64,000 bases of DNA from Methanobrevibacter sp. TLL-48-HuF1 (GTDB lineage Archaea; Methanobacteriota; Methanobacteria; Methanobacteriales; Methanobacteriaceae). Of the stretch, positions 1 to 64,000 are shown in pieces; the stretch's first letter is position 1; each line of letters begins with the position of its first letter. The notes under the pieces were generated by a model that saw nothing but the letters and a program-made list of their open reading frames with translations, searched no databases and was not told the origin of the DNA. The DNA is taken from assembly GCF_023617305.1 (NCBI RefSeq), contig NZ_CP081485.1:1168501-1232500 (forward strand), written 5' to 3'. The position numbers and the translations under genes are program-made.

Positions 1-1577
1 CTTATTCCAATATCCTTTTCAATCTCAGCTATTCTTTTCCCGTTTTTACCGATGATTTTTGGAATATACTTTTCATTAATGTAGATATTTGCCCTTTCAG
101 GAGAAATTATTTCTACTCCTACTTTGGATTTTGGAATTAATCTTTTAATTTTTCTAAGGATTTGCTGTTCAGCTAGTCTGTCTACAGCAGATTTGGAAGT
201 AGATGAATCTCCTGAAGAATTGTTAACTAAATCAAGGTCCATTACAATTGTCTGCTCACCATATGTGTAGATTTCATTTTTAAGCTCTCCAGTTTCAAAA
301 TCACGAATTTCAATAACTGGTCTGGCTAAATCTGCTTCCTTCATACCTGATGGAACTTTAACAGTCATTTTTGTTTCAAATACTTCTTTAATATCTCCAT
401 CTTCAATGTAAATGCTGGTGTCTACTACTGAAGTAATTATTCCAAGTTCAACTCTTGATGAAATCCTCTGTATAGCATCTATTGGTCTTGTAGCATGAAC
501 TACTCCAATCATTCCGACTCCGGCCATTCTCATATCTGCAAATATGTTAAAATCACTGTTTTTTCTAAGTTCATCATAAATTGTGTAGTCCGGTCTGACA
601 AGCAATAAAACATCAGCAGTATTTTCCATACTTCCTTCTAAAGGAGCATATTGTGTAATTTCTGCCGGAAGTTGCAGATCTCTTGGAGATTCCATTGTTT
701 TTACAATTTTATTTAAATCTTCAGCATAATATTTAGCTAGTGCCTGAACAAATGTACTTTTACCTGCTCCTGGAGAACCTGAAATAAGTATTCCTTCAGC
801 GCTTTTGCTTATCCTTTCCATCAGCTTTTCAGAGATGTTGTATTCATCCAAACTAACATTAGCTACAGGTCTGACTGCGGTTATTTCAAAAGCTTCTGAA
901 AATGGAGGTTTGGCCATTGAAATTCTATATTCTCTGGATTGAATAACTGTTGATCCGTCTTTGTCTGATTCCAGATAACTTTTAGGATCGCTTCTGCTTT
1001 TTTCCAGGATTTCATTATAGATATCTAACATGTCAGAGTATGTGTAAGCTTTGTCTCCAATTTTTACAAATTCCACATGTCCAGGGTTTCCTTTTTTAGC
1101 CATTGGAACAACATTTTCTTTTAAATGAACAGACATTGTGTCGTCGTCAAATAATTTTTCAATAGACAGTTCTGCATGTTTATATTCCTGTTTGAAGTAG
1201 TAAACAGAAATTCCCTGAGCTTTTGCAGTTTCAGCCTGAACTTTATCGTTTGTAACTAATGTTCCAAATTCACTTCTGGCTAAATCTCTGATTAAGCTGT
1301 CAATTTCTCCGCTTTTGGCATATCTGATGTCATAATTAGTCGGACGTTTTCCTTTAAAGGTAATAGCTAACTCGCCATTGTCTTGAGCTTCCTGTAATTT
1401 CTGAAGTTCTTTTAAACCATTTATTCCTTCATTTCTATTTGTATTTGCCTGATGTTCAAGTTCACAAACAACAGCTTCAGGAACAATAATTTCAGGATAA
1501 TCCAAATCCTCTTTAGCTATTATTTTACTTATAGCTCCTTCTATTACAGCACTTGTATCTGGTATTATTGTTTTCAT
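1..1577 (-). CDS. PIN-domain / PilT-like ATPase / KH-domain protein (partial)
   Basis: The C-terminal end lies beyond the window. Translation from the ATG at 1575-1577 gives an N-terminal PIN-type nuclease domain (MKTIIPDTSAVIEGAI, with the early Asp), then a linker and a VirB11/PilT-like ATPase with Walker A GSPGAGKST near residue 270, then a KH RNA-binding domain whose signature IIGKNGKRIAEIE is read at the left edge. Archaea commonly have one such PIN-ATPase-KH protein; the role is unproved but RNA processing or quality control is likely. It lies one base after hisI, so it is translated from the same message as hisS-hisI. The architecture is seen directly; the function is inference. Confidence 0.85.
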   Translation of the reverse strand, partial: MKTIIPDTSAVIEGAISKIIAKEDLDYPEIIVPEAVVCELEHQANTNRNEGINGLKELQKLQEAQDNGELAITFKGKRPTNYDIRYAKSGEIDSLIRDLARSEFGTLVTNDKVQAETAKAQGISVYYFKQEYKHAELSIEKLFDDDTMSVHLKENVVPMAKKGNPGHVEFVKIGDKAYTYSDMLDIYNEILEKSRSDPKSYLESDKDGSTVIQSREYRISMAKPPFSEAFEITAVRPVANVSLDEYNISEKLMERISKSAEGILISGSPGAGKSTFVQALAKYYAEDLNKIVKTMESPRDLQLPAEITQYAPLEGSMENTADVLLLVRPDYTIYDELRKNSDFNIFADMRMAGVGMIGVVHATRPIDAIQRISSRVELGIITSVVDTSIYIEDGDIKEVFETKMTVKVPSGMKEADLARPVIEIRDFETGELKNEIYTYGEQTIVMDLDLVNNSSGDSSTSKSAVDRLAEQQILRKIKRLIPKSKVGVEIISPERANIYINEKYIPKIIGKNGKRIAEIEKDIGI

Positions 1578-1578
1578 T

Positions 1579-1977
1579 TTAATACACATCATCGGGATTG
1601 AAAACTTTTTCTAAAATTGTTTCAAGTTCCTCTTCTTTTATGTTTTCAATATTTTTAGTGTTTAATTTTCTAAAAAAACATGAAAAGTAGCCTTCATGGC
1701 ATGCAGCTCCGTTCTGTTTGACTTTCAAAACAACTGCATCCATATCACAGTCAACAAGTAATTCTTTAACTTCCTGAGTATGACCTGAACTTTCACCTTT
1801 CAGCCATTGGGAATTGCGGGAAGTACTCCAGTAATGGGCTTTTCCAGTTTCAACTGTTTTTTGAAGGGCTTCTTTATTCATATTGGCCACCATCAGTATT
1901 TGCCCAGTTTTCCAATCTTGGGCAATAGCTGTAATGACTTTCTGACCATTTATTTCATGTCTAAAATTAATTTCCAT
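1579..1977 (-). CDS. hisI: Phosphoribosyl-AMP cyclohydrolase
   Basis: Histidine biosynthesis step 3: hydrolytic opening of the adenine ring of phosphoribosyl-AMP. The 132-residue product has the full single-domain HisI length. The metal-binding motif DCDMDA is at 76-81 and the zinc ligands are C93-H94 and C100 ([12 protein letters not shown]). No HisE phosphatase domain is fused, so pyrophosphohydrolase must be elsewhere. It is sandwiched between hisS (3 bases upstream) and the PIN-ATPase gene (1 base downstream), so it is probably one operon. Family assignment is firm. Confidence 0.97.
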
Positions 1978-1980
1978 TGT

Positions 1981-3276
1981 TCATACACCTTTAATATATT
2001 CCACTATATTGTCAAGGTCTACTAATTCCTGGTTACCGCTTTCCATATTTTTAATGGTAATCTGATTGTTTTCCAGGTCTTTAGCTCCAATAATAGCTAC
2101 CTGTTTTACTTTGATTTTATTTGCATGGTTCATTATTTTCTTGAATTTTTTGCCGTTTAAATCAACATCACAGGCTATTCCTGCAGACCTTAAAGTTTGA
2201 GTTATTTCATAAGCTTTAAGTCTTACATCATCAGAAATTGGAGCTATGTAAATGTCAATAGGGCATGGAAGTTCTTCCGGTGTTGCAAGTTCTTCAATTG
2301 CATTCATCAATCTGTCAAAACCAAATGCAAAACCTGTGGAAACTACTTCTTCACCGCCAAATATTTTAATTAAACTGTATGTTCCTCCTCCGCAGACCTG
2401 CTTTTGAGCTCCGAGAGATGGAATATAAACTTCAAATACAATTCCGGTATAATAGTCAAGTCCTCTGGCTACACCTAAGTTTAAAGTGTAATTTTCCATT
2501 TTAAAACTGGCAAGTGTATCAATTAACTCTTCAAGCTCATTTAAAGCATCATGTGATTCAGGGTATGGTGCAACTAACTCTTCAATGTCTTTAATAATGG
2601 ATTTGTCTCCAACCAAATCAATTAATTTAAATAAAACATTGTTTAACTCCTCATTGTCGATAATAGGATTTTCACCAGTTAATGATTCTTTTAGAAGGTC
2701 TTTATCTCCTTTATCAATAACAACCATAACTTCTCTTTGGGTAGCTGTATCTATGTTGAAATGTTTGAATAATCCGCGGATAATTCCTAAATGATTTATA
2801 TTAACATCTGCACCAGGAATTCCAAGTTTTTCAATGGATTCTGAACACATTGCAATAACTTCAGCTTCGCCCTGCGGTGATTTTGCTCCGATTAATTCAC
2901 AGCCAAATTGCCAGAATTGTCTGAATCTTCCTTTTTGCGGTCTTTCATATCTGAAACAGCTGCCGTAATAATAAAGTTTGATAGGTTTTGATGCAGTTTT
3001 TTGAAGTTCATTTAAGTATAATCTAGCTACTGGAGCAGTAATTTCAGGTCTTAAAGTTAGTTCTCTATCGGATTTGTCTTTGAAATTGTATAATTGATCT
3101 ACAATTTCCTCTCCAGATTTTGTTGTAAATAATTTTAATTCTTCAAATAAAGGTGTTTTAATTTCTTGATAAGCATAATTTTCAAATACATTGCGCAATA
3201 TGTTTTCTGCTTTTTTTCTCTCTCTCATTTCATCAAAAAGAAAATCTCTAGTTCCTCTAGGTCTTGTAAATTCCAT
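1981..3276 (-). CDS. hisS: Histidyl-tRNA synthetase
   Basis: Class II aminoacyl-tRNA synthetase, cytosolic, charging tRNA-His. The 431 residues match the family. Motif 2 is seen as FRYERPQKGRFRQF (108-121), the HisS-specific segment LGVARGLDYYTG lies near 265-277, and motif 3 is GFAFGFDRLM. A C-terminal anticodon-binding domain follows. The start is supported by GGAGGG just upstream on the minus strand, and a TATA-like CTTATAAATAT lies around 3335-3348. First gene of the operon hisS-hisI-PIN ATPase, linking a histidine synthetase with a histidine biosynthesis gene. Confidence 0.97.
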   Translation of the reverse strand: MEFTRPRGTRDFLFDEMRERKKAENILRNVFENYAYQEIKTPLFEELKLFTTKSGEEIVDQLYNFKDKSDRELTLRPEITAPVARLYLNELQKTASKPIKLYYYGSCFRYERPQKGRFRQFWQFGCELIGAKSPQGEAEVIAMCSESIEKLGIPGADVNINHLGIIRGLFKHFNIDTATQREVMVVIDKGDKDLLKESLTGENPIIDNEELNNVLFKLIDLVGDKSIIKDIEELVAPYPESHDALNELEELIDTLASFKMENYTLNLGVARGLDYYTGIVFEVYIPSLGAQKQVCGGGTYSLIKIFGGEEVVSTGFAFGFDRLMNAIEELATPEELPCPIDIYIAPISDDVRLKAYEITQTLRSAGIACDVDLNGKKFKKIMNHANKIKVKQVAIIGAKDLENNQITIKNMESGNQELVDLDNIVEYIKGV

Positions 3277-3392
3277 AATTGCCCTCCATTATTTTATCAA
3301 TAATTTTATAATATTATAGATTTTATTATTTAATATATTTATAAGTGGTAGTTAATAAATTAAGAAAACAAGATTAAATAAATAAATTGGGA

Positions 3393-3422
3393 GTTTAAGT
3401 AAGGCTTTTTACCTTCTTAAAC
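3393..3422 (-). terminator. Hairpin containing the stop codon of the CPBP gene
   Basis: GTTTAAG (3393-3399) pairs with CTTAAAC (3416-3422), and AAGG (3401-3404) pairs with CCTT (3412-3415), with one bulged base and a 7-base loop. The stop codon (3395-3397) sits in the stem. No long T-run follows, only T-rich sequence, so termination is an inference. Confidence 0.45.
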
Positions 3423-4201
3423 CCTTTATAAATGTATAAAATTAACAAAACAGCAGATACTACTGAAATAATCAATGTTGGAATTATCCAAGGAAATTCT
3501 AACATTATCATATCAATATATGTTGATTCTAAGAGAGTTACAACTAAATTATTGATGAAATGGACAGTTATTGGAATTAGAATATTGTCTGTTTTCAGAT
3601 ATAAAATACACATACAGATTCCAAATAAAAATGCACTTATCATTCCTCCAAATTCATGGCCAATTCCAAATAAAAATGAAGAAACTAAAATAGCGGGAAT
3701 AATTCCGATTCTTAGTTTTAACCGATTAAGCAGTACTCCTCTAAAAACTAGCTCTTCAACAAGAGGTGCAAGAATAATTGTTCCAAGGGCATCTATAAAA
3801 AATGCAACTGGTGTAAGGCTAGTATAATCAAATTCAAATCCTGTTTCCCAGGTCGGGTCCAAAAATCCGATTATAATATCTAAACCAGAAAACAATGCAA
3901 GGAAAAGCATTGCAAAAAACAGGTTTATTAAAAATACATAAATGATTTCTTTTTGATTTTCAGTTTCAAAAACTTTATGGATATTTGAATTTAATCCATG
4001 AGTACCTTTCAGAGCATAAATAAAGAATATTAATATTAAAAATGTAATTACAACAAAATATAATTCATCAGAATCATAAATGGCCGGAAATATTTCACTT
4101 AAAATTACTCCAAGGATTATAGCTGCTATTCCTGCAACTACCAACTCTCTAAGTTTTACTGATTTTAATCTTTCATTGAAATTAGTGATATTAAAATCCA
4201 T
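3395..4201 (-). CDS. CPBP family intramembrane metalloprotease
   Basis: Multi-pass membrane protein of 268 residues with about seven hydrophobic segments. The CPBP (Abi/CAAX protease-like) signature is present: EELVFRG with the catalytic Glu pair, then FGIGHEFG with a His and a late HFINN with a His in the last third. In this family these residues bind metal and cleave substrates within the membrane; the substrate here is unknown. It is divergent from aroE and has a paralogue at 42957-43703. The 3' end is a bulged hairpin containing the stop codon. Confidence 0.85.
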   Translation of the reverse strand: MDFNITNFNERLKSVKLRELVVAGIAAIILGVILSEIFPAIYDSDELYFVVITFLILIFFIYALKGTHGLNSNIHKVFETENQKEIIYVFLINLFFAMLFLALFSGLDIIIGFLDPTWETGFEFDYTSLTPVAFFIDALGTIILAPLVEELVFRGVLLNRLKLRIGIIPAILVSSFLFGIGHEFGGMISAFLFGICMCILYLKTDNILIPITVHFINNLVVTLLESTYIDMIMLEFPWIIPTLIISVVSAVLLILYIYKGFKKVKSLT

Positions 4202-4224
4202 AATTAAATATCTGTAAAAAGAAA

Positions 4225-4256
4225 TATTTATACAATTAAATAAATATCACTAGTAT
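4225..4256 (+). promoter_or_regulatory. TATA-like promoter of aroE, probably leaderless
   Basis: TATTTATACA at 4225-4234 is a good archaeal TATA box. A start site about 26 bases downstream of its centre falls at 4256-4257, the ATG itself. No Shine-Dalgarno sequence is visible before the ATG, in contrast with most genes here, so a leaderless message is the simplest reading. Confidence 0.5.
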
Positions 4257-5108
4257 ATGATTAGTGGAAGTACAAAAATTGTAGGTCTGATAGGTCATCC
4301 TGTAGAACATAGTTTTTCTCCACCTATGCATAATGCAGCTTTTGGGGAATTGGGGATGGACTACGCTTACATTCCATTTAATGTTTATCCTGAAAACTTA
4401 AAATCAGCTATTTTAGGAGCAAAATCTCTTAATATAAAAGGATTTAATGTAACTATTCCTCATAAAATCAATGTAATGAAGTATTTGGACAAATTGGATC
4501 CGATAGCTGAACTGATTGGTGCGGTAAATACAATTGATTTTAAAGAAATGAAAGGATACAATACTGATGGAATAGGATGTATTAGAGCAATTGAAGAAGT
4601 AACTTCGATTAAAGATAAAAATGTTGTAGTGGCAGGTGCTGGAGGAGCTTCAAGAGCAATTTCTTTTTATCTGGCTCGTGAAAATCCTCAAAGCATAGCT
4701 ATTTTAAACAGGAATATGAATAAAGCAAAATCATTAGCTGAGGATGTTAAAAACTCTAAATTAATGGATAATGTTAATTTTGATTCAACTGATAAAATAG
4801 CAGGTTATGTAAGTGATGCAGATATTTTAATAGATACTACTCCTGTAGGAATGAGTCCCCATACAAATGACGAAGCTATTGTTAAAGCAGAGGATATGCA
4901 TTCTGATTTGGTTGTTAATGATATTGTTTACAATCCTAATGAAACTGTACTTCTTAGTGAAGCTATTAAAGCAGGTGCAACTCCTGTTTATGGAATTAAA
5001 ATGTTATTGTACCAGGGTGCAGAGAGTTTTGAAATCTGGACAGGAAAGAAGGCACCTGTTGAAGTCATGGAAAAAACACTTAGAAAAACACTTGATTTGA
5101 GTAGATAA
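4257..5108 (+). CDS. aroE: Shikimate 5-dehydrogenase
   Basis: NADP-dependent reduction of 3-dehydroshikimate to shikimate in aromatic amino acid synthesis. The 283-residue product shows the substrate-binding start (GLIGHPVEHSFSPPMHN), catalytic Lys70 in NVTIPHK, NTDG at 102-105 with the catalytic Asp, and the nucleotide-binding GAGGASRA at 127-134. Length and motif order are normal. There is no Shine-Dalgarno site and the ATG sits at the expected transcription start. A conserved unknown gene follows after one base, so the two are co-transcribed. It supplies the same pathway as the trp operon at 44-50 kb. Confidence 0.97.
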   Translation: MISGSTKIVGLIGHPVEHSFSPPMHNAAFGELGMDYAYIPFNVYPENLKSAILGAKSLNIKGFNVTIPHKINVMKYLDKLDPIAELIGAVNTIDFKEMKGYNTDGIGCIRAIEEVTSIKDKNVVVAGAGGASRAISFYLARENPQSIAILNRNMNKAKSLAEDVKNSKLMDNVNFDSTDKIAGYVSDADILIDTTPVGMSPHTNDEAIVKAEDMHSDLVVNDIVYNPNETVLLSEAIKAGATPVYGIKMLLYQGAESFEIWTGKKAPVEVMEKTLRKTLDLSR

Positions 5109-5109
5109 A

Positions 5110-5793
5110 ATGGATTCTATATTTAATTTTGCCATTGAAAGGGATGAAGATAAATTTACAGCCTCTAAAAAAGATGTGTTGAAATTTTTAAAAATAATTG
5201 GCATTGATACACGTTTTGTTAGCTATACTGCTGAAAAAATTTATATTAATAACCTGAGATTTTCCAAATTTTCAAGAAAAAGACAGGCGACATTTAATAA
5301 GGAATATCCTGACATTGAAGTAGTTAGAAACTCTTTATTTCAGAAAATCTGCTCCAAATCTTCTAAAGTCCTTGCTGATGAAATAAAACCGAACAGCACA
5401 ATTCTGATTCCTGAAAATAATGCTCTGATTGAAATTATACTGGAGCCATATACTCGTAAATATGGTGTAAAACTGGTTCACGGCGGAAATCCTGATTTAA
5501 CTGTTAATCCGATTATTTTAGACAGTAAAGTAAACTCCATATTTTCAGATATTTTCAAAGGAAAAGGATTGACATTCAATAAAAAAGATAATGAGATTTA
5601 TCCTTTAATTAATGTGCCTTTAGATTGGATTAATTCATTTTTGGAAATGGATGGTAAAAAAATAATCGAAACTGAGGATTATGATGATTTGTCTACATCA
5701 TTTATGGAATTTTTAGAAGATGTAGCTCCTCAGTATCGTGAAAATGTTTTAAAAGCTTATGAGTATATTGAAAAAGAATTAGAAGTTAAATAA
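5110..5793 (+). CDS. Conserved protein of unknown function
   Basis: A 227-residue soluble protein I do not recognise. It begins one base after the aroE stop, so it is probably translated by coupling. It is Lys/Asp/Glu-rich with no signal peptide, membrane segment or obvious catalytic motif; the middle (about 95-125) has an alternating strand-like pattern ending in [11 protein letters not shown]. Its last 15 bases overlap the end of rfcL on the other strand. Coding character is strong (full-length open frame, tight spacing), but the function is unknown. Confidence 0.7.
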
Positions 5794-7221
5794 GGAAACT
5801 TGTTTGTCTGTTTTCTTTTTAGGTTTTTCTTTAACTTCTTTTTTTATTTCTTCAGCAGGTTCTTTTTCAACTTCTTTTTTTATTTTTTCGGAAGATTCCT
5901 TTTGAGGAGGAATGGTAGCAAGTAATCCGTCTTTGATTTCCTGAGCTCTCGCATCTCTTTGTTCAACTCTTTTTTGAGCTTTTTGCTTTTCCATTTTTTC
6001 AATAACTTTTTTAGGTATTTTTCTGGTTCTGAAACGTTTTATTTCATCTTCTTCAAAACCTAAAAAGTCAGATATTTCCCAGGCAAGCTCATTGTCTTCA
6101 AACATAATTTCAAGGTATGGAAACATTGAAATAGCTACACTATGTGAAATATGCATTTTTTGAGACATTTTTTCAGCTATTCTGTCTCTTAAATTTCTTT
6201 TTCCTCTGTTACGTCCCATTAATGTAAATACAGTAGGGGAGGTAATCCTTGTAAACTTTTTATAAGTTTCATCTTTCGCATCACTGACTCCAACTCCCAT
6301 GAAATCAGTTGCATATTTCCAATAACCGTAATATCTGCTGCTTCTTGCTCTTCCAAAGTATAAATCAGCTTTTGAAATGTTTTCATATGCTTTTTTAATT
6401 TCTTTTTTCTTTGTGTATTCACGAGGAATATTTTCTGCAATGTATTCCATTACAAGTGTAGGGTCTTCTTCAACCATTAATGCCTTTTTAACATGATTCG
6501 GATTTTTACTTTTTAAAACAGCAGTAACTCCGTTGATTATTGTTGATCTGTCATCTTTTGTAGTTATATTTTCAACATCACTTAGTTCAAGAATTTCATT
6601 TTTACTTGCCAGTGCCTGAAATGTGTTTATTGCTGAGCGCATATCTCCGTTGGATTTTTTAGCTAATTCCTTAAGTGCTGCAGGATTTGCTTTGATTCCT
6701 TCATTAGCAGCTATCTGTTTAAGCAATTTGTTAATACTTGGGCTTCTGACTTTACTCATTTTTAAAACATCACATTTTGTTTTAAGTGATGCAATACGTT
6801 TTGAATAAAAGTCGTTAGCTATTAAAATCATTGGATGTTTTGCTTTTTTAATAATGTCTCCAATAGCTCTTACTCCTCCGCGGTCATTGGTTCCATGAAT
6901 TCCGTCTACTTCATCAAGGATAAGCAATTTGTATTCATCACCAAATAATGATCTGCTGGAAGATGATTCTCCAATGGTACGTTTAATAACATCCTGGGAA
7001 CGTTTGTCACTTGCATTTAGTTCTATGTATTCTGAGAATTCTCTGGCTATTGCCTGAGCAAGTGTTGTTTTTCCAATTCCTGGAGGACCAACCAGAAGCA
7101 ACGGCTTTTGAGGATTTCCCGCTTTCCAGTTATCCACCCATTTTTGGATTAATGCTTTTTCTTTGTTATTGCCAACCACTTCATCTAGTGTTTTTGGTCG
7201 GTATTTGTCTGTCCATAACAT
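5779..7221 (-). CDS. rfcL: Replication factor C large subunit
   Basis: Large subunit of the archaeal clamp loader that opens PCNA and places it on primed DNA. Of 480 residues, the first ~230 form the AAA+ module: Walker A GPPGIGKT (45-52), Walker [10 protein letters not shown], then sensor regions. A long, charged Lys/Glu-rich tail ends in QVSLFNF, a PCNA-interacting (PIP) box at the extreme C-terminus. It follows rfcS by 9 bases with an AAGGT site before the ATG. The final four PIP codons and the stop overlap the 3' end of the convergent gene. PCNA itself is at 54029. Confidence 0.96.
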
Positions 7222-7230
7222 TTCTATACC

Positions 7231-8178
7231 TTATAAGAATTGGGTTAAAAGAGCTTCTAGTTGGATTCTTGGATTTGCTCCTTCCCTTATTCTAAAATCA
7301 CAATCAGCTATTGCTTCAATTAAATCAATATAAATGTCTGCTTCCATTTTTCCTTCAAATACTCTTTTGGAAACATCCTGGTAAATTTGACTAACCATGT
7401 CTTCTCCGCTTGTCCCCTGTAAAACCATGGTTTCTCTTAAAAGGTTACGTGCACCCATAAAATCTCCAGATAATGCTTTTGTTATGAGATTATGAACATA
7501 CTGAGGTTTTGCTTTTGAAACAACTTCGTAAACTGCATCTTCATCAACATGTTTTCCTTCAGAAGCAGCTGCCTGAAGTACATTAACTGCTTTACGCATA
7601 TCTCCTTCTGCAAAGTATTCAATAGCTTCAATTCCTCTGTCAGTGTATTCAAATCCTTCTGATGTGCAAATGTATTTTAATCTGTTTGCAATTTCTTCTC
7701 CTTTAATAGGTCCAAATCTGAATATTGCACATCTTGACTGAATAGGGTCAATAATTTTAGAAGAGTAATTACAGGAAAGTATAAATGAAGCAGTTTTAGT
7801 ATACATTTCCATTTCACGACGAAGAGCATGCTGTGCATCTTTAGTCATGTTGTCTACTTCATCTAAAAATATTATTCTAAATGGGGCTCCAACAGGTTTC
7901 AGTCTGCAGAAATTTTTAATGTCGTTTCTTACAGTATCGATTCCCCTTGCATCTGATGCATTTAATTCTAAAAAGTTTTGTCTCCAGTACTCTCCAAGAA
8001 TAGCTTTTACAAGAGCTATTGCAGTAGTTGTTTTTCCAACACCTGCAGGTCCTGTAAACATTAGATTAGGCATGCTTTCTTCCCCTACATATTTTTGGAG
8101 TCTGTTTACAATCTGTTTTTGCCCTATAATATCATCTAATTTTTGTGGTCTATATTTTTCTACCCAAGGTCCGCTCAT
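7231..8178 (-). CDS. rfcS: Replication factor C small subunit
   Basis: AAA+ small subunit of the clamp loader, normally four copies per complex with one RfcL. The 315 residues have normal length with Walker A GPAGVGKT at 43-50, Walker [11 protein letters not shown], the arginine-finger motif SRC (QSRCAIFRF) and a C-terminal collar domain. There is no intein, although rfcS genes of some archaea carry them. The start is preceded by GGTGATTGA on the minus strand. Co-transcribed with rfcL; unstable stoichiometry control is not visible. Confidence 0.97.
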
Positions 8179-8287
8179 TCAATCACCGTAATTTATATGC
8201 TAATAATTTATGTATTTTTTATTAAATTAAGATTTTGGTACTGCCTAATTTAATACTTATAAAATTTATATATTAAGGTGTGATGAT

Positions 8288-8662
8288 ATGGATAATAAAT
8301 ATGTGGTAATTATAATTCTGATTGTTGCATTAGTTGCAGTTGTTGCAGGGTGTCTTTATTTTGTTTCAATACCTGCTACAGATAATAATCATGTAAATGA
8401 AACAAATATAACTAATAATGCTACTAATAGTTCTCAGGAAGATGCTCCGGTTTCAACTTCTTCAGATAATTCTGACAAATCTTCTGACTCACAAAAGGAA
8501 TATGATGACTGGCAGGAAGATTATGAAACCGGGGAGTATGATGAAAACGGAAATCCGATTTATAGAAGTGTATTTTCAACTTCAGGTGGTCAGTATAATC
8601 CTGGAGTATATGAGTCATACTGGTCTTCAAGCGGCCCAATTTCTGAAGAAAGAATAGGTTAA
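8288..8662 (+). CDS. Small membrane-anchored, Ser/Asp-rich protein
   Basis: A 124-residue protein with one N-terminal hydrophobic segment (about 5-28, VVIIILIVALVAVVAGCLYF) followed by an Asn/Ser/Asp-rich, low-complexity exposed part and a Tyr/Gly/Ser-rich tail. GGTGTGATGAT precedes the ATG at the usual spacing. The layout resembles other short surface proteins in this window (27020, 63054), but no domain is recognised. The Cys27 at the end of the hydrophobic run could be a lipid site, though no clear lipobox is seen. Confidence 0.65.
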   Translation: MDNKYVVIIILIVALVAVVAGCLYFVSIPATDNNHVNETNITNNATNSSQEDAPVSTSSDNSDKSSDSQKEYDDWQEDYETGEYDENGNPIYRSVFSTSGGQYNPGVYESYWSSSGPISEERIG

Positions 8663-8717
8663 TAAATAGGTAGTTATAAAGTATATAAAAAATTTATAAA
8701 ATTATGAGGTATATTAA

Positions 8718-9677
8718 ATGAAAGGTACATGGAAACTTAAAGCAAGAATGGTACTTACCATGATTATATTGTTTACTATTGTGTATTTCCTTGTTGTATT
8801 GGCTGGCAGCTATTTGGGAATTGGCGGACCATCATTTTACTTAATTATGAGTCTTTGTATTGTAGCTGCACAGTACTGGTTTGGTCCTACATTAGTTAAA
8901 CATTCAATGAATGTAAGACCATTATCTGAAAGTGAAGCTCCAAATATTCATCAGATGGTTGAAGAGCTTGCACGTGAAGCAGGAGTTCCAAAACCGCAGG
9001 TTGAACTTTCTGAAATAAATGTTCCAAATGCGTTTGCGTATGGGAGATCTAAAAGAAGCGGACATATAGCTATTACTCGTCCAATTTTAGGTTTGCTTGA
9101 TAGAAATGAGTTGAAAGCAGTTTTAGGTCATGAAATGGGTCATATTAAACATAATGATATGATTGTTACAGCTATTGTAAGCTTAGTTCCAATGATTTGT
9201 TATTATATTGCATTATCATTTATGTTTTCACGCAGTAATGAAAATAATGCAGGTATTATCATCGGAATATTGGGTTATGTATTCTATCTTATAGGACAGC
9301 TCCTTGTACTATTTATATCAAGAACAAGAGAATATTATGCAGATGAAGCTAGTGTGGAATATGGTAATCGTCCTGCAGATTTGGTTTCAGCTCTTTATAA
9401 ATTATCTTATGGGGCTGCAAGATGTGATGACGAAACAATTAAAGATGTAAATACTGTTCGTGCATTTTTTGTTAATGATGTAGATAATGCTAAAAGAGAT
9501 TTAAATGACTTCAGACAAATAGATTTTGATGGTGATGGATCCATTTCTGAAGAAGAGTTAAAAGAACTCAGTCAAAGAAATGTTGATGTTTCCACATCCA
9601 ATAAAATTATGGAATTATTCTCAACACATCCGGATTCATTAAAAAGAGTAAAAAGACTTTCTGAGTTAGAAAATTAG
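8718..9677 (+). CDS. htpX: HtpX-like membrane zinc metalloprotease with an EF-hand loop
   Basis: M48 membrane protease for quality control of membrane proteins. Two N-terminal hydrophobic segments (about 10-55), then the zinc motif HEMGH at 138-142 and the third ligand in REYYAD (E205), with two more membrane segments between. The 319 residues are slightly longer than usual because the C-terminal part holds DFDGDGSISEEE (269-280), a perfect 12-residue EF-hand calcium loop. GAGGT lies before the ATG. The next gene begins within ten bases, so it is co-transcribed with the tRNA methyltransferase. Confidence 0.93.
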   Translation: MKGTWKLKARMVLTMIILFTIVYFLVVLAGSYLGIGGPSFYLIMSLCIVAAQYWFGPTLVKHSMNVRPLSESEAPNIHQMVEELAREAGVPKPQVELSEINVPNAFAYGRSKRSGHIAITRPILGLLDRNELKAVLGHEMGHIKHNDMIVTAIVSLVPMICYYIALSFMFSRSNENNAGIIIGILGYVFYLIGQLLVLFISRTREYYADEASVEYGNRPADLVSALYKLSYGAARCDDETIKDVNTVRAFFVNDVDNAKRDLNDFRQIDFDGDGSISEEELKELSQRNVDVSTSNKIMELFSTHPDSLKRVKRLSELEN

Positions 9678-9686
9678 GTGATTGAT

Positions 9687-10418
9687 TTGAAAATGATTTT
9701 AGATGAACGTGGTAAGAAATATCTTCTTAAAGAAGACTGTGAATTTCAAAGTGATTTAGGTATTGTTACTAAAGAGCAGATAGCTAATTGTGAAGTAGGT
9801 GATGAGCTTAAAAGTCATTTAGACCACACATTTAAAATTGTTAAACCTACTGTTAATGATTTCATTGATTTGATGGATAGGCGTTGTTCCATTTTGGTTA
9901 AAAAAGATATTGGAACAGTGCTGGCTTACACAGGTTTAGGTTCAGGAGACAGAGTTGTTGATTCTGGAACTGGTGCGGGAGCTATTGCACTTAACTTTGG
10001 AAATGTTGTTGGAGACACAGGTAAGGTTTATACTTATGAAATAAGGGAAGATTTTGCCAAAGTTGCTCAAAAAAACATTGAAACATTTGGAATTACAAAT
10101 ATTGAAGTTAAAAACAAGGATATTAAGGAAGGCATTGATGAAAAAGATATTGATTTGGTCTTTTTAGATTTGCCAAAGCCTTTTGAAATATTTGAAGAAG
10201 TTTATGAATCTTTGAAAGTCGGCGGATGGTTAGCAGTTTATGCACCATATATTGATCAGGCAGAAATAGCTTATAGGGTAGCTAAAAAACTTAATTTTTA
10301 TAATATTGAAATATTGGAAACATTAGAAAGAGGTCTGGAAGTTAGACCTCAGGGAGTCAGACCAAAAACTCGCATGGTTGGCCATACTGGATACTTGGTC
10401 TTTGCCCGTAAATTATAA
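9687..10418 (+). CDS. trmI: tRNA (adenine-N1)-methyltransferase, TrmI family
   Basis: Archaeal TrmI methylates N1 of adenine in the T-loop of tRNA (positions 57/58) using S-adenosylmethionine. The SAM-binding motif DSGTGAGAIAL lies near residue 92, followed by the acidic strand VYTYEIRE and the substrate motif LDLPKPFE. An N-terminal beta-barrel-like domain precedes. The frame is open from a GTG at 9678, but AGGTGA (9676-9681) ends five bases before the TTG at 9687, so TTG is the better start; the ATG at 9693 is possible. The product is about 243 residues, normal for the family. Confidence 0.9.
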   Translation: MKMILDERGKKYLLKEDCEFQSDLGIVTKEQIANCEVGDELKSHLDHTFKIVKPTVNDFIDLMDRRCSILVKKDIGTVLAYTGLGSGDRVVDSGTGAGAIALNFGNVVGDTGKVYTYEIREDFAKVAQKNIETFGITNIEVKNKDIKEGIDEKDIDLVFLDLPKPFEIFEEVYESLKVGGWLAVYAPYIDQAEIAYRVAKKLNFYNIEILETLERGLEVRPQGVRPKTRMVGHTGYLVFARKL

Positions 10419-10422
10419 AAAA

Positions 10423-10448
10423 ATTAAAGAGCATTTAAACTCTTTAAT
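10423..10448 (-). terminator. Hairpin between convergent trmI and adhesin-like gene
   Basis: ATTAAAGAG (10423-10431, first A at 10423) and CTCTTTAAT (10440-10448) form a 9-bp stem with an 8-base loop. A/T runs flank it on both sides, so it may serve both convergent genes; it touches the stop codon of the minus-strand gene. Confidence 0.55.
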
Positions 10449-12493
10449 TAATCTTTTTCTAAAACAGTAATATTGTATCCCATATCTAATCCGTTAAATG
10501 GGTCATATGCTGTTAAAATATATTCTCCAGGGATTAACCTGATATTTAATGTTGCAATTCCAGATTCATTAGTTAATTTTTTGTAAAATACTCCGTGAAT
10601 ATTGAATGTTATGTTTGTATTGGTTACAGGGTTTCCTTTTTCATCTAAAAGGGTTGCATGAAATTGCGTGTCATTTAAATAAGTTTTTACAATACTTTTA
10701 GCTACTATAGTTGGTAAAACATTAACGTTGTATCCTATATCCAATCCTGTTAATGGGTCAATGCAGGTTAAAATATATGTATTCGGTCTTAAGTTAATAT
10801 TTAATTTAGCTATTCCATTTTTATCAGTCTGTTTAGTGTAGAACACTCCATTAATGTTAAATGTCACATTGGTATTAGCTAGTGGGCTGCCATCTCCTTT
10901 TAGGAATGTGGCATAGAATTGAGTTCCGTTTCTATACATTTTAACAATATTTTTTCCATTAATTGTTGAAAGTACAGTAATATTGTTGGTTATAACATTC
11001 CCAAGGGTGTAAGTTTTCATGGTGTAATTTCCGGGTCTGAGATTAATGGACATTGAAGCGATTCCGTTTTTATCACTGGTTTTAGTGTAATTTTTTCCAT
11101 TGATTTCAAATATCACTTTTGTATTGGCTAATGTTTTAACAGCAAATTGGGAGTCATTTTTATAATATTTTACAAGATTGTTGCTTTCTATTTTGAAGAT
11201 ATCCAATGTGAATTTTTGATTTCCGATACTTGCAGTTATATTGTCTCTATTTTTAGTATCAAAACTTAATTTAGCTATTCCATTTTTCAAATCAATGCTT
11301 TGAGTGTAGTTTAAACTTTCAAAAAGAACTTCTCCGTTTATATTCATATTTTTGGAAGTTGTTGTTTTGGTAAGGTTATTATAGAGATTATTTAAACTTA
11401 CAGTTATGTTTCCTTTTGAATTTTGAACAAGTGTAGAGGGATTGGATGTAATTGTAGCTACTGCCCAGTTACTTAAATTCATTCCAGTTACATTATTTGT
11501 TCCCCACCAGTTGTAGGAAGCATCAATATTTATTCCTTTAACTGTTGAGTTTAAAATATTGTTGTAATTTAGGATTATGTCTCCTTTTTGGTTTTGATTT
11601 TTAATGTCATTGTTTTTAAATACTGAATATGTTATTGTTGTTATTTCTGGAGTTAATTCATTTTGAATATTTATTATAGCTCCTCCGGAATATGCAATGT
11701 TGTTTATAAATTTACAGTTTTCAACAGTTAATGTTGTATAAAAATTGTAAATAGCTCCTCCTTCGTTAGCTCCGTTGTTATCTTCAAATATGGAATTGGT
11801 AATTGTTGCAGGTCCCCAGTTTTTAATAGCTCCTCCTAACTCTCCATGTTTTCCGCAGCTGTTTTTTTGAAAGATTGATGAATCTATTGTTAAAAATCCG
11901 TGGTGATTGTATATTGCTCCGCCACGTGTGGCCTGATTGTTGATGAATGTGGAATTGGTAATTGTTACTTTTCCTGCTTCATTGTGCAGGAATCCCCCCT
12001 GGCTTTCTGCAATGTTATTTTTAAATACTGAATTTTCTACATTTAAAGTTCCAAGATTATTAAATACAACCCCTCCGTAGCCGTTTACTTCACAATTTGA
12101 AAATGTGGAGTTTTTTATAGTGGTTTGTCCGTTATTGTAGATTATGCTTCCACCATCTCCTTTTCCATTTATGAAATTTATTCCAATCAATGTTAATTTT
12201 GCATTTTTGTTAACAGTAAACACTTTATTGTAATTTGCATTGATTGTTACATTTCCACTGTTTTTTGAGGATATGGTTAAATCATGGTTAATGTTAATGT
12301 TATTTTCATTATAGTTTCCAGTTTCTATGTAAATATTGTCTCCGCTTTGGGAATTGCTTACAGCTTCACTAACTGTTGTGTAATCACTTCCATTGCCTCC
12401 AACGTCAATATCTGTTGCACTGGCTGAAGCGATTGTTAGCACAAATAGGAAAACTAGTAAAACTGATATAGCTATTTTATATTGTTTATTCAA
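10448..12493 (-). CDS. Adhesin-like surface protein: beta-helix plus Ig-like repeats
   Basis: Secreted protein of 681 residues. A signal peptide (about 1-26, ending ASASA) is followed by a right-handed beta-helix region (about 30-330) with repeated GGAIYN...NSxFxNN units like Chlamydia Pmp repeats and a YNWWGTN motif. The C-terminal half has three to four Ig-like repeats of about 85 residues sharing the FNINGVFYTK...NGIAKLNINLRPG pattern. These are the hallmarks of the adhesin-like proteins expanded in gut Methanobrevibacter. No membrane anchor, sorting signal or pseudomurein-binding repeat is visible, so attachment is unclear. The role in attachment to cells or glycans is an inference. Confidence 0.88.
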   Translation of the reverse strand: MNKQYKIAISVLLVFLFVLTIASASATDIDVGGNGSDYTTVSEAVSNSQSGDNIYIETGNYNENNININHDLTISSKNSGNVTINANYNKVFTVNKNAKLTLIGINFINGKGDGGSIIYNNGQTTIKNSTFSNCEVNGYGGVVFNNLGTLNVENSVFKNNIAESQGGFLHNEAGKVTITNSTFINNQATRGGAIYNHHGFLTIDSSIFQKNSCGKHGELGGAIKNWGPATITNSIFEDNNGANEGGAIYNFYTTLTVENCKFINNIAYSGGAIINIQNELTPEITTITYSVFKNNDIKNQNQKGDIILNYNNILNSTVKGINIDASYNWWGTNNVTGMNLSNWAVATITSNPSTLVQNSKGNITVSLNNLYNNLTKTTTSKNMNINGEVLFESLNYTQSIDLKNGIAKLSFDTKNRDNITASIGNQKFTLDIFKIESNNLVKYYKNDSQFAVKTLANTKVIFEINGKNYTKTSDKNGIASMSINLRPGNYTMKTYTLGNVITNNITVLSTINGKNIVKMYRNGTQFYATFLKGDGSPLANTNVTFNINGVFYTKQTDKNGIAKLNINLRPNTYILTCIDPLTGLDIGYNVNVLPTIVAKSIVKTYLNDTQFHATLLDEKGNPVTNTNITFNIHGVFYKKLTNESGIATLNIRLIPGEYILTAYDPFNGLDMGYNITVLEKD

Positions 12494-12590
12494 TTTTCAT
12501 ATCTCCTATTAAAAATTTTAAAATAATCACTATTATTTAATAGAAGTTTTGGTGATGATTGTATTTTAAATTTATCAAAAAGTTATTAAA

Positions 12591-12881
12591 TTAAAGTGGA
12601 AATGTCAGCGGTATATTGAAAGGTTCTATATGAAGAATCATATAGGGTCCGTTTTCATAAAGCAGTACACAAAGTAGTATGAAACATATTAGGCTTAGAA
12701 TTATTCCTGAATTTTCATGGTGTTTAATGCACAAAATAAGATAAATAGCTACTAAAAGCATTAAAATTATCTCTATAAAGTGTGAAATAGGAAATGTCAT
12801 CCAGTCTATATGTGAAATCATTGTGATGATACTTACAACAATTAATAAAATAACTATTTTATTATAGTTTTGGAAGTTCAT
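12591..12881 (-). CDS. Small membrane protein, unknown
   Basis: A 96-residue protein with three hydrophobic segments (about 8-26, 33-50, 58-75) and short polar links, ending in a hydrophobic but Pro-rich tail. I do not recognise a family. It stands alone between the adhesin-like gene and leuS, with TA-rich promoter-like sequence just upstream (12885-12915). Coding status rests on the uninterrupted hydrophobic pattern and ordinary codon use. Confidence 0.5.
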   Translation of the reverse strand: MNFQNYNKIVILLIVVSIITMISHIDWMTFPISHFIEIILMLLVAIYLILCIKHHENSGIILSLICFILLCVLLYENGPYMILHIEPFNIPLTFPL

Positions 12882-12945
12882 AATTGTTATTATATAAGTA
12901 TATATATATATAATTTTGTTTAATGTATTTAAAAAATAAGTGAAT

Positions 12946-12963
12946 GAATAAGGTTTTTAACCC

Positions 12964-12969
<6 letters not shown>
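12946..12969 (-). terminator. leuS terminator hairpin containing the stop codon
   Basis: GAATAAGG (12946-12953) pairs with CCTTATTC (12962-12969), 8 bp with an 8-base loop. The leuS stop codon (12964-12966) lies in the stem, and the minus-strand transcript then reads through a T-run (complement of the A-run at 12931-12936). Confidence 0.6.
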
Positions 12970-15818
<2,849 letters not shown>

Positions 15819-15819
<1 letters not shown>

Positions 15820-16619
15820 TAAATCACCATTACAGTCTTTTCAGGGCTTTCAGGAACTTTGCTTTTATGTGCGTTCCTTTTTACTTTATTTATAATCATA
15901 TCAATTTCATCAATTGAAATATCTAAGTTTTTAGCTATTTCTTCTTTTGAAGTTTCTTTATCTTTGTACTGGTAAAGAATTTTATCTAAGTTTTCATAGG
16001 TCATTCCTATTTCATCTTCATCAGTCTGATTGTTCCATAAACCTGCGCGGGGAGGTTTATTGATTATTTCTTCAGGAACTCCTATATATTTAGCTAATTC
16101 AAATACATCAGTTTTGTATAAATCTCCAATTGGTTCAATATCACAGGCTCCGTCTCCGTGTTTTGTAAAGTATCCAATTAGTATTTCACTTTTATTTCCG
16201 GTTCCGCTTACAAGGTAACCTTTTGAATTTGCATAATAATATATGATAGACATTCTGATTCTGGCTTTAAGGTTTCCAATAGCTAACTGTTCGTTTTCTG
16301 TTTTATATTGTGTAACAGATAAAAATTCGTTTAAAATACTGTCAATAGCCATTTCCTTATAATCAATACCTAATATTTTAGCAATGTCTGTTCCATGAAT
16401 TTTATCTTCTGTTGGGGTGGTTGTAGATGGCATAACAATTCCAAATACATTTTCTTTACCAACAGCTTCTGTAGCTAAGTATGCAGTTAATGTTGAATCT
16501 ATTCCACCACTTAATCCAACAACAAGTCCTTTTGCATTAGCTTCAGATACTTTGTCTTGAATGAATTTGATTATGCTTTCTTTTGTTGTTTTAGTATCTA
16601 ATTTTGGAAGCTCGTTCAT
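15819..16619 (-). CDS. nadE: NH3-dependent NAD+ synthetase
   Basis: Final step of NAD synthesis: amidation of nicotinic acid adenine dinucleotide with ammonia and ATP. The 266 residues contain the PP-loop SGGIDS (37-42), the family segment [21 protein letters not shown], and [17 protein letters not shown]. There is no glutaminase domain, so it uses free ammonia. The start is preceded by AAGGAG on the minus strand. First gene of the nadE-leuS pair, divergent from arsA. Confidence 0.96.
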
Positions 16620-16739
16620 GCTTTACACTCCTTGGAAAAATTTTAATGATAATTATTATGATTTTTTTAACTTATATATTAGATAGTAAACTTTTATATA
16701 TGAAAAAATTATAAAATTACTTTTAGTTACTAAAATTAA

Positions 16740-17771
<1,032 letters not shown>

Positions 17772-17784
17772 AAAAAGAAATAAA

Positions 17785-17818
17785 AAGTTAAAATTAATAT
17801 TTTAACTTAAATTTTTTT
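17785..17818. terminator. Strong bidirectional terminator between convergent genes
   Basis: AAGTTAAAAT (17785-17794) and ATTTTAACTT (17799-17808) form a perfect 10-bp stem with a 4-base loop, followed by T7 on the plus strand and by T-rich sequence on the minus strand. It lies between arsA and the 72-residue membrane protein gene. Confidence 0.7.
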
Positions 17819-18035
17819 ATTTTTTCAATTTATATACTATTTCTACTAAGAGAAATATAGCTATTAACACCCAAAAGATCATATTTAGAGTTCCAATATC
17901 TATTGGGAGTTGTAATCCACAAAGTTCTACCAGAATAATCAAAATTAACACAATAACTGTTAAAACATAAAGCACTTTTGATATTGTCGGTTCCTTTTGA
18001 AAGTTTTCTTTTATTTTTTTCCAATTATCTCCCAT
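17817..18035 (-). CDS. Small two-segment membrane protein
   Basis: A 72-residue protein with a charged amphipathic N-terminus (KKIKENFQKEP), then two hydrophobic segments (about 20-38 and 48-66) and a KLKK tail. GGTGATGCT precedes the ATG at good spacing. It starts 11 bases after the large Ig-repeat gene and is therefore likely co-transcribed with it; a helper in export or anchoring is a guess only. No family is recognised. Confidence 0.6.
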   Translation of the reverse strand: MGDNWKKIKENFQKEPTISKVLYVLTVIVLILIILVELCGLQLPIDIGTLNMIFWVLIAIFLLVEIVYKLKK

Positions 18036-18046
18036 AGCATCACCAT

Positions 18047-21000
18047 TTAATATTTTCCTAATTTTCTAGGAGTGTTGAGAGGATCCCAATATTCTTCATC
18101 AAAATACTGGTAGGTCTCTTCTTTAGTTAATTTTCTCACATTTCCATTGCTTATATATTTCGCTTGGCTGCGGTTTAAGGAATTATCTGGGTTGATATGT
18201 ACTTCAACATAATCTACTTCAGGGGTTCCTTTAGGAATTAAAAACAATTTGGTATCCTGGAAATAACCTGGTCTGCTTGGTGTAAAATGACTGTACCAGT
18301 AATGTGTGTCTTTTTCATCAGCAAAAGTGACTCTGATTTTATTAGCTACTGCTTGAAATGCTACAGCAAAGGTAGCTGGGAATAATACAATTGTTGAAAT
18401 TCCTGAAACAGCTCCTCCAAGAATTTTTAGAGATAAAGCGCCGATATTGTATCCAATTATGGTTGCCGGATGGATATTTTTCATGAAATTATCAATATTT
18501 TTATTTATCTGGAATATTCCATTATCTATAGTTTCCCGGATATTTTTCAACTGTTTAGCTAAACTTTCTTCAAGTAATTTAGGAATTATGCATATTGTAC
18601 ATTCTCCTTTTTCTGTTTTTTGAGTAGCTCCTTTATATGCAAAACCATCATCAACCAAAACAGTCTTGCAAATTCCTGTTGTTGTGTTTATGATAAGTAC
18701 AGATTTGCTCCCATTTTCACAAAATACATATATTGAATCTCCGCGATTAACAAGACTGACTTCTGACTTTAAAAGAGCATTTATCACATCATCAAAAGAG
18801 CTAGTTATGTTATTGTTATAAATAATTCCAATTGGATTCATTACATGCTGTTCTATTTTTGATAAAAATAATGAGGTCATAAAGTTAAATTCAGTTATTT
18901 TACTTGTATTTTTTCCAGTTGCAGACATTCCCATATTTGGATTAGCCATGTGAAGATAAAGTTTGTCATTATCAATTCCGCCTAAAACAACTGCTGTTTT
19001 TGTTCTCTGCCAGTTAAGAGATAAATTTTTAGCATATTTATCTGCATACAAATCGCTTAAATAAGCAGAATTCAGACCAGCTAAAAACATTCCCTGGATA
19101 TGTTTCAATTTATAGCTTGTTAAATAATCAAGTCCAAAAGCTAAGTTTTCTACATCTGTTTGGGTAATTTTAGAGTTAATAATAGCATATGACTGAAGTA
19201 TTTCAAAGTTATTGTTTGTATTATACTTTGGATGAGTTCCGTAAGTTATATTTTCTGTTTTTTCAACTAGATTATTGTTAGTTTTAAATATGGTGCTGAT
19301 TTTTTCATCAGTTATGTATCCAACGATTTTTTCTCTAGCTGTATTTAATGTCACGGTTTCATTGGTTGAGGTGAACTTTATTGGACTTATTTGGTTATTT
19401 GTAAGTTTTATATAATTAGTATTTAATTCAGTTTCGGGATTTAAACCATTAGCTAGTGCTAAATTATATCTGATTCCATATTCGTCAAATCCAGTAGTGT
19501 TAAATAGGAGACTTGCTCTTATTTCACCATTTTCAATGTAACTAATTCTCTCAGCCATTTTTCCCTCTTTATCTATTGTAACTCCAAATTGACTGATGTC
19601 TCTATCAGCAGTATTATAATAACGAATATGTGTGTAATTTTCACTGGAATAAATTAAAAGACCACTATCTTTTTGAATTCTAGTTGTTTTACCTGTTTTA
19701 ATTTTAATTTCATCAAACGGTATGAAAACATATTTGTCATTAATTAAAACACTTGTTTTATTGTCTGTTTTATAGTTTGAAAGTGTGTAATTTTTTAATC
19801 CGTTACTGACTTCAAAAATTTGTTTTTTTGGTAATTTTACAATTCCTTTTTCTCCAGCTTTAACTGTATAATTATTTTCAGCTTCTACTTTAGGAAGGGT
19901 TACATTTACATAATTGGGAATAGCTATTTCATAAGTAAAATCTCTGTTTAAGTTTTTAGATATCTTTGTTGAATTTTCAGGGTGAACAATTATTTTATTT
20001 CCAATTTGAACATTCTTATAATAAGTGGTTATTATGTATTTTCCAGGGTTTAAGTTAATATTTAGAGATGCAATACTGTTTAAATTTGTAGTTTTAGTAT
20101 AGAACACTCCATTTATATTAAATGTAACATTTTCTCCAGATCCTACAGGTTTTCCTTCGTTGGTTGTTACAAATGTTTTAAAAGCACTTCCATCTTTGAA
20201 ATTCATTTCTAAATCACTGGTTTGAATTGTAGGTTTAACAAGTATGCTGTTTGAAACAAAACAATTCCTGTACATTGCTGTTATTATGTAATGGCCGGGA
20301 TTTAAATTAATGTTTAATGATGCATAACCTGTATTATCTGAGGTTTTAGTATAGAATACTCCGTTTATATTAAAAGTCACATTTGAATATCTGGCATAGC
20401 TGCCGTCTAAATTATGTAAGTAAACAGAGTATGCTTTTTTATTTTTGTAGTATTTAGCTAAATCGTAGTTACAGCTAATTGTTGCCAATACTGTTACTTT
20501 ATTGGAGCATTGTTCATTAGTTTTTGGATTATATGAAGTTATAATATATTTTCCGGGGTCTAAATTTATGTTTAATTTAGCTATTCCTTCAGTATTTGTA
20601 GTTTTTTTATAAAATACTCCATTTATGTTAAATGTTATTTCAGTGTTGGTTAGTGGTGTTCCTTTATTGTCAGTAAATCCAACATAGTACTGTGTATCAT
20701 TTTTATGGTATTTAACAAGGTCGTCACCATTTATTGTAGGTTTAATTGTTATTTTGGAAGTTGAAGTTGATGGGTGATAAAAATCACAACCTTCAAATAT
20801 CACTTTTGCCATATACTCTCCGGATTCTAAATTTAGGGATAACATAACCTGACCATTTGAATTGGTAATTTTGGTATAATTAGCTCCATTAATATTAATT
20901 ATAACTTTAGCATTACTTATTGGGTGGTGCATATCGTTATTATTGTCGGTTAATGTTGCTATAAGTTTACTCCCATCTTTATAATGCATTTCAACTGGTG

Positions 21001-21214
21001 GTGAATTAATTACAGTTAATGTTTTAGCCTTGGGTGTGGAAAGTATTTCATTTTGAGGTTCTATATTATTTGTTCCTTGAAATTGGTGTTCATTAGTGTT
21101 TTCTAATTTGCTATTTATTGTTTGAGTTTCATTTTCAATTGTTGTGGCAGAAACAGTGCCTATCAAAAAAATAAATAGGAAAATGAAACTTATCAGGTTT
21201 ATTTTTCTAATCAT
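18047..21214 (-). CDS. Large Ig-repeat surface protein with an unrecognised C-terminal region
   Basis: A 1055-residue secreted protein. Signal peptide about 1-23 (ending TVSA), then four to five Ig-like repeats (about 65-420) sharing the FNINGVFYTK...LNINLxPGKYIITxY pattern with the adhesin-like gene at 10448. Then a strand-rich Thr/Asn region (about 420-620) and a region I do not recognise (about 680-870) containing NPNMGMSATG and MNPIGI. Near 945-990 two hydrophobic stretches could be a membrane hairpin, followed by a polar tail ending RKLGKY. It differs from typical adhesins in this tail. Surface display is likely; function is unknown. Confidence 0.82.
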   Translation of the reverse strand: MIRKINLISFIFLFIFLIGTVSATTIENETQTINSKLENTNEHQFQGTNNIEPQNEILSTPKAKTLTVINSPPVEMHYKDGSKLIATLTDNNNDMHHPISNAKVIININGANYTKITNSNGQVMLSLNLESGEYMAKVIFEGCDFYHPSTSTSKITIKPTINGDDLVKYHKNDTQYYVGFTDNKGTPLTNTEITFNINGVFYKKTTNTEGIAKLNINLDPGKYIITSYNPKTNEQCSNKVTVLATISCNYDLAKYYKNKKAYSVYLHNLDGSYARYSNVTFNINGVFYTKTSDNTGYASLNINLNPGHYIITAMYRNCFVSNSILVKPTIQTSDLEMNFKDGSAFKTFVTTNEGKPVGSGENVTFNINGVFYTKTTNLNSIASLNINLNPGKYIITTYYKNVQIGNKIIVHPENSTKISKNLNRDFTYEIAIPNYVNVTLPKVEAENNYTVKAGEKGIVKLPKKQIFEVSNGLKNYTLSNYKTDNKTSVLINDKYVFIPFDEIKIKTGKTTRIQKDSGLLIYSSENYTHIRYYNTADRDISQFGVTIDKEGKMAERISYIENGEIRASLLFNTTGFDEYGIRYNLALANGLNPETELNTNYIKLTNNQISPIKFTSTNETVTLNTAREKIVGYITDEKISTIFKTNNNLVEKTENITYGTHPKYNTNNNFEILQSYAIINSKITQTDVENLAFGLDYLTSYKLKHIQGMFLAGLNSAYLSDLYADKYAKNLSLNWQRTKTAVVLGGIDNDKLYLHMANPNMGMSATGKNTSKITEFNFMTSLFLSKIEQHVMNPIGIIYNNNITSSFDDVINALLKSEVSLVNRGDSIYVFCENGSKSVLIINTTTGICKTVLVDDGFAYKGATQKTEKGECTICIIPKLLEESLAKQLKNIRETIDNGIFQINKNIDNFMKNIHPATIIGYNIGALSLKILGGAVSGISTIVLFPATFAVAFQAVANKIRVTFADEKDTHYWYSHFTPSRPGYFQDTKLFLIPKGTPEVDYVEVHINPDNSLNRSQAKYISNGNVRKLTKEETYQYFDEEYWDPLNTPRKLGKY

Positions 21215-21342
21215 AGTATCTACCAGCTGTTAACTTTTTTTAAAAAATTAACACTTAAACTATGATTAACTAATTATAAAAGTTTTAATTTTAAAATCAA
21301 ATGATAAATGCTTTTTAAAATGAATTTTAAAGGTAAATATTC

Positions 21343-21981
21343 CTAATAGATTATCATAATACACATGTAAGTAAATTCACTACTTGCAATATCTTTTAAT
21401 GTAGATTGAACAATTTTTTCATCATCGTAACTTAAACGTTCACAGACAACTACCTGGCGGTTTTCATTTACTCCGTTATCTAATAGAAATTGTGCCATGT
21501 CTCTAACTTTTTTAGAAGGAAGCGCTATTGTTGTTTTACCGTTGTTTATAACTTTTAAAATGTCTTCAATGTTTTCTCTGCCATGAAAAGTCATAACATT
21601 TGCATTATCCCACTGAATGTGGTTACGGGCAGCAGCTAACTGAAGAGAGCTGATTCCTGGAATTACTTCTATTTTTTCTTTCGGGAAATTTTTATCATTG
21701 GCTATTCTTAAAACAGTATTTAAAACACCTGAAAATCCCGGATCTCCAGTGGATAATATTGATACAGTATTACCTTCAATAGCCAAATCCACTCCTTTTT
21801 CAAGTTTATCTAGTAAATCTTTCACATTAAATGCAAGTTTATTGTTGACATCATCAAATAAATCTATTGCTCTTGTACTTCCAACAGTGTAATCGCTACT
21901 TTTTACGGTGTCTATAGCTTTTTTAGTTAAATATTCACTTGATCCTGGACCGATTCCAATTATATAAATTTTATTTTCCAT
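21343..21981 (-). CDS. cbiE: Cobalt-precorrin-7 (C5)-methyltransferase
   Basis: SAM-dependent methylation of C5 in anaerobic corrin synthesis, a step toward the cobamide needed by methyl-transfer enzymes of methanogens. The 212 residues show the tetrapyrrole methylase signatures: GIGPGSSEYLT at the N-terminus and STGDPGFSG near 75-83, then VIPGISSLQLAAARN. No CbiT decarboxylase domain is fused, and none is adjacent. It begins one base after the phosphodiesterase gene, in the order metallophosphoesterase, phosphodiesterase, cbiE, and so seems to sit in an unrelated operon. Confidence 0.93.
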   Translation of the reverse strand: MENKIYIIGIGPGSSEYLTKKAIDTVKSSDYTVGSTRAIDLFDDVNNKLAFNVKDLLDKLEKGVDLAIEGNTVSILSTGDPGFSGVLNTVLRIANDKNFPKEKIEVIPGISSLQLAAARNHIQWDNANVMTFHGRENIEDILKVINNGKTTIALPSKKVRDMAQFLLDNGVNENRQVVVCERLSYDDEKIVQSTLKDIASSEFTYMCIMIIY

Positions 21982-21982
21982 T

Positions 21983-24124
21983 TTATTCCTCTTTCAGTTT
22001 TTCCATTCCATTTTTTAAGAAGTCATATATTGATTTGGCTCCAACAAGCTCTTCAGGGCAATCCCAATCAGAAGGGTATAATATAAAGGGTTTGGTTTGA
22101 GTTCCACCAAGTCCGCCATGGCTGCCTATCAGTTCTTCAAATGCACAGATATCTCCACTTTCAGGGTCATAAAAACTATTTACAAGAATATCTGGCATAT
22201 TTTTAAAGGCATTATGTCTTTTAAGATGTTTCGAAGCATTTTTTCCGAAATTAGCTAGTGGATTTTCTCCGATTATTCCATCACTTTCCAAATAATAAAT
22301 ACCATTTTCTCCAATAACCATTCCTCCGTTAGCTATTGAATTAACAAGTATAAATCCGATTCCGGGATGTTTTACAAGTCCTGGAATTAAATCGGGGAAT
22401 AATGATATTATTTCCTCATAAGTTAATCTATTTTTCCATTGTGTTAAGTAAATCAGACCTAAGTTTCCAGATCCTAAAACAATCAATTCAGAGTCGGATG
22501 CTTTTTTAGTAGTGTGTTGTGAAGCTTCATATCCTCTAATATAATCAAAGCTGTCGTTATATTTTTTTCTAAGTTTTTGAATTTCTTCTGTTTTGCATAA
22601 TTCATCGATTTTTAAAAGATCCATACTTTTTTCTTTAAAGTTTTGTAATGCTTCATATTCATTAAATATGTCATAATTTTTTATAGTATCCATTTTTTCT
22701 TTTATATTTTCAATTGATTCATTTCTGGGAATATATGAATTTTTAAAGTGGTCTAATTCTTCATCTATTTTTAAGGATTTCATATCTTCAGGTAAAAATC
22801 TCCTTACAAAGTTTCCTAAAGTTATTCCGTATCTTTGTTTAAATGTAGCTCCGTTTCCCTGTCCGTGGTCTGAAAGAATTACAAAATCATAATGTCTTTT
22901 AGAAATACTTTCAGCATTTTCCAAACGGTTGATCTCTAAATCAATCTCTTTTAAAACACTCCAAACATCATTATCACGTATTCCGGAATGGTGGGCTACT
23001 TCATCATAACCTACATAAGTTGCATAAGCTGAATTTATTTCTCCATTAAGAATATCTCCAGCCAAAGTTTCTGTTACAACTTCTCTTAAAAATACATTTC
23101 CTCCGGCTCTTAATGTTGCATATATTATCCCTCTTTTCATTCTGGGACGTATGTTCTTGATTTTGTGAATTATCTGGGATTTTAATTCCTTAAGAATGTC
23201 CCATAAAAATAATACAAATATTCGCTGAAAGCTATTTGAGGTGGTAAATACAGAGTACCATGTTTTATTAAATAGTTTATCCAGTTCTATGATTTTAGAT
23301 GATGTAAATATGAAATCATCACTATCTCCGCTGAACATATTTGCTCTACTGGCTCCATTATCACTTAATAATCCATTTCCATCAGATATTTTATTTTCAA
23401 TTAATGGAGCGTGGGAGAAATTAGATGAAACTATGATTTTATTATTATTTTCTTTTTCAACCCATCTGTAAGCTATAATGTCTTTATTATTTCCATGTAA
23501 AATTCCCGCCTGACTTGCTCCTGTTTGACTTGATAAGTCAGTTTCCCATTCTTTTAGAGTATGTGTTTTATTTTCAATCCATCTTTTAAGTGTAGGCATA
23601 TATCCTTTGCCAATAGCTTCATCTAAAATTTCTTTAGCTAATCCGTCAATTTCAATCATTATTACTCCGGAATATTTTCTAGCAGCTTTTTTGTCAGTAT
23701 TAACTTTTTTAGAAAGTTTTTTGATGATATGTCTATTGTAAAAGTCAATATTAGCTATATTAAATATAAGTGTTGTAGCTATGTTTATGAATAATGTTGC
23801 GATTAAAGCTCCGCCTATTCCTATATTAACTTCTGGAAGATAATATGCAACTCCATAAAACATAAGTCCATTTAGAAGAAGTGCACCTATTCCAAATGTT
23901 ATAATAAAAAACCTCATCAGTATTCTGGTAAAAATAGGCCATAATATTGTGTTTGCAATTGTTAATAAAAAGATTATAATTATTGCATTTGTCCAACGGC
24001 CCAAAACAAAATCATCACTAAGCATAGGCATAGCTAAAACTATTAATATATTAGCTATTCCAATTGTAATTGAAGTTAGAATTATTTTAGCTTTATTAAC
24101 ATTTGACTGGTTTGTATTTTCCAT
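21983..24124 (-). CDS. Holin-like membrane domain fused to an alkaline-phosphatase-type phosphodiesterase
   Basis: A 713-residue membrane protein. Residues about 10-120 hold four hydrophobic segments resembling the phage holin 4 superfamily (NTILWPIFTRILMRF followed by GALLLNG). From about 150 a large catalytic domain of the alkaline phosphatase/type I phosphodiesterase superfamily follows: MIEIDGLAKE, the nucleophile region SSQTGASQAG, VILSDHGQGNG and GSHGGLGG near the end with metal-binding His/Asp. Predicted to hydrolyse a phosphoester at the membrane; lipid or wall-polymer processing is an inference. A metallophosphoesterase gene lies 6 bases upstream. Confidence 0.82.
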   Translation of the reverse strand: MENTNQSNVNKAKIILTSITIGIANILIVLAMPMLSDDFVLGRWTNAIIIIFLLTIANTILWPIFTRILMRFFIITFGIGALLLNGLMFYGVAYYLPEVNIGIGGALIATLFINIATTLIFNIANIDFYNRHIIKKLSKKVNTDKKAARKYSGVIMIEIDGLAKEILDEAIGKGYMPTLKRWIENKTHTLKEWETDLSSQTGASQAGILHGNNKDIIAYRWVEKENNNKIIVSSNFSHAPLIENKISDGNGLLSDNGASRANMFSGDSDDFIFTSSKIIELDKLFNKTWYSVFTTSNSFQRIFVLFLWDILKELKSQIIHKIKNIRPRMKRGIIYATLRAGGNVFLREVVTETLAGDILNGEINSAYATYVGYDEVAHHSGIRDNDVWSVLKEIDLEINRLENAESISKRHYDFVILSDHGQGNGATFKQRYGITLGNFVRRFLPEDMKSLKIDEELDHFKNSYIPRNESIENIKEKMDTIKNYDIFNEYEALQNFKEKSMDLLKIDELCKTEEIQKLRKKYNDSFDYIRGYEASQHTTKKASDSELIVLGSGNLGLIYLTQWKNRLTYEEIISLFPDLIPGLVKHPGIGFILVNSIANGGMVIGENGIYYLESDGIIGENPLANFGKNASKHLKRHNAFKNMPDILVNSFYDPESGDICAFEELIGSHGGLGGTQTKPFILYPSDWDCPEELVGAKSIYDFLKNGMEKLKEE

Positions 24125-24130
24125 AGGAAT

Positions 24131-25018
24131 CTAGATAATTTCTATTTTTTGTTTTTCATTACTTTTTAAATGGAATAATGTTATTTCAGGTTTGCAGTTT
24201 ATTCTCATCCAAAATGTATTTGTTCCAAGACCTCTGCTCGTATATTGAATCATATTTTTAACTTTATATTTTCCAACAGGATATCTGGTTGATTTAGGAC
24301 CTCTAAATGGAGCTATATTGGTTCTAGGAATAATAAACTGTCCGCCATGTGAGTGTCCGGATATTTGAAGTCCGAATCTTCCGCTTTCAGAAGATATTTT
24401 AGCAAAGTCTGGTTCATGAGCAAGTAAAATAGCTGCTCCTTGGTTAGGTAATTTCTTTAAAACACTATCCAGATTATCAGCACCGACAGTATAACTGTCC
24501 ACTCCTGCAATATTGAGCAGTTTTTCGTGATTGTCGTTTTTTTCAGATTTTTTAAGTGTGTATACATCATTGCTTAAATCTTTAACATCGGCTTTTTTTA
24601 AGATGTTTCTTATTTCACTGGCTCCAAGCCAATGGTCATGATTGCCTAAAACAGCTAATTTCCCGTCTTTTGCTTTTAATTTTTTAAAAGATTTTTTCAA
24701 ATCCTCTTCATAGCCTTCTAAAATATATGAAACATAATCTCCGGTCAATGTTATCATATCTGGTTTTAAGGTATTTACATACTCAACAACTCCCTCTAAA
24801 TACTCGGGATTTAACCATTGGCCAATATGTATGTCTGTTAAATTAATAATTTTATAATTGTTAAATGCAAGGTCTAAGTTGTTTAATTCAATATCAACAT
24901 TAACAACATCAAAGAATTCTTTGTTAAATTCTGTTCCAAAGCTCATTTCTCTTGATTGTGTCATGAATTCCTGTAATCCTTGACGAACTTTTAGAGCAGA
25001 AGGTTTATTGCCATCCAT
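24131..25018 (-). CDS. Calcineurin-like metallophosphoesterase
   Basis: Binuclear metallophosphoesterase of 295 residues with the complete motif set: TDIHIGQW, GDYVS, GNHDHW, LLAHEPDF and SGHSHGGQ. The arrangement resembles the YkuE/LpxH-like membrane-associated group, although no transmembrane segment is present here. Adjacent to and upstream of the holin-phosphodiesterase gene, so the pair may act on the same phosphorylated membrane or cell-wall compound. Divergent from the YchF-like gene. Confidence 0.88.
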   Translation of the reverse strand: MDGNKPSALKVRQGLQEFMTQSREMSFGTEFNKEFFDVVNVDIELNNLDLAFNNYKIINLTDIHIGQWLNPEYLEGVVEYVNTLKPDMITLTGDYVSYILEGYEEDLKKSFKKLKAKDGKLAVLGNHDHWLGASEIRNILKKADVKDLSNDVYTLKKSEKNDNHEKLLNIAGVDSYTVGADNLDSVLKKLPNQGAAILLAHEPDFAKISSESGRFGLQISGHSHGGQFIIPRTNIAPFRGPKSTRYPVGKYKVKNMIQYTSRGLGTNTFWMRINCKPEITLFHLKSNEKQKIEII

Positions 25019-25104
25019 GTTTTTTCACTTATGTTTTTTGTATTAGATTTATATAATTTAAATCTTAAATATATAATTAATTATTTATTTTTTATTGTGA
25101 TATT

Positions 25105-26295
25105 ATGCTTCAAATTGCAGTTACTGGAAAACCAAATGTTGGAAAATCTTCATTCTTTAACTCTGCAACTTCTTCAAGTGTAGAAATGGCTAATTATCCA
25201 TTTACTACTATTGATGCTAATAAAGCAGTTGCTCATGTTATTAGTGAATGTCCTTGTAAAGAATTGAATGTTACTTGTAATCCTAGAAATTCCATTTGTA
25301 TTGATGGAAAAAGATTGTTGCCTGTTGAATTAATAGATGTTGCAGGTCTTGTTCCTGGAGCTCATGAAGGTAAGGGTTTAGGTAATCAATTTTTAGATGA
25401 TTTGATGCAAGCTAAAGTTTTAATACATGTTATTGATGCTTCCGGTTCTACTGATGCTGAAGGACAAAGCGTAGAAGCCGGTTCTCATGATCCTTTAGAG
25501 GATATTGAATTTCTGGAAGATGAAATTGTAATGTGGATGTATGGAATTCTTAACAGAAATTGGGTTAGACTTGTACGTAAAATTGAAGCTGAAAAATTAG
25601 ACATAGCTAAAGTAATTTTTGACCAATTGTCAGGTACTGGAATAACTTTGGAAGATATTATTGAAGCTAAAAGAAAAGTTAATCCTGATTATACCAAATG
25701 GGAAAAAGAAGATTTCATGGAACTTATCCGTAATATATTGCATATAGCCAAACCAATGATTATTGTAGCTAATAAAGCTGATTTACCAACTGCTGAGGAA
25801 AACATTAAAAGAATGCAGGAAAAATATCCTTATGTTATACCTGCATCTGCAGAATCTGAAATAGCTTTAGTTAAAGCAGCTGAATCTGGTTTAATTAGAT
25901 ATACTCCGGGAGATTCTGACTTTGAAATTTTAGAAAAAGATAAATTGTCAGATAATCAGCTTAAAGCTTTAGAATATATTAGAACTAATATTTTAGAAAA
26001 ATATGGTGGAACAGGTATTCAAACAGCATTAAATGAAGCTATATTTGGTTTACTTAATATGATTGTGGTTTATCCAGTTCAGGATGAACATAAATACACA
26101 GATCAAAAAGGAAATGTTTTGCCTGATGGAATTTTAGTGCCTAAAGGTGCGGTTCCTAAAGAATTAGCTTATCTTGTTCATTCAGATATTGGGGATAACT
26201 TTATGCATGCAGTAGATGCACGTAAAAACATGAGAATTGCTGCTGATTATGAATTGCAAGATAAAGATGTTATAAGTATTGTTACAAGAGGTTAA
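25105..26295 (+). CDS. ychF: YchF/Obg-type GTP-binding protein with TGS domain
   Basis: A translation-associated P-loop NTPase of 396 residues. G1 is GKPNVGKSS (8-16), G3 is [17 protein letters not shown]4 is ANKADLP, and a TGS domain occupies the last ~80 residues. Bacterial YchF has an altered G4 and prefers ATP; the canonical NKAD here suggests GTP. A cysteine-rich insertion ([17 protein letters not shown], about 50-70) is a feature of the archaeal branch. Ends in a hairpin whose loop includes the stop codon. Confidence 0.92.
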
Positions 26296-26304
26296 TTGCC
26301 TCTT
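26286..26304 (+). terminator. ychF terminator hairpin with the stop codon in the loop
   Basis: AAGAGG (26286-26291) and CCTCTT (26299-26304), 6 bp, loop of 7 bases containing TAA (26293-26295). A T-rich stretch (atatcttttt) follows. The other arm also abuts the stop of the convergent 58-residue gene. Confidence 0.5.
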
Positions 26305-26480
26305 CATGTAATATCTTTTTGAATTTGAGCATAAATCTCTTTTTTAACACTTTCTGGTTCATCTAATTCATTTAAAATTTTTCTTAAAGTATTCCACCAT
26401 ATGTCTTCAGGTGTAAGCCAATCAAGAGGCAATTGACCATAAACATCAAGAACTTTTTCATTAAACTCTGTGCTTTTCAT
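26304..26480 (-). CDS. Short acidic protein, 58 residues
   Basis: A small open frame reads MKSTEFNEKVLDVYG... and ends QKDIT, with three tryptophans including the pair IWWN, and an acidic, helical composition. It lies convergently after ychF (8 bases apart) and has normal codon use. TTAAACTAAGAC precedes the ATG without a clear Shine-Dalgarno site. No family is recognised. The Trp-rich, helix-compatible composition argues that it is a real protein rather than a chance frame. Confidence 0.5.
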   Translation of the reverse strand: MKSTEFNEKVLDVYGQLPLDWLTPEDIWWNTLRKILNELDEPESVKKEIYAQIQKDIT

Positions 26481-26563
26481 AGTCTTAGTTTAGTTTAATA
26501 AATAGTATTTTCTTTTTCTAAGAGGATTTGAAAAGTATTTATGAAAAAAGTAAAAATAAGATT

Positions 26564-26962
26564 TTATTCTTTTAATAATTTTATTGCTTCGTTAGCTGCA
26601 TAAACACAGCAGTCAACACATGGGGATTTGTCTTCTCCATTTTTTGAAATTATACCGCATTGAACTGAACCATATTCTTTTTTAAAAGCATCATATAATT
26701 TTTTAGCATCCATTTTTATTTTAATTTCGTCATCTTCTAAAAATCCCAATGCTATTAATGCTCCAGTTAAAGCACCACAGGTTCCTTCATCAAAAGTACC
26801 TCCAATTCCACCTGAAAATCCACTAGCTAATGCGCATAATCTGGCTTGACTCATTGGATGATTAGCTACTTCACAAAGCCCCATGAGGGTTGATTGGGAA
26901 CAACTTTTAAAAACACGATATTTTCTAATTTTTTCTTCTACTAATTCTGAATCTAAGTCCAT
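26564..26962 (-). CDS. C_GCAxxG_C_C family protein
   Basis: A 132-residue cysteine-rich protein of the C_GCAxxG_C_C (redox-type) family. Motifs seen: CSQSTL near 20, GFSGGIGGTFDEGTCGALTGA near 65-85 and the C-terminal CGIISKNGEDKSPCVDCC. These cysteines are thought to bind a metal or form disulfides, but the biochemical role of the family is not settled. It has no signal peptide, so it is cytosolic. The gene stands alone before a secreted-protein gene. Confidence 0.8.
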   Translation of the reverse strand: MDLDSELVEEKIRKYRVFKSCSQSTLMGLCEVANHPMSQARLCALASGFSGGIGGTFDEGTCGALTGALIALGFLEDDEIKIKMDAKKLYDAFKKEYGSVQCGIISKNGEDKSPCVDCCVYAANEAIKLLKE

Positions 26963-26986
26963 GATATCATCTATAAAAAAATAAGA

Positions 26987-27021
26987 AAAAAGGAATTAAT
27001 TTATCTAAATTTTTCCTTTTT
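26987..27021 (-). terminator. Probable terminator of the 339-residue secreted protein
   Basis: AAAAAGGAA (26987-26995) and TTCCTTTTT (27013-27021), 9 bp with a 17-base loop; the stop codon (27020-27022) touches the stem, and a T-run follows in the minus-strand transcript. Confidence 0.45.
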
Positions 27022-28039
27022 ATTTAATTGACAGACCAGTGTCGTCAAGTTCTTTAGTTATACTATCAACAGTTATTGTACCAATATCTTCACCATTGTC
27101 ATCTGTAATATAGAATATATAAATGTCTCCCTTATGTTCTATATGGTCTATATCATAATTGCTGTCGGAGAGGTATGAGATAACCATTTCTTTACATTCT
27201 GATTTGGATAATGGTTCTTCATCGGAGGAAGAACTTGAATCATCACTTTCAGAACTTGGTTGAGAATTAGGGCTGCTTGTGAACATTGAATCAACTGAAT
27301 TATCAGCGCCTAATTCTGCATTTACCATATCTCCAGATTCTGTTGGGTTGTCTGATGATGAATCGCTAACATTTACAACTTCGGTTATGTCACTAATATT
27401 TGAGTCCATATCCGTATTATTTTCATCCATATCTATATTTCCTTCATCTATATCTATATTAGTTTGATCAACAGTGGTTATGATTGCAGTATTGTAATTA
27501 TCAATGTTAATTTCAGTATTGTCGACTAATGCAAGGATTCCTACCATAAGGTTGAAATCTTTATCTTTATCAAGATGTTTTTGACCTACTCCCATAACTC
27601 CGTGGTTTCTTTCAGATGGATGTCCATTACTGAAAATTACACTGTTTGCCATTTTAAGCACTAAATTTTGATCAGGAGCACCAACACAGATTCCTTCTTT
27701 TCCATTAGTTACTAAGATGTTTGTAGTATCACCTTGAGTAAATGCAACAGATTGTGGTGGTTGATCCGGTAAAGACACGATTTTTGCATTTTGTAAACTA
27801 TTTAAGAAATTAACCATTGATTGGTTATCTTTAAAGGTGTGAATTGTTATTCCATATGTATTTTCTTTAAATCCGTCAGGTATTTGTATAAATTTAGCAT
27901 CGTGAGGAACATTTATTTTTATTCCATCAAATGTATTTTGCTTCATATCGCCATCACTATTAATTACAGTTGCCCCAACACAGGTTAATGTAATAAGTAT
28001 GGCGGCTATTGAAAGAATAATCGCTATATTTTTATTCAT
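27020..28039 (-). CDS. Secreted Asp/Asn-rich protein with PepSY-like C-terminus
   Basis: 339 residues with a signal peptide or anchor (about 5-27). A globular N-terminal domain (30-170) is followed by a low-complexity section (about 190-225) of TNIDIDEGNIDMDENN-type repeats, then a Ser/Asp-rich linker and a C-terminal domain (about 275-339) beginning LSKSECKEM and ending DSITKELDDTGLSIK, which resembles PepSY domains (an alpha-helix then strands ending with a V-D-x-x-T-G-like segment). The same kind of C-terminus is in the 63054 gene. Function unknown. Confidence 0.6.
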   Translation of the reverse strand: MNKNIAIILSIAAILITLTCVGATVINSDGDMKQNTFDGIKINVPHDAKFIQIPDGFKENTYGITIHTFKDNQSMVNFLNSLQNAKIVSLPDQPPQSVAFTQGDTTNILVTNGKEGICVGAPDQNLVLKMANSVIFSNGHPSERNHGVMGVGQKHLDKDKDFNLMVGILALVDNTEINIDNYNTAIITTVDQTNIDIDEGNIDMDENNTDMDSNISDITEVVNVSDSSSDNPTESGDMVNAELGADNSVDSMFTSSPNSQPSSESDDSSSSSDEEPLSKSECKEMVISYLSDSNYDIDHIEHKGDIYIFYITDDNGEDIGTITVDSITKELDDTGLSIK

Positions 28040-28169
28040 TTTATCTCCTTAATTTATTTAACATATTTTATATACATTAGATATATATTCTTTATACTAT
28101 TAAAACTTAATTTTATAAATTAAGAAAATTTAATATTATATATAAAAAATTTAGTGAATAGGTGAAAAA

Positions 28170-29237
28170 ATGCATCCAAGACCAAGTCCCATAGCTGCAT
28201 CTCTTTATACTTTAAGAGACATGAATGTTGATGTTATTATAATGCATGGACCTCATGGTTGTTGTTTTAGAACTGGCAGACTTTTAGAAAGTGATGGTGT
28301 ACGTGTTTTAACTACAGCAATGGCCGAAAATGACTTTATTTTAGGAGCTAGTGAAAAACTAGAGAATACATTAAAAGAAGCTTATGATATGTTTAAACCG
28401 GAGTTTATAGGTGTTGTAGGTACATGTGCCAGTATGATTATTGGTGAAGACTTAAAAGAAGCAATTGCTAATGCTGATTTAGATTGTACAGTTATTCCTG
28501 TTGAATCTCACGGAGGATTTGGTGAAGGAGATAATACCGAAGGAGCAATTATGGTTTTAGATTCTGCTGTCGAGTACGGGATAATTCCGCGTGAAGAGGC
28601 GGACCGTCAAATTGAAATGCTTAAAAAAGCCACTGAAATAGAAAAAACCAGAGGAATGGCTCAGGGAAAATACATTCAACCTAATTTTGGAGATAATAAG
28701 GAAGATGTGGCTAAAAAAATCATAAAAGCATTAAGCGATGGTAAAAAAGTCGCATTTGTATTAAATGCTAAAAAAGAAACTTCCTATTTATTTGCAGATA
28801 TTTTAAACTTTGATTATCGTGAAGTTAATCCGGAAAATAAACCAATAATTATAGCTAATTTAGATGAAAATATCGGCCTTTCAAGAATTAGAAATCATGC
28901 AGTTAATATTAAACAGGAGTTAAAAGCAGATATTGATTATATTACTGGTGGATTAGATGAGTATCCGGTAACTGGAAAAGCTGCTGCAGACTACTTAAAG
29001 AAAAACCCTGTTGATTTGTATGTTGTATGCGGTGTTCCTCATGCATTTCCTGTTGAAGAAATTGAATGTGAATCAATAGCTGTAACTGATGGGCCTCGTT
29101 TAGTTGAACCATTAAGAGATTTAGGTTATGATAATGTAGTTGCAGAACTTGATGCTCACTCAAAAACTTTAGGAACTGATAAAATTGTTTTTTCTGACTT
29201 TGGAGGAATGATTAGGTCAGCTATTGACTGGAAGTAG
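28170..29237 (+). CDS. cfbD: Ni-sirohydrochlorin a,c-diamide reductive cyclase, catalytic subunit
   Basis: CfbD with CfbC makes the carbocyclic ring of F430, the nickel cofactor of methyl-coenzyme M reductase; it is a nitrogenase-like protein. The 355 residues begin [21 protein letters not shown] and include the cysteines of the cluster-binding region ([11 protein letters not shown], then [10 protein letters not shown]) and nitrogenase-like alpha/beta segments. AGGTGA precedes the ATG. The gene is followed by hisH with 4 bases between, a co-transcription without functional link. cfbC is not in the window. Confidence 0.95.
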
Positions 29238-29241
29238 AATT

Positions 29242-29838
29242 ATGATAACGATTATTGATTATAAAAGCGGAAATTTAAAAAGCATTTCCAATGGCTTTAA
29301 AAAAATTGGATGTGATGTTGAAATTACCAGCAGCATTGAGAAAATAGCTGACAGTGATTATCTGGTTCTTCCGGGAGTTGGAGCTTTTGGCAGTGCAATG
29401 GAAAATCTTGAAGAATTTAAAAAAGTAATTCATGAACATGTAGACAGTGATAAGGCATTTTTGGGAATTTGTTTAGGTCAGCAGGTTCTTATGGACTCAA
29501 GTGAAGAAAGTCCGAATGTTGAGGGTTTAAAATTATTTGAAGGTCAGGCACAATATCTTCCAGAAGGGCTTAAAATACCTCATATGGGCTGGAACAAATT
29601 AAATGTTGTTAAAGAATGCCCAATTTTGGAAGGTGTTGATAAAGAGTACTTTTATTTTGTTCATTCTTTTCATGTTGTTCCGGATAATGATGAAATAATT
29701 GCAGGCACCTGTAATTATGGAATTGATGTTGTTGCAGCATTAAGTAGAAATAATTTATTTTCAACACAGTTTCACCCGGAAAAAAGTGGAGTTGCAGGTT
29801 TAAAGATATTAAAGAATTTTGTTAATTTAGAATTATGA
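29242..29838 (+). CDS. hisH: Imidazole glycerol phosphate synthase, glutaminase subunit
   Basis: Class I glutamine amidotransferase that feeds ammonia to HisF in histidine synthesis. About 198 residues; nucleophile Cys78 in LGICLGQQ and His/Glu in FHPEKSG complete the triad. The open frame extends upstream to a TTG at 29224, which would overlap cfbD; the ATG at 29242 gives the normal HisH start (MITIIDYKSGN). hisF is not nearby, so his genes are scattered. Confidence 0.95.
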   Translation: MITIIDYKSGNLKSISNGFKKIGCDVEITSSIEKIADSDYLVLPGVGAFGSAMENLEEFKKVIHEHVDSDKAFLGICLGQQVLMDSSEESPNVEGLKLFEGQAQYLPEGLKIPHMGWNKLNVVKECPILEGVDKEYFYFVHSFHVVPDNDEIIAGTCNYGIDVVAALSRNNLFSTQFHPEKSGVAGLKILKNFVNLEL

Positions 29839-29853
29839 TTGGAGATTATATTT

Positions 29854-31218
29854 ATGGATATTGAAGGTTTTGTAAGAAAAAGAATTGATGATTACTCATA
29901 TGAAGATTTAACTGCTCTTTTAGCAAGTAGAATTAGAGAATACAAAGATTTGTCTGAAGAAAACTCATGTAAAATGGCTGAAGCTGTTATTGATGAAGTA
30001 AAAACTACTTTGGAATTAAATTCTCTTGATGATGATTTTTTAAAAGAAATTGTAGATATTCCAAAAGCAGATGTGGCTATGGGAAAAATGGGTGTAGGTT
30101 CTCGCGGAGCTGGAGATTTCTTTGTTCACAGAAAAATTGCAGAAATAGTTTCCAGTACAGATACAGCTTCATTGGTAAACCCTTCTGAACAGGATGATGG
30201 GGGAGTAGTTAAAGCACCAGTTAAAAATGATGAAGTTTATGTAACAACTGCAGTTGATGGAATACATTCTCGTTTAAGTGACTATCCGTTTTTAGGAGGA
30301 TTCCATGTTACAAGAGCTACTTTAAGAGATGTTTGTGTAATGGGAGCAGATCCTGTAGCTATTTTAAGTGATGTTCATCTGGCAGATGATGGGGATGTTG
30401 GTAAGATATTTGATTTTACTGCAGGTGTAGCAGCAGTATCTGAACTTGTTGATGTTCCGATAGTGGCAGGAAGTACATTACGTGTAGGTGGAGACATGGT
30501 TTTAGGCGATAGATTTGTTTCTGCTGTAGGAAGTGTCGGGGTATCAGATTATCCTCCAACTGCAAGAAAAGGAGCAACTGAAGGTGATGTGATTTTACTT
30601 ACAGAAGGTTCTGGTGGAGGAACTATTACAACAACTGCATTATATAATGGGTTTTTTGATGTAATATGGGATACATTAAATGTAAACTTTGTACAGGCAT
30701 CTCATGCACTTTTTGAAGCTGATTTAATTAAAGATATCCATGCAATGACTGACGTAACAAATGGGGGATTACGTGGAGATGCACATGAAATATCCAATAC
30801 AACAGGAGTAGGTTTAGAGTTCTATGAAAAAGAAATTCGTGACTGCGTAGCTCCAAAAGTATTAAACATGCTTGAAACATTAAATATAGATCCGTTAGGT
30901 GTTTCAACTGATTCATTAATGTTGATTGCACCTCCTGAAATTGTTGGAGATATTAAAAAAGCAGTAGCTAAATATGATGTTCCTATTCGTGAAATTGGTA
31001 AGGTTGATAATTCTGGTGAACCAAACTTAATTAAAGAAGATGGAAATGTTGAAAAACTGGTTCCATTATTTAGGGAAGCTGCTTATACTAAAGTTAAAAA
31101 GTTCGTTGGAGATACAACACCTGAAGACTTTGAAATCATGAAGGAAAAAGTTCAAAAGGCATGTGATGAATCCATACTTAAAAAAGAAAAAGTGGTAAAA
31201 CACATCCGTGAAAATTAA
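29854..31218 (+). CDS. PurM-like (AIR synthase related) ATP-binding protein
   Basis: Member of the PurM/HypE/SelD superfamily of ATP-dependent enzymes. GGAGAT at 29841-29846 gives a 7-base spacing to ATG 29854, so that start is favoured over an upstream TTG at 29839; 454 residues. An N-terminal helical extension (about 1-75) is followed by the PurM-like half (AIRS_N near 100-215, motifs GDRFVS and GADPVA) and AIRS_C with GGTITTTALYNG. The function is unknown: a methanogen-specific maturation or biosynthetic role is a guess. The stop codon lies within a hairpin. Confidence 0.75.
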   Translation: MDIEGFVRKRIDDYSYEDLTALLASRIREYKDLSEENSCKMAEAVIDEVKTTLELNSLDDDFLKEIVDIPKADVAMGKMGVGSRGAGDFFVHRKIAEIVSSTDTASLVNPSEQDDGGVVKAPVKNDEVYVTTAVDGIHSRLSDYPFLGGFHVTRATLRDVCVMGADPVAILSDVHLADDGDVGKIFDFTAGVAAVSELVDVPIVAGSTLRVGGDMVLGDRFVSAVGSVGVSDYPPTARKGATEGDVILLTEGSGGGTITTTALYNGFFDVIWDTLNVNFVQASHALFEADLIKDIHAMTDVTNGGLRGDAHEISNTTGVGLEFYEKEIRDCVAPKVLNMLETLNIDPLGVSTDSLMLIAPPEIVGDIKKAVAKYDVPIREIGKVDNSGEPNLIKEDGNVEKLVPLFREAAYTKVKKFVGDTTPEDFEIMKEKVQKACDESILKKEKVVKHIREN

Positions 31219-31227
31219 CTTTTTCAC
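31208..31227 (+). terminator. Hairpin with the stop codon in the loop (PurM-like gene)
   Basis: GTGAAAA (31208-31214) and TTTTCAC (31221-31227), 7 bp with a 6-base loop containing TAA (31216-31218). T-rich sequence follows. Confidence 0.5.
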
Positions 31228-31270
31228 ACTTCTTTAAATTTTATCTATTTTTTATTATAATCCTTATATC

Positions 31271-31702
31271 ATGAAAGATGAAAAAGGATATTTTTACATT
31301 ATTGATGCATTTTTAACTATTGTAATTTTACTTATAGCTATTTTGATGGTTAATTCAATTGTTTCTACTTCTAATCCTAATTATTCTAGCACTTCACATG
31401 ACTTTAAATCGGCTCAAGACACAATGGAGTTATTAAGTGCTAAAATCAATTCTACAGACAGAGTTTTCATAGAAGATATTTCCAATATTTTAGATGAAAA
31501 TCATAATTCAAAACACTCTGTAAGGGAAGTTTCTAAGTTATGTCGTGAGAAATTTGAGAAATTAGGTCTTAAGAATTATCAGTTTAAGGAAAACAATGTT
31601 TTGGGAGGAAAGGTATTGGCTAGCTCTGGAGCGGTAGGTGAAGATGTTAGTGTAGCTAGTCGTAGTTATGGAGATTATTCATATACATTATATATTTGGT
31701 AA
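31271..31702 (+). CDS. Putative type IV pilin-like / secreted membrane protein
   Basis: 143 residues with a short charged start (MKDEKG), one long hydrophobic segment (about 7-29, IIDAFLTIVILLIAILMV) and a polar exterior with two cysteine-free domains. The Lys-Gly just before the hydrophobic run and the acidic residue at the sixth position after it resemble archaeal type IV pilin signals, but the motif is imperfect. A tail strand-rich region ends with SYTLYIW. Possible surface filament subunit; alternatively an ordinary anchored protein. Confidence 0.55.
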   Translation: MKDEKGYFYIIDAFLTIVILLIAILMVNSIVSTSNPNYSSTSHDFKSAQDTMELLSAKINSTDRVFIEDISNILDENHNSKHSVREVSKLCREKFEKLGLKNYQFKENNVLGGKVLASSGAVGEDVSVASRSYGDYSYTLYIW

Positions 31703-32206
31703 TATTGATTTGATTTTGAAATATTGCTTTCTAAACTTAGGAATACTTTATATACTCCTTGTGATATAGTATATCTTGGAATAAAGTTTTTTTATTTTTT
31801 CTTTGTTCCCTTTCTTAAATAATATTTGAGAAAGTAAAAACATTTTTAAAGTGTTTTAAGTCGGAGAATAGTTTTTTCTGGATAATTTAATTTATCCTAG
31901 TATTTGATATTAAATAATCAAAACAAATTATCTCCTTTTTGATTTGTTAAATCACAAATGAAATTTTGCATGTATTGGTTTCATTTGGAATAAAATGGGA
32001 TTTATAACTTTTTAAGACCTGATTGCTGGGTTTTAAATTATTTTTCTCATTTTATTTAAAAAATATTGTTTTCACTTTAAATTGTTTATGTGCTTTTGTT
32101 TTTTTATAATACTTTTTAATAATTGTTGTATTTGTAAATAGAAAATTTTAAATAAGTTTTAAGTTATATTACTTATTACAAATTAGATTTTATTTAGGTG
32201 AAAATT
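31703..32206. other. AT-rich spacer with a promoter-like box and hairpins, no gene seen
   Basis: About 500 bases without a convincing frame. It holds a promoter-like CTTTATATACT at 31746-31756, a hairpin CTTTCTTAAAT...ATTTGAGAAAG around 31810-31834, and a second, GGATAA/TTATCC, at 31880-31897. A short untranslated RNA is possible, but nothing proves it. Confidence 0.35.
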
Positions 32207-33151
32207 ATGACAACTCAGCATTTCGATAAGTTTTTTAAAGGGCTTGGAATAAGTGATGCTTTTAGTTTAATTAATATGATTCCTTTGAGGATGTTAGATA
32301 TTGATCCAAAACAATTATTAACTCAAATGGTTAATTTTAATCCTACTGAGTTGATGGAAATAGATTTAAAGGCTTATCGTGCAGATTTAATTATGGAATT
32401 GGATCATGTGATTTTAATGTTTGAATTTCAATCGACACCTATCTATTTGGATGATAAACGGCGATTTAATATTTATACTGCAATTAAAGATAGAGCTAGG
32501 TTTGGAGACAAACCAATATATATTATAGTATTTAGTACTGTAGAAGACACTAAAGTAATTGATTATAAAGTAAATCCAGTATCTAGTTTTAAAATATTGG
32601 TAATATCTTTAAAAGATTACAATGCAGGCGAAATTATAAATAATATTGAAATTAAAATAAAAAACAACCAAAAAATAAACCAGAACGAATTAATAAACCT
32701 TGCATTATCACCATTAATGACACTTGATGGCACAATAGCTCAACATTTGGAAAAAACAGTGCAAACACTAAGTAAGCTAAAAAAATCCATTAAAGAGAAT
32801 TCAAAATTTGTATTTACTTTAACTTGGATATTAGTTGACAAATTCATCGAAGATGGAGAAACACGACAAAAATTAAGCAACATATTAAGTGATAACATGA
32901 GATTAATGGAAGAGTTCGGTCAGTCAAAATATGAAGCAGGCGAACAAAAAGGTGAGAAGAGAGGTATTAAGAAAGGTGAGAAGAGAGGTATTAAGAAAGG
33001 TAAAAATATAGGTGAGAAGAGAGGAATTGTGAAGACGAGGCAGGAGATAGCTGTGAATTTATTGAAAGAAGGGTTGCCTTTGGAATTAATTTCGCAAGTA
33101 ACTGATGTGTCTGTAGAAAGATTGGAGCGGTTTAGTAATAATGGAAAATAA
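32207..33151 (+). CDS. Rpn-family PD-(D/E)XK nuclease (RpnL-like)
   Basis: A 314-residue protein of the Rpn (recombination-promoting nuclease / transposase-like PD-(D/E)XK) type. The start ATG at 32207 follows AGGTG at the right spacing; a GTG at 32198 lies inside that site. The nuclease core is seen as D60 in RADLIME, E73 and Q75 in FEFQS, then an Arg/Tyr helix. A Lys/Glu/Gly-rich repeat region (about 245-275) and a small C-terminal domain (about 280-310, NLLKEGLPLELISQVTDVSVERLE) follow. In bacterial Rpn proteins that C-terminal domain, made alone, blocks the nuclease. Accessory, probably mobile or defence-related. Confidence 0.8.
   Translation: MTTQHFDKFFKGLGISDAFSLINMIPLRMLDIDPKQLLTQMVNFNPTELMEIDLKAYRADLIMELDHVILMFEFQSTPIYLDDKRRFNIYTAIKDRARFGDKPIYIIVFSTVEDTKVIDYKVNPVSSFKILVISLKDYNAGEIINNIEIKIKNNQKINQNELINLALSPLMTLDGTIAQHLEKTVQTLSKLKKSIKENSKFVFTLTWILVDKFIEDGETRQKLSNILSDNMRLMEEFGQSKYEAGEQKGEKRGIKKGEKRGIKKGKNIGEKRGIVKTRQEIAVNLLKEGLPLELISQVTDVSVERLERFSNNGK
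32897..33151 (+). CDS. Candidate internal gene: nested C-terminal domain (RpnS-like)
   Basis: The ATG at 32897, in the frame of the nuclease (its Met231, DNMRLMEEFG), is preceded by AAGTGAT at 32887-32893. It would make an 84-residue product with the coil and C-terminal domain. The downstream free-standing copy begins at the homologous Met and also has AAGTGAT (33172-33178). Internal initiation of this domain is known in bacterial Rpn genes; that it occurs here is inference. Confidence 0.45.
   Translation: MRLMEEFGQSKYEAGEQKGEKRGIKKGEKRGIKKGKNIGEKRGIVKTRQEIAVNLLKEGLPLELISQVTDVSVERLERFSNNGK
32951..33028 (+). repeat. 24-bp tandem repeats encoding GEKRGIKK units
   Basis: Two perfect units of 24 bases (32951-32974 and 32975-32998) beginning GGTGAGAAGAGAGG, then a degenerate 12-base piece (32999-33010) and a truncated third unit (33011-33028). 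The downstream copy at 33184 has only one unit. The length is a multiple of three, so slippage would change the coiled repeat without shifting frame. Confidence 0.85.
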
Positions 33152-33183
33152 TGATGTGGATAATTTATCTAAAGTGATGTAAT

Positions 33184-33384
33184 ATGAGTTTGATGGAAGA
33201 GTTCGGTCGGTCAAAATATGAAGCAGGCGAACAAAAAGGTGAGAAAAGAGGAATTGTGAAGGCTAGGCAGGAGATAGCTGAGAATTTATTGAAGGAGGGT
33301 TTGCCTCTGGAGTTAATTTCGCAAGTAACTGATGTGTCTGTGGGAAGATTGGAACTATTGAATTATTGTGAGAAACAAGATTGA
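33184..33384 (+). CDS. Free-standing Rpn C-terminal domain copy 1 (RpnS-like)
   Basis: 66 residues beginning MSLMEEFGRSKYEAGEQ, about 90% identical in DNA to the 3' end of the nuclease gene (from its Met231) but with only one repeat unit. It starts 32 bases after the nuclease stop, with AAGTGAT five to six bases before the ATG. It ends with LSE-type helices and a different tail (NYCEKQD). A recent tandem duplication; if it is made, it would resemble the inhibitory short form of an Rpn protein. Confidence 0.65.
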   Translation: MSLMEEFGRSKYEAGEQKGEKRGIVKARQEIAENLLKEGLPLELISQVTDVSVGRLELLNYCEKQD

Positions 33385-33450
33385 TGATTTAAATAGCTAA
33401 AAGAGAAATTATTGCTAAAAATAAAACATATCTATAAATCAGGTGTTAAT

Positions 33451-33648
33451 ATGGTTACTGTAGAGGAATTTGGTAAGGAAAAATATGAAGAAGGGTTTAG
33501 AAAAGGAATGTGGAAAGGAATTAAGGAAACAAAATTTGAAATAGCTAAAAAGTTAATAATAAAGGATGTTAGTTTGTATAACATTTCTTATGCCTGTGAT
33601 ATTGGTATGGCTACCTTAGGTGAATTAAAAGAATCATTGAAAAAATGA
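33451..33648 (+). CDS. Free-standing Rpn C-terminal domain copy 2, diverged
   Basis: About 65 residues beginning MVTVEEFGKEKYEEGFRKG and ending LGELKESLKK. AGGTG at 33441 precedes the ATG at 33451 at a good spacing; the frame is open further upstream to 33412 but that region has no such site. It aligns over its whole length with copy 1 (EEFG-K-KYE-G, then KETKFEIAKKL..., then a helix resembling the LISQVTDVSV helix) while being far more diverged. Ends in a hairpin containing its stop codon followed by T-runs. Confidence 0.6.
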   Translation: MVTVEEFGKEKYEEGFRKGMWKGIKETKFEIAKKLIIKDVSLYNISYACDIGMATLGELKESLKK

Positions 33649-33651
33649 TTC
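33631..33651 (+). terminator. Terminator hairpin containing the stop codon (Rpn copy 2)
   Basis: GAATCAT (33631-33637) and ATGATTC (33645-33651), 7 bp with a 7-base loop; the TGA (33646-33648) sits in the right arm. GTTTTTATTTTTTT follows. Confidence 0.65.
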
Positions 33652-33828
33652 GTTTTTATTTTTTTATAAATGAAATATTATTTTTTTTAAATTAGAATAG
33701 GGGTTTAAATCAATAAATTATATTTTGTTTTTTTGTAAAGCTTTTTAATCAAATAAAATTCTTAAATAAAACAGTGCTTTTAAATACTATTAAAATCATA
33801 ATATTGACTGATAACTATTTTTAATGTC

Positions 33829-33902
33829 GCCCCGATGGTGTAGTTTGGATAACACATAGGACTGCGGATCCTATTCCCCGGGTTCAAATCCCGGTCGGGG
33901 CA
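33829..33902 (+). tRNA. tRNA-Arg (GCG)
   Basis: GCCCCGA (33829-33835) pairs with TCGGGGC (33895-33901), and A at 33902 is the discriminator; CCA is not encoded. The anticodon stem TAGGA/TCCTA carries loop CTGCGGA with anticodon GCG, reading CGC/CGU. D-arm and T-arm (CCGGG TTCAAAT CCCGG) are regular. 74 bases, no intron. Confidence 0.95.
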
Positions 33903-33932
33903 TTATATAATTTTTTTAAATTCCGTGATACA

Positions 33933-35195
33933 ATGTTAAATGCTAATACTTATGTAACTGATGAAGAAGGAATTGGCGGAACTATTAGGAATCAATATGA
34001 AGATTTTTATGTTGAAGAAATCCCTGAAGTGACTCCAACTGGTGAAGGACCTAATATTTGGATTTGGATTGAGAAAGTAGGTAGAACTACTTTAGATGTT
34101 GTTTTAGATATTGCAAGAGATTTGCACATTAGTAGAAAAAGAATGGGCTTTGCAGGAATGAAAGATAAAAAAGCCCGTACTCGTCAATGGATTTGTATAT
34201 CTAATATGGAATCTGAAGAACAGTTTAGGCAAGTTAAGGATTTGGAAGGAACTATTTATAAAACTGATTTTTTAAAAGTTGTTCGTGGACGTAAAAAACT
34301 TAGAATGGGACAGCTAAAGGGAAATAAATTCAGAATTCTTATCCGGGATATTGATGATATTGAAAAAAGTGCTGAAGTAGCTAATAATATTTTAAAGGAA
34401 CTGGAAGTTACTGGTGTTCCTAATTACTTTGGATGGCAAAGATTTGGTAAACCAAGAACAAACACTCACCTGGTAGGTGAAGCTTTAGTTCAAAATGATT
34501 TAAAAGAAGCCGTTAGAAGATACATTGGAAATCCTACAGGTGAAGAACATGAAGAAAATCAGAAGGCAAGACAGGCTTATGATGATGGAAATTTAGAAGA
34601 ATCTTTGGAATTTATGAGTAAAGGAATGCGTTATGAAAAAATGATGGTTCGTGAACTTATTAAAGATGCTAAAAAAGGACCATTAGATGATAAAGCTTAT
34701 AAAAATGCATTATATGCACTTCCAAAACCTCTTCAGAGAATGTTTGTTCATGCATATCAGTCTTATTTATTTAATGATGCCGTTAGCAGAAGGGTAGCTA
34801 TGGGAATTAACAGATATGTTGAAGGAGATATTATTATTGACAATGAAGAGAGAATTGTTCGTGATAAAACTCCTGAAGAATATCAGAAATTAATAGATAA
34901 TTTTGAAGCTAATCCTACTTCTCCATTATATGGAACTAAAGTACCTTTTGCCGATGGTGAAGTTGGTGAAATGGAAAAATCAGTTTTAAATAGCTATAAT
35001 TTAACTAAAGAAGATTTTGAAGTTCCTAAAATGCCTCGTTTAGGAAGTCATGGTTTAAGAAGGTCTATGAGAATTCAAGTTTGGGATGCTTCAGCTATTC
35101 CAACAGATGAAGGGGTTTTAACTGAATTTTCAATAAATAAAGGTTCTTATGCTACGGCTGTTTTAAGGGAAGTCATGAAAAAAGATGTTGTCTAG
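33933..35195 (+). CDS. truD: tRNA pseudouridine(13) synthase
   Basis: Makes pseudouridine at position 13 of tRNA. The 420 residues fit the archaeal TruD family: catalytic Asp78 in GFAGMKDKKARTRQW (73-86), NYFGWQRFG near 165, and the TruD-specific insert (about 185-290). No Shine-Dalgarno site is obvious; the ATG follows TTCCGTGATACA, GTGAT being the likely site. It lies 30 bases after a tRNA-Arg gene. Family assignment is firm. Confidence 0.96.
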   Translation: MLNANTYVTDEEGIGGTIRNQYEDFYVEEIPEVTPTGEGPNIWIWIEKVGRTTLDVVLDIARDLHISRKRMGFAGMKDKKARTRQWICISNMESEEQFRQVKDLEGTIYKTDFLKVVRGRKKLRMGQLKGNKFRILIRDIDDIEKSAEVANNILKELEVTGVPNYFGWQRFGKPRTNTHLVGEALVQNDLKEAVRRYIGNPTGEEHEENQKARQAYDDGNLEESLEFMSKGMRYEKMMVRELIKDAKKGPLDDKAYKNALYALPKPLQRMFVHAYQSYLFNDAVSRRVAMGINRYVEGDIIIDNEERIVRDKTPEEYQKLIDNFEANPTSPLYGTKVPFADGEVGEMEKSVLNSYNLTKEDFEVPKMPRLGSHGLRRSMRIQVWDASAIPTDEGVLTEFSINKGSYATAVLREVMKKDVV

Positions 35196-35363
35196 ATTTA
35201 TAACTCTTTTTCATCTTTTAAATTTTTATTAAATTCATTAAAATCATTTACACATGTTTTTTTGGTTTTGAAATTTTCATATAATTCATTTTAATATGCT
35301 CTTTAATTTTAAGTAATAGTTCTTATAAAATTATATCAAAGAATTATTGCTTAAGTGATTTTT

Positions 35364-35753
35364 ATGATTGACTGTAGAAATATTGCTAAAGGAAAGGATA
35401 GTGGAGAATTAATAGTAAGCAACGAACCAATTAGTTTTTTAGGTGGGGTGGATCCCGAAACTGGAATTGTAATTGATCCAAATCATGAACTTAAGGGTCA
35501 ATCCATTAAAGATAAAGTTTTATTCATTCCCGGAGGAAAAGGTTCAACTGTCGGATCTTATGTTATATTTCAAATGAAAAAAAATAATACTGCACCTAAA
35601 GCCATCATATGTTTAAATGCAGAACCAATTATTGCTACTGGAGCTATAATGTCTGATATTCCAATGGTTGACTCTCCAGAAGTCACTGATAAACTAAAAA
35701 ATGGTGTTTTAGTTGAAGTTGATGGGGACAATGGTAAAATAGCTATTTTATAA
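35364..35753 (+). CDS. Phosphomevalonate dehydratase small subunit (aconitase X swivel domain, DUF126)
   Basis: The small swivel subunit pairs with an AcnX large subunit to dehydrate phosphomevalonate to trans-anhydromevalonate phosphate in the archaeal mevalonate route to isoprenoid lipids. About 129 residues, with the DUF126 signatures [12 protein letters not shown] and [13 protein letters not shown]. The frame opens at GTG 35355, but AAGTGAT (35353-35359) supports ATG 35364. The large subunit is not in the window. Confidence 0.9.
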
Positions 35754-35767
35754 ATAATGTGGTTATT

Positions 35768-36991
35768 ATGGAAACTTTAATTAAAAATGTAAATATTTTA
35801 AATCCAAATGAAGAAATTCAAACTTCATGCAATGTTTTAATTGAAGATAAGCACATTAAACAAATATCTGGAAAGGAACTGTCTGTTAAAGACAATGTTA
35901 AAATCATTGACGGACAGGATAATTATCTGATGCCGGGGTTTATTGATTGTCATGCACATATTATGGCTAATGGCTTTCACAAAGAAGAAAACATGGCAAA
36001 TCCTTTAGCACTACATTTTTACAATGCAATTAAACATGGAAAACAGACAGTTGATGCAGGTGTTACAACAATTAAAGACTGTGGTCCTGCAGATATCGGA
36101 GTTAAAATAGCTCAAAAAAAAGGTTTATTTATAGCTCCTAAAATGGAAATATCAGTCACTCCTTTAGTATCAACAGGAGGACACTTTGATTTATTTTTAC
36201 CATCAGGTTTTGACATGGAAATAGTTTATCCTGGATTTCCTAAGGGAAGATGTGATGGGTCTCTGGAAGTTCTAAAAAAGACCCGTGAAATAAAAAGAGC
36301 AGGAGCAGACTTTATTAAAGTCATGGCTAGTGGGGGAGTCTTAACAACAAACACGTCTCCAGATTATCCTCAGTTCAATGTTGAAGAACTTAAAACAATA
36401 GTTGATGAAGCTCATGTTAATGATTTAAAGGTTTCAGCTCACTGCCACAGTTTAAAAGGGATTAATAACTGTATAGATGTGGGATTTGATTCTATAGAGC
36501 ATGGAACATTCATTGATAAAAAAACATCTCGTAAAATGGCTGAAAATAATGTAAAATTAGTTCCAACAATGTTGGTTCATGATTTTTTATATCATAGCGG
36601 ATTTCCTGCATGGGATAATTATGCAGCTGAAAAAACAGCCAAATTAAAAGAAATAGTTAAAGTTCACAAAGAAAATATAGCTGTAGCTTATGGGGAAGGA
36701 GTGGATTTATTAATGGGAACAGATAGTGGAGTAATTGCCCATGGACATAATCTGGAAGAATTAATTCATTTAACAGATGTTGGAATGAGTAATGATGAAG
36801 CTATAGCTAGTGGAACAATAAAAGCTGCAGAGTTCATTTGTAAAGAAGATTCATTAGGTTCAGTTAGTGAAAATAAAATAGCTGATTTAATTTTAGTCAA
36901 TGGTAATCCTTTAGATGATGTAAGTATTTTAGCTGATAACGACAATATTCTAAAAGTTATTCAGGACGGATGTCTTGTTAAAGACATTTAA
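35768..36991 (+). CDS. Amidohydrolase family metal-dependent hydrolase
   Basis: Amidohydrolase superfamily enzyme of about 407 residues related to imidazolonepropionase/prolidase types. The N-terminal metal motif is GFIDCHAHIM, later residues are the SAHCHSLKG and SIEHGTFID His ligands, and the final Asp is in LMGTDSGVIAHG. The substrate cannot be named. GTGGTTATT precedes the ATG at 35768; the frame is open to GTG 35759, within that site. It follows the dehydratase subunit closely and is likely co-transcribed. Confidence 0.82.
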   Translation: METLIKNVNILNPNEEIQTSCNVLIEDKHIKQISGKELSVKDNVKIIDGQDNYLMPGFIDCHAHIMANGFHKEENMANPLALHFYNAIKHGKQTVDAGVTTIKDCGPADIGVKIAQKKGLFIAPKMEISVTPLVSTGGHFDLFLPSGFDMEIVYPGFPKGRCDGSLEVLKKTREIKRAGADFIKVMASGGVLTTNTSPDYPQFNVEELKTIVDEAHVNDLKVSAHCHSLKGINNCIDVGFDSIEHGTFIDKKTSRKMAENNVKLVPTMLVHDFLYHSGFPAWDNYAAEKTAKLKEIVKVHKENIAVAYGEGVDLLMGTDSGVIAHGHNLEELIHLTDVGMSNDEAIASGTIKAAEFICKEDSLGSVSENKIADLILVNGNPLDDVSILADNDNILKVIQDGCLVKDI

Positions 36992-37113
36992 TTTTCTTTT
37001 TTTAAACTTTATTTAGGCATGCATAAATTTTTATTAAAGAAGCATATAATTTATATATGTGTGATTATTACTTTTAACTAAAAATAATTTATTTAAAATT
37101 AGGTTGTGATATA

Positions 37114-39561
37114 ATGGCAAAACTTAAAGAAATGGATTTGCCTATTGAAGGAATGCATTGTGCTTCTTGTGTTTTAAGTTTAAATAAAACTTTTGAAAAA
37201 GTTGAAGGAGTGGAATCAGTAGATGCAGATTTAGCTTCAAATAAACTGCATTTAACTGTCAATCCAAAAAAGCTTCCCTTTGATGAAATTGAAAGATTGG
37301 TTAAAAATTTGGGATTTGAACTTCACACTGATGAAGTTACTCTTAAACTTAATGGGATGCATTGTGCTTCTTGTGTCATGAATGTTGAAAACTTTTTAAT
37401 ACGTTTGGATGGCATTTTTGATGTTAAGGCAGATTTAACTTCACAAACAGCACGTATCAATTATGATAAAACAAAAGCAACTGTTAAAGACATGGAGGAA
37501 GTTATAAACTCTTTAGGATTTGAAGTACTTGGAATTGAAGGGCAACTTGAAATAAATGAAGATGAAATTTATAAAAATGATTTGAAGGATAAAAGAAATA
37601 GGATTATAGTTGGTTTTGCAGCATCAGCTGTTTTAATGGCTTTAATGTATATTCATTGGCATCCATTTGGATTATCTATGGGAATAATTTCTTTAATCAT
37701 AAGTATTATCCCATTTCTTTATGTATCGTTACCTACACTTAAAGCAGGGTTCAACGGTCTTGTTCATAAGAATTTAAATATGGATGTAATGTATTCAATG
37801 GGTATAACTGTTGCATATCTTTCAAGTATTCTTGGAACATTTAACATTGTTCTTGATCATTCATTCATGTTTTATGAAACAGCTATTATGCTTCCATCAT
37901 TTTTACTTATTGGTAGGTATCTTGAAGCAAGAGCTAAAAAGAAAACTTCTGATTCAATTCGTGAACTTATTGGTCTTCAGCCAACAGCAGCTACTTTAAT
38001 AGAACTTGACGATGCTGGAAATATAGTATCTCAAAAAGAGGTGGATATTAAAGAAATTCAAATTGATGATACTTTACTTGTTCGTCCTGGAGATAAAATA
38101 CCTGTAGATGGTGAAGTAATTGGTGGTCATTCTTATGTTGATGAATCAATGATTAATGGTGAACCAATTCCTAAAGCTAAAAGAGATGGTGAAGAAGTAT
38201 TTGCAGGTACTATTAATCAGGAGGGCGTTTTACATATTAAAGCTAAAAAGATTGGTAGTGAAACTGTATTGTCAAATATTATTCGTTTGGTTGAAAAAGC
38301 TCAAAGTTCCAGACCTCCAGTTCAAAAACTAGCTAATACTGCAGTTAGTTATTTCATACCAACAATTTTAACAATAGCTGTCGTTGTATTCATGTTGTGG
38401 TACTTTGTATTTGACTCTACTTTGTTGTTTGCACTTACAACTTTAATTTCAATTTTAGTTGTAGCCTGTCCATGTGCATTAGGTTTAGCTACTCCGACAG
38501 CAGTAACTGTAGGTGTTGGCAGAGCTGCAGAATTTGGTATTCTGATTAAAAATGGCGATACTCTGGAAAATGCAGGTAAAATTGATGTAGCAGCATTTGA
38601 TAAAACAGGAACCATAACTGAAGGTCAGCCGGAAGTGGATGATATTATCTGCTATGGAATCAGTGAAAATGAACTAGTTGAACTTGCAGCCAGTGTAGAG
38701 AAAAATTCAAACCACCCTATAGCTAAGGCAATTGTCAGAAAAGCAAATGACATGAATCTGGAACTTAATCAAACTTCATCATTTGAAACCATAACGGGAA
38801 AAGGTTTAAAAGCTCAAGTTGATGATAAAGATGTTTTAGCAGGAAATAAAAAGCTTTTGGAGTCTCAGAATATTGAAATTCCTCAATGTGTTCTGGAAGA
38901 ATACGAGAATTTAGAAAATCTTAGCAAAACTATAATTTTTGTAGCTATTGATGGTGCAGTTAAAGGTATTTTAAGCTTATCTGATAAAATTAAAGCTAAT
39001 TCTAAAAGAACTATTGAAGAATTGCACAAAATGGGCATTGAAACATATATGCTTACAGGAGATAACAAGAAAACTGCATTAAATGTAGCTAGCCAAGTGG
39101 GTATTGATAATGTAAAAGCAGGAGTTTTGCCTGAAAACAAATTAGACATTGTTAAAAACCTTCAAAAAGAAGATAAAACAGTTTTATTTGTTGGAGATGG
39201 TATTAATGATGCGCCGGCACTTACTCAGGCTAATATTGGTGTAGCTATGGGTAATGGAACAGATATTGCTATGGAAAGTGGGGATATTGTTGTAATGGAA
39301 GGAGATTTGGAAAATGTGGTTGCTGCTGTGCAGTTTTCTAAAAAAGTAATGACTAGAATTAAAGAAAATTTATTCTGGGCATTTGCATATAATGTTATAT
39401 TAATTCCACTTGCAGCTGGTGTGCTGTATGCCGGCTTTGGAATAATGTTTATGCCGGAATGGTCTGCTCTTGCAATGGCATTAAGTTCAGTAACAGTTAT
39501 ATCCTTGTCACTTGCTCTTAAAGGATATGTTCCTGCAATAAAAAAAGAAACAAAAAGTTAA
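37114..39561 (+). CDS. copA: Copper-transporting P-type ATPase
   Basis: P1B-type ATPase for export of Cu(I) at the plasma membrane. 815 residues: two N-terminal heavy-metal domains with GMHCASC at 13-19 and 81-87, eight expected membrane segments, the CPC ion channel motif at 452-454 (VACPCALGLATPTAV), the phosphorylation motif DKTGT starting at D496, and GDGINDAPAL. Length and order are typical of CopA. A TATA-like TTATATAT lies at 37051-37058. No copper regulator or chaperone is adjacent. Its stop codon lies within a shared terminator hairpin. Confidence 0.96.
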   Translation: MAKLKEMDLPIEGMHCASCVLSLNKTFEKVEGVESVDADLASNKLHLTVNPKKLPFDEIERLVKNLGFELHTDEVTLKLNGMHCASCVMNVENFLIRLDGIFDVKADLTSQTARINYDKTKATVKDMEEVINSLGFEVLGIEGQLEINEDEIYKNDLKDKRNRIIVGFAASAVLMALMYIHWHPFGLSMGIISLIISIIPFLYVSLPTLKAGFNGLVHKNLNMDVMYSMGITVAYLSSILGTFNIVLDHSFMFYETAIMLPSFLLIGRYLEARAKKKTSDSIRELIGLQPTAATLIELDDAGNIVSQKEVDIKEIQIDDTLLVRPGDKIPVDGEVIGGHSYVDESMINGEPIPKAKRDGEEVFAGTINQEGVLHIKAKKIGSETVLSNIIRLVEKAQSSRPPVQKLANTAVSYFIPTILTIAVVVFMLWYFVFDSTLLFALTTLISILVVACPCALGLATPTAVTVGVGRAAEFGILIKNGDTLENAGKIDVAAFDKTGTITEGQPEVDDIICYGISENELVELAASVEKNSNHPIAKAIVRKANDMNLELNQTSSFETITGKGLKAQVDDKDVLAGNKKLLESQNIEIPQCVLEEYENLENLSKTIIFVAIDGAVKGILSLSDKIKANSKRTIEELHKMGIETYMLTGDNKKTALNVASQVGIDNVKAGVLPENKLDIVKNLQKEDKTVLFVGDGINDAPALTQANIGVAMGNGTDIAMESGDIVVMEGDLENVVAAVQFSKKVMTRIKENLFWAFAYNVILIPLAAGVLYAGFGIMFMPEWSALAMALSSVTVISLSLALKGYVPAIKKETKS

Positions 39562-39583
39562 TTGATTTAATTGTCAATTAACT
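39556..39583. terminator. Bidirectional terminator holding both stop codons
   Basis: AGTTAATTGA (39556-39565) and TCAATTAACT (39574-39583), 10 bp with an 8-base loop. The copA stop (39559-39561) is in the stem and the stop of the opposite gene (39567-39569) is in the loop; T-rich tails lie on both sides. Confidence 0.65.
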
Positions 39584-40418
39584 CTATTTTTAATTTTCCA
39601 AGTTTTGTAGCTAAGAAATTATAGAATATAGCTAAAAGACCGCCACCTATAACTCCGTTTATTAATCCGCCAACAATATTGCCTAATGCTTGGTAAGCAT
39701 CTCCGCCACTAACTAATGAAATGATAGCTAAAATAATGTTGAATACTAAGCTGATTACTGTTAATACAATAACTAAACTAAGTGGGTTAATGGAATTTAG
39801 AGAAGTCATTTCACTATCTTTAGATAAGTCTAGGACAATTCCTTTGCCTTTACTTCCAAGCAAATTATAGATGTAAGTTGCAATTAATGTAAATACAAAA
39901 GTTATAATAAATGATCCGACTATAATCATTGCAATAACTGATGGCTGCATTATAACTGCTGCAACTTGGTAAAGTGCAAATGCCATTACAGTTTGTCCAC
40001 TAAACATTAAAGTTTGAACTATTGATGATAGTATAATTGGAACAATGAATATAGACACTGCACAAAGTAAAATAACAAGAATTGTTGTTATAATTGATGC
40101 AATAAGTGCAGTTGGCACAGTTGAAATTTTAGTAATTTCTTTGCCGTCTTTTAATTCAAAAGTAATTGGATTCATCCTTTTTGTTAACCAGTTGTAGAGA
40201 TATCCTTCTGCAAATCTATTATATATAGAACACATTATAGTTCCAACAATTAGTGTTGGGATGATATAAGCCACTATTCCAATGCTTTGAGCATTTAATA
40301 TACCTATAGCTACTAAAAGAATTATGGAGGCTAAAACTGAGAATAATACTCCAATCCCAGTTCCCATAATTGTGTATGATGTTATATCAATAGATTTTAA
40401 AATTTTTACATCACTCAT
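39567..40418 (-). CDS. Membrane protein with three internal repeats, unknown
   Basis: 283 residues with six hydrophobic segments. The sequence is built of three similar units of about 95 residues, each with two hydrophobic segments and ending in YNxLxxKxGxIxLxL-like text: YNWLTKRMNPITFEL, YNLLGSKGKGIVLDL, YNFLATKLGKLKIEL. This is a recognisable internal triplication. I do not know a named family. The gene lies alone, convergent with copA and upstream of purB. Confidence 0.7.
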   Translation of the reverse strand: MSDVKILKSIDITSYTIMGTGIGVLFSVLASIILLVAIGILNAQSIGIVAYIIPTLIVGTIMCSIYNRFAEGYLYNWLTKRMNPITFELKDGKEITKISTVPTALIASIITTILVILLCAVSIFIVPIILSSIVQTLMFSGQTVMAFALYQVAAVIMQPSVIAMIIVGSFIITFVFTLIATYIYNLLGSKGKGIVLDLSKDSEMTSLNSINPLSLVIVLTVISLVFNIILAIISLVSGGDAYQALGNIVGGLINGVIGGGLLAIFYNFLATKLGKLKIELIDN

Positions 40419-40455
40419 GTATTTTTCACCTCATTTTACTTATTATGTCTATGTT

Positions 40456-41808
40456 CTATTTAAACCATTCTTTAGATTGTTCAAGTAATTCATTAATAAT
40501 GGTTTTAGATGAACCGATATATGTATGAGGATTCATAATTTTTTCAACATCTTCAGGTGTTAGGTATTTTTGGACATCTTCTTCTTCTAAAATAAGTTCT
40601 CCTAAAAGACCGCCTTCTTTATTAGCTTTAATAGCATTTCTCCTTACGATTCCATATGCAGTTTGTTTTCCCATTCCGCTTCTTGTAAGTTCTGCCATTA
40701 ATCTTTCAGCCATAATTAATCCGTTAGTTAAGTTTAAATTTCTTTCAATATTCTCGTCGTAGAATACTAAATTGCTCATTAATTTAATAGTTAAATTGAG
40801 GATGTAATCAGTTAAAATACAGCTTTCTGGAAACATTATTCTTTCACATGATGAATTGGTTAAGTCTCTTTCATGCCAGAGAGGGTTGTTGTCAAGTGCT
40901 GCATTTACAAATGATTTTACAATTCTTGCAATACCACAAATACGTTCTGCTGTAATTGGGTTCATTTTATGTGGCATTGTACTGCTTCCCACCTGTTTTT
41001 CAGGATCAAAGTATTCACCAAGTTCCATGAGTTCAGTTCTTTGGAGGCTTCTGATTTCTAGAGCTATTTTATCTAAAGTACTTGCAATATTAGCTAATGT
41101 TGAAATGAATTCCACATGATTGTCTCTTTGAACAACCTGATTGGTAATTGTAGCTGCAGGTAATCCTAAGATATTAGCTACTTCTTTATGGATTTTCCAT
41201 CCGTCTTCACCAAGAGCTGCTGTAGTACCAACTGCACCATCCATCATAGATACACAAACATTTTTTTGAGCATTTTCCAATCTTTCATATTGTCTGTGAA
41301 GTTCATCAGCCCAAATACCGAATTTCATACCGTAGGTAGTTGGAAGTGCATGCTGACCATGGGTACGGCCAATGCAGACTTTATCGATATTTTCTTTAGT
41401 TAAATCAAGCATTATTTTAGTTAATTTTTCTACTTTTTCTTTTAAAACTTCAATTGAATCATTTAAAAGTAAAGAATTGGAGCTGTCTACAACATCATTT
41501 GAAGTAGCTCCGAAGTGGACATATTCTCCAGCATCATTATCACAGACTTCTCCAATAGCTTTAACTAATGCAGCTATGTCATGTTTAGTTTGAGCTTCAA
41601 TTTCATCTACTCTTTCTAATTTAACATATTTGGTATTAGCTTTAGCTGCTATTTCATCTGCTACTTCTTGAGGAATTATGCCAAGTTTTCCTTCTGCCTG
41701 AGCTAGAGCAGATTCTACATCTAATTTTCTCTGTAATTTGTTTTCAGTTTCCCAAATGGATTTCATTTCAGGAGTACCATATCTGTATTCTATTGGATGT
41801 ATAGCCAT
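40456..41808 (-). CDS. purB: Adenylosuccinate lyase
   Basis: Cleaves SAICAR and adenylosuccinate in purine synthesis. The 450 residues carry the fumarase/aspartase-superfamily signature GSSTMPHKMNP near 285 and the catalytic His region GRTHGQHALPTT near 142-153. Length matches the family. Divergent from the small regulator operon. Confidence 0.97.
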   Translation of the reverse strand: MAIHPIEYRYGTPEMKSIWETENKLQRKLDVESALAQAEGKLGIIPQEVADEIAAKANTKYVKLERVDEIEAQTKHDIAALVKAIGEVCDNDAGEYVHFGATSNDVVDSSNSLLLNDSIEVLKEKVEKLTKIMLDLTKENIDKVCIGRTHGQHALPTTYGMKFGIWADELHRQYERLENAQKNVCVSMMDGAVGTTAALGEDGWKIHKEVANILGLPAATITNQVVQRDNHVEFISTLANIASTLDKIALEIRSLQRTELMELGEYFDPEKQVGSSTMPHKMNPITAERICGIARIVKSFVNAALDNNPLWHERDLTNSSCERIMFPESCILTDYILNLTIKLMSNLVFYDENIERNLNLTNGLIMAERLMAELTRSGMGKQTAYGIVRRNAIKANKEGGLLGELILEEEDVQKYLTPEDVEKIMNPHTYIGSSKTIINELLEQSKEWFK

Positions 41809-41910
41809 TTTATATCATCTCAGTTTTATTTAATAATATTAATATATTGATTTTTTTAGTATTTTATACTATTCTTAATTAAATCTTTTTTGATGAGTGG
41901 TGGTGGTTAA

Positions 41911-41983
41911 GTTTATAATATATGATATGAATATATATTAGTAAATTATTTTTTACTAAGTATAAAAAAACTTAGGTGATTTT
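41911..41983 (+). promoter_or_regulatory. Promoter and possible operator of the XRE regulator operon
   Basis: A TATA-like GTTTATAATATATG begins at 41911. The inverted repeat TTAGTAAA (41938-41945) / TTTACTAA (41952-41959) with a 6-base spacer lies at the expected transcription start, where a bound repressor could block initiation. AGGTGAT (41974-41980) is the Shine-Dalgarno site for the TTG at 41984. Confidence 0.45.
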
Positions 41984-42187
41984 TTGGAAACTAAAATTAA
42001 AGAATTTCGTAATGAAAAAGGATTAAGTCAACAAAAATTGGCAGATTTAACTGGTGTCACAAGACAAACAATAAATGCCTTGGAAAATGCTAGATATAAT
42101 CCTTCTTTACTTTTAGCCTTTAGAATAACTAAGATTTTAGATAAAGAAAACATTGAGGATGTTTTCATCATTGATGATGGTGAGTGA
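41984..42187 (+). CDS. Small XRE-family HTH transcription regulator
   Basis: A 67-residue helix-turn-helix protein: IKEFRNEKGLSQQKLADLTGVTRQTINALEN (about 5-35) is a complete HTH_3 motif. There is no ligand domain, as in the small regulators often paired with membrane proteins. The TTG start follows AGGTGAT. A perfect inverted repeat in its promoter suggests autoregulation. Followed by a DUF4013 membrane protein after 3 bases. Confidence 0.88.
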   Translation: METKIKEFRNEKGLSQQKLADLTGVTRQTINALENARYNPSLLLAFRITKILDKENIEDVFIIDDGE

Positions 42188-42190
42188 GAG

Positions 42191-42919
42191 ATGATATTAG
42201 ATATTTATAAAGATTCCTTTGAATATGCTTCTAAAAATGTAAAAAATCTCTTGATTTTAGGAGTGTTTTACTTATTTGGTTTTTTAGTCATTCCTATGTT
42301 CTTCATTTTAGGTTATAATTATAGAATTATTAAAATAGCTACTGAAGGAATGATTAATGGTGATGATGAACTTCCTGAATTCGAAAACTGGACTTTGATG
42401 CTAGTTGAAGGAATTAAATGTTTTGTTGTGTATTTAGGTTATTTGATTATTCCAATCCTTGTATTTTTGGGTATTCTATGGGGCTGTGGCCAAGCTAATA
42501 ATCTTTCTTTAAGTATTGTTGGGTTTATAGTAGGGATTGTTATTTTATTAGTATTTGCATTGTATTCATTTTTAGCTATTTCTCATATGGCTACAAATGA
42601 CGGATCAATGAAAGCGGCATTTGATGTAAAAGAAATAACAAATATTGCTAAGTCCATTGGGTGGACAAGATGCTTTACAACATATATTGGAATGGTAATA
42701 CTTGTCAGTGTAATTATTTGTGTTGTTGTTAGTATAGTTTTAGCAGTTTTAATGGTTTTAGGGGTTGCTACTGTTTCTGCAGTTCCAGTAATGGGTGTAG
42801 CTACTGTAGCTGGTGTTGTATCAACTTTAATCATTAACTTTGTAATAACATTTATTGCAATGCCTTACTTACAGATATTCCAAAGCCGTTGTCAAGGTCT
42901 ACTTTATAATATTAGGTGA
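42191..42919 (+). CDS. DUF4013-type membrane protein
   Basis: 242 residues, several hydrophobic segments, matching the DUF4013 layout: N-terminal YKDSFEYASKNVKNLLILG, a middle EFENWTLMLVEGIK amphipathic segment, and further hydrophobic stretches (Val/Ile-rich near 170-220). GGTGAG precedes the ATG at 42191. It is paired with the HTH gene, so it may be the controlled target. Function unknown. Confidence 0.75.
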   Translation: MILDIYKDSFEYASKNVKNLLILGVFYLFGFLVIPMFFILGYNYRIIKIATEGMINGDDELPEFENWTLMLVEGIKCFVVYLGYLIIPILVFLGILWGCGQANNLSLSIVGFIVGIVILLVFALYSFLAISHMATNDGSMKAAFDVKEITNIAKSIGWTRCFTTYIGMVILVSVIICVVVSIVLAVLMVLGVATVSAVPVMGVATVAGVVSTLIINFVITFIAMPYLQIFQSRCQGLLYNIR

Positions 42920-42929
42920 TTTTTCACCT
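42914..42929 (+). terminator. Terminator hairpin with the stop codon in the stem (DUF4013 gene)
   Basis: AGGTGA (42914-42919) and TCACCT (42924-42929), 6 bp with a TTTT loop, followed by T8 (42931-42938). The TGA stop (42917-42919) is part of the stem. One of the cleanest terminators in the window. Confidence 0.7.
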
Positions 42930-42956
42930 CTTTTTTTTATTTAGGGCTTTGTTATT

Positions 42957-43703
42957 ATGCCATCATTAAATAAGGCAATTAAACAGACTACTTTGATTGA
43001 ATTATTAATTATAATTTTGTGTTTTTACTTAATATATCTGGTAGCTGGGTTTTACGGTTTTAATGTAGATATGGAATGGATGTACCTAGTTATTGTTGCT
43101 TATATTCTTATTAAATCCAGAAAATATGCAGCTGAAACTGATGTAAATATTTTTTCTAAAATTAAATTTAGATATGTATTTTTAATAGTTATTGTAAATG
43201 TATTTTTTTCATATGGGATGTTGTACTTAGCTAACACCTTAAATATAGGGAGTCTTTTAAGTTTTAGCTTAATTCCAAGTCTGAAAAGCATAGCTTTTAT
43301 TGGAGGCTTAATTGGAACTATTTTAATCTCTCCAATTTCTGAAGAAATAATTTTCAGAGGAATTATTTTAAACAGGCTGAAATTAGTTGTTCCAGTTAAT
43401 ATGGCTATTTTGGTATCTTCATTATGTTTCGGAGTTCTTCATGGATATGGAAGTATGATTTCAGCATTTGTATTTGGATTGTGTATGTGTATTTTGTATA
43501 TTAAAACAGACAACATTCTTGTTCCTGTATTTGCACATATTATGAATAATTTCTTTGCAGAATCTTTATTTTATTTGGATAGAGATGCAATACTTTTTAA
43601 CAATGATTTGGTAATGATTACAATTACTATTTTAGCTATTCTATCTTTATATTTAATATTGAACTCTTTAAAGATTGAATGGAAATTTTTAGATAAGAAA
43701 TAA
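42957..43703 (+). CDS. CPBP family intramembrane metalloprotease (second copy)
   Basis: 248 residues with about seven hydrophobic segments. Family motifs: EEIIFRGIILNRL (Glu pair), FGVLHGYGSM (His), VPVFAHIMNN (His). It shares phrases with the copy at 3395-4201 (TDNILxPxxxHxxNN, ISAFxFGxCMCILYxKT). Follows the DUF4013 gene after a strong terminator, so it may have its own promoter. Substrate unknown. Confidence 0.82.
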   Translation: MPSLNKAIKQTTLIELLIIILCFYLIYLVAGFYGFNVDMEWMYLVIVAYILIKSRKYAAETDVNIFSKIKFRYVFLIVIVNVFFSYGMLYLANTLNIGSLLSFSLIPSLKSIAFIGGLIGTILISPISEEIIFRGIILNRLKLVVPVNMAILVSSLCFGVLHGYGSMISAFVFGLCMCILYIKTDNILVPVFAHIMNNFFAESLFYLDRDAILFNNDLVMITITILAILSLYLILNSLKIEWKFLDKK

Positions 43704-43750
43704 TACTTTATATATGCTGAAAATTAATTATATAATTAGGTGTTTTTACT

Positions 43751-44149
43751 ATGAATATTAAAATGGTGGGCCTTGCAGTAGTTATTGCAGGAGTATCTTT
43801 ATGTGTAATGTTTTTTGACTCTTATAAGTATATGGTTGCTGCACTGACTGTTGTTGTTTTCGGATTCCTTATAGCTTTAATAGGTTATTTGTCTGATGTT
43901 AAAAAGCAAAAAATAATTAATGACAGGTTAGATGATGATATTGAAAGGGTTATTCAACCTTTAATAACTAAATATTCTAATTTAAATAAACAATATTCTA
44001 GCCAGTATGATGGCGAGGAGTATGTTCAAAAAAGAATGGAATTGAATCGTAGTTTGGAAAAAGAACTTACTGAAAATCTTCCTTATTTGGAAAGCAGGCA
44101 AATTAAAAAGATTGTCATTAATTTTAGTAGGGAACAAAACAAATTATAA
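43751..44149 (+). CDS. Small membrane protein with coiled-coil tail
   Basis: 132 residues: two N-terminal hydrophobic segments (about 7-22 and 28-48), then a charged helical domain (about 55-130) rich in Lys/Glu/Asn and compatible with a coiled coil. I do not recognise a family. Preceded by a TTAGGTGTTTTT site and followed by the trp promoter. No functional link to trp is apparent. Confidence 0.6.
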   Translation: MNIKMVGLAVVIAGVSLCVMFFDSYKYMVAALTVVVFGFLIALIGYLSDVKKQKIINDRLDDDIERVIQPLITKYSNLNKQYSSQYDGEEYVQKRMELNRSLEKELTENLPYLESRQIKKIVINFSREQNKL

Positions 44150-44171
44150 TTTTTTTTCAAATAAATTATAA

Positions 44172-44235
44172 TGTACAAAAAAGTACAACAAGGATTTAAA
44201 TAGTACATTATTCTAAGTATATTATAGTGATTAAA
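44172..44235 (+). promoter_or_regulatory. trp operon promoter with TRP-box-like operators
   Basis: TGTACA at 44172-44177 and AGTACA at 44182-44187 form the inverted repeat TGTAC...GTACA, and a further AGTACA is at 44202-44207. TTTAAATA (44195-44202) is the TATA box, and the last site overlaps its downstream edge. The known TrpY repressor of Methanothermobacter binds TGTACA boxes in its trp promoter. No trpY gene is adjacent here. The assignment to TrpY is inference. Confidence 0.65.
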
Positions 44236-45744
44236 ATGTTTTCCCCAAGTTTGGATGAAGTAAAAGAAATTGCAAAAAATAACGAATATAAACGAATTCC
44301 GGTAGCTTATGAAATGTACTCTGATATAGCTACTCCAATAGAAGTATTAAGGATTTTAAAAGAAATTAGTAAACATTGTTATATGCTGGAAAGTGTTGAA
44401 GATTCACAAAAATGGGGAAGATACAGTTTTTTAGGTTTTGATCCACTTTTAGAATTTACCTGTCAAAATGGACGGGTTCAAATTAAAGGAGACAGCGAAT
44501 TTGAAGACAGCTCCAAATTAACTGATGAGGATAAGATAATTATCGAAACAGATGATCCTGGTGAAGTTATTAAAGATTTGGTTAGACAAAACAAATCTCC
44601 AAAATTACCTGATTTACCTCCGTTTACCGGTGGTTTTGTAGGATATTTTGCTTATGATTATATTAAATATGCAGAACCTTCCTTAAACCTTGATGCTGAA
44701 AATCAGGATCAGTTTAAAGATATTGATTTAATGTTATTTGATAAGGTTGTTGCATTTGATAATTTCAGACAGAAAATTGTTTTAATTGCAAATATGAAAA
44801 CAGACAATTTGGATAAAAATTATAAAAAAGCCTGTGATGATTTGAAAAAAATAGCCAAATTAATTAAAACAGGCAAAAAAGCAAAAATTGAACCATTAAC
44901 TTTAAAATCAGATTTCAAACCGGTGTTTTCACGTGAAAAATATTGTCAAATGGTAGATAAGGCTAAAGAGTATATTAAAGAAGGAGATATTTTTCAGGTT
45001 GTACTGTCAAACAGAATTGAAGCAGACATTTCCGGAAGCCTGTTTGATACTTACAGGGTTTTAAGAACTACAAATCCTTCACCTTACATGTTTTATTTTT
45101 CAAGTGATGATATTGAAATAGCAGGAGCTTCACCTGAAACTTTAGTTAAATTAAACAATAGAAAATTATATACATTTCCACTAGCTGGAACAAGGCCAAG
45201 AGGAAAAACCGAAAAAGAAGATTTGGCTCTTGAAAAAGAGTTGTTAAGTGATGAAAAAGAACTGGCTGAACATAATATGCTTGTAGATCTGGGACGTAAC
45301 GACATTGGAAAAATATCTGAAATGGGTTCTGTCAGTGTTGATAAATACCTGTCAATTGAGAGATTTTCTCATGTAATGCATATTGGTTCAACAGTATCTG
45401 GAACTTTAAGAAAAGATTTGGATTCACTTGCAGCTATTGATTCAATACTTCCTGCAGGAACACTGTCCGGAGCTCCAAAAATAAGGGCTTGTGAAATTAT
45501 TAATGAACTTGAAAATAATAAAAGGGGAATTTATGGTGGAGCTATTGGATATATTGATTTAAGCGGTAATGTAGATACCTGTATATCAATTAGAATAGCT
45601 TTTGCACGTAACAATAAAGTTTTCATAAGATCAGGTGCAGGAATTGTAGCTGACAGTGTTCCAGATAATGAATTTGATGAATGTTTAAACAAGGCGGCGG
45701 CAGTTATTGATGCTTTAAAAATAGCTGATGGGGGAATTTTATGA
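44236..45744 (+). CDS. trpE: Anthranilate synthase component I
   Basis: Makes anthranilate from chorismate with TrpG. About 502 residues. The tryptophan-feedback region LESVEDSQKWGRYSFLG (LES near 51) and the C-terminal catalytic core with GTRPRG, ELLSDEKELAEHNMLVDLGRNDIG and FSHVMHIGSTV are all present. The ATG at 44236 is chosen over GTG 44227 (inside the Shine-Dalgarno-like site). The leader would be only about 10 bases. First gene of the operon, with ATGA overlap to trpG. Confidence 0.95.
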   Translation: MFSPSLDEVKEIAKNNEYKRIPVAYEMYSDIATPIEVLRILKEISKHCYMLESVEDSQKWGRYSFLGFDPLLEFTCQNGRVQIKGDSEFEDSSKLTDEDKIIIETDDPGEVIKDLVRQNKSPKLPDLPPFTGGFVGYFAYDYIKYAEPSLNLDAENQDQFKDIDLMLFDKVVAFDNFRQKIVLIANMKTDNLDKNYKKACDDLKKIAKLIKTGKKAKIEPLTLKSDFKPVFSREKYCQMVDKAKEYIKEGDIFQVVLSNRIEADISGSLFDTYRVLRTTNPSPYMFYFSSDDIEIAGASPETLVKLNNRKLYTFPLAGTRPRGKTEKEDLALEKELLSDEKELAEHNMLVDLGRNDIGKISEMGSVSVDKYLSIERFSHVMHIGSTVSGTLRKDLDSLAAIDSILPAGTLSGAPKIRACEIINELENNKRGIYGGAIGYIDLSGNVDTCISIRIAFARNNKVFIRSGAGIVADSVPDNEFDECLNKAAAVIDALKIADGGIL

Positions 45745-46325
45745 TTTTATTAATAGATAACTATGATAGCTTTTCATATAACTTGTATCAATTAATCGGA
45801 CAGGTAAATGATGATATTGAAGTTTATAGAAATGACAAAATCACCCCTGACGAAATTGAAGATTTAAATCCTGAAGCTATTATTTTATCTCCTGGTCCTG
45901 GAAGGCCGGAAGATGCGGGAATCTGTGTCGACACTGTTAAAAAATTCCATGATAAAATACCAATTTTAGGAGTTTGTCTTGGTCATCAGGCAATATGTGT
46001 GGCATTTGGAGGTAAAATATCTTATGCAAGTAAATTAATGCATGGAAAATCATCAATAGCTAAATTAAATAAAGACCCAATTTTTAAAGGTTTAAATGAT
46101 GAAATTACTGTTGGAAGATATCATTCTTTAAGTTTGGTTGAAACTACACTGCCTAAAGATTTAAGAATAATTTCCAAAACAGCAGATAATGGAGAAATAA
46201 TGGCCGTTAAACATGAAAAATACGATATTTATGGTCTTCAGTTTCATCCGGAATCAATATTGACTCCTGATGGAATTACAATAATTGAAAATTTCATAAA
46301 CAAAATAATTAGGGAGGATAATTAA
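45741..46325 (+). CDS. trpG: Anthranilate synthase component II (glutaminase)
   Basis: Supplies ammonia from glutamine to TrpE. 194 residues; nucleophile Cys in LGVCLGHQAI, His/Glu in QFHPESIL, and the LSPGPGRPEDAG loop. Its ATG overlaps the trpE stop by 4 bases (ATGA), so translation is coupled. A small, single-domain glutaminase, not fused to trpD. Confidence 0.96.
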   Translation: MILLIDNYDSFSYNLYQLIGQVNDDIEVYRNDKITPDEIEDLNPEAIILSPGPGRPEDAGICVDTVKKFHDKIPILGVCLGHQAICVAFGGKISYASKLMHGKSSIAKLNKDPIFKGLNDEITVGRYHSLSLVETTLPKDLRIISKTADNGEIMAVKHEKYDIYGLQFHPESILTPDGITIIENFINKIIREDN

Positions 46326-47333
46326 ATGATTAAAGAAGCTATTTTAAAAGTCATAAGCGGAAATGATTTAAATGCTGATGAAGCTTATAATACAATGGAT
46401 GAAATAATGTCTGGGGAAGCTAGTGAAGTTCAGATGAGTGCTTACCTGACAGCTTTATCAATGAAGGGTGAAACAATTGAAGAAATTACAGCTTCTGCAA
46501 AAGCTATGAGAGCACACTGTGTAAAACTGTTAAATGATGAAGAAGTCCTGGAAATAGTTGGAACCGGTGGAGACGGGTCTAACAGTTTCAATATATCAAC
46601 AACATCTTCAATTGTAATTTCTGCAGCGGGAGTTCCGGTAGCTAAACATGGAAACAGATCAGCGTCAAGTAAGTGTGGTGCAGCTGATGTTTTAGAAGCT
46701 TTAGGTGTTAATATTTATATTGAGCCAGAAAAAAGTCTGGAAATATTAAAAGAGATTAATTTATGCTTCTTATTTGCTCAAAATTATCATTTAGCTATGA
46801 AATTTGTAGCTGGAGTCAGAAAAGAATTATCTATAAGAACAATATTCAATGTTTTAGGACCTCTGACAAATCCTGCAGGCGCTGCAATGCAGGTTTTGGG
46901 AGTTTATGACGAATCACTTGTAAAACCTCTTTGTGAAGTCCTTAAAAATCTGGGAGTTAAATCTGCATTGTCAGTACACGGTCAGGACGGACTGGATGAA
47001 ATTTCAGTTAGTGATAAAACATCCATCTGCGAACTTAAAGATGGAGAGTTAAAATGTTATGAAATAGCTCCTGAAGACTTTGGAATGGAGAGATGTTCTA
47101 AAGAAGATCTTGTAGGTGGAAACCCTAGGGAAAATGCAGAAATTACATTGTCTATTTTAAATGGCCAAAAAGGACCAAAAAGAAATGCAGTTGTTTTAAA
47201 CTCTGCTGCTGCTTTGTATGTAGCTGGAAAAGCAGACTCTATAGCTGATGGTGTTAGATTAGCCAGTGAAATTATTGATTCTGGTAGAGCTAAAAAACAG
47301 CTTGAGAAATTTATTGAATACACAAACAGTTGA
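46326..47333 (+). CDS. trpD: Anthranilate phosphoribosyltransferase
   Basis: Transfers phosphoribose to anthranilate. 335 residues; the PRPP-binding [15 protein letters not shown] and [12 protein letters not shown] motifs and the DEISV motif are normal. GGAGGATAATTAA provides a Shine-Dalgarno site. Here trpD lies third, between trpG and trpC; in Methanothermobacter it is last in the operon. No frame problems. Confidence 0.96.
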
Positions 47334-47337
47334 TTTT

Positions 47338-48114
47338 ATGTTAGATAAAATAGTTGAAAAAACAAAAGAAAGGGTGTCTGAAGCTAAAAAGGTTAATTCA
47401 TTAGATAAACTCAAATATAAAATATTCGATCTTGATGTTTATTTCAATTATCCTTTTAAAAAAGCCCTAGGCAGTGATGATATCAGCATTATTGCTGAAG
47501 TTAAAAAAGCATCTCCATCTAAAGGTTTAATAGCTGAAGATTTTGATTATGTAAATATTGCAAAAGAATATGAAGCTGCAGGAGCATCAGCTATTTCAGT
47601 TTTAACAGAACCTTACTTTTTTCAGGGTTCTGATGATTATTTAAATGAAATAGTTAAAAATGTTAAAATTCCAGTACTTAGGAAGGATTTTGTTGTTGAC
47701 GAGTACATGATTTATGAAGCCAAGTTACTTGGAGCATCTGCAGTATTGCTTATTGTATCTATTTTATCTGATGAGCAATTGGAACAGTATCTGACTATAA
47801 CTCGTGTTTTGGGAATGTCTGCTATTGTTGAAGCTCATGATGAAAATGAAATTAAAAGGGCGATTGATGCAGGTGCAGATATTATTGGTGTAAATAATAG
47901 AAATTTAAAAGATTTTAGTGTAGATATTGAAAACAGTATTCGCCTACATAGATGTGTAGAGGAAGATATCCTATTTATTTCTGAAAGTGGTATTAAAACA
48001 AAAGAAGATGTTGCCAGATTAAAAGAAAATAATGTTGATGCAGTTTTGATAGGCGAAACTTTAATGAAATCACCAGATAAGAAGGCAATGATTCAGGAGT
48101 TTAAGAATGGTTAA
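47338..48114 (+). CDS. trpC: Indole-3-glycerol phosphate synthase
   Basis: Forms the indole ring from CdRP. About 258 residues with the TIM-barrel signatures [10 protein letters not shown] (catalytic Lys), [21 protein letters not shown] and [10 protein letters not shown], and a final SESGI. The ATG at 47338 is chosen; the longer open frame from 47266 only overlaps trpD. It overlaps trpF by 8 bases. Translation appears coupled since no strong Shine-Dalgarno site is present. Confidence 0.95.
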
Positions 48115-49888
48115 AATCAAAATCTGCGGACTTAAACGATTGGAGGATATAGAGTTTGCAAACAAATACAAACCGGATTATGTAGGATTTGTATTTGCTG
48201 AAAGTAAAAGGAAAGTAGATTATAATCTTGCAAAACAAATGAAAGCAAAACTCTGCGAAGATATTCAAAGTGTTGGCGTTTTTGTAGATGCAGACATTAG
48301 TGAAATCCTGAAATTATGCAGTGACGGTACAATTGATATTGCACAGCTTCATGGGATGGAAAACAAAGAGTATATTAAAACTCTTAAAGAAAAAACAGAT
48401 TACAAATTAAAGATTATTAAAGCTATTGAAGTATCTGAAAATACAGATTTTTCTGAGTATGATGATTCATTAGCTGATTATTTGTTGCTTGACAGTGGAA
48501 AAGGATCAGACAAAACCTTTGACTGGCGGCTGATTAGAAAAAACTTAAAAAAGGAATTCTTTCTGGCAGGCGGGTTAAACAGTGAAAATATCACTCAAGC
48601 TATTGGGGAAGTTAGGCCATATGCAATTGATTTAAGCAGTGGTGTTGAAACTGACGGATTTAAAGATGAATATAAAATAAAAAAAGTCATGGAGGCTAAA
48701 AATATGAATAATGGAAGATATGGGGAATACGGCGGACAGTATATCTCCGAAACTTTAATGAATGAATTAATTTACTTGGAAGAACAGTATTATCATTATA
48801 TGAATGATTCGGAATTTGTAGAAGAATTAAATACACTTTTAAAAGAATATGCTGGCAGACCTTCTTTGTTATACTATGCAAAAAGAATGACTGAAGATTT
48901 GGGAGGAGCTAAAATTTATTTAAAGCGTGAAGATTTAAATCACACAGGAGCTCATAAAATCAACAATGTCCTTGGTCAGGTTTTACTGGCTAAAAAAATG
49001 GGAAAAACAAGAGTAATAGCTGAAACTGGAGCAGGTCAGCATGGAGTAGCTACAGCAACAGCAGCAGCACTTCTGGATATGGAATGTGAAGTGTACATGG
49101 GTGAATTAGACACCAAACGTCAGGCTTTAAATGTTTATAGGATGGAACTGCTTGGAGCAAAAGTTCATCCGGTAAAATCAGGAACAAAAACCTTAAAAGA
49201 TGCAGTTAACGATGCTTTTAGAGACTGGATTGGAAGAGTTCATGATACAAATTATGTAATAGGTTCAACAATGGGTCCTCATCCATTTCCAATGATGGTT
49301 AGAGACTTCCAGGCAGTAATAAGTGCTGAAGCCCGTAAACAGTTCTTGGAAAAAGAAGGAAAACTTCCTGATGCAGTTTTAGCGTGTGTTGGTGGTGGAA
49401 GTAATGCTATGGGTGCATTTTACAACTTCATAGATGATAAGGATGTTAAATTAATCGGATGTGAAGCAGGAGGAAAAGGAGTGGATACTCCATATAATGC
49501 AGCAGCTTTGACTAACGGACAAATCGGAATATTTCATGGGATGAAATCTATATTTAATCAGGGAGAATATGGGCAGATATCTGAAGTTTATTCTGTTTCA
49601 GCAGGTCTTGATTATCCTGGAGTAGGTCCTGAACATGCACATTTAAGAGATATTGGAAGAGCAGAATATGTGCCGGTTACAGATGAAGAAGCAGTGAATG
49701 CTTTTGAATATTTGTCAAAAATGGAAGGAATCATTCCGGCTATTGAAAGTGCTCATGCAGTAGCACACGCAATGAAAATAGCTCCAAAAATGGATAAAGA
49801 TGAAATTATTATGATATGTCTTTCAGGAAGGGGAGACAAGGATGTTGCATCAATTGCAAGATATAGGGGAGTTGAGTTATATGAGTAA
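48107..49888 (+). CDS. trpFB: TrpF-TrpB fusion: phosphoribosylanthranilate isomerase / tryptophan synthase beta
   Basis: One uninterrupted frame of 593 residues. Residues 1 to about 196 are TrpF ([15 protein letters not shown], then [13 protein letters not shown]), and from 200 TrpB starts ([16 protein letters not shown]) with PLP Lys284 in HTGAHKINN and the Gly loop GGGSNAMG. There is almost no linker, so this is a true in-frame fusion unless the TrpF part ends by an event I cannot see. A GGAGG site (48691-48695) lies 8 bases before the TrpB ATG (48704). Sequencing error is possible but both parts are complete. Confidence 0.88.
48704..49888 (+). CDS. trpB: Candidate separately initiated tryptophan synthase beta
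   Basis: Within trpFB, GGAGG (48691-48695) is 8 bases before ATG 48704, giving a stand-alone TrpB of 394 residues, the usual length. Its catalytic Lys would be residue 85 (HTGAHK). The fused form could come from TrpF-initiated ribosomes, and this shorter form from internal initiation, giving extra beta subunit. Whether both exist is unproved. Confidence 0.55.
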
Positions 49889-50654
49889 AATAGCAAATGC
49901 ATTTAATGACGGTAAGGCATTTATAGGATTTTTAACTGCAGGTGATCCGACAGTCGAAAAAACCATAGAATACATTTTAGCTATGGAGGAAGCAGGCTGT
50001 GATTTAATAGAAATTGGAATTCCATTTTCAGATCCGATGGCTGAAGGAGTCGTAATTCAGGATGCAAATATAAGGGCATTAAGTCATAATACAACAACTG
50101 ATGATGTATTTGAAATAGTCCGGAAAGTTCGCCAAAAAACAGATATTCCATTAGTATTTCTAACTTATATCAATCCGGTTTTCTTCTATGGTTATGAAAA
50201 ATTCTTTAAAAAATGCGGTGAACTTGGAATTGATGGAATTATCTCACCTGACCTGCCTTATGAGGAAAAAGGTGAAATTAAAGACATTGCATTAGCTAAT
50301 GGGGTAGATGTTATTTCTTTAATAGCTCCAACTTCAAAAGAAAGAATTCAAAAAATAGCCGGTGATGCAACAGGTTTTATTTATGTTGTTTCTTCTTTAG
50401 GTGTTACTGGGATGCGCAGTGAAATAAAAACAGACTTAGAATCTATTTTAGCTGATATTCGTGCAGTCAGTAACTTGCCCTTAGCTGTTGGTTTTGGTAT
50501 TAACACACCTCAACAGGCTTCCAATATTGGAAAAATAGCTGACGGGGTCATTGTAGGAAGTGCTATTGTAAAAATTATTGAAGAGTATGGTGAAAATGCA
50601 ACAGAACCTCTAAAAGAATATGTCTCAGCTATGAAAAAAGCCTGCAATGAATAA
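49881..50654 (+). CDS. trpA: Tryptophan synthase alpha
   Basis: Releases indole from indole-3-glycerol phosphate for TrpB. About 257 residues with [14 protein letters not shown] (catalytic Glu/Asp), [11 protein letters not shown] and [11 protein letters not shown]. The ATG at 49881 overlaps the trpFB stop by 8 bases; the longer frame from 49842 lies inside TrpB. Last gene of the operon, followed by a hairpin and T-run. Confidence 0.95.
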
Positions 50655-51007
50655 AATAAGGGAAAATATAATATTTTTTCCTTTTTTGAGTCTATAAAAT
50701 TTTATAGGTTTATTTATTTTTGTGTTTTCTGTCTAATTTTGTATTTTGCTAGTCTAAAATTGGTATTGTTTAATAAAATAACTAGAACTACATAGGAGAT
50801 TACACTTATTTAGAATCAACTGTTAAATCTTTAACTATTAATTATTTGGTTGTAAAATTTTATAGTTCATTAAATAAGATATATTCATTTTTAATTTAAT
50901 TTTTTATATATTTAATCAAATAAGTATTTTTAGTGTAGGTAAAATAAAATTAAAAAGTTTATATTTCAAATTATTTTTGTAACATTTTTTACCTTTTTCT
51001 TTCAGCT
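50655..51007. other. Spacer with palindrome after trp operon
   Basis: About 350 bases, AT-rich, with no gene. It contains the 16-bp palindrome at 50692-50707 and a repeat of AAAATTTTATAG at 50855-50866. No promoter or RNA is clear. Confidence 0.4.
50660..50687 (+). terminator. trp operon terminator
   Basis: GGAAAA (50661-50666) and TTTTCC (50676-50681) with an AT spacer, followed by six T (50682-50687). A perfect 16-bp palindrome CTATAAAATTTTATAG follows at 50692-50707. The stem is short, so pairing is moderate. Confidence 0.5.
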
Positions 51008-51680
51008 ATGATGACTTTTAAACAGGATTATGAATTTTTTATCCCAATATTTATAATAGGAATCAGTTTTTGGATACCAGAATTTATATTTAAAATATTC
51101 CTAAAAAAATAGACAAATAGTAATAATGTATACGATAAAATCAGATCAGACAAATTTTCATTTGATGGATATGTATTAGAAAACTTAATAAGGGGAATTA
51201 GTGTTTCTTCATCATTTTTAATCTTTTTTATAACAATAAAAGCAATATTGCTTGGATTTTGCATAGCTTTTTCCATGATTTATACAGTAACGTTCATATT
51301 CCTCTGAAGAAAAAAATACTGGAAAATGTCTGAACCTACATTTGAAGAAGATCCAGACCCAGTAATAATTACGAAAATTTATCAATATATTGTCAGTTGA
51401 AGGAGGAGTAATCTGTGGATGTGCTTCAGTTGGAGCATGTTTTGCTAATAGTTTTAATGGAACTAATCCTATACCAATAACTACTTTGATAATTGTAACA
51501 ATAATTGCATTTATTTTATTTTCAATGTCATTATGCATTGATTTATGGAATAAAATAGTTCCTTCGGATTTGACAGAATTTGAAAATTATTGGAATTATT
51601 GTACTGCTGCAAATGGTATTTGTATTGGAGTTACATTAATATTGGAATGGTTAGTGACGGGTGTTTGGTTAGTTCAATGA
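51008..51680 (+). pseudogene. Decayed gene for a four-segment membrane protein
   Basis: One frame from ATG 51008 reads MMTFKQDYEFFIPIF... and continues through in-frame stops TAG (51110-51112) and TGA (51305-51307), with sensible protein between (NNVYDKIRSDKFSFDGY; SEPTFEEDPDPVI). The next frame then continues from about 51390 with EGGVICGCASVGAC to 51680, so a one-base frameshift is also needed. Four hydrophobic segments can be traced. Minus-strand frames here are shadows. The intact protein is not recognised; a broken recent gene, perhaps a toxin-like or surface protein. Confidence 0.6.
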
Positions 51681-51831
51681 ATAATTGTTTTTATTCAAGA
51701 TGGATTTTACATCTCCTTTTTTAGCAAAAATATAAATAAAATATCTTATTAATGTATAAATTTAGAGAATAATTTAAATGCTCTTAAAATAAAGCATATT
51801 AAATAATAACTTATCCTAGTTGTGATTAGAA

Positions 51832-53181
51832 ATGAGGTCAAAAATAGCAGTATTGGCGGGTATGATTGGAAATAAAGTTGTTCAAAAGGCAGGCAGAAAA
51901 GGAACATCTTTAACTGGAAAAATAGCCCTTGCTGTTAAACCAGATATTTTAAAGGATTTTGCAAAAAAATGTGATAAAGTAGCACTTATTACGGGAACAA
52001 ACGGGAAAACAACTACAAACAATTTGGCAAATCACATTTTTGAAGGTAAAGATTATGATATTGTATCTAATTTAAATGGTTCCAACATGATTACAGGAGT
52101 TACCAGCTCTTTTATTCAAAACCATCAAAGCCATTATGACTGGGGAATATTTGAAGTAGATGAGGGGTCTATGCCTAATGTTACCCGATATCTGCCAAGT
52201 GATTATATAATTATAACAAATTTTTTTAGAGATCAGTTAGACAGATATGGGGAAGTGGAAAACACAATTAAATTAGTTCAAAAATCAAGTAAAAGACATA
52301 ATTCCACACTTATTTTAGATGCAGACAGTCCAATTTCTCTTTATTTTCAGGATTCCAATCAGCCAAAAGTGTACTATAGCTTAAAGAAAAATCCATTCAG
52401 TAAAAATGGTATTAATGTTGAAGAATCTGTATTCTGTCCTGTCTGTGGAAATAAACTGGATTATGAATATATCAATTATGGAAATCATGGTAAATTTTCA
52501 TGTTCTAAATGCGGAGCCAAAAACCATGAAGCGGATTATGTAATTGATGATGTGACTTTCAAAAACGGAAGTTATAATTTCACAGTTAAAGATAAAAAAG
52601 AATCAGCTCAAATCAACTTAAATCTGCTTGGAATTTACAATGTTTCTAATGCTCTTGCAGCTATTGCTCTTGCAAGGGAAAACGGTTTCAGTTATAATGT
52701 AATTAAATCTCAAATTGAAAACTTTGAATATAAACGTGGAAGAATGGAAAGGATAGCTGTAAATGGCTGTGATGTTGTTTTGGTTTTATCTAAAAATCCT
52801 GTCGGTTTAAGTGAAGTTTTCTCAACTATAAAATTTGATGAAGATAAAAAATCCTTCATGTTTATTTTAAACGATTATGGGCCTGACAGTAAAGATATTT
52901 CCTGGATTTGGGATGCATATTTTAAAGAAATAGCTAATACTCCAAATATTGATAAATTTTACTGTGTTGGAACAAGAGCTGAAGAAGTAGCTTTAAGATT
53001 AAAATATGTTGATTTCCCAACCTCTAAAATTGAAATTTACCACTCAAAAGATCAAAGTGACGTTGCTGAATGTGTAGAGGAAATTGTAGCTGAAAATGAT
53101 AAGGCATATATTATCGGAACATTTACAGCAATGCCTGAAGCTAGAAAAGTACTTATGAAACTTAAAGGGGAAAAAGCATGA
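51832..53181 (+). CDS. murT: MurT-like Mur ligase family protein
   Basis: Mur-ligase superfamily protein with C-terminal DUF1727, the MurT partner of GatD. In bacteria MurT/GatD amidate the glutamate of lipid II; in this archaeon the substrate is probably a pseudomurein precursor, an inference. 449 residues; the ATP motif GTNGKTT is at 55-61 and a four-cysteine zinc ribbon is at C202, C205, C224, C227 as in Staphylococcus MurT. GTGATTAGAA precedes the ATG. ATGA overlap with gatD (53178-53181). Confidence 0.88.
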   Translation: MRSKIAVLAGMIGNKVVQKAGRKGTSLTGKIALAVKPDILKDFAKKCDKVALITGTNGKTTTNNLANHIFEGKDYDIVSNLNGSNMITGVTSSFIQNHQSHYDWGIFEVDEGSMPNVTRYLPSDYIIITNFFRDQLDRYGEVENTIKLVQKSSKRHNSTLILDADSPISLYFQDSNQPKVYYSLKKNPFSKNGINVEESVFCPVCGNKLDYEYINYGNHGKFSCSKCGAKNHEADYVIDDVTFKNGSYNFTVKDKKESAQINLNLLGIYNVSNALAAIALARENGFSYNVIKSQIENFEYKRGRMERIAVNGCDVVLVLSKNPVGLSEVFSTIKFDEDKKSFMFILNDYGPDSKDISWIWDAYFKEIANTPNIDKFYCVGTRAEEVALRLKYVDFPTSKIEIYHSKDQSDVAECVEEIVAENDKAYIIGTFTAMPEARKVLMKLKGEKA

Positions 53182-53909
53182 GTTTTGAATTAAATGTTGT
53201 TGATATGTATTCTGATATTCTGAATATCTACGGGGACATAGGTAATCTAAAATGCATTAAAAAAAGATGTGAATGGAGAGGCATTAAATTTAATCAGAAA
53301 AGCTATTCTGTAAATCATGACATGGATTTTGATTATGATGATATTGACTTGATTTTAATTGGCGGAGGTTCTGACAGAACTCAAAGCATTGTTTCCAATG
53401 ATTTATTGAAGCAAAGACAGGATTTAGAAAATTATATTGAAAACGATGGAGTAATATTAACTATCTGCGGAAGTTATCAGATGTTCGGCAATGAATATTG
53501 TGATGTTAACGGAGACAATGTTTCCTGTCTTGAAATATTTGATATTAAAACAACAAGTCAGCAGGACAGATTGATTGGGGATATTTTAATAGAAAATAAC
53601 CTTGGTTTAGAACCGAAAGAAGTGGTTGGTTTTGAAAATCATGGTGGAAGGACATTTCATAATTATAAAAGCTTAGGCAAGGTTATATCCGGACATGGAA
53701 ATAATGATGAGGATAATAATGAAGGGATGATTTATAAAAACTTCATAGGAACATATTTGCACGGACCGTTTTTACCAAAAAATCCTCACATTGCGGATTA
53801 TTTGATATTTAATGCTATGAAGAATAAATATGATGTTGATTCAATTGAAGAGTTAAATGATGAAATTGAACTTAAAGCACATGAGGTTATGGTTAATAGA
53901 TTAAAATGA
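53178..53909 (+). CDS. gatD: GatD-like glutamine amidotransferase
   Basis: Class I glutaminase partner of MurT. 243 residues; nucleophile Cys97 in LTICGSYQMF and His195 in GTYLHGPFL, near the positions in bacterial GatD, and the CobB/CobQ-like fold signature (NIYGDIGN). Its ATG overlaps the murT stop by 4 bases, giving coupled translation and equal stoichiometry. No CobQ cofactor genes are nearby, which favours the cell-wall role. Confidence 0.9.
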   Translation: MSFELNVVDMYSDILNIYGDIGNLKCIKKRCEWRGIKFNQKSYSVNHDMDFDYDDIDLILIGGGSDRTQSIVSNDLLKQRQDLENYIENDGVILTICGSYQMFGNEYCDVNGDNVSCLEIFDIKTTSQQDRLIGDILIENNLGLEPKEVVGFENHGGRTFHNYKSLGKVISGHGNNDEDNNEGMIYKNFIGTYLHGPFLPKNPHIADYLIFNAMKNKYDVDSIEELNDEIELKAHEVMVNRLK

Positions 53910-54028
53910 TCTATTTAATAGTCCTTTACTAAAATTTTTTAAATACTGACCTAATGTTTTATAAGTAATAAAGATAAAAATATAAATATCTAATTAATAA
54001 TTAATAAATTCTTATTAGAGGATTATAT

Positions 54029-54763
54029 ATGTTCAAAGCGGAATTAAGTGATTCTAGTATATTAAAAACAAGTTTTGATGCTATTTCATCTATTGTTGAT
54101 GAAGTACAAATTCAAACTGATAGTGAAGGTATGAGGTTAGATGCCTTAGACCGTAGTCATATAACATTCGTACATTTAGAATTAAAAGCAAGTTTATTTG
54201 ATGAATATGTTTGTGATGTTCCTGAAAAGATTAATATTGATACTGGGGAATTCATGAGTGTTCTTAAACGTGCAAAATCTCAAGATAGAGTTATCATGTC
54301 TTTAGATGAAGGTAATTTTATAATTACTTTTGAAGGGGATGCTACAAGAACTTTCAAAATAAGATTAATTGATATTGAATATGATAATCCTACTCCACCA
54401 GAACTTGAGCATCCTGCAGCTTTCAAAGTTCACTTTGGAATCTTAAAAGATGCAATTAATGATATTGATATTTTCTCAGATAAAATAGCTCTTCAAGTTG
54501 ATGAAGACTACTTTAGAGCATCTGCTGATGGTGAATTTGGTGATGCAAGTATTAAATATCTTCATGGTGAAAATATCACCACTCAAGAAAAATCTTTATT
54601 CTCATTGGACAAAATTAGAGAAATGCTTAAAGCAGACAAATTCTCTGAAGAAGCTGAAATCGGTTTAGGTACTGACATGCCATTAAAATTAACTCTTAAT
54701 ATGGTTACTGGTGATGGTAAACTTAGTTTCTTACTTGCTCCAAGATTAGAATCAGATGAATAA
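54029..54763 (+). CDS. pcn: PCNA, DNA polymerase sliding clamp
   Basis: Archaeal PCNA of 244 residues, a homotrimeric clamp loaded by RfcL/RfcS (5779-8178). The N-terminal domain [20 protein letters not shown] and the interdomain loop region are intact. The C-terminal part ends [13 protein letters not shown], the binding patch. GAGGAT precedes the ATG. Its stop codon lies in a hairpin loop. It opens the replication/translation cluster. Confidence 0.97.
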
Positions 54764-54773
54764 TTTTTCATCT
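54754..54773 (+). terminator. pcn hairpin with the stop codon in the loop
   Basis: AGATGAA (54754-54760) and TTCATCT (54767-54773), 7 bp with a 6-base loop TAATTT holding the stop TAA (54761-54763). A T-run starts at 54780. The gins start codon lies only 49 bases later. Confidence 0.6.
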
Positions 54774-54821
54774 ATAAACTTTTTTTTATTTTTATATTAA
54801 ACTCATCAGAGATGGTATTAA

Positions 54822-55667
54822 GTGGATCAATTCTTTCAACAATTGCGTAAAATTCAAAAAAAAGAGCGTAGTAACGGTACATTAGCTCGTGTAGAAGACT
54901 CCTTTTATAAAGATATTCATAAGTATTTAGATGAGTTAAGGACCCATATAGGTAATGATCCATTTGCTGCAGAACAGTACTTGCTAAAAGATACTCAAAG
55001 AATAGCTACTGAGATTTGTGAAAGGCGCGAACACAAAATTACTGATGCGGCTGTTGTTAATATTCACAGGTCTTACCATTTATTTGCAGGTAAGCCACAA
55101 TTTGATTTAATTGACACAACACCTCTTAATTTAACTCCTGAAGAAGAAAAATTTTACTTTTCTTTAATTGATACTTTAACAAATCATAGAAAAAGCATTT
55201 CACTTGAAAAATTATCTTCTGATGATGATACTCCAAGTGAAACTGATGTTCCTGTTAAAGAAACCCCAAAACCTCCGGTCAATACTTTGGATGATGAAGT
55301 TAAAAGTTCCCGGGATGATGCAGTTTTAAATAGAATTGATGAAATTTCCAAAGCGAAAGTAATCACTGATGAAAAGCCAGAGCCAATCGAAAAACAAATT
55401 CAAAAGTCAAATATTAAACCCGCTAAAGTTGAAGATGATATATCTGAGTTAGCAAGAGATAATGATGAATTTGTTGACTTGGAATCTAGAAAAATAGCTA
55501 AAGATTCAGAACTGGTTACAATGCTTGTATTTGATGATGTTGATTCTATTGTTGGAGTTGATGAAAAGGTTTATGGTCCGTTCAGACCTCAGGATTTAGT
55601 GGTTTTACCTAAAATCAATGCTAAAATTTTTGTTAAAAATCATAAAGCTCGTTTTGTTAAAATCTAA
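54822..55667 (+). CDS. gins51: GINS complex subunit, Gins51-like
   Basis: Part of the CMG-type replicative helicase with MCM and Cdc45/GAN. 281 residues: an alpha-helical A-domain (about 1-125, ending FYFSLIDTLTNHR), a disordered Pro/Lys/Asp linker (130-215) and a B-domain at the C-terminus (MLVFDDVDSIVG, GPFRPQDLVVLPKINAKIFV). The A-then-B order fits Gins51 rather than Gins23. GTG start with GATGGT upstream. Between pcn and ribosomal genes, typical of archaea. Confidence 0.82.
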   Translation: MDQFFQQLRKIQKKERSNGTLARVEDSFYKDIHKYLDELRTHIGNDPFAAEQYLLKDTQRIATEICERREHKITDAAVVNIHRSYHLFAGKPQFDLIDTTPLNLTPEEEKFYFSLIDTLTNHRKSISLEKLSSDDDTPSETDVPVKETPKPPVNTLDDEVKSSRDDAVLNRIDEISKAKVITDEKPEPIEKQIQKSNIKPAKVEDDISELARDNDEFVDLESRKIAKDSELVTMLVFDDVDSIVGVDEKVYGPFRPQDLVVLPKINAKIFVKNHKARFVKI

Positions 55668-55898
55668 ACCTTTAAATATTGTAAAGAATATAAATACAAA
55701 CCGTATCTATTTGTGATAATAAGAAATTATATTTTTTTATATAATTTGGATTTCTGCTTTGTGTAAACGGAGTATGTTACAATACAGTTTTAATCCTCTA
55801 GATCTTTGATATTTTTCAGACTAGATAAAATTCTCATATAGATTTATAATAATTTAATTAATCGGACACTTTTTAGTGTAAAATTTAATGGTGGAAAT
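55668..55898. other. Intergenic spacer before rpl44e
   Basis: 230 bases, AT-rich. No gene or conserved structure is seen beyond GGTGGAAAT, the Shine-Dalgarno region of rpl44e, and TATA-like stretches near 55740-55750 and 55840-55850. Confidence 0.4.
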
Positions 55899-56177
55899 AT
55901 GAAAATACCAAAAGAAAAAAGAACTTACTGTCCACATTGTAAAAAACACACAATGCACGAAGTACATACTGCAAAAAAAAGAAAAGCTAGTGAGTTAAAA
56001 TGGGGACAAAGACAATTCAGACGTGTAACTGCTGGATATAGAGGTTATCCAAGGCCTTTACCTGCTGGAAACAAACCAGTTAAAAAATTAGATTTAAGAC
56101 TTAAATGTAAAGAATGTGGAAAATCCCAAATTAAAAAATCATTCAGAACTGGTAAAGCAGAATTTGTAGCTAAATAA
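55899..56177 (+). CDS. rpl44e: 50S ribosomal protein L44e
   Basis: A 92-residue zinc-ribbon ribosomal protein of the large subunit, archaeal and eukaryotic only. The N-terminal zinc pair CPHC (10-13) and the C-terminal pair CKEC are seen, with the basic core [27 protein letters not shown] precedes the ATG. rps27e follows closely. Confidence 0.97.
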
Positions 56178-56187
56178 GGTGGTTAAC

Positions 56188-56367
56188 ATGGTTAGTAAAG
56201 GTAGAGGAAACTTTTTAAAAGTAAAATGTTTAGATTGTGACAATGAACAAATCATCTTTGATCGTGCTGCATCAGATGTAAAATGTATCATTTGTGGTAA
56301 AACACTTGTCAAATCTCGTGGTGCTAAAGCTAAAATTATGGCACATATTGATAAAGTTTTAAACTAG
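56188..56367 (+). CDS. rps27e: 30S ribosomal protein S27e
   Basis: A 59-residue zinc-ribbon protein with C14, C17, C33, C36 (CLDC and CIIC). AAGGTGGT, overlapping the L44e stop, sets the ATG at 56188; an in-frame GTG at 56179 lies inside that site. Ends HIDKVLN. Its stop codon lies in a hairpin stem. Confidence 0.96.
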   Translation: MVSKGRGNFLKVKCLDCDNEQIIFDRAASDVKCIICGKTLVKSRGAKAKIMAHIDKVLN

Positions 56368-56402
56368 ATTCAATCGAAATTTTTTAATCTAGCTTATTAT
56401 TT
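56364..56402 (+). terminator. Hairpin with the rps27e stop codon
   Basis: CTAGATT (56364-56370) and AATCTAG (56396-56402), 7 bp with a 25-base loop containing a T6 run; the TAG stop (56365-56367) is in the stem. Long T-rich sequence follows, but aif2a is only 44 bases beyond, so it may attenuate rather than end transcription. Confidence 0.45.
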
Positions 56403-56445
56403 TTTCTATTTTTTTTTAAATTTTTATTTTATTTTTGGTGATTAT

Positions 56446-57243
56446 ATGGTGAGGAAAAATCAAGAATGGCCTGACGAAGGAGAACTTATTATTGGTACTG
56501 TTTATAAAGTTCTTAATTATGGGGCTTTCGCAAAATTAGAGGAATACCATGGTAAAGAAGCTTTTATTCACATTTCTGAGGTATCTTCTGGTTGGGTAAA
56601 AAATATCAGAGACCATGTAAGAGAAAATCAAAAAATAGTTTGTCGTGTTCTTAGGGTAAATCCTAAAAAAGGGCATGTGGATGCTTCTTTAAAAAGAATT
56701 AGGGAAGATCAAAGAACTAAAAAAATCCAGCATTGGAAAATTGAACAAAAAGCTGAAAAATTCTTGGAATTATCTGCTAAATCATTAGACAAATCTTTAA
56801 ATGATGCTTATGAGGAAGTAGGTTATGAATTAATGGATATTTTCGGTGATGTTTACGGTGCTTTTGAAACAGCAGCTGATGATGGTGCAAAATCTCTTAC
56901 TGATGAAGGTATATCTCAAGAGTGGGCTGATGCTATAACTGAAATAGCTAGTAAAAATATTACTCCTCCTGAAGTTCATATCAGTGGTTATGTTGATATT
57001 GAAACTTTTGTCCCGGATGGTGTTGATATCATTATTGAAGCTCTTAAAGCAGCTGAAGATAATGGGGACGAAGAGGAAGAAATTAAGGTTCAATGTGTTG
57101 GTGCACCAAGATATAGGATAACTGTAAAATCTACTGATTACATTTTAGCTGAAAAAGCTCTTAAAGCAGCAGCTGATAGATGTATTGAAATAGTTGAAGC
57201 TTCTGAAGGAAATGGTTCTTTCTTAAGAGAGTTGGATAGCTAG
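56446..57243 (+). CDS. eif2a: Translation initiation factor aIF2, alpha subunit
   Basis: Part of the aIF2 complex that brings Met-tRNAi to the ribosome. 265 residues: S1 RNA-binding domain (about 11-85, [29 protein letters not shown] split by its loops), a helical domain and a C-terminal alpha-beta domain ending ELDS. GGTGATTAT precedes the ATG. Nop10 begins 6 bases later. Confidence 0.96.
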
Positions 57244-57249
57244 ATTTTT

Positions 57250-57426
57250 ATGAATATGAAAATGAATAAATGTCCTGATTGTAAGATTTATACAATGGAG
57301 GATGCTTGCCCTCAATGTGGCGGGGAGCTTAAAGTTATTTATCCTCCTAAATTTTCTATTGAGGATAAATACGGAAAGTATCGTCGCATATTAAAAAAAG
57401 ATGCTATGAATAAAAAGGATGATTAG
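57250..57426 (+). CDS. nop10: Nop10, H/ACA ribonucleoprotein subunit
   Basis: A 58-residue zinc-ribbon protein of the H/ACA RNP, which guides pseudouridylation. Cysteines C8, C11, C20 and C23 are in CPDC and CPQC, then the conserved tail with PPKFSIEDKYGKYRR. ATG at 57250, with in-frame ATGs at 57256 and 57262; no strong Shine-Dalgarno site is seen, so translation is likely coupled to aif2a. The pac2 gene starts immediately after the TAG. Confidence 0.93.
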   Translation: MNMKMNKCPDCKIYTMEDACPQCGGELKVIYPPKFSIEDKYGKYRRILKKDAMNKKDD

Positions 57427-58197
57427 ATGGAAATCACACAAATTACTGTTTTAGAGGATGTTGAATTAAATAATCCTATTTTTATAGAAGCATTGCCTGG
57501 TATTGGTCATGTAGGTAAATTAGCTGCAGATCACATGATTGATGAATTTAATGCTACTAAATTTGCAGAAATTTATTCTCCAAGTTTTCCTCCGCAAGTT
57601 TTTGTTGGAGAAGAAGGTTTAATTGAAAACATGATTAATGAATTGTATTATGTTAAAAATGTTGGGGAAGACAATTTGGATATTATTATTCTTGTTGGAA
57701 ACACTCAGGCTTTATCTCCAGAAGGTCAATACTGCGTATGTCAAGATATATTAAACTTTGTTAAGGATAAGGGAGCTAGTAAAATATTCACATTAGGTGG
57801 AATGGCTACTGGCCAACCTGTTGAAGAATCTAAAGTTTTTGGAGCAGCTACTAATGAAGAAAACATTGAACTTTTAAAAGATGCAGAAGTTGAAATCAGA
57901 TCTAATGATGGCGGAATTGTAGGAGCTTCTGGATTGTTTTTAGGTTTAGGTCTTCGTCAGGAAATGAATGGTATTTGCTTAATGGGTCAGACTCCGGGTT
58001 ATTTCATTGATGCACAGTCAGCTGAAGCTATTTTAAATAAATTAGCTATTTTGCTTAATTTTGAAATTGGTACTGATAAATTAGAAGAAAGAGCTGAAGA
58101 AACTAAAGAAATGTTAGCTAAAGCTCAACAAATGGAACAAGACATAATTAACAAAGCTAATGCTAGCAGTAGTGATGATTTAAGATATATTGGATAA
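57427..58197 (+). CDS. PAC2-type proteasome assembly chaperone family protein
   Basis: 256 residues of the PAC2 (COG2047) family, which in archaea accompanies the translation cluster. N-terminal [28 protein letters not shown], and [10 protein letters not shown] motifs are seen, then a charged helical end (about 215-250). The ATG directly follows the nop10 stop. A role in proteasome assembly is known for the eukaryotic relatives, less so for archaeal ones. Confidence 0.85.
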
Positions 58198-58262
58198 ATA
58201 TATCATTTATTTACTTTTTTTTTAAAATTTGGCTGTTTTAATAAAATGGGGAGGTATTAATC

Positions 58263-58862
58263 ATGAAAGTAGCTGTTATTCCAGATGCTGCTATGATTGT
58301 AGTTCCATTAATTGAAAAAAACGGTCACGAATATATATCACCGACAAATTTCTCAAAATATAATAATATGGATGTTTCCAGTGGAAAATGTGATGATACT
58401 CAGGCTCCATATACTTTAAATAGGGATAATATTTTACTGGGCAGTTCTTATTTTTCAAATGAATTACCTTCAGGAGTTAAAGGCCGTTTAACATTATTTT
58501 CCAGAGTTTTGGAATTGGCAGATGCATTTATTGTTCTTGGTAAAAGGCCTGAGCATTATAAAAGAATGTATGATGTATTAAATGAGTTAATTTTATTTGG
58601 TGGTTCAGGATGTTCTAATGAACGTAACATGGTTATGGCTTTAATTAAAGATAAGGGAGTACCTATTTTGGAATTAGCTTATCCGACTACCCGAAATGAT
58701 TTGATTGATGTAATTAACAGGACCAATGATTTTTTAAAAAATTTAACTTCCATTAATGGAATAGTTAATGAAGATAACTTAGACATTGATTTAAAAAAAC
58801 CTAAAAAAAGTCTAAATTACAAGGAGTTTAAGAAAATATTAGATGATTTAATATATTATTAA
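58263..58862 (+). CDS. Conserved methanogen protein, unknown function
   Basis: 199 residues with an alpha/beta start MKVAVIPDAAMIVVPLIEKNG and VLGKRPEHYKRMYDVLNELI, and a conserved cysteine pair (CDDTQ, GCSNERNM). GGGGAGG precedes the ATG. I think it may belong to one of the methanogenesis-marker families (DUF2112-like), but that is from memory and unchecked. It sits between pac2 and endoQ. Confidence 0.55.
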   Translation: MKVAVIPDAAMIVVPLIEKNGHEYISPTNFSKYNNMDVSSGKCDDTQAPYTLNRDNILLGSSYFSNELPSGVKGRLTLFSRVLELADAFIVLGKRPEHYKRMYDVLNELILFGGSGCSNERNMVMALIKDKGVPILELAYPTTRNDLIDVINRTNDFLKNLTSINGIVNEDNLDIDLKKPKKSLNYKEFKKILDDLIYY

Positions 58863-58878
58863 TAGCTAATTATTATCC

Positions 58879-60066
58879 ATGTTAGTTAATGCTGATTTTC
58901 ATGTTCATAGCTGTTTTTCAATGGCTTCATCTAAAGATATGCTGATAAAAAATATGGCTCCTAAATCAAAGCTTAAAGGATTGCAACTTCTGGGAACTGG
59001 CGATGCATTCCATCCGGGCTGGTTAAACATTATTGAGGAAAGTACAACATATAAAGGAGATGGAATTTACACTGCAGATGATATGGATTTTGTTTTAACA
59101 ACAGAAGTTGAAGGAAAAAACAGGATTCATCATTTAATTATAATTCCGGATATTGGTATTGCAAGAGAACTGTCTGAAAAACTGGTTTCTAAAAATAAAG
59201 AAAGCGACGGAAGACCTAGAACAAGATATTCAGGAGCAGAACTTTTAGAAATGGTTAAAGAATATGACTGTTTAATTGGACCGGCTCATGCTTTTACTCC
59301 ATGGACTGGAATGTACAAATCTTTTGACAGTATTTATGACTGCTATGATAAGGCTCCGGATTTTGTAGAACTTGGTTTGTCTGCAGATACATTTATGGCA
59401 GATACTGTAGCTGAACTTAAGAATTTTCCATTTCTTACTAATTCTGATGCACACTCTCCATGGCCACACAGGTTAGGTAGGGAGTTTAATCAAATTGAGC
59501 TTGAAGATATGTCTTATTCATCAATAAAAAAATCAATAAAAAACAAAGATATTAAAGCAAATTATGGGTTGGTGCCGAACCTTGGAAAATATCATATGAC
59601 TGCATGTACCAAATGTTACAAATTAGTTGATCCGTTAATAGCTAAAGAAAATAAGATGAAATGCAGCTGCGGCGGAACAATCAAAAAAGGGGTGGATTTC
59701 AGAATAAGTGAAATAGCTGACTATGATGAACCGAAACATCCTGATTTTAGGCCTAAATATGTTCATTTAATGCCTTTGGCCGAATTAATATCAACAGTTT
59801 ATGATAAGGGAGTTACAACAAAAACAGTTCAGGGAAAATGGCAAAATCTGATAGATAACTTTGGAACTGAAATTGATATACTGATTAATGAACCTGTAGA
59901 GGAAATAGCTAAAATAGATTCATCAATTTCTCCAGCTATTGAAGCTTTCAGAAATAAAAGCATACACATAACTCCGGGTGGTGGAGGAAAATACGGTGAA
60001 ATTTCTTTTGATAAAAAATCAGAAAAAAGAGAAGCTGAAACTTTAACTACTCTAGATAATTTTTAA
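58879..60066 (+). CDS. endoQ: Endonuclease Q (PHP domain DNA repair nuclease)
   Basis: Cuts 5' of deaminated bases (uracil, hypoxanthine) and abasic sites; PCNA assists it in other archaea. 395 residues. The PHP metal motifs are DFHVHSCFS (6-14), GPAHAFTPW and NSDAHSPWPH (about 195-204). A zinc finger follows (CTKC near 235, CSCGG near 256) and a helical C-terminus. GINS and PCNA are a few genes upstream. The assignment is by whole-sequence recognition. Confidence 0.88.
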   Translation: MLVNADFHVHSCFSMASSKDMLIKNMAPKSKLKGLQLLGTGDAFHPGWLNIIEESTTYKGDGIYTADDMDFVLTTEVEGKNRIHHLIIIPDIGIARELSEKLVSKNKESDGRPRTRYSGAELLEMVKEYDCLIGPAHAFTPWTGMYKSFDSIYDCYDKAPDFVELGLSADTFMADTVAELKNFPFLTNSDAHSPWPHRLGREFNQIELEDMSYSSIKKSIKNKDIKANYGLVPNLGKYHMTACTKCYKLVDPLIAKENKMKCSCGGTIKKGVDFRISEIADYDEPKHPDFRPKYVHLMPLAELISTVYDKGVTTKTVQGKWQNLIDNFGTEIDILINEPVEEIAKIDSSISPAIEAFRNKSIHITPGGGGKYGEISFDKKSEKREAETLTTLDNF

Positions 60067-60230
60067 GAAATATCTAAAATTTATTTAAGTATTTTTTAAT
60101 ACTTTCTAACTCTTTTTTGCAATGCACTTTTAATTTATTTTGTAAATTATTTAAAATATGTAGTTTTTTATAAAAATAATTTTTAATTCTTAAAACAGTA
60201 TTTAAAAATGAAATCAATAAAAAATAAGAA
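60067..60230. other. AT-rich spacer
   Basis: Between endoQ and the metal-ATPase terminator; mostly A/T runs, no gene seen. Confidence 0.4.
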
Positions 60231-60259
60231 AAAATAGATAATTTGACTATATCTATTTT
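60231..60259 (-). terminator. Metal-ATPase terminator holding the stop codon
   Basis: AAAATAGATA (60231-60240) and TATCTATTTT (60250-60259), a perfect 10-bp stem with a 9-base loop; the stop (60253-60255) lies in the stem. The minus-strand transcript continues into T-rich sequence (complement of AAAAATAAGAAAAA). Confidence 0.65.
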
Positions 60260-62286
60260 GCAAGCAATAAGGAGTTACCTACTACAAGTAAAGTAATTCC
60301 CATATCTCCAATAAGAACTGCTTCCCATAAGCTGATGTATCCTGCAATACCAAGTATCATTAATATTACTTTCACACTTAAACAGAAAGCAACATTGAAT
60401 TTGATTTTGCCCATTGTTTTTTTAGCCAAATCAACAAGTAAATTAATTTTGGATAACTTGTCTTCAAGTAAAACAATGTCTGCTGTTTCAATAGCTACAT
60501 CTGCACCTTCAAGACCCATAGCTATTCCTACATTCGCACGGGCAAGAGATGGAGTATCATTTACACCATCACCAACCATAGCTACATCCTGATGCTTTGA
60601 TACAGCATCTGATACTATATTAACTTTATCTTGAGGAAGTAAATCTGCATGGTAACTGCTTAATCCAATTTCATCAGCCACTAACTTAGCAGTTGCTTCA
60701 TTGTCTCCTGTAATCATAGTTGTTTTAATTCCTTTAGCATTAAGATTAGCTATTGTAGATGGAGTTTCATCTCTAATTTTATCTTTTAAGGTAATTAAAC
60801 CGTAAACTTCATTTTCAGTTCCGATGATTACAGTAGTGCTCATTCCATTATTTTCAAGATTAATGTCCTGGCTGAATAAAGTTTTGTTGCCTATGAAGTA
60901 AGTTTTTCCGTTAATGTCTCCTTTTAAACCTTTTCCAGCTATTGATTCAAAGTTTTCCACTTCTTCTAATTCAATGCTGTGATCTTTTTTGTATTGAACA
61001 AATGTATGTGCAATAGGATGTTTTGATTTGGATTCAATAGAACATGCTATTTTAAGTATTTCCTCTTTATCATGTTCTCTACAGGTTTGAACTTCATTTA
61101 TTTCAAGTTTACCTTCAGTTAAAGTACCGGTTTTATCAAATAAAACTTTTTTGATTCTGGCTAATTCTTCAACATATTCTCCACCTTTAATAATAATACC
61201 GTTTTTAGTACCTTTAGTAATAGCTGATACTATAGATACAGGAGTGGATATTACTAATGCACAAGGACAGGATATAACTAAAAGGGTTAATGCCCTGTAA
61301 GTCCAGTCAGTTATTGAAGCTCCATATAATATTGGAGGTAAAATAGCTACTAAAATAGCCAATACTACAACAATTGGAGTGTAATATTCAGCAAATCTGT
61401 CGATAAATACGTCGATATGTGCTTTGTTCTGTTCTGAATTTTTAATCAATTCAATAATTTTAGCAAATATTGTATCATCGTTGCCTTTGTTTACTTCAAT
61501 TTCAATATATCCATCTTCATTTATTGTAGATGCATATACTTCATCTCCAATGCTTTTGCTTACTGCTAAACTTTCACCAGTAATTGAAGCCTGGTTAACA
61601 GATGTTGTTCCTTCAACAATAATTCCGTCAACAGGTATTTTGTCTCCAGGTCTTACAACAACAATATCTCCAATTGTAATATCTGCTACTGCTTTTTCGT
61701 GTTCGTGATCACCATGTTTTACCATAGCTGTATCAGGGGTTAATTTAACAAGTTCTATTAATGAGCTTTTAGATTTATTTAGGGAGTAATGTTCTAGGTA
61801 TTCACCTAAGTAGAAAAGAATCATTAACATTGCACCTTCTTCTCCAGATTGAAGAAGGAATGCTCCAAAGGTAGCTATTGTAATTAATAATTCAATTTTA
61901 ACTTTTCCTTCAAATAAATGTTCAATTCCTTCTATTATTATATATCTTCCTACATAAATTACAGCTATTAGGAAGATTACCTGACTTACAATAGGATTGA
62001 CAACATTAAACATTTCTAATGCATATCCGAATGCTAAAAGGATTATACCTATTGCAAATATTCCTAATGGTTTTTTTGACTGTTCTACATTTGCTTCTTT
62101 ATCAATATTTTCTAATAAATCTGCTTCACATGCACATCCTGGACCATGATCATGTCCACAGCAGTCATCTCCGTCATGATGGTGGTGATGTTCGTGGTGG
62201 TCGTGGCCACAGCAGTCATCTTCATCATGGTGATGATGATGTTCTTCTGAATGGTCATGTTTATGTGCAGCATGGTTAGTTTGCAT
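60253..62286 (-). CDS. cadA: Cadmium/zinc-type P1B ATPase with His-rich N-terminus
   Basis: Metal efflux ATPase, about 677 residues from ATG at 62284-62286. The N-terminus (about 4-50) is made of HDH/HHHHH and DDCCGHDH segments, two tandem copies with Cys-Cys pairs, likely a metal buffer replacing the usual heavy-metal domain. Ion channel motif SCPCALVIS, phosphorylation site FDKTGT, and GDGVNDTPSL follow. The Lys in the last segment region (GDMGITLLVVGNS) fits Zn/Cd/Pb transporters. The start overlaps the regulator stop by 11 bases. Confidence 0.92.
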   Translation of the reverse strand: MQTNHAAHKHDHSEEHHHHHDEDDCCGHDHHEHHHHHDGDDCCGHDHGPGCACEADLLENIDKEANVEQSKKPLGIFAIGIILLAFGYALEMFNVVNPIVSQVIFLIAVIYVGRYIIIEGIEHLFEGKVKIELLITIATFGAFLLQSGEEGAMLMILFYLGEYLEHYSLNKSKSSLIELVKLTPDTAMVKHGDHEHEKAVADITIGDIVVVRPGDKIPVDGIIVEGTTSVNQASITGESLAVSKSIGDEVYASTINEDGYIEIEVNKGNDDTIFAKIIELIKNSEQNKAHIDVFIDRFAEYYTPIVVVLAILVAILPPILYGASITDWTYRALTLLVISCPCALVISTPVSIVSAITKGTKNGIIIKGGEYVEELARIKKVLFDKTGTLTEGKLEINEVQTCREHDKEEILKIACSIESKSKHPIAHTFVQYKKDHSIELEEVENFESIAGKGLKGDINGKTYFIGNKTLFSQDINLENNGMSTTVIIGTENEVYGLITLKDKIRDETPSTIANLNAKGIKTTMITGDNEATAKLVADEIGLSSYHADLLPQDKVNIVSDAVSKHQDVAMVGDGVNDTPSLARANVGIAMGLEGADVAIETADIVLLEDKLSKINLLVDLAKKTMGKIKFNVAFCLSVKVILMILGIAGYISLWEAVLIGDMGITLLVVGNSLLLAK

Positions 62287-62626
62287 ATTCTTCGCCTTCT
62301 TTAAGGATATTGAGTATCTCTTCATCAATTAAAGAATAGAATATTTGTTTATTTTCTTTTCTAAATTTAACAATGTTACTATTTCTTAAGTGTCTTAATT
62401 GATGTGATATACTAGATTGGCTCATATCAAGAAGTAATGATAGCTCACAAACACATAATTCATCATATTGGAGTGCTAAAATAATCTTTACTCTGTTAGC
62501 ATCTCCTAATATTTTAAAAAGATTACATGTTTTTAGAACAATATCATCATCTTTCATTTTATGAGCAATATCATCAACAATATCTGTTCTGATACTTTTG
62601 ATTTCACATACATCATTTGAACTCAT
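62276..62626 (-). CDS. ArsR/SmtB family metal-responsive repressor, CadC-like
   Basis: A 116-residue winged-helix repressor. Cysteines 7, 58 and 60 (VCEI, ELCVCEL) match the thiolate sites of CadC; the recognition helix is MSQSSISHQLRHL (68-80). The SmtB-type His pairs of the C-terminal helix are absent, so Cd/Pb/Zn binding at the thiolate site is expected. Its start ATG (62624-62626) lies within its own operator, and it is transcribed with the metal ATPase. The mRNA is probably leaderless. Confidence 0.92.
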   Translation of the reverse strand: MSSNDVCEIKSIRTDIVDDIAHKMKDDDIVLKTCNLFKILGDANRVKIILALQYDELCVCELSLLLDMSQSSISHQLRHLRNSNIVKFRKENKQIFYSLIDEEILNILKEGEEYAN

Positions 62627-62660
62627 ATGAACATATATTCATATGAACATATATAAAGTT
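62624..62660 (-). promoter_or_regulatory. Operator and promoter of the cad operon
   Basis: ATATGAACATATATTCATAT (62625-62644) is an inverted repeat of the ArsR/SmtB 12-2-12 kind, overlapping the start codon. A 15-bp direct repeat (62624-62638 and 62640-62654) gives a second, overlapping TTCATATGAA (62638-62647). The minus-strand TATA CTTTATATAT (complement of 62649-62658) puts transcription at about 62626, the start codon. Confidence 0.65.
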
Positions 62661-62733
62661 TTTGTTTGCCTCAATAATTAATTTTTTTAAAGAAAGCTAT
62701 CGCTAAATGATTGTAAATTAGTTAAAAAAAATA

Positions 62734-62807
62734 CGGACTTGGAGGGATTTGAACCCTCGATCTTAAGATTAGGAGTCTTACGCCCTTCCAGACTAGGCTA
62801 CAAGCCC
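62734..62807 (-). tRNA. tRNA-Arg (CCT)
   Basis: Read on the minus strand: GGGCTTG pairs with CAAGTCC (one G-T), anticodon stem TAAGA/TCTTA with loop CTCCTAA, anticodon CCT (reads AGG); T-stem GAGGG/CCCTC with loop TTCAAAT; discriminator G. 74 bases. The encoded CCA is absent. Confidence 0.93.
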
Positions 62808-62865
62808 ATGTTAAAATATTATTTAATAAGTTCTGTATTTTTAAAAAAAGATTTTATAAGAAATA

Positions 62866-62939
62866 CGGACCCGCCGGGATTTGAACCCGGGGTCTTCGGA
62901 TTAGAAGTCCGACGCCCTATCCAGCTAGGCTACGGGCCC
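62866..62939 (-). tRNA. tRNA-Arg (TCT)
   Basis: Read on the minus strand: GGGCCCG pairs with CGGGTCC, anticodon stem TCGGA/TCCGA with loop CTTCTAA and anticodon TCT (reads AGA); T-stem CCGGG/CCCGG; discriminator G. 74 bases, without encoded CCA. 58 bases from tRNA-Arg(CCT). TATA-like TTTAAATATA lies on the minus strand near 62989-62998. Confidence 0.94.
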
Positions 62940-63040
62940 TTATATACAACAATACTAAATTTTGTATGTTTTAGTATTTATAGTTAACTATATTTAAAGC
63001 TATTATTTTAAAATTGAAAATTTTTAAAAAATAAAATAAG

Positions 63041-63061
63041 GAGGATAATTTAATTATCCTC
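63041..63061 (-). terminator. Terminator of the Gly/Ser-rich protein with the stop in the stem
   Basis: GAGGATAAT (63041-63049) and ATTATCCTC (63053-63061), 9 bp with a 3-base loop; the stop (63054-63056) is in the stem, and a T-rich run (complement of AAAATTTTTAAAAAATAAAATAA) follows on the minus strand. Confidence 0.7.
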
Positions 63062-63587
63062 TTCCAATAACCGCACCAGTATTGGCATTTATTTCGATAC
63101 TGTCTACAGTTGCACCGTTTTGATCAAAAATTGGAACATACCAAACAGTTTTGTCTGCAGATAATGTTGGGGTTCCAGCATACCATCCAACTGCTTCAAT
63201 ATTTTGATTTGCTATTGATTTCGCTTCACCTGAAGTTATTTTTGGAGTGCTTGGGGTAGGTGAAGGTGTAGGATGATGACCTCTTCCAGATCCTGAGCCT
63301 GAGCCTGATCCAGAGCTTGAGCTTGAACCTGATCCAGAACCTGAACTAACACCACTTCCACTACCTGTTCCTGTTCCTCCATTTCCGCTTCCATGACTGT
63401 TGGTACTTTGGGAATCATGGTGTGTTGTGTTGTTTCCAATACCATTGCCAGAATCACCACTACCGGAGTCTACACTATTTAAATTACTGAAAACCGGATT
63501 TTCACTATTAGTTATTCCATAAGCAGCAACTCCAGCAGCAATACATATAACAATTATGATAGAAATTATTATATTTGATTTATCCAA
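63054..63587 (-). CDS. Secreted Gly/Ser-rich protein with PepSY-like C-terminus
   Basis: 177 residues: N-terminal anchor (about 5-24), then a Ser/Asn/His spacer and a GSGSGSGS-type stretch (about 70-105, simple-sequence DNA), a Pro linker (TPSPTPSTPK), and a C-terminal domain (about 115-177, GEAKSIANQNIEAVGW, ending INANTGAVIGRG) like a PepSY domain. The TTG start (63585-63587) is supported by GGAGGT 6 bases before. Same layout as the 27020 gene. Confidence 0.65.
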   Translation of the reverse strand: MDKSNIIISIIIVICIAAGVAAYGITNSENPVFSNLNSVDSGSGDSGNGIGNNTTHHDSQSTNSHGSGNGGTGTGSGSGVSSGSGSGSSSSSGSGSGSGSGRGHHPTPSPTPSTPKITSGEAKSIANQNIEAVGWYAGTPTLSADKTVWYVPIFDQNGATVDSIEINANTGAVIGRG

Positions 63588-63851
63588 GGTATTACCTCCA
63601 TTTTTAATTAATAAAATTGTAATTAACTTTAAATAGAATGTACTATTTTTTTTACAATAATATATTATTAGGTTAATTTAACTTATAAATTTAATCCATA
63701 TTATTAATTATTTTACTTCATTTAATAAAAATTTATATTATAGTATATATACTTTTCTATTTATTATACAAACTATATTATATATATGAATATTGGTTAT
63801 AAATATTAAATGTTAGTTTCTAATTATTTTTTGAAAAGAGAGGTGACACAT
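63588..63851 (+). promoter_or_regulatory. Upstream region of frhA
   Basis: 264 bases. TTATAAATA at 63797-63805 (in GGTTATAAATATT) would give a start near 63828. GAGGTGA (63840-63846) is a strong Shine-Dalgarno site 5 bases before TTG 63852. TATA-like sequences at 63740 and 63775 are alternatives. No gene is seen. Confidence 0.45.
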
Positions 63852-64000
63852 TTGAAAGACAGAATAGTTATATCCCCAACATCTCGTCAAGAGGGTCATG
63901 CGGAACTTGTCATGGAAGTCGATGATGAAGGGATTGTTACAAAAGGTAGATATTTAAGTATCACTCCAGTTAGGGGTTTAGAAAAAATGGTTGCAGGTAA
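63852..64000 (+). CDS. frhA: Coenzyme F420-reducing hydrogenase alpha subunit (5' part)
   Basis: The reading from TTG 63852 is [27 protein letters not shown] and continues through the window edge. This is the start of the large, nickel-iron subunit of the F420-reducing hydrogenase, which supplies reduced F420 for methanogenesis. GAGGTGA at 63840-63846 supports this TTG; the GTG at 63843 lies inside that site. Only 49 codons are in the window. Confidence 0.85.

Follow-up and report, generated by a model that had tools for sequence, protein, structure and literature searches.

The closest described systems are the RpnL/RpnS toxin-antitoxin systems of E. coli (Zhong et al. 2023, PMC10327210); C. 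difficile provides a further precedent (PMC10327210). In E. coli RpnA-E and RpnP2, a PD-(D/E)XK N-domain is followed by a C-domain that has an internal start and carries variable four-residue units; the product of that start, RpnS, is a three-helix bundle that dimerises through helix 1 and neutralises the toxic RpnL, and the gene clusters are gained and lost as units (PMC10327210). In RpnC, adding a single unit to either partner is enough to destroy neutralisation, a rule tested for RpnC only (PMC10327210). The rpn genes have already been reported in two archaeal phyla, and free-standing rpnS genes downstream of rpn are known in E. coli, for example ypaA beside rpnE (PMC10327210). NCBI and RefSeq label K-12 RpnE inactive and ypaA a pseudogene; the YpaA (RpnE-S) protein has been detected (PMC10327210).

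We analysed a window of 64,000 nucleotides (the whole stretch of DNA considered here, G000:C1:1168501-1232500) from Methanobrevibacter sp. TLL-48-HuF1, a gut methanogen, and found in it an archaeal locus of this kind, with a nuclease gene of the type associated with phage defence. It shares with the E. coli systems the PD-(D/E)XK N-domain, the C-domain with a predicted internal start and variable four-residue units, and the gain or loss of the gene cluster as a unit; its RpnS is predicted to have three helices. As in rpnE-ypaA (rpnE-S) and rpnC-rpnC-S, free-standing RpnS genes, which we call solos, stand directly downstream and were copied from their own parent. Unlike those pairs, the window locus has two solos of different age, the first of them five units off. 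Unlike E. coli RpnL/RpnS, the system is archaeal and diverged, has no Pfam match and scores under the cut-off of TIGR01784, and we found no experiment on it in archaea. The earlier note had described an archaeal version in which extra genes also supply the inhibitor domain. That anatomy stands, but neither the archaeal host nor the extra genes make the arrangement new, since archaeal rpn and free-standing E. coli rpnS were both on record (PMC10327210). We consider it probable that this is an archaeal RpnL/RpnS toxin-antitoxin locus in which the nested RpnS is the partner of the nuclease, and the solos are most likely off-register variants and not plain extra doses.

The gene for RpnL, a predicted Rpn-family PD-(D/E)XK nuclease of 314 aa, lies on the + strand at 32207..33151 (ATG at 32207, stop at 33149-33151), with an SD, AGGTGA, at 32196..32201, 5 nt upstream of the ATG. 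Its putative active-site codons, D60 (32384), E73 (32423) and Q75 (32429), fall within 32384..32431 and were assigned from conservation and from alignment with E. coli RpnE. All of 41 archaeal RpnL of Methanobrevibacter carry E48, D60, E73 and K150, and at least 90% of them also keep Q75. The pattern, D-x12-E-x-Q, is in register with D...IEHQSS of E. coli RpnE. Alignment of the N-domain alone with RpnE (hhalign) is also in register, with a score no better than that of shuffled or unrelated controls.

Profile searches place RpnL in the same family. TIGR01784 (NCBIfam; Rpn family recombination-promoting nuclease/putative transposase) matches the window RpnL with an E-value of 5.6e-8, over positions 153-273 of the model and residues 173-309 of the protein, at 32.9 bits against a curated cut-off of 52.1 bits. 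In the three window proteins it is the C-terminal end of the family that is matched; in close relatives it is the full length. L041, which shares 45% of its residues with the window RpnL, covers 3-273 of 273 (E 1.3e-9), and L110, L104 and L118 give full-length matches like it, all four under the curated cut-off. A profile of RpnL retrieves the E. coli RpnA-S structure 7th0 from the PDB. Pfam and PADLOC returned no nuclease family for the three window proteins or the 41 RpnL, and a search of the locus's own genome with PF12784 gave no match, its controls being equally silent. The AlphaFold model of RpnL (pLDDT 59, from a six-sequence alignment) returned nothing convincing in Foldseek. No relative was found in IMG/VR viral contigs; in GTDB contigs a single-protein query found nothing, and a small-alignment query found two Methanobrevibacter MAG loci. 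By sequence comparison, assignment of RpnL to the Rpn family (TIGR01784/COG5464) is well supported and all but certain.

A second reading frame is nested in the 3' part of this gene. An in-frame ATG at 32897, preceded within the RpnL frame by the SD AAGTGAT (32887..32893, + strand), opens a frame of 84 aa (32897..33151, + strand) that we predict to be translated separately as the C-terminal domain, RpnS. It includes, at 32951..33028 (+ strand), a run of tandem 12-nt units (GEKRGIKKGEKRGIKKGKNIGEKRGI; repeat family D3 in the repeat analysis), each encoding four residues, which read GEKRGIKK... in the RpnL tail.

Evidence that the internal start is used comes from comparison across the genus. 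From Methanobrevibacter loci we assembled a set of 108 RpnL genes, all unique, complete and at least 230 aa long, and chose the Met nearest the C-domain boundary in the alignment, blind to any SD. An SD match of at least 4 precedes this Met in 95% of 103 RpnL, compared with 27% of 353 control Mets in the N-domain (p 5e-40); the mean match is 5.08 at the internal Met and 2.65 at the N-domain Mets. Codon choice at the internal SD position is skewed as well: Glu is encoded by GAG in 53% of cases (16% elsewhere), Gly by GGT in 74% (28% elsewhere) and Lys by AAG in 60% (18% elsewhere). Such a synonymous bias indicates that the DNA has been kept for a ribosome site, beyond what the amino acids alone would explain. 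The usual archaeal 16S 3' end (GGATCACCTCC) was not found in the G000 assembly, where it is perhaps masked, and we therefore calibrated SD use empirically within the window. Among its long ORFs (n=43), an SD match of at least 4 stands before 72% of first ATGs and 29% of internal ones; just 5% of internal ATGs follow a match of at least 5, as the one at 32897 does. Judged by these matches and codons, the SD of the internal start in Methanobrevibacter RpnL equals that of real starts in strength and is under genus-wide selection. Translation initiation at 32897 is very likely on this evidence and, by homology with the described systems, the nested product likely acts as an antitoxin. The identification of an Rpn gene with a nested C-terminal product, made in the earlier note, is thus well supported by TIGR01784 (via L041), the D-x12-E-x-Q pattern, the four-residue repeats and the selection on the internal SD; all of its coordinates were confirmed, including that of the in-frame ATG behind AAGTGAT.

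The two solos follow on the same strand. Solo 1 (33184..33384, 66 aa) repeats the AAGTGAT motif (33172..33178) and is a recent copy of the RpnL tail minus five four-residue units. The DNA identity of about 90% claimed for this copy holds over the first 81 nt and is 82% over a 154-nt 3' block. The offset between RpnL tail and copy is 287 nt at first and then shrinks to 227 nt, as solo 1 is without 60 nt, equal to five units of the RpnL tail, a feature absent from the earlier note. Solo 2 (33451..33648, 65 aa) has its own SD, AGGTG, at 33441..33445 and is, as had been proposed, a diverged copy. It is 63% identical to the RpnL 3' part over 81 nt of DNA and 38% identical to the nested domain in amino acids; its nearest relative is the solo at G000:C1:1096 kb (62%).

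RpnL and both solos match the same, C-terminal, end of TIGR01784, and the nested RpnS and solo 1 differ with a dS of 0.35 and a dN of 0.04 (dN/dS 0.11, only 15 codons differing), so that the likeness of the three copies is not due to chance. Solo 1 is modelled with three helices, and E. coli RpnA-S (7th0) is among the Foldseek matches of this model, with an E-value of 2.1 and a TM of 0.74 over the target. The intergenic gaps, 32 nt between RpnL and solo 1 and 66 nt between the solos, are compatible with a single operon, which the three genes probably share.

These genes come or go together. They lie in a presence/absence cassette of about 2.06-2.07 kb (31705..33775, edges approximate) that is absent from the sister-species genome G006, and the outgroup G002 has little sequence between the same flanking genes. 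BLASTN of the window to L170 gives 92-94% identity for the flanks in G006, where window positions 31705 and 33764 join within 8 bp. No transposon ends were found round the cassette, only AT-rich imperfect inverted repeats. A decayed sister locus, L043:3149-3940 (G000:C1:1096 kb, - strand), is absent from G006 too. This locus has no nuclease front, and what is left of the nuclease gene is interrupted; the downstream relative of solo 2 carries one TGA, but the nested RpnS frame and its AAGTGATAATATG (AAGTGAT SD) are intact. Because this locus has a solo 2 relative, the pairing of RpnL with solo 2 predates the split of the two loci. On these sequence relationships, solo 2 is the older copy, and solo 1 was derived later from the tail of the resident RpnL. 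The two solo 2 sequences differ with a pN of 0.21 at a saturated pS of 0.81, which argues that solo 2 evolved as a protein gene.

Solos recur throughout Methanobrevibacter, as the earlier note had thought worth surveying. An ORF search found at least one stand-alone C-domain ORF at 36 of 108 RpnL loci, always downstream and on the same strand; a stricter, unselected count, which omits fragments and loci fetched via a solo match, gives 30 of 101. Two solo matches are present at six loci besides the window, one of the six including a 15-residue fragment. Nearly all solo copies are intact even by tblastn, for which an open frame is not required (the interrupted ones are L111 and a second fragment at L135), and the copies typically begin at the internal Met. 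Since 36 of 43 solos are most similar to the neighbouring RpnL, it follows that solos form locally and repeatedly.

Individual loci show the range of these histories. Beside uvrB, L045:2294-3584 (G000:C1:1871 kb, - strand) has an RpnL followed directly by a solo of 97 aa that is 91% identical, and the matching G006 locus holds an RpnL remnant with internal stop codons. L044 (G000) and L049 (G006) are orthologous RpnL loci of sister species with a solo RpnS in G006 alone; the difference is a recent gain or loss of the solo. At the orthologous loci L016 and L017, which belong to two species, the parents differ in unit number and the solos share one number; it would seem that the solo has been there longer, and has changed less, than the RpnL tail.

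What, then, are the solos? They might be functionless by-products of recombination between the tandem 12-nt repeats, often born and only briefly intact. We think this unlikely on balance, yet it is a serious rival. The closeness of 36 of 43 solos to their own parents, some of them near-identical (L083, L048 and L013), would be expected, as would gain and loss between orthologous loci (L044 and L049) and the TGA now held by the sister-locus solo 2. However, tblastn shows almost no interrupted copies, and the copies typically start at the internal Met. Selection also points the other way: the dN/dS of 0.11 for solo 1 does not sit easily with neutrality of the copy, though few codons differ, and the low pN of solo 2 at saturated pS adds to this. 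Both lie below the value of about 0.5 expected with one neutral copy; the pooled solo-parent dN/dS of 0.40 is only modestly below it.

A second possibility is that the solos supply additional working antitoxin as a buffer against RpnL. In 31 of 36 solo-parent pairs (at least 70% identity) the repeat regions differ in length, nearly always by multiples of four; among the aligned pairs the solo is shorter in 26 and longer in 10. Solos are not specially mismatched to their parents, an idea we ruled out: RpnL orthologues differ in unit number equally often (75 of 95 compared with 31 of 36, p 0.46). There is consequently no sign of selection for matching, nor for mismatch, and the mismatch of solos may be mere lability of the repeats. 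If the RpnC rule holds in archaea, neither window solo would be a good antitoxin for the adjoining RpnL, and the nested product would be the real partner. Extra doses would suit the intact frames of the solos, their start sites and the purifying selection acting on them, as well as the production of E. coli YpaA (PMC10327210). But the solos match their parents no better than RpnL orthologues match one another, E. coli RpnE and YpaA are likewise one unit apart (YpaA is longer than the RpnE tail by one unit, KLEG; L169:905-2002, K-12), and in RpnC a difference of that size sufficed to abolish neutralisation (PMC10327210). An extra dose of antitoxin is thus not the best reading of the solos, and we regard it as improbable. 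The earlier suggestion that extra genes buffer or diversify the inhibitor is weakened in its first half by unit mismatch and the RpnC precedent; its second half fits the data better.

We prefer to see the solos as off-register modulators or neutralisers of variants, and rank this above a plain buffer. One gene would yield both the full-length RpnL nuclease and, from the internal ATG with its own SD, the three-helix RpnS domain. RpnS would pair with the same domain of RpnL and hold the nuclease inactive. As the two share one DNA, their unit numbers are always equal. Solo 2 would have accompanied the nuclease lineage before the paralogous loci separated, and solo 1 would have been copied later from the RpnL tail. 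Having fewer units than the nested form, the solos are most likely off-register RpnS variants; kept as proteins, they may modulate the nuclease or neutralise its other versions. The sequence shows the anatomy, the homology, SD selection, recurrence, cassette behaviour and repeat mismatch; what we infer for the window locus is that it is expressed, that RpnL is toxic and is inhibited, that the system acts in defence, and what the solos do.

A more specific proposal, which we hold to be quite unlikely, is that the solos form small arrays of off-register antitoxin variants beside the nuclease. These would neutralise RpnL versions other than the present one (newcomers, those of sister strains or former residents), or serve as a template bank from which recombination re-sets the unit number of the RpnL tail. 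In either case the nested product alone would answer the resident nuclease. Finally, the old family name, the resemblance of the C-domain to HTH domains (resolvase HTH matches) and the presence/absence cassette would suit a DNA-mobilising, recombination-promoting nuclease whose C-domain is just a dimerisation or DNA-binding part, with no product from 32897, but this is very improbable given the genus-wide selection on the SD and on the synonymous codons of the internal start, the stand-alone copies that begin at that Met, the sister locus that retains only the nested frame intact, and the E. coli and C. difficile precedents (PMC10327210).

The literature that we searched yielded no data on the expression, toxicity or defensive action of any archaeal Rpn, and no description of comparative evidence for an archaeal internal start, of the frequency of solos in Methanobrevibacter or of a general unit mismatch. 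The comparative evidence carries the idea of intragenic antitoxins over to archaea: synonymous codons in more than 100 genes reveal selection on the internal start. Stand-alone antitoxin copies are common in Methanobrevibacter (about 30% of loci) and usually unmatched in length to their neighbour. This length mismatch offers a concrete and cheap test of why rpnS multiplies in both domains, whether as redundant buffer, variant immunity or by-product.

The surroundings of the locus in the window are housekeeping genes, not a defence island. The cassette lies just upstream of a tRNA-Arg (GCG) gene (33829-33902), about 50 bp past its right edge, a possible integration hot spot. Elsewhere in the window, two large proteins that resemble adhesins and contain repeated segments of the FNINGVFYTK type are encoded at 10448-12493 and 18047-21214 (- strand).
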